Origin: an uncultured Lachnospiraceae bacterium
GTDB taxonomy: Bacteria; Bacillota; Clostridia; Lachnospirales; Lachnospiraceae
Direction of reading: 5' to 3'
NCBI GenBank assembly: GCA_934376945.1
Contig: CAKRPI010000073.1
Span: forward strand, 1-11,427
Length of the DNA: 11,427 nucleotides
Within the stretch, counting starts at the first letter, position 1, and every line of letters starts with the position of its first letter. A model generated the notes under the pieces. The model was given only the letters and a program-made list of their open reading frames with translations. It searched no databases and was not told the DNA's origin. Below, piece by piece: positions 1 through 11,427 of this stretch. Made by a program: the position numbers and the translations under genes.

Positions 1-214
1 TGACTCGGTTAAATACGCCAACAGCAACAACTGTCCTTTCATCCATGCGTGTTAATTTACAGAAATGCTATAGTACCGAACGATATTCCAGGTGGTGTGG
101 CAGGCGGTAGATAAAATAATTATTTACCCCTGCTCGATCGTTGTGCGCACTCATAAAGAAACCGCATGCGTCCACAGTGTACGGAAAAATGTCCACCATC
201 TGCGGAAAAAACAG
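1..214. other. Upstream stretch without a supported gene
   Basis: I see no convincing gene here. The plus-strand frames are closed by stops or have no start with a ribosome site. On the minus strand two ATG codons (at 46 and 42, in different frames) stay open to the window edge, giving at most about 15 residues, but neither has a Shine-Dalgarno sequence upstream, so a leftward gene start is possible but unsupported. The stretch just before the promoter contains TCCACAGT (171-178), which is the exact reverse complement of ACTGTGGA (222-229) inside the promoter. This may belong to an operator. Confidence 0.4.
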
Positions 215-243
215 TTGACGTACTGTGGAAAAAGCGATATAGT
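215..243 (+). promoter_or_regulatory. Sigma-A-type promoter of the riboswitch-symporter unit
   Basis: TTGACG (215-220) and TATAGT (238-243) are separated by exactly 17 nt, a near-consensus vegetative promoter. Transcription should start near 250, about 20 nt before the first glycine aptamer, so the riboswitch would lie at the 5' end of the transcript. The -35 hexamer lies within a dyad, ACAGT (211-215) and ACTGT (222-226), and the ACAGT motif recurs at 174-178 and 249-253. A repressor site overlapping the promoter is therefore possible but unproven. Confidence 0.8.
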
Positions 244-271
244 ATAACACAGTGACAGCAAAACGAGAAGA

Positions 272-347
272 AGTTTGCAGGAAAGAGGCGAAGGCCCGCC
301 GAAGGAGTAAAACTCTCAGGTTCCCGTATCCGGGCGAAAACTGCAGA
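272..347 (+). promoter_or_regulatory. Glycine riboswitch, first aptamer of a tandem pair
   Basis: This is the upstream aptamer of a two-aptamer glycine riboswitch (gcvT class). The conserved core GCCGAAGGAG (298-307) is followed by ACTCTCAGG (312-320), the hallmark of this family. A closing P1 helix can form between TTTGCAG (274-280) and CTGCAGA (341-347), with one G-U pair. After the CTCTCAGG core there is an extra hairpin, CCCG (323-326) with CGGG (331-334). A short linker leads into the second aptamer. In the known family the aptamers bind glycine and control glycine cleavage genes or Na+:amino acid symporters; the symporter downstream here fits the second case. Assignment by motif recognition only; exact ends are approximate. 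Confidence 0.88.
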
Positions 348-350
348 TGG

Positions 351-444
351 ATCGTTCTCTGGAGACACCTGTCTTGGACAGGGGCCGAAGGTGCAAATGA
401 CGCGCAGCGTCTTGAATCTCTCAGGCAAAAGGACAGAGGATGCT
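351..444 (+). promoter_or_regulatory. Glycine riboswitch, second aptamer
   Basis: The second aptamer is the more canonical. It has CTCTGGAGA at its 5' side (357-365), the core GGCCGAAGGTGCAA (383-396), then CTCTCAGGCAAAAGGACAGAG (418-438). P1 pairs CTCTG (357-361) with CAGAG (434-438). Internal hairpins are CCTGTC/GACAGG (368-373 with 377-382) and GACGC/GCGTC (399-403 with 407-411). A possible expression platform overlaps it: AGCGTC (406-411) can pair with GATGCT (439-444, one G-U), and CTCT (418-421) with AGAG (435-438), followed by a five-T run at 448-452. That structure would compete with both P1 and the internal hairpin, which would suit a transcription-termination switch that is on with glycine. 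This mechanism is inferred and the stem is imperfect. Confidence 0.9.
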
Positions 445-720
445 TGGTTTTTATGACATTTCTGGTTTGAGCAAGCGCATAGCGTACAGCATTCTGATAA
501 GAGGAATGCATATAATACGTTCTGATGCTGCTGCAGATTCCATGTAAGCGGAGTTCTCCGTCTTCTTTCGAACGGTCTTTTCTATTTCCCGTATTGTTAT
601 GTTGCACAACCTATCACTGATCAGAGACAGGTCAAAATTTGTAAAGCGAAGGGAAATCTCTGCGTTTTTCTGGTTGACTCTGAACAGCGATCATAACATG
701 AAAAGAGGAGAGATTTGGTT
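445..720 (+). other. Long untranslated leader between riboswitch and symporter
   Basis: This 276-nt stretch holds no gene on either strand. It is far longer than a riboswitch needs to reach its gene. Structure visible in it includes a short palindrome GTTGCACAAC (601-610), an imperfect dyad at 610-631 centred on CTGATCAG (617-624), and an exact 8-bp inverted repeat AAATCTCT (654-661) with AGAGATTT (709-716). The last overlaps the ribosome-binding site, so the leader could fold to hide translation initiation. A TATAAT sequence at 511-516 has no -35 partner. A second layer of control is plausible but not demonstrated. Confidence 0.5.
706..710 (+). promoter_or_regulatory. Ribosome-binding site of the symporter gene
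   Basis: AGGAG (706-710) lies 10 nt before the ATG at 721 and only 4 nt before an in-frame TTG at 715. The spacing favours ATG 721 as the start, so the protein would begin MWNMVNQ rather than two residues earlier. The site overlaps the AGAGATTT arm of an inverted repeat whose partner lies at 654-661. Confidence 0.65.
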
Positions 721-2139
721 ATGTGGAACATGGTGAATCAGTTTCTGGTAAAGGTCGATGACCTTGTATGGGGAGTACCGCTTATGGTACTGATTCTGGC
801 AGGTGGTATCCTTTTGACGGCACGTCTCGGGCTTCTTCAGGTGCGAAGACTGCCGCTTGCTCTGAAATGGATGTTTAAAAATGAGGAAGAGGGAGACGGT
901 GAAATCTCCAGCTTTGCAGCGCTTTGTACAGCGCTGAGCGCAACAATCGGAACCGGCAATATCGTTGGTGTGGCAACGGCAGTCTGTGCAGGCGGACCGG
1001 GCGCGCTGTTCTGGATGATCGTGGCAGCATTTTTTGGTATGGCGACGAAATATGCGGAGGGTCTTCTGGCTGTGAAATACCGCGTAGTAGCAGAGGATGG
1101 CCATAGCCTTGGCGGACCGTTCTATTACATTGAGCGCGGTATGGGAACAAAATGGAAATGGCTGGCGAAGATTTTTGCTTTCTTTGGTGTCTGTGTTGGT
1201 CTGTTCGGTATCGGTACCTTCAGCCAGGTAAACGGTATCTCCAGCGCAGTTCAGAACTTCTTTGATCCGGATAAAACAAATTGTGTGACACTTCCGTTCC
1301 TCGGAACGTATTCCTGGGCGGTTGTAATTGCATCTTTGATTCTGGCTTTCTGTGTCGGAGCGATTCTGATCGGCGGTCTGAAGCGTATTGCAACGGTCAG
1401 CCAGATCATCGTTCCGTTTATGGCGGTAATCTATTTTGTATTCAGTGTGGCATTGATCCTGCTGAATATCACACATGTGCCGGCAGCAATTGTAACTGTT
1501 GTAAAGGGCGCATTTAATCCATCGGCAGTTACCGGTGGTGTGGTCGGCAGTATGATCGTTGCCATGCAAAAAGGTGTTGCGCGCGGTATCTTCTCAAACG
1601 AGGCAGGACTTGGAAGCGCGCCGATCGCAGCGGCTGCAGCACAGAGCAAGGAACCGGTGCGTCAGGGACTGGTAAGTATGACCGGTACTTTTATTGATAC
1701 GATTGTTATCTGTACGCTGACCGGACTTTCCATCGTCGTAACAGGTGCATGGCAGGTAGACGGACTGGAAGGAGTCCAGGTGACAACGTATGCGTTCCAG
1801 AACGGACTTCCGATTCCGGCGCAGGTATCGTCCTTTGTTCTGATGATCTGTCTGGTATTTTTTGCATTCACAACAATTCTCGGATGGGATTACTACAGCG
1901 AGCGTTGTCTGGAGTATCTGACAAACGGCCATAAGAAGACGATCCTCACTTACAGATGGCTGTATATTTTTGCAGTCTTTATCGGCCCGTACATGACGGT
2001 GAGTGCCGTATGGACGATTGCAGATATTTTTAACGGACTGATGGCAATTCCGAATATGATTGCATTATTTGCATTGAGCGGGGTTGTGGCAAAGGAAACA
2101 AAGAGCTTCTTCTCGGCGAATAAGCATATTGAAAAATAA
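721..2139 (+). CDS. Sodium:alanine/glycine symporter (AGCS family)
   Basis: This is a 472-residue integral membrane carrier that imports alanine and/or glycine with Na+ (amino acid:cation symporter family, TC 2.A.25). Visible family signatures are GTGNIVGVATA (residues 77-87), GGPGALFWM (91-99), GMATKYAEGLLAVKYR (106-121), GGPFYYIERG (131-140) and SNEAGLGSAPIAAAAA (292-307). About ten strongly hydrophobic segments run through the protein. Its length is normal for the family and it appears intact. The start is taken at ATG 721 rather than TTG 715 because of spacing from AGGAG at 706-710. The gene stands alone between its own promoter and a strong terminator, behind a tandem glycine riboswitch, which points to glycine as substrate or at least as signal. 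The choice between alanine and glycine cannot be made from the sequence. Family assignment is secure; substrate is inferred. Confidence 0.95.
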   Translation: MWNMVNQFLVKVDDLVWGVPLMVLILAGGILLTARLGLLQVRRLPLALKWMFKNEEEGDGEISSFAALCTALSATIGTGNIVGVATAVCAGGPGALFWMIVAAFFGMATKYAEGLLAVKYRVVAEDGHSLGGPFYYIERGMGTKWKWLAKIFAFFGVCVGLFGIGTFSQVNGISSAVQNFFDPDKTNCVTLPFLGTYSWAVVIASLILAFCVGAILIGGLKRIATVSQIIVPFMAVIYFVFSVALILLNITHVPAAIVTVVKGAFNPSAVTGGVVGSMIVAMQKGVARGIFSNEAGLGSAPIAAAAAQSKEPVRQGLVSMTGTFIDTIVICTLTGLSIVVTGAWQVDGLEGVQVTTYAFQNGLPIPAQVSSFVLMICLVFFAFTTILGWDYYSERCLEYLTNGHKKTILTYRWLYIFAVFIGPYMTVSAVWTIADIFNGLMAIPNMIALFALSGVVAKETKSFFSANKHIEK

Positions 2140-2155
2140 AAAAGAGAACAGGTTT

Positions 2156-2191
2156 GACTCCCCGTAAAATAGACTTTACGGGGAGTCTTTT
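2156..2191 (+). terminator. Intrinsic terminator after the symporter gene
   Basis: A perfect 13-bp stem, GACTCCCCGTAAA (2156-2168) with TTTACGGGGAGTC (2175-2187), encloses a 6-nt loop and is followed by TTTTGTCT. It begins 16 nt after the symporter stop codon and separates that unit from the promoter at 2229. Confidence 0.92.
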
Positions 2192-2228
2192 GTCTGGCTC
2201 CAGGTCAGTAAAAAAATCGCAATCATAC

Positions 2229-2257
2229 TTGTATGCAGACGGAAGAAACGATATAAT
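2229..2257 (+). promoter_or_regulatory. Promoter of the kinase-pot operon
   Basis: TTGTAT (2229-2234) and a perfect TATAAT (2252-2257) are separated by exactly 17 nt. The start of transcription should fall near 2264, giving a leader of about 53 nt before the kinase ATG at 2317. It lies just after the terminator of the upstream gene, and no terminator is visible between it and the end of potCD. Confidence 0.75.
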
Positions 2258-2316
2258 GAAAGACGCGATGTCGAAAGAGCGGAGAATAAACGGGCAGGGA
2301 GCCGGAGGCAGAAGAG

Positions 2317-5300
2317 ATGCTGACAAAGAATGATATCATCCATTTTTATGATCGATATAAGAAAAATCTGAAAAAAGAAGAGTTGGTCATCGCGCGGCTT
2401 CTGAAGGCGGAGGATGAGGAGGCGTGGATCGAGAACCTGAAGAAAAAATCGCGGGTGATGCGCAGCCTTTATATTGAAAATGAAGCGCTTCTGAACATGT
2501 ACGTCCGCCCGTTTTTAGAGAACGAAGACATTTTAAACGACGCGCTGGCGGAAGAGTTCCTGCACCAGATCATTCAGGCAGACCGGGAAGGATATATGGA
2601 TGACCTGGCGATGCGTGAGGTTGTGGAGCGGCTGGAGCCGTACTTTGAGAAAAAGGGCAATTTAAATGCCTGCATCTGGACACTCAATATGATCGGCAGC
2701 TTTTACAACCGTAATTCAAGCGTGGAGGACGGAAAGCGCAGCGCACAGTGCTACCGAAGGCTGCAGGAGCTGAGTGACCGGTATTTTGAGATTGAGGATT
2801 TTGATGTGCGTAAAAGAATCCTCTATTCTTATTATAATTATCCTGTCGTGTTGTTTAATTTCGGGCTGATCGGGCCGAAAGGTATTCTGGAGGAGATGGA
2901 GCGGGCGCTCGCGTTTTATACGGATGAGCGCGTGGTGGCGCTTGACGGAGAGCGGTTTGATTTTAAGCAGATTATTGAGGAGCTGAATTACGATCTGCTC
3001 GGAAACTACATGATTGCGAGCGAGCGGGACACGGTCGATCCGGAGCTTCTGGAGCGGGCGGGGAAGGAACTCGGAAGATATTATCAGAGCTATCTGGATG
3101 AGGGCTGCGCCCCATATGAGGTGCCGGATGAAATCTACTGCAATTATCACCGGTATCTGTTTTTCTCCGGAAAAATAACGTTCACGGAGTTTGTGGAGGA
3201 TTACAAGCGCTTCTGCGATTACAGCGTGGAGCACGATACGATGGAGGAGGACGGCGATTTCACGGACAGCCGTCTGTTCCAGGTGGCGGTGAATCATCTG
3301 ACGAACATCATTTACAGCCTGAAATATTATGAAAAAGAATATGAGGGAGATCCGAATCTTGGGCGGGACTGTATCAATCAGTACATCCAGGTGCTGCGGA
3401 ATGTGCCGCGTGCGGGGAACGCCGCGTTTGTCAATGACGTGATGTACCGTTCTCTGTGCGGTCTTCTGGAAATTCTGACGGATGACGAGGAAGGCTCGCA
3501 GGTTCTGACGAATATTCTGATGAACCGAGATGAGATCACGCTGATTCATTCCTCTATGGTGGAAAAAATTTCACATCGGATTCTGGATACTGTTTTGAAA
3601 AAACGGCCGGAGCTGCTGGTCGGTGCACTGGAATGTACGAGTGTGATAGAAGTGCTGGAGCAGCAGGAAAAATTCTTCAACTTTATGGAAGAGTCTGCAA
3701 AGCTTTTTGATATAGGAAAGCTGCAGATCGCGGAGATCATCAACAAGCAGTCGCGTCGGCTGACAGGCCGCGAGAGAAAACGAATTTATGAGCATCCAAG
3801 AGCCGGGACGAAGGTACTGGAAAAAATCCCTTCCATGCAGAAGTACCGGGACATGATTCTGGGACACCACAAATCCTGGGATGGAAAAATGGGCTATCCG
3901 AAGGAGTTTGACAACTGTGCAAGCCCAAGCCGGATGCTGATCGAGCTTTTGAGGATCAGTGACTGCCTGGATGCGGCGACGGATTTCATTGGAAGAAGCT
4001 ACAGCACGCCAAAAAGTTTCGCACAGTGTCTGGAAGAGTTCAGCCAGGGTAAAGGAGGGCTGTACTGTGAGGAGCTGATCTGCCTGCTGGAAGAGGATAC
4101 GGAGCTGCAGGAAGATCTGACGTATCTTCTGGAGGCAGGACGGATTCGAACGTATTATGAGGTCTTCAGGGGGATGATGGGACCGGAAGAGGAAGCAGGA
4201 GAAGGAAATCTGCAGGAGCGCTGGAAGCAGGTTGAACCGGATGAACAGGAGGAGCTGCTTGGCATCCTGCACGAGAGTGGTCAGGAAAGCCGCAGCGTGA
4301 TCCGGGCACTGGCGCGCAATTCCCTGCTGATTCTTTCCGTAAATATGCGAAGCGGGGATTATACAGTGACATATCGCGGAAAGAGCAGACTGTTTGCGGA
4401 ACTGGAAGACGGAAGATACGAGAATTTTCTGCAGAACTGCCTGGCACCGGCGGCAGATGAGGCGGACTGGGAGGAGGTCCGGTACAAACTGAGGCTGAAA
4501 ACGCTTGCAAAATCGTTTGCCGAGCAGAGCGGAAGCTATGAGACGGAGCTGCGCATCTGCACAGATCAGGTCATGCGCTGGGTGCGTTTTCAGTTTGTGC
4601 AGACGGATGAGATCAACGTCATTCCGAATCAGATGATTGTCATTTTGCAGGATGTCCATGAGACGAGGAGCCGGAGCGAGCAGCTTAAGGAGGCCATGAA
4701 GGAAGCGTATGATACGGCAGAGAAGGCGAACCGTGCAAAGAGCCTGTTTCTGACGAGCATGTCGCATGATATCCGCACACCAATGAACGGCATTATAGGT
4801 ATGACGCAGATCGCCAGAAAGCATCTGGATGATACTTCGCGTATAGAAGACTGCCTGCGGAAAATAGAGAAATCCTCGAAACACCTGCTGGGGCTGATCA
4901 ATGAAGTGCTGGATATGGCAAAGATCGAGAGCGGAAGCATGCAGCTGAAAGAAGAGGCTCTGTCGCTTCCGGAACTGGTCGAGGCAGTCGGAGAGGTGTG
5001 CCGTACGGATGCGGAGAAAAAGCATCAACGCTTTGATGTGGTGGTCAGCGGCATCTGGCATGAGCAGGTGATGGCGGATGCGGTGAAGCTGCGCCAGATT
5101 CTGACAAATCTGACGGCAAATGCTGTGAAATATACGCCGGACGGTGGGCATATCGAACTTCTGGCGGAGCAGCTGGCCATTCGCAAGGAAGGGTACGGCA
5201 GCTATCGCTTCATAATAAGAGACAACGGAATAGGTATGTCGAAGGAGTTTCAGAAGCAGCTGTTCCAGCCGTTTTCCCGCGAGGACAACAGCATGACGAA

Positions 5301-5883
5301 TGTGACGCAGGGTACGGGTCTTGGCCTTTCCATCGTAAAAGCAGTGGTTGATATGATGGACGGCAGCATCGAGGTAAAGAGTGTACAGGGAAAAGGAAGT
5401 ACCTTCACCGTACTGCTGCAGCTGGAGCTTGCGGAAAAGACGAAGGGAGAGAACGAACAGGAAGAGGAAATGCACTTTGACGGCGGCAGGATTCTTCTGG
5501 TGGAGGATAACGAGCTGAACCGGGAAATTGCCCTGGAGCTGCTTGTGGATCTCGGTCTTGTGGTGGAGGTGGCAACGAACGGGCAGGAAGCAATCCAATG
5601 CATCGAACGTCAGCCGGATTGTTATTATGAGCTGGTATTTATGGACATTCAGATGCCGGTATTAAACGGTTATGATGCGACGAGAAAGATCCGTGCAGCT
5701 GGCACGAAATATACAGAGGGACTGCCGATCATCGCGATGACGGCAAATGTGTTCCGGGATGATATATTAGAGGCGGTCGAGAGCGGTATGAACGACTACG
5801 TGACGAAACCGATTGATATGAAGGTCATCACCGGAGTGCTGTGGAAATGGCTGCACGGAAGCAGCGCAGGAAAAAAGAAGTAA
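2317..5883 (+). CDS. Hybrid histidine kinase with degenerate HD-GYP domain
   Basis: A 1188-residue soluble multidomain signalling protein with no membrane segment or signal peptide. ATG 2317 is preceded by GGAGG (2304-2308) at 8 nt. Residues 1 to about 405 are helical, possibly TPR-like, and not assignable to a known family. An HD-GYP-like phosphodiesterase domain spans about 409-600: H411, then FDIGK (464-468) where the family has HDIGK, EHP (492-494), HH (517-518), DGKMGYP (522-528) and D549/D552. The HD histidine is thus Phe, so c-di-GMP hydrolysis may be lost. A PAS-like segment follows (about 660-790). The kinase core has the H-box SHDIRTP with phospho-acceptor H817, N935 of the N-box, DNGIGM (969-974) and GTGLGLSI (999-1006). 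A C-terminal REC domain (about 1057-1180) has D1064, phospho-acceptor D1110, T1142 and K1164. There is no HPt or DNA-binding output. It lies 30 nt before potA and is probably co-transcribed with it, suggesting a link to polyamine uptake. Kinase and REC calls are secure; the signal is unknown. Confidence 0.9.
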   Translation: MLTKNDIIHFYDRYKKNLKKEELVIARLLKAEDEEAWIENLKKKSRVMRSLYIENEALLNMYVRPFLENEDILNDALAEEFLHQIIQADREGYMDDLAMREVVERLEPYFEKKGNLNACIWTLNMIGSFYNRNSSVEDGKRSAQCYRRLQELSDRYFEIEDFDVRKRILYSYYNYPVVLFNFGLIGPKGILEEMERALAFYTDERVVALDGERFDFKQIIEELNYDLLGNYMIASERDTVDPELLERAGKELGRYYQSYLDEGCAPYEVPDEIYCNYHRYLFFSGKITFTEFVEDYKRFCDYSVEHDTMEEDGDFTDSRLFQVAVNHLTNIIYSLKYYEKEYEGDPNLGRDCINQYIQVLRNVPRAGNAAFVNDVMYRSLCGLLEILTDDEEGSQVLTNILMNRDEITLIHSSMVEKISHRILDTVLKKRPELLVGALECTSVIEVLEQQEKFFNFMEESAKLFDIGKLQIAEIINKQSRRLTGRERKRIYEHPRAGTKVLEKIPSMQKYRDMILGHHKSWDGKMGYPKEFDNCASPSRMLIELLRISDCLDAATDFIGRSYSTPKSFAQCLEEFSQGKGGLYCEELICLLEEDTELQEDLTYLLEAGRIRTYYEVFRGMMGPEEEAGEGNLQERWKQVEPDEQEELLGILHESGQESRSVIRALARNSLLILSVNMRSGDYTVTYRGKSRLFAELEDGRYENFLQNCLAPAADEADWEEVRYKLRLKTLAKSFAEQSGSYETELRICTDQVMRWVRFQFVQTDEINVIPNQMIVILQDVHETRSRSEQLKEAMKEAYDTAEKANRAKSLFLTSMSHDIRTPMNGIIGMTQIARKHLDDTSRIEDCLRKIEKSSKHLLGLINEVLDMAKIESGSMQLKEEALSLPELVEAVGEVCRTDAEKKHQRFDVVVSGIWHEQVMADAVKLRQILTNLTANAVKYTPDGGHIELLAEQLAIRKEGYGSYRFIIRDNGIGMSKEFQKQLFQPFSREDNSMTNVTQGTGLGLSIVKAVVDMMDGSIEVKSVQGKGSTFTVLLQLELAEKTKGENEQEEEMHFDGGRILLVEDNELNREIALELLVDLGLVVEVATNGQEAIQCIERQPDCYYELVFMDIQMPVLNGYDATRKIRAAGTKYTEGLPIIAMTANVFRDDILEAVESGMNDYVTKPIDMKVITGVLWKWLHGSSAGKKK

Positions 5884-5913
5884 GGTGCAGAGCTATGGAA
5901 GGAGAATAGGGAG

Positions 5914-7491
5914 ATGGAAGAAAAGAAGCTGATCGAGTTTCGGAATATTGTTAAAAGCTTTGACGGCCAGATTGTGTTAAAGGGAGTCAATCTGGATATC
6001 AATGAAAAGGAGTTTGTGACCTTGCTCGGACCGAGCGGCTGCGGAAAAACAACACTGCTTCGGATTCTTGGCGGTTTTCTTGATGCAGACGAAGGCCAGG
6101 TGATCTTTGACGGAGAGGAAATCAGCAAAAAACCGCCATATAAGCGGGAACTGAACACTGTTTTTCAGAAGTACGCACTTTTTCCCCATCTGAATGTCTA
6201 TGAAAATATTGCATTCGGGCTGAAGATCAAAAAGATGAGTAAGGATATCATTGACCAGAAGGTCATGAAAATGCTCAAGCTGATTGGTCTGGAGGGTTTT
6301 GAAAAGAAAAATACGACGCTGCTTTCCGGAGGCCAGCAGCAAAGAGTCGCAATTGCACGTGCGCTTGTCAATGAGCCGAAGGTACTGCTGCTGGATGAGC
6401 CTCTGGCAGCACTCGATTTAAAACTGAGAAAGGAAATGCAGTATGAACTGAAGCGGATTCAGCAGGAAGTCGGCATTACCTTTATTTTTGTCACGCATGA
6501 TCAGGAAGAGGCGCTGACGATGTCAGATAAGATTGTGGTCATGAAGGGCGGTGAGATTCAGCAGATCGGTACTCCGGAGGAGATTTACAATGAACCGGCA
6601 AACCGCTACGTGGCAAACTTCATCGGAGAGAGTAACATCATTCCGGGTGTCATGCTGGAAGATTATCGGGTGCGTTTTGATGATATTACCTTTGAATGTG
6701 TGGATTTCGGTTTTAAGGAAAATGAACCGGTGGACATTGTCATAAGACCGGAGGATATTGATATTGTAAAGCCGGAGGAAGGAAAAATGACCGGCGAGGT
6801 ATTAAGCGTGCTCTTTAAGGGCGTTCATTATGAAATCATGGTGGAAACGGTTCCCGGTACAAGCGTTACAGTCAATATGAGCGTGGTTAAAAATCAGGAT
6901 GTGACCGGAGACGATGGAAAAGAAAAAATGAGTGCCGGAAACTTTTATGTGGATATCGAGGATGTGGCGGAACTTGATGACAAGGAAATTATTGCACGTG
7001 CCAATGCGCAGGCATGGAATCCGGAGACAGATGATTATATTTCGATTGCAAAAATTGAGTATGATATCAAACCTGAGCTGGGTGAATATCCGGTGCGCTT
7101 CTCTACTGCGGCGGGAACAATGATCGAACGCAGGATTTTTGTTGTCAATCAACCGTTTGTAAAGAATGAAAAGGCAAATGAGGGTGTCATGGCGTTCAGC
7201 TTTACAAAGACGGTGGATGAAATTCAGGAGTCGCAGGCGCTCGATACGGATCTGAAGACCTGGGCAAATGCACAGGGCTGGAAGCTCAGCAATGAGGAAC
7301 AGAGCGTGGACATTTATGTAGATTATGATTTTGAGCCGGAGAATATCAAAGAAGGCGTTTATCAGATCACATTCTCTACCGAAGGACGCGAGTTTAAGAT
7401 TCATACAACCGATTACTCAGAGGTGGGAGCGCAGGTCGGCCTGACCTTCTTCCCGGAGGATCTGCACGTTATGTCAAGGATGGTGTACTAA
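5914..7491 (+). CDS. potA: Polyamine ABC transporter ATPase PotA with inserted repeats
   Basis: This is the ATP-hydrolysing subunit of a spermidine/putrescine importer, acting at the inner face of the membrane with PotB and PotC. Residues 1-240 form a complete ABC domain: Walker [10 protein letters not shown] (39-47), Q-loop Q85 in FQKYALFPH, signature LSGGQQQR (137-144), Walker B LLLDEP (158-163) and H-loop H195. A TOBE domain begins near 272 ([10 protein letters not shown]) and ends with [15 protein letters not shown] just before the stop. About 170 extra residues (roughly 325-503) lie inside that TOBE domain, so the protein has 525 residues against the usual 350-380. The extra part contains two related units, near 354-413 and 439-500, sharing ANAQxW, Y-D-[IF]-[KE]-PE and FST at an 88-residue spacing. 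ATG 5914 follows AAGGAG (5899-5904) at 9 nt. The reading frame is intact and catalytic residues are all present. Function of the ATPase is confident; polyamine specificity comes mainly from the neighbours; the insert is of unknown role. Confidence 0.93.
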
Positions 7492-8328
7492 ATGAAACGA
7501 TTTTCACAGCTTGCGGTGCCCTATATTGCATGGGTCGTGATGATGCTGATCCTTCCGATGGCACTGATTGCGATTTATTCAGTCACGGAACAGGGAAACA
7601 GCATTATTTCCTTTACTTTTACGTTGGAGCACTACGCCAAGTTTTTTACAGATCCGGATTTCCTGATCGTATTGTGGCGTTCACTGCTCATTGCGCTGAA
7701 AACGACAGTAATCTGCCTGCTTCTTGGTTATCCGATTGCCTATTTTATCTCAAGAAGCAGTGAAAAAATGCAGAATCTGCTTGTACTTGTGATCACGATT
7801 CCGATGTGGATTAACATGCTGGTGCGTACGTACGCATGGATCGGTCTTCTCAGCGAGGGAGGACTGATTCAGAGGCTTCTTTCTCTTGTTGGACTTGGCA
7901 AAGGAGAACTTCTTTATACGGAAGGCGCAGTTCTTCTTGGCATGGTGTATAACTTTCTGCCGTTTATGGTATTACAGATTAATACATCACTTTGCAAGAT
8001 GGATCATTCGCTTTTGGAGGCAAGCTCAGATCTTGGCGCAAATCTGCGTCAGACGTTTTGGAAGGTGACATTTCCACTGTCGCTTCCCGGAGTCATCAAC
8101 GGAATTACGCTTGTCTTTCTTCCGGCGGTCAGCTCCTTCTTTATTCCGAAGCTCCTTGGAGGCGGTCAGTATTTCCTGATCGGAAACTTGATTGAAAATC
8201 AGTTTATTACTGTGGGAGAGTGGAATTTCGGAAGTGCGATTTCCATGATCATGGCCGTAATTATGATGCTGCTGATGATGGCAGTACGCCAGGTGGAGAT
8301 CCGCAACAACGGCGGAAAGGAGGAATAG
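7492..8328 (+). CDS. potB: Polyamine ABC transporter permease PotB
   Basis: This 278-residue protein is one of the two membrane subunits of the importer. About six hydrophobic segments are visible (near 11-30, 55-82, 94-120, 143-165, 197-222 and 246-266). The cytoplasmic EAA loop that docks onto the ATPase reads LLEASSDLGANLRQTFWKV (174-192), with the typical E176-A177 and G182. Length and motif match the PotB/CysT-type permease family. ATG 7492 follows the potA stop codon with no gap, so the two genes are probably translationally coupled; the only ribosome site is AAGGA (7476-7480), 11 nt upstream and inside potA. The N-terminal YIAWVVMMLILPMAL is typical for PotB. The last codons carry the strong ribosome site for the next gene. 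Confidence 0.93.
   Translation: MKRFSQLAVPYIAWVVMMLILPMALIAIYSVTEQGNSIISFTFTLEHYAKFFTDPDFLIVLWRSLLIALKTTVICLLLGYPIAYFISRSSEKMQNLLVLVITIPMWINMLVRTYAWIGLLSEGGLIQRLLSLVGLGKGELLYTEGAVLLGMVYNFLPFMVLQINTSLCKMDHSLLEASSDLGANLRQTFWKVTFPLSLPGVINGITLVFLPAVSSFFIPKLLGGGQYFLIGNLIENQFITVGEWNFGSAISMIMAVIMMLLMMAVRQVEIRNNGGKEE
8316..8323 (+). promoter_or_regulatory. Strong ribosome site for the potCD GTG start
   Basis: AAAGGAGG (8316-8323) lies inside the last codons of potB and ends 9 nt before GTG 8333. This supports the GTG as the true start of the fusion gene, and implies coupled translation across the 4-nt gap. Confidence 0.8.
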
Positions 8329-8332
8329 ACCG

Positions 8333-10225
8333 GTGAAGAAAGAAAACAGAACCTTTGGAAAAGTCCTGATGGCGCTTGTGATCGTGTTTTTTTATCTTCC
8401 GATCATCTATATGGTCGTCTTTTCCTTCAATTCCGGAAAATCACTGACCAGCTTTACCGGCTTTTCACTGCGCTGGTATAAGCATATGATGGAGTCGCAC
8501 ACGATGATGGAGTCTCTGTCCACTACATTCAGCATAGCGCTGATCGCAACAGCCGTTTCCACACTTGCAGGTACAATTTCTGCAATTGGACTGTCAAAAT
8601 CGAAAAAAATCATTCAGAATCTGATGGAGCAGGTTAATAATCTGCCGATGATGAATCCGGAGATTGTAACGGCAATCGGTTTTATGCTGCTGTTTATTAC
8701 GTTTCGGGTGGAAAAGGGTTATGTAACGATGCTGCTGGCGCATATTGCATTCTGCATTCCGTACGTTATGCTCTCCGTGATGCCTAAGATCCGTTCTCTG
8801 GATCCGAACCTTGCGGATGCGGCAATGGATCTTGGCGCAACGCCATGGCAGGCACTGACAAAGGTTATTGTGCCGCAGATCATGCCGGGTATCGTTTCCG
8901 GTGCATTGATTGCGTTTACGATGTCCGTGGATGACTTTATTATTTCTTATTTTGTAACGGGCGGCGGTGTGAAAAACCTGAGCATCACGGTGTATACGAT
9001 GAGTAAGCGTGTTAATCCGAGTATCAATGCGATCTCAACGCTCGTAGTTGTGATTATTACGATGGTGCTTCTGCTGATCAATCTGGCACCGGTGGTGATG
9101 GCAAAACGGGAAAAGAAAGCAGAGATCAGCCGGAAAAAGCAGATAGTACCGATCGCAGCGGCAGCTGCAGCGGTTGTGGCAATCGTGCTTGTGATGCAGT
9201 TCAGAAAAGAGAATTCTGTCCTTCCGTATGCGGGGCAGACGCTGCATGTTTACAACTGGGGTGAGTATACCGGTGAAAATATCCTGCGGGAGTTCGAGGA
9301 AAAGACCGGAGCGAAGGTTGTGATGGAAAACTTTGATTCCAACGAGCAGATGTATATTAAGGTTGCAAACGGCGAATCCTACGATATTCTGGTTCCAAGT
9401 GATTATATGATCCAGAGGCTTATTCAGGAGGGATATCTACAGAAGCTGGATCACAGCAAGCTGGATTGTATGGATAAGCTCTGCGAGGATGTAGTCGGAC
9501 TGCCGTACGATCCGAAAAACGAATATTCAATTCCATATTTCTGGGGTACGGTTGGCATTGTATATGATAAGACAAAGGTTGATCCGGAGGATCTTGAGCG
9601 CGAAGGCTTTGATATTTTCCGGGATCAGAAATACAAAGGTCAGATTTATCTGTACGATTCGGAGCGGGATTCTTTCATGATGGCATTGAAGACACTTGGC
9701 TATTCCATGAATACCGAGGATGAGGAACAACTGCAGGAAGCGTATGAGTGGCTGGTAGACTGTGTACAGACAATGGATCCGGAGATTGTGACGGACGAGA
9801 TTATTGACAATATGGCGCAGGGACGTAAGGCGCTTGGTCTGATTTATTCCGGAGACGCAACGTACGTCATGTCAGAAAATGAAAACATGGGCTATTATCT
9901 TCCGGAAAGCGGAACGAATCTGTGGTCAGATGCCATGGTAATTCCGGCAAATGCGAAGAACCCGGATCTGGCGCATGAATTTATTAATTTCGCCAGTGAT
10001 TATGAGGGAGCCTATGACAATTCCAGCTTTGTGGGTTATACCTCCTCAAATCAGGAGGTCATGGATACACTTTCCGGCGAGGGCGGAGAGTACGAAGGAA
10101 TTGATGCCTATGTGCCGCGTTCGGGAAACCCGAATGATGAGGTATTTGAATATAACGATAACACGAGAAAGCTGATAGCAAACCTGTGGAGTAAGGTGAA
10201 GATTGCTGCAAGTAATGCAGGTTGA
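8333..10225 (+). CDS. potCD: Fused polyamine permease PotC and binding protein PotD
   Basis: A 630-residue fusion of two importer subunits normally made separately. Residues 1-257 are a PotC-type permease with about six membrane segments and the EAA loop NLADAAMDLGATPWQAL (159-175). A lysine/arginine-rich stretch (258-269, KREKKAEISRKK) is followed by a seventh hydrophobic segment (271-288), then by a PotD-like periplasmic-type binding domain (about 303-625). The charge pattern puts the linker inside and the binding domain outside, tethered to the membrane, so no separate lipoprotein is needed. Likely ligand contacts by analogy with PotD are W309/Y312 in YNWGEY, VPSDY (395-399 region), the acidic run D442/E444/D446, Y505 in IYSGDA (a Trp in E. 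coli PotD), and W531/D533 in LWSDAMVIP. GTG 8333 is chosen because of AAAGGAGG upstream. Such PotCD fusions are known in other Firmicutes. Frame is intact. Substrate is a polyamine; spermidine versus putrescine is not decided. Confidence 0.93.
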   Translation: MKKENRTFGKVLMALVIVFFYLPIIYMVVFSFNSGKSLTSFTGFSLRWYKHMMESHTMMESLSTTFSIALIATAVSTLAGTISAIGLSKSKKIIQNLMEQVNNLPMMNPEIVTAIGFMLLFITFRVEKGYVTMLLAHIAFCIPYVMLSVMPKIRSLDPNLADAAMDLGATPWQALTKVIVPQIMPGIVSGALIAFTMSVDDFIISYFVTGGGVKNLSITVYTMSKRVNPSINAISTLVVVIITMVLLLINLAPVVMAKREKKAEISRKKQIVPIAAAAAAVVAIVLVMQFRKENSVLPYAGQTLHVYNWGEYTGENILREFEEKTGAKVVMENFDSNEQMYIKVANGESYDILVPSDYMIQRLIQEGYLQKLDHSKLDCMDKLCEDVVGLPYDPKNEYSIPYFWGTVGIVYDKTKVDPEDLEREGFDIFRDQKYKGQIYLYDSERDSFMMALKTLGYSMNTEDEEQLQEAYEWLVDCVQTMDPEIVTDEIIDNMAQGRKALGLIYSGDATYVMSENENMGYYLPESGTNLWSDAMVIPANAKNPDLAHEFINFASDYEGAYDNSSFVGYTSSNQEVMDTLSGEGGEYEGIDAYVPRSGNPNDEVFEYNDNTRKLIANLWSKVKIAASNAG

Positions 10226-10252
10226 ACGCAGATCGCGAAGCGACTGCGTTCA
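10223..10252 (+). other. Hairpin overlapping the potCD stop codon
   Basis: TGAACGCAG (10223-10231) pairs exactly with CTGCGTTCA (10244-10252), and TCGC (10233-10236) pairs with GCGA (10240-10243) across a GAA loop, leaving one bulged A. The stem includes the TGA stop codon. It is not followed by a T-run (the next bases are TGAAATAT), so it is a poor terminator. It may protect the 3' end of the pot mRNA or be the first part of the larger structured region downstream. Confidence 0.6.
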
Positions 10253-10258
10253 TGAAAT

Positions 10259-10343
10259 ATCATAAGGGGGACCCGCTTGCGGAATCTCGTAAGGAGGGAT
10301 CCGTTTACGGGAGGATTCCTTACGAGCCTAGATCCCTTATGAT
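10259..10343. repeat. Nested inverted-repeat element in the potCD-HAD gap
   Basis: An 85-nt unit is bounded by perfect 10-bp arms ATCATAAGGG (10259-10268) and CCCTTATGAT (10334-10343). A second perfect 10-bp pair lies inside, CTCGTAAGGA (10286-10295) with TCCTTACGAG (10317-10326). Two small hairpins sit in the arms: CCGC-TT-GCGG (10273-10282) and CCGT-TT-ACGG (10301-10310). The unit contains three variants of the same short word: GGACCCGCTTGCG (10269), GGATCCGTTTACG (10297) and GGATTCCTTACG (10313). No open frame crosses it sensibly. It could be a palindromic intergenic repeat or very small non-autonomous mobile element, or a structured RNA in the leader of the HAD gene. No known family is recognised. 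Confidence 0.6.
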
Positions 10344-10356
10344 CCTGCAAGTAGCG

Positions 10357-10379
10357 AAGCGGATTGCGAATGTCCGCTT
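10357..10379 (+). other. Hairpin upstream of the HAD gene
   Basis: AAGCGGA (10357-10363) pairs perfectly with TCCGCTT (10373-10379) across a 9-nt loop, and TAG/CTA can extend it beyond a 2x2 internal loop. Only TTT at 10378-10380 follows, broken by ACTATG, so termination is doubtful. It lies about 20 nt before the ribosome site of the next gene. Confidence 0.45.
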
Positions 10380-10410
10380 TACTATGTTCTGACAGGAAAA
10401 AGGAGTATAT

Positions 10411-11025
10411 ATGATCAAAAATATTATCTTCGATATCGGAAATGTACTGGCGAGCTTTCGCCCCAGGGAAGTTCTGGAAGAGATGGGATTGGAGGAAGCA
10501 GAGGTAAGAGCGATTCTTGATGCAACGGTGTTTGGTCCGTACTGGATTGAGCTGGATCGCGGTGTGATGGAGGAGGAAGAGGTGATCGCTGCAATGCGCA
10601 GCTGCGTACCGCAGCGATACCTGGCTGATTTTGAACGCTTCTTCGCAGAAGAAACGGGGAAGCTTGTAAAGTCACTTCCGTATGCGGCAGACTGGCTGAA
10701 GGATTTGAAGGGGCGAGGCTATCACGTGTATCTGCTCTCAAACTACCCTGTTGGACTGTTCGAGATCCACAGTCCGCATTTTACCTTCCTGCCGTACACG
10801 GATGGGAGAGTCGTTTCCGGCTATGTCAAATGCGTGAAGCCGGATGAGCGGATCTATCGCTGCCTGCTGGAAAAATACAGCTTAAGGCCGCAGGAATGCG
10901 TCTTCCTTGACGACCTGGCGGAAAACGTGGAGGGGGCAAAAAAGCTTGGAATCCATGGGATTCACTTTCAGGGTTATGAGGATGCGAGCGCGAAGCTGGA
11001 ACGTATGTTGGCAGAGACAGAATAA
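10411..11025 (+). CDS. HAD-superfamily phosphatase, YihX-like
   Basis: A 204-residue cytoplasmic hydrolase of the haloacid dehalogenase superfamily, subfamily IA. Motif I is FDIGNV with nucleophile D8; the usual second aspartate is G10, as in the YihX (glucose-1-phosphate phosphatase) group, whose FDLGNV it resembles. Motif II is LLSN (S110), motif III K143 in KPDERIY, and motif IV FLDD (D167-D168) followed by AENVEGA. The cap region carries ELDRGVMEEEEV, like the ERGEISDEAF stretch of YihX. ATG 10411 follows AAAGGAG (10399-10405) with a short 5-nt gap. It is on the same strand as the pot genes but separated by 185 nt of structured sequence, so it may be a separate unit. No clear promoter is visible. 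Family is secure; the sugar-phosphate substrate is only suggested by similarity. Confidence 0.88.
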   Translation: MIKNIIFDIGNVLASFRPREVLEEMGLEEAEVRAILDATVFGPYWIELDRGVMEEEEVIAAMRSCVPQRYLADFERFFAEETGKLVKSLPYAADWLKDLKGRGYHVYLLSNYPVGLFEIHSPHFTFLPYTDGRVVSGYVKCVKPDERIYRCLLEKYSLRPQECVFLDDLAENVEGAKKLGIHGIHFQGYEDASAKLERMLAETE

Positions 11026-11120
11026 AAATATCCGAACGCAAAAGGAAATACGAGAAAAAAGCAGGAAATCACAGACCAGGTAAGATGCTGTGCAGGTGCA
11101 AAGATTCGCTTTGAAAAGAA

Positions 11121-11162
11121 AAGGGCATCGATTCCATTTATAAAAGTGGAACCGATGCCCTT
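11121..11162 (-). terminator. Intrinsic terminator of aspS (between convergent genes)
   Basis: AAGGGCATCG (11121-11130) pairs with CGATGCCCTT (11153-11162), and TTCCA (11132-11136) with TGGAA (11147-11151) after one mismatch. Read on the minus strand the stem is followed by a T-rich run (complement of the A-rich 11113-11122), as expected for the leftward aspS gene. On the plus strand it is followed only by AGTATTTT, so it is a weaker terminator for the HAD gene. Confidence 0.8.
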
Positions 11163-11179
11163 AGTATTTTGCGTTGATT

Positions 11180-11427
11180 TTAATCTTCTTTCTTTTCCGG
11201 GAGATCCAGCTTGATGTGTACATCAGAGAGCTGTTTCGGATCAACAGCTGACGGTGCGCCCATCATGACATCCTGTGCCGTCTTGTTCATCGGGAACGGA
11301 ATGATCTCACGGATGCTGTCCTCACCGGCAAGCAGCATAACCATACGGTCTACGCCAGGAGCGATACCTGCGTGTGGCGGAGCACCGTAGCAGAATGCGT
11401 TGTACATAGCCGGGAATTTTGCTTTCA
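11180..11427 (-). CDS. aspS: Aspartyl-tRNA synthetase, C-terminal part (cut by window edge)
   Basis: The last 81 or so residues of AspRS, the class II enzyme that charges tRNA-Asp with aspartate in the cytoplasm. The visible part contains the class II motif 3 region, [20 protein letters not shown], whose arginine contacts ATP, then [13 protein letters not shown] and the typical AspRS ending [18 protein letters not shown]. The reading frame stays open to the window edge; an internal ATG at 11407 is not the start, because KAKFPA precedes it in frame. The gene runs leftward, convergent with the HAD gene, and ends 18 nt before the shared hairpin. Identity is confident; whether the enzyme is discriminating or also charges tRNA-Asn cannot be judged from this fragment. 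Confidence 0.93.

Follow-up and report, generated by a model that had tools for sequence, protein, structure and literature searches.

Can an HD-GYP domain that lacks the histidine of its HD dyad still serve a hybrid histidine kinase, and in what role? The question is raised by one gene in a stretch of 11,427 nucleotides from an uncultured Lachnospiraceae bacterium, probably of the gut (contig CAKRPI010000073.1, assembly GCA_934376945.1), which we call the window. The 1188-residue product has a highest 19-residue hydropathy mean of 1.49, so that a membrane helix is not expected, in keeping with the soluble chain proposed in a preliminary description of this DNA. Pfam places HD_5 (PF13487) at residues 443-570 (44.8 bits, cut-off 27.2), HisKA at 807-873, HATPase_c at 921-1037 and Response_reg at 1059-1172. 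Conserved residues of the kinase and receiver include H817, N931, N935, the G-box glycines, D1064, D1110 and K1164. H817 is kept in 62 of 63 aligned rows, the N- and G-box residues examined in 61-62, and D1110 in 61; the other rows are gaps. The HisKA, HATPase_c and receiver domains, in which the H, N, G-box and D residues are all intact, mark the protein, as judged from its residues, as a hybrid histidine kinase. Since these active residues are intact, a phosphotransfer output is expected.

An AlphaFold2 model of the whole kinase, based on 63 aligned sequences, has a mean pLDDT of 80 and a pTM of 0.56. It shows a mixed α/β domain at about residues 669-779, between the HD-GYP domain and the kinase core. 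This fold agrees with the PAS-like domain of the preliminary description, although Pfam finds no PAS family in the kinase itself; PF08447 is listed for the relative P0096. The N-terminal region may be TPR-like. Pfam matches nothing, TPR included, in residues 1-390 of the kinase, and places TPR_2 at residues 127-158 of the kinase-free relative L085 (32.1 bits, cut-off 27). The domain order had been called unusual. It is absent from the literature searched, but it recurs in a family and is not unique to this kinase.

Features of the kinase gene and its surroundings, with positions in the window
Feature	Position	Strand	Basis or conservation
Sodium:alanine-type symporter gene	715-2139	+	ORF list, Pfam
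Terminator-like hairpin, 13 pairs, between symporter and kinase gene	2156-2187		
Hybrid histidine kinase gene, 1188 aa	2317..5883	+	ORF and translation, ATG start; Pfam
All-helical N-terminal repeat region, residues 1-390	2317..3486	+	AlphaFold2 secondary structure
HD-GYP domain, residues 395-620	3499..4176	+	Pfam HD_5; fold match of domain model
H411 (PmGH H189)	3547..3549	+	H in 88/89 hybrid rows
F464, codon TTT, at HD histidine position (PmGH H221)	3706..3708	+	
D465 (PmGH D222)	3709..3711	+	89/89 hybrid rows
H493 (PmGH H250)	3793..3795	+	89/89 hybrid rows
H517-H518 (PmGH H276-H277)	3865..3870	+	Both in 89/89 hybrid rows
GYP motif, residues 526-528	3892..3900	+	Y527 in 88/89 hybrid rows
D549 (PmGH D305)	3961..3963	+	89/89 hybrid rows
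R560 and Y562 (align with PmGH R314, Y316)	3994..4002	+	R 82/89, Y 80/89
PAS-like fold, residues about 668-780	4318..4656	+	AlphaFold2 secondary structure
HisKA, phosphoacceptor H817	4735..4935	+	Pfam
HATPase_c	5077..5427	+	Pfam
Receiver domain, acceptor D1110	5491..5832	+	Pfam
potA, polyamine-type ABC transporter	5914-7491	+	Begins 31 bp 3' of kinase gene
potB, polyamine-type ABC transporter	7492-8328	+	
Fused potC-potD, polyamine-type ABC transporter	8333-10225	+	
HAD hydrolase gene	10411-11025	+	

Foldseek and VIA runs on the whole-protein model matched kinases and receivers throughout, and the HD-GYP domain was therefore modelled alone (residues 390-640). The best matches of this domain model are 4r8z, 4mcw and 9rbz, which bears out the HD-GYP fold that had been read from the sequence. 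When PDB sequences were searched with a profile of the family alignment, kinases and receivers were listed among the best 60 matches, and a single-sequence scan of the genome contigs gave nothing beyond a weak receiver-domain match. All residues named in the preliminary description (H411, F464, D465, H493, H517-H518, the GYP at 526-528 and D549) are present in the translation. The HD dyad reads F464-D465. The catalytic set of metal ligands is thus incomplete, with F464 in place of H221 of PmGH and I407 in place of E185, a ligand that a sizeable group of HD-GYP proteins also lacks. The spacer before the GYP motif is one residue longer (DGxxGYP). The R560-x-Y562 spacing equals that of R650 and Y652 in DvhD, according to the excerpted texts of PMC4159591 and PMC13090378. 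PmGH K317 aligns with S563, and K566 lies close by, unaligned.

Conservation was followed in 89 aligned hybrid rows, this kinase included. P0002-P0004 are closest to it, with 84-88% identity across residues 1-640. Residue 464 is F in 67, Y in 13, L in 9 and H in none; the first search alone, with 63 proteins, gives F in 49, L in 9 and Y in 5. L077 and four further genome copies (L112-L115) all read FDIGK. Loss of the HD histidine beyond chance is confirmed by the lack of H in the 89 rows and the four further copies, among which no kinase homologue with HDIGK, the finding that had been named as refuting the proposal, was seen. A point mutation or sequencing error as the source of F464 is ruled out by the 0 of 89. 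Of the 89 rows, 88 have every one of the six remaining PmGH-type metal ligands, the sole exception being P0086, with Q at 411. K468 is kept in 79 rows; all nine L464 rows carry M468, so that the lysine required in PmGH is gone from them too. R560 and/or Y562 are lost in a subclade (P0054, P0089-P0094, L077), and one of the two is changed in P0069 and P0096, so the pocket of those members may not hold a nucleotide; the damaged subclade has all six metal ligands. Site 405 is D in 83 hybrid rows and in 4 of 6 ordinary HD-GYP rows; of the 38 kinase-free rows, 16 have H there and 10 have Q. D405 may play a compensatory part in the metal site. The kinase form is present in 5 of 5 genomes searched from the genus of genome G848.

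The hybrid rows came from word-based searches seeded with this kinase among the best 8000 or so candidates, a scope in which a distant H-bearing kinase form could be missed. The first alignment held all 63 first-search proteins, this kinase included, and the second comprised 39 ids; together they take in every listed protein but the following. P0064, P0066-P0068, P0070, P0074-P0076, P0097 and P0098 were left unaligned as fragments or chimaeras whose length, coverage or Pfam column spoke against a full HD region, and P0073 was left out as a near copy of P0072. HisKA is annotated in 85 of the 89 rows. P0017, P0065, P0071 and P0072 have no annotated kinase domain and are tentatively read as truncated or frame-shifted kinases; the tails of P0071 and P0073 read like another frame.

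Proteins with the same N-terminus and HD-GYP domain and no kinase also exist, mostly of 600-700 residues where complete. They share the longer DGxxGYP spacer in the rows inspected (L038, L079-L088 and others), and differ from the hybrids in that the HD histidine is mostly kept and a few carry other C-terminal domains. Among five kinase-free or related proteins run through Pfam, L087 passes the cut-off for a GNAT family, L085 falls just short of it, and L096 has an M32 peptidase; L088 has a C-terminus as long as those of L085 and L087 and groups with both in the tree. The HD site is readable in 36 of the 38 kinase-free rows, with H in 32, Y in 2, F in 1 and A in 1, and all seven metal ligands are found in 29 of these 36. 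The exceptions at the HD site are L041 (Y), L044 (A), L107 (Y) and a second gene in L089 (F), while L043 scores as H with N as the next residue. Loss of the histidine is thus not strictly tied to the fusion and needs no kinase.

The query for the genome searches was the stretch of residues 1-640 or an alignment spanning it, and few candidates were scored per genome. In the class of G001, 78 of 341 genomes matched, mostly through the HD-GYP stretch alone; among those with loci or fetched, which were the ones examined, the family members are G283, where most of the query was matched, and G317, recognised later. The order of G283 gave 10 matches in 197 genomes. Seven were taken as family rows, and L029-L031 were left out because they look like ordinary HD-GYP proteins. 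The family of G088 gave 26 matches in 397 genomes, two with the kinase form (G848 and G564) and the others kinase-free, and the order of G088 gave one in 392 at the strict cut-off of 1e-60. None of the six genomes from the family of G081 matched.

A tree of 71 rows was built from the HD-GYP region with column 464 masked and rooted on five ordinary HD-GYP proteins. Its 30 kinase rows comprise 28 of the 87 P rows together with L077 and L078; the fragments L093 and L099 were excluded, as was P0103, an ordinary HD-GYP protein with Y at the HD site and Q at 517. The kinase rows form one clade (100/99) nested among kinase-free rows, and the enclosing group (99/99) has 11 kinase-free rows, all H-bearing. 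The bootstrap had come close to settling (0.989) without quite doing so, and support is weak (85/46) for the branch immediately beneath the kinase clade. As the H-less kinase clade nests within H-bearing kinase-free rows, a single loss of the histidine, on the branch that acquired the kinase, is probable. The loss in the hybrids counts as one event and not as a repeated correlation with kinase fusion.

A close enzyme for comparison is PmGH from Persephonella marina (PDB 4mcw), which shares the HD-GYP fold and has counterparts for H189, D222, H250, H276, H277 and D305, but is an active phosphodiesterase with H221 and E185 and without a kinase. In the excerpts of its description (PMC4159591), the H221A change essentially abolished activity, and alanine at D183, the residue at site 405, abolished it; the counterpart of K468 was required, and E185 was one of two ligands that could be lost with some activity remaining. 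Since alanine at the same histidine all but inactivates PmGH, loss of hydrolysis is likely in the kinase, as the preliminary description supposed. The PmGH complex with c-di-GMP has, in the same excerpts, a subunit with G-site iron only, and Y285, R314 and K317 contact the nucleotide. By analogy, binding may survive the loss of part of a metal centre.

Inactive HD-GYP receptors, and variants whose hydrolysis was undetectable, are already known. DvhD from Desulfovibrio vulgaris (PDB 9rbz, 9rc0) binds c-di-GMP without metal, through contacts that include Y621, R650 and Y652; SQ stands in place of its HD and M and N in place of its double histidine, no metal was seen and hydrolysis was not found, and ligand binding splays the stalk helices that lead to its PAS domain (excerpts of PMC13090378). 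The same excerpts give DvhD a periplasmic dCache domain and describe no kinase. Unlike DvhD, the present kinase keeps H411, D465, H493, H517, H518 and D549 and misses only the counterparts of the HD histidine and E185. It retains the equivalents of Y285/Y621, R314/R650 and Y652, without one for K317. SgmT of Myxococcus xanthus, a hybrid histidine kinase of the cytoplasm, has as its c-di-GMP receptor a GGDEF domain that is catalytically incompetent (PMC3509222, in part). It resembles our kinase in pairing a hybrid kinase with a disabled c-di-GMP-enzyme domain, here a putative receptor, but its receptor is a C-terminal GGDEF, the reported role is spatial sequestration of the kinase, and its primary sensor is a GAF domain. 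PA2572 of Pseudomonas aeruginosa, a YN-GYP variant, likewise has the HD histidine replaced; c-di-GMP degradation was undetectable, yet it acts in signalling (PMC3411652, in part). It is a REC-YN-GYP response regulator with both HD residues changed, outside any kinase. The literature matches listed, from a search with most subscription journals outside it, show no HD-GYP receptor within a histidine kinase, and the excerpts of PMC6637768 and PMC1183210 contribute nothing about HD-GYP domains that are degenerate or fused to a kinase.

We consider it somewhat more probable than otherwise that the HD-GYP domain is a cyclic-dinucleotide receptor, probably for c-di-GMP, that controls the hybrid kinase without hydrolysing its ligand. 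The former phosphodiesterase domain would hold the dinucleotide, most likely c-di-GMP, uncut in the old active site. The bound state would shift the PAS-like domain and the signalling helix toward the HisKA-HATPase core, which would set the flow of phosphoryl groups to its own receiver and on to a partner. Binding by this domain is suggested by analogy with the proteins above; the identity of the ligand, the sign of the kinase response and the output are conjectural. GGDEF genes occur in 16 of 16 genomes tested (8 to 57 matches each), including three without a family member found, and the two kinase-bearing genomes tested have 22 and 30 matches. As they are found in all 16, with members or without, they lend slight support to a receptor. 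A fuller version, in which these kinases are a lineage of c-di-GMP receptors disarmed by one substitution at the fusion with the metal centre kept, is put forward tentatively, at rather less than even chances.

Retention of the metal ligands, in contrast to DvhD, which lost them and still binds, might mean that the function is based on metal. In that case a mono- or binuclear site responding to oxygen, NO, redox state or the supply of iron or manganese would alter the HD-GYP domain and through it the kinase, with the nucleotide pocket a relic. The six ligands do stay together in nearly all hybrid rows though hydrolysis is probably lost, and even where the nucleotide loop is damaged. However, Y527, R560 and Y562, kept in most members, would be needless in a pure metal sensor, and the change of H to F, Y or L itself takes away a metal ligand; we hold this to be unlikely. 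The near-invariance of active-site residues exceeds what folding alone should need, and makes it rather improbable that the domain is a structural or docking module that binds no small ligand and relays signals from the N-terminal repeats or a partner to the kinase. Such a role would fit an N-terminal region that may be TPR-like, as TPR folds often bind proteins or peptides. It would also have a parallel in PA2572, which signals without detectable c-di-GMP degradation (PMC3411652, in part).

A further reading is continued phosphodiesterase activity, slow or on another substrate, with D405 helping to stand in for the histidine at 464 in a remodelled metal site. The prevalence of D405 in the hybrids against H or Q in the kinase-free rows speaks for this, as do the effect of alanine at PmGH D183 and the activity that remained when E185, the ligand missing here, was lost (PMC4159591, excerpts). 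The H221A result weighs against it, as does the absence of K468, whose PmGH counterpart is needed (same excerpts), from 10 of the 89 hybrid rows, and we regard it as quite improbable. If the receptor reading holds, c-di-GMP would be wired directly to a two-component phosphorelay, and relatives of these bacteria have many GGDEF genes. In the fuller version, the messenger level would feed straight into a soluble relay, and the kinase would represent a class of receptor not seen before, with an HD-GYP receptor inside a histidine kinase and, in contrast to DvhD, with the metal ligands kept. The H-bearing kinase-free proteins and the H-less kinases would be a natural before-and-after pair for the passage from enzyme to receptor by few substitutions.

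Because the gap is 31 bp, the pot genes may be co-transcribed with the kinase gene. A conserved link to polyamine transport is unsupported by the scarce context available: L078 has an amino-acid-type ABC transporter upstream of its kinase gene, and for 4 of 5 kinase copies in the L077 genus the next gene downstream is that of an ECF riboflavin-type transporter. A blastp comparison of all frames of at least 130 codons from three lineages found no common neighbour besides generic ABC ATPases; the other joins were the kinase itself, its receiver and HD-GYP parts, and antisense shadow frames. The named relatives of the kinase, an Agathobacter MAG and Lachnotalea sp. AF33-28, make a Lachnospiraceae origin likely, and its nearest relatives are P0002-P0004.

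Kinase-free relatives in related genomes join the N-terminal helical HD-GYP module to other C-terminal partners, namely an M32 carboxypeptidase or a GNAT-like acetyltransferase domain. In a tandem pair of such kinase-free genes (L089), the HD histidine is intact in the first gene and replaced by Phe in the second, a further His-to-Phe change that adjoins an intact copy. The kinase form carried by genome G564 (locus L078) lies directly downstream of an amino-acid-type ABC transporter and is followed by FapA and then by two genes with HD-GYP domains, the second of which has the order GGDEF-REC-HD-GYP.

Coordinates of the features described
Feature	Location	Strand	Details
Glycine riboswitch aptamer	window 349-446	+	RF00504, 64.7 bits
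Sodium:alanine-type symporter gene	window 715-2139
Antisense open frame	window 2716-3549	-	277 aa
Antisense open frame	window 3571-5598	-	675 aa
Fused potC permease-potD binding protein	window 8333-10225	+	single 630-aa ORF
L089 pair, first gene	5288-7195
L089 pair, second gene	7199-9109
Region surrounding G564 kinase	L078:2992-18094
Module + M32 carboxypeptidase	L096:4730-8140	-	single frame, HD intact
Module, then GNAT-like domain	L085:6842-9142	-	HD intact
Module, then GNAT-like domain	L087:5998-8337	+	HD intact

The two long antisense frames opposite the kinase gene are probably shadow frames of its coding strand. Upstream of this gene, the symporter gene is preceded by the riboswitch aptamer, a 5' position that would fit control of symporter expression by glycine. 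Fused frames similar to potC-potD were observed in other genomes, with 52% (G081) and 53% (G088) identity.
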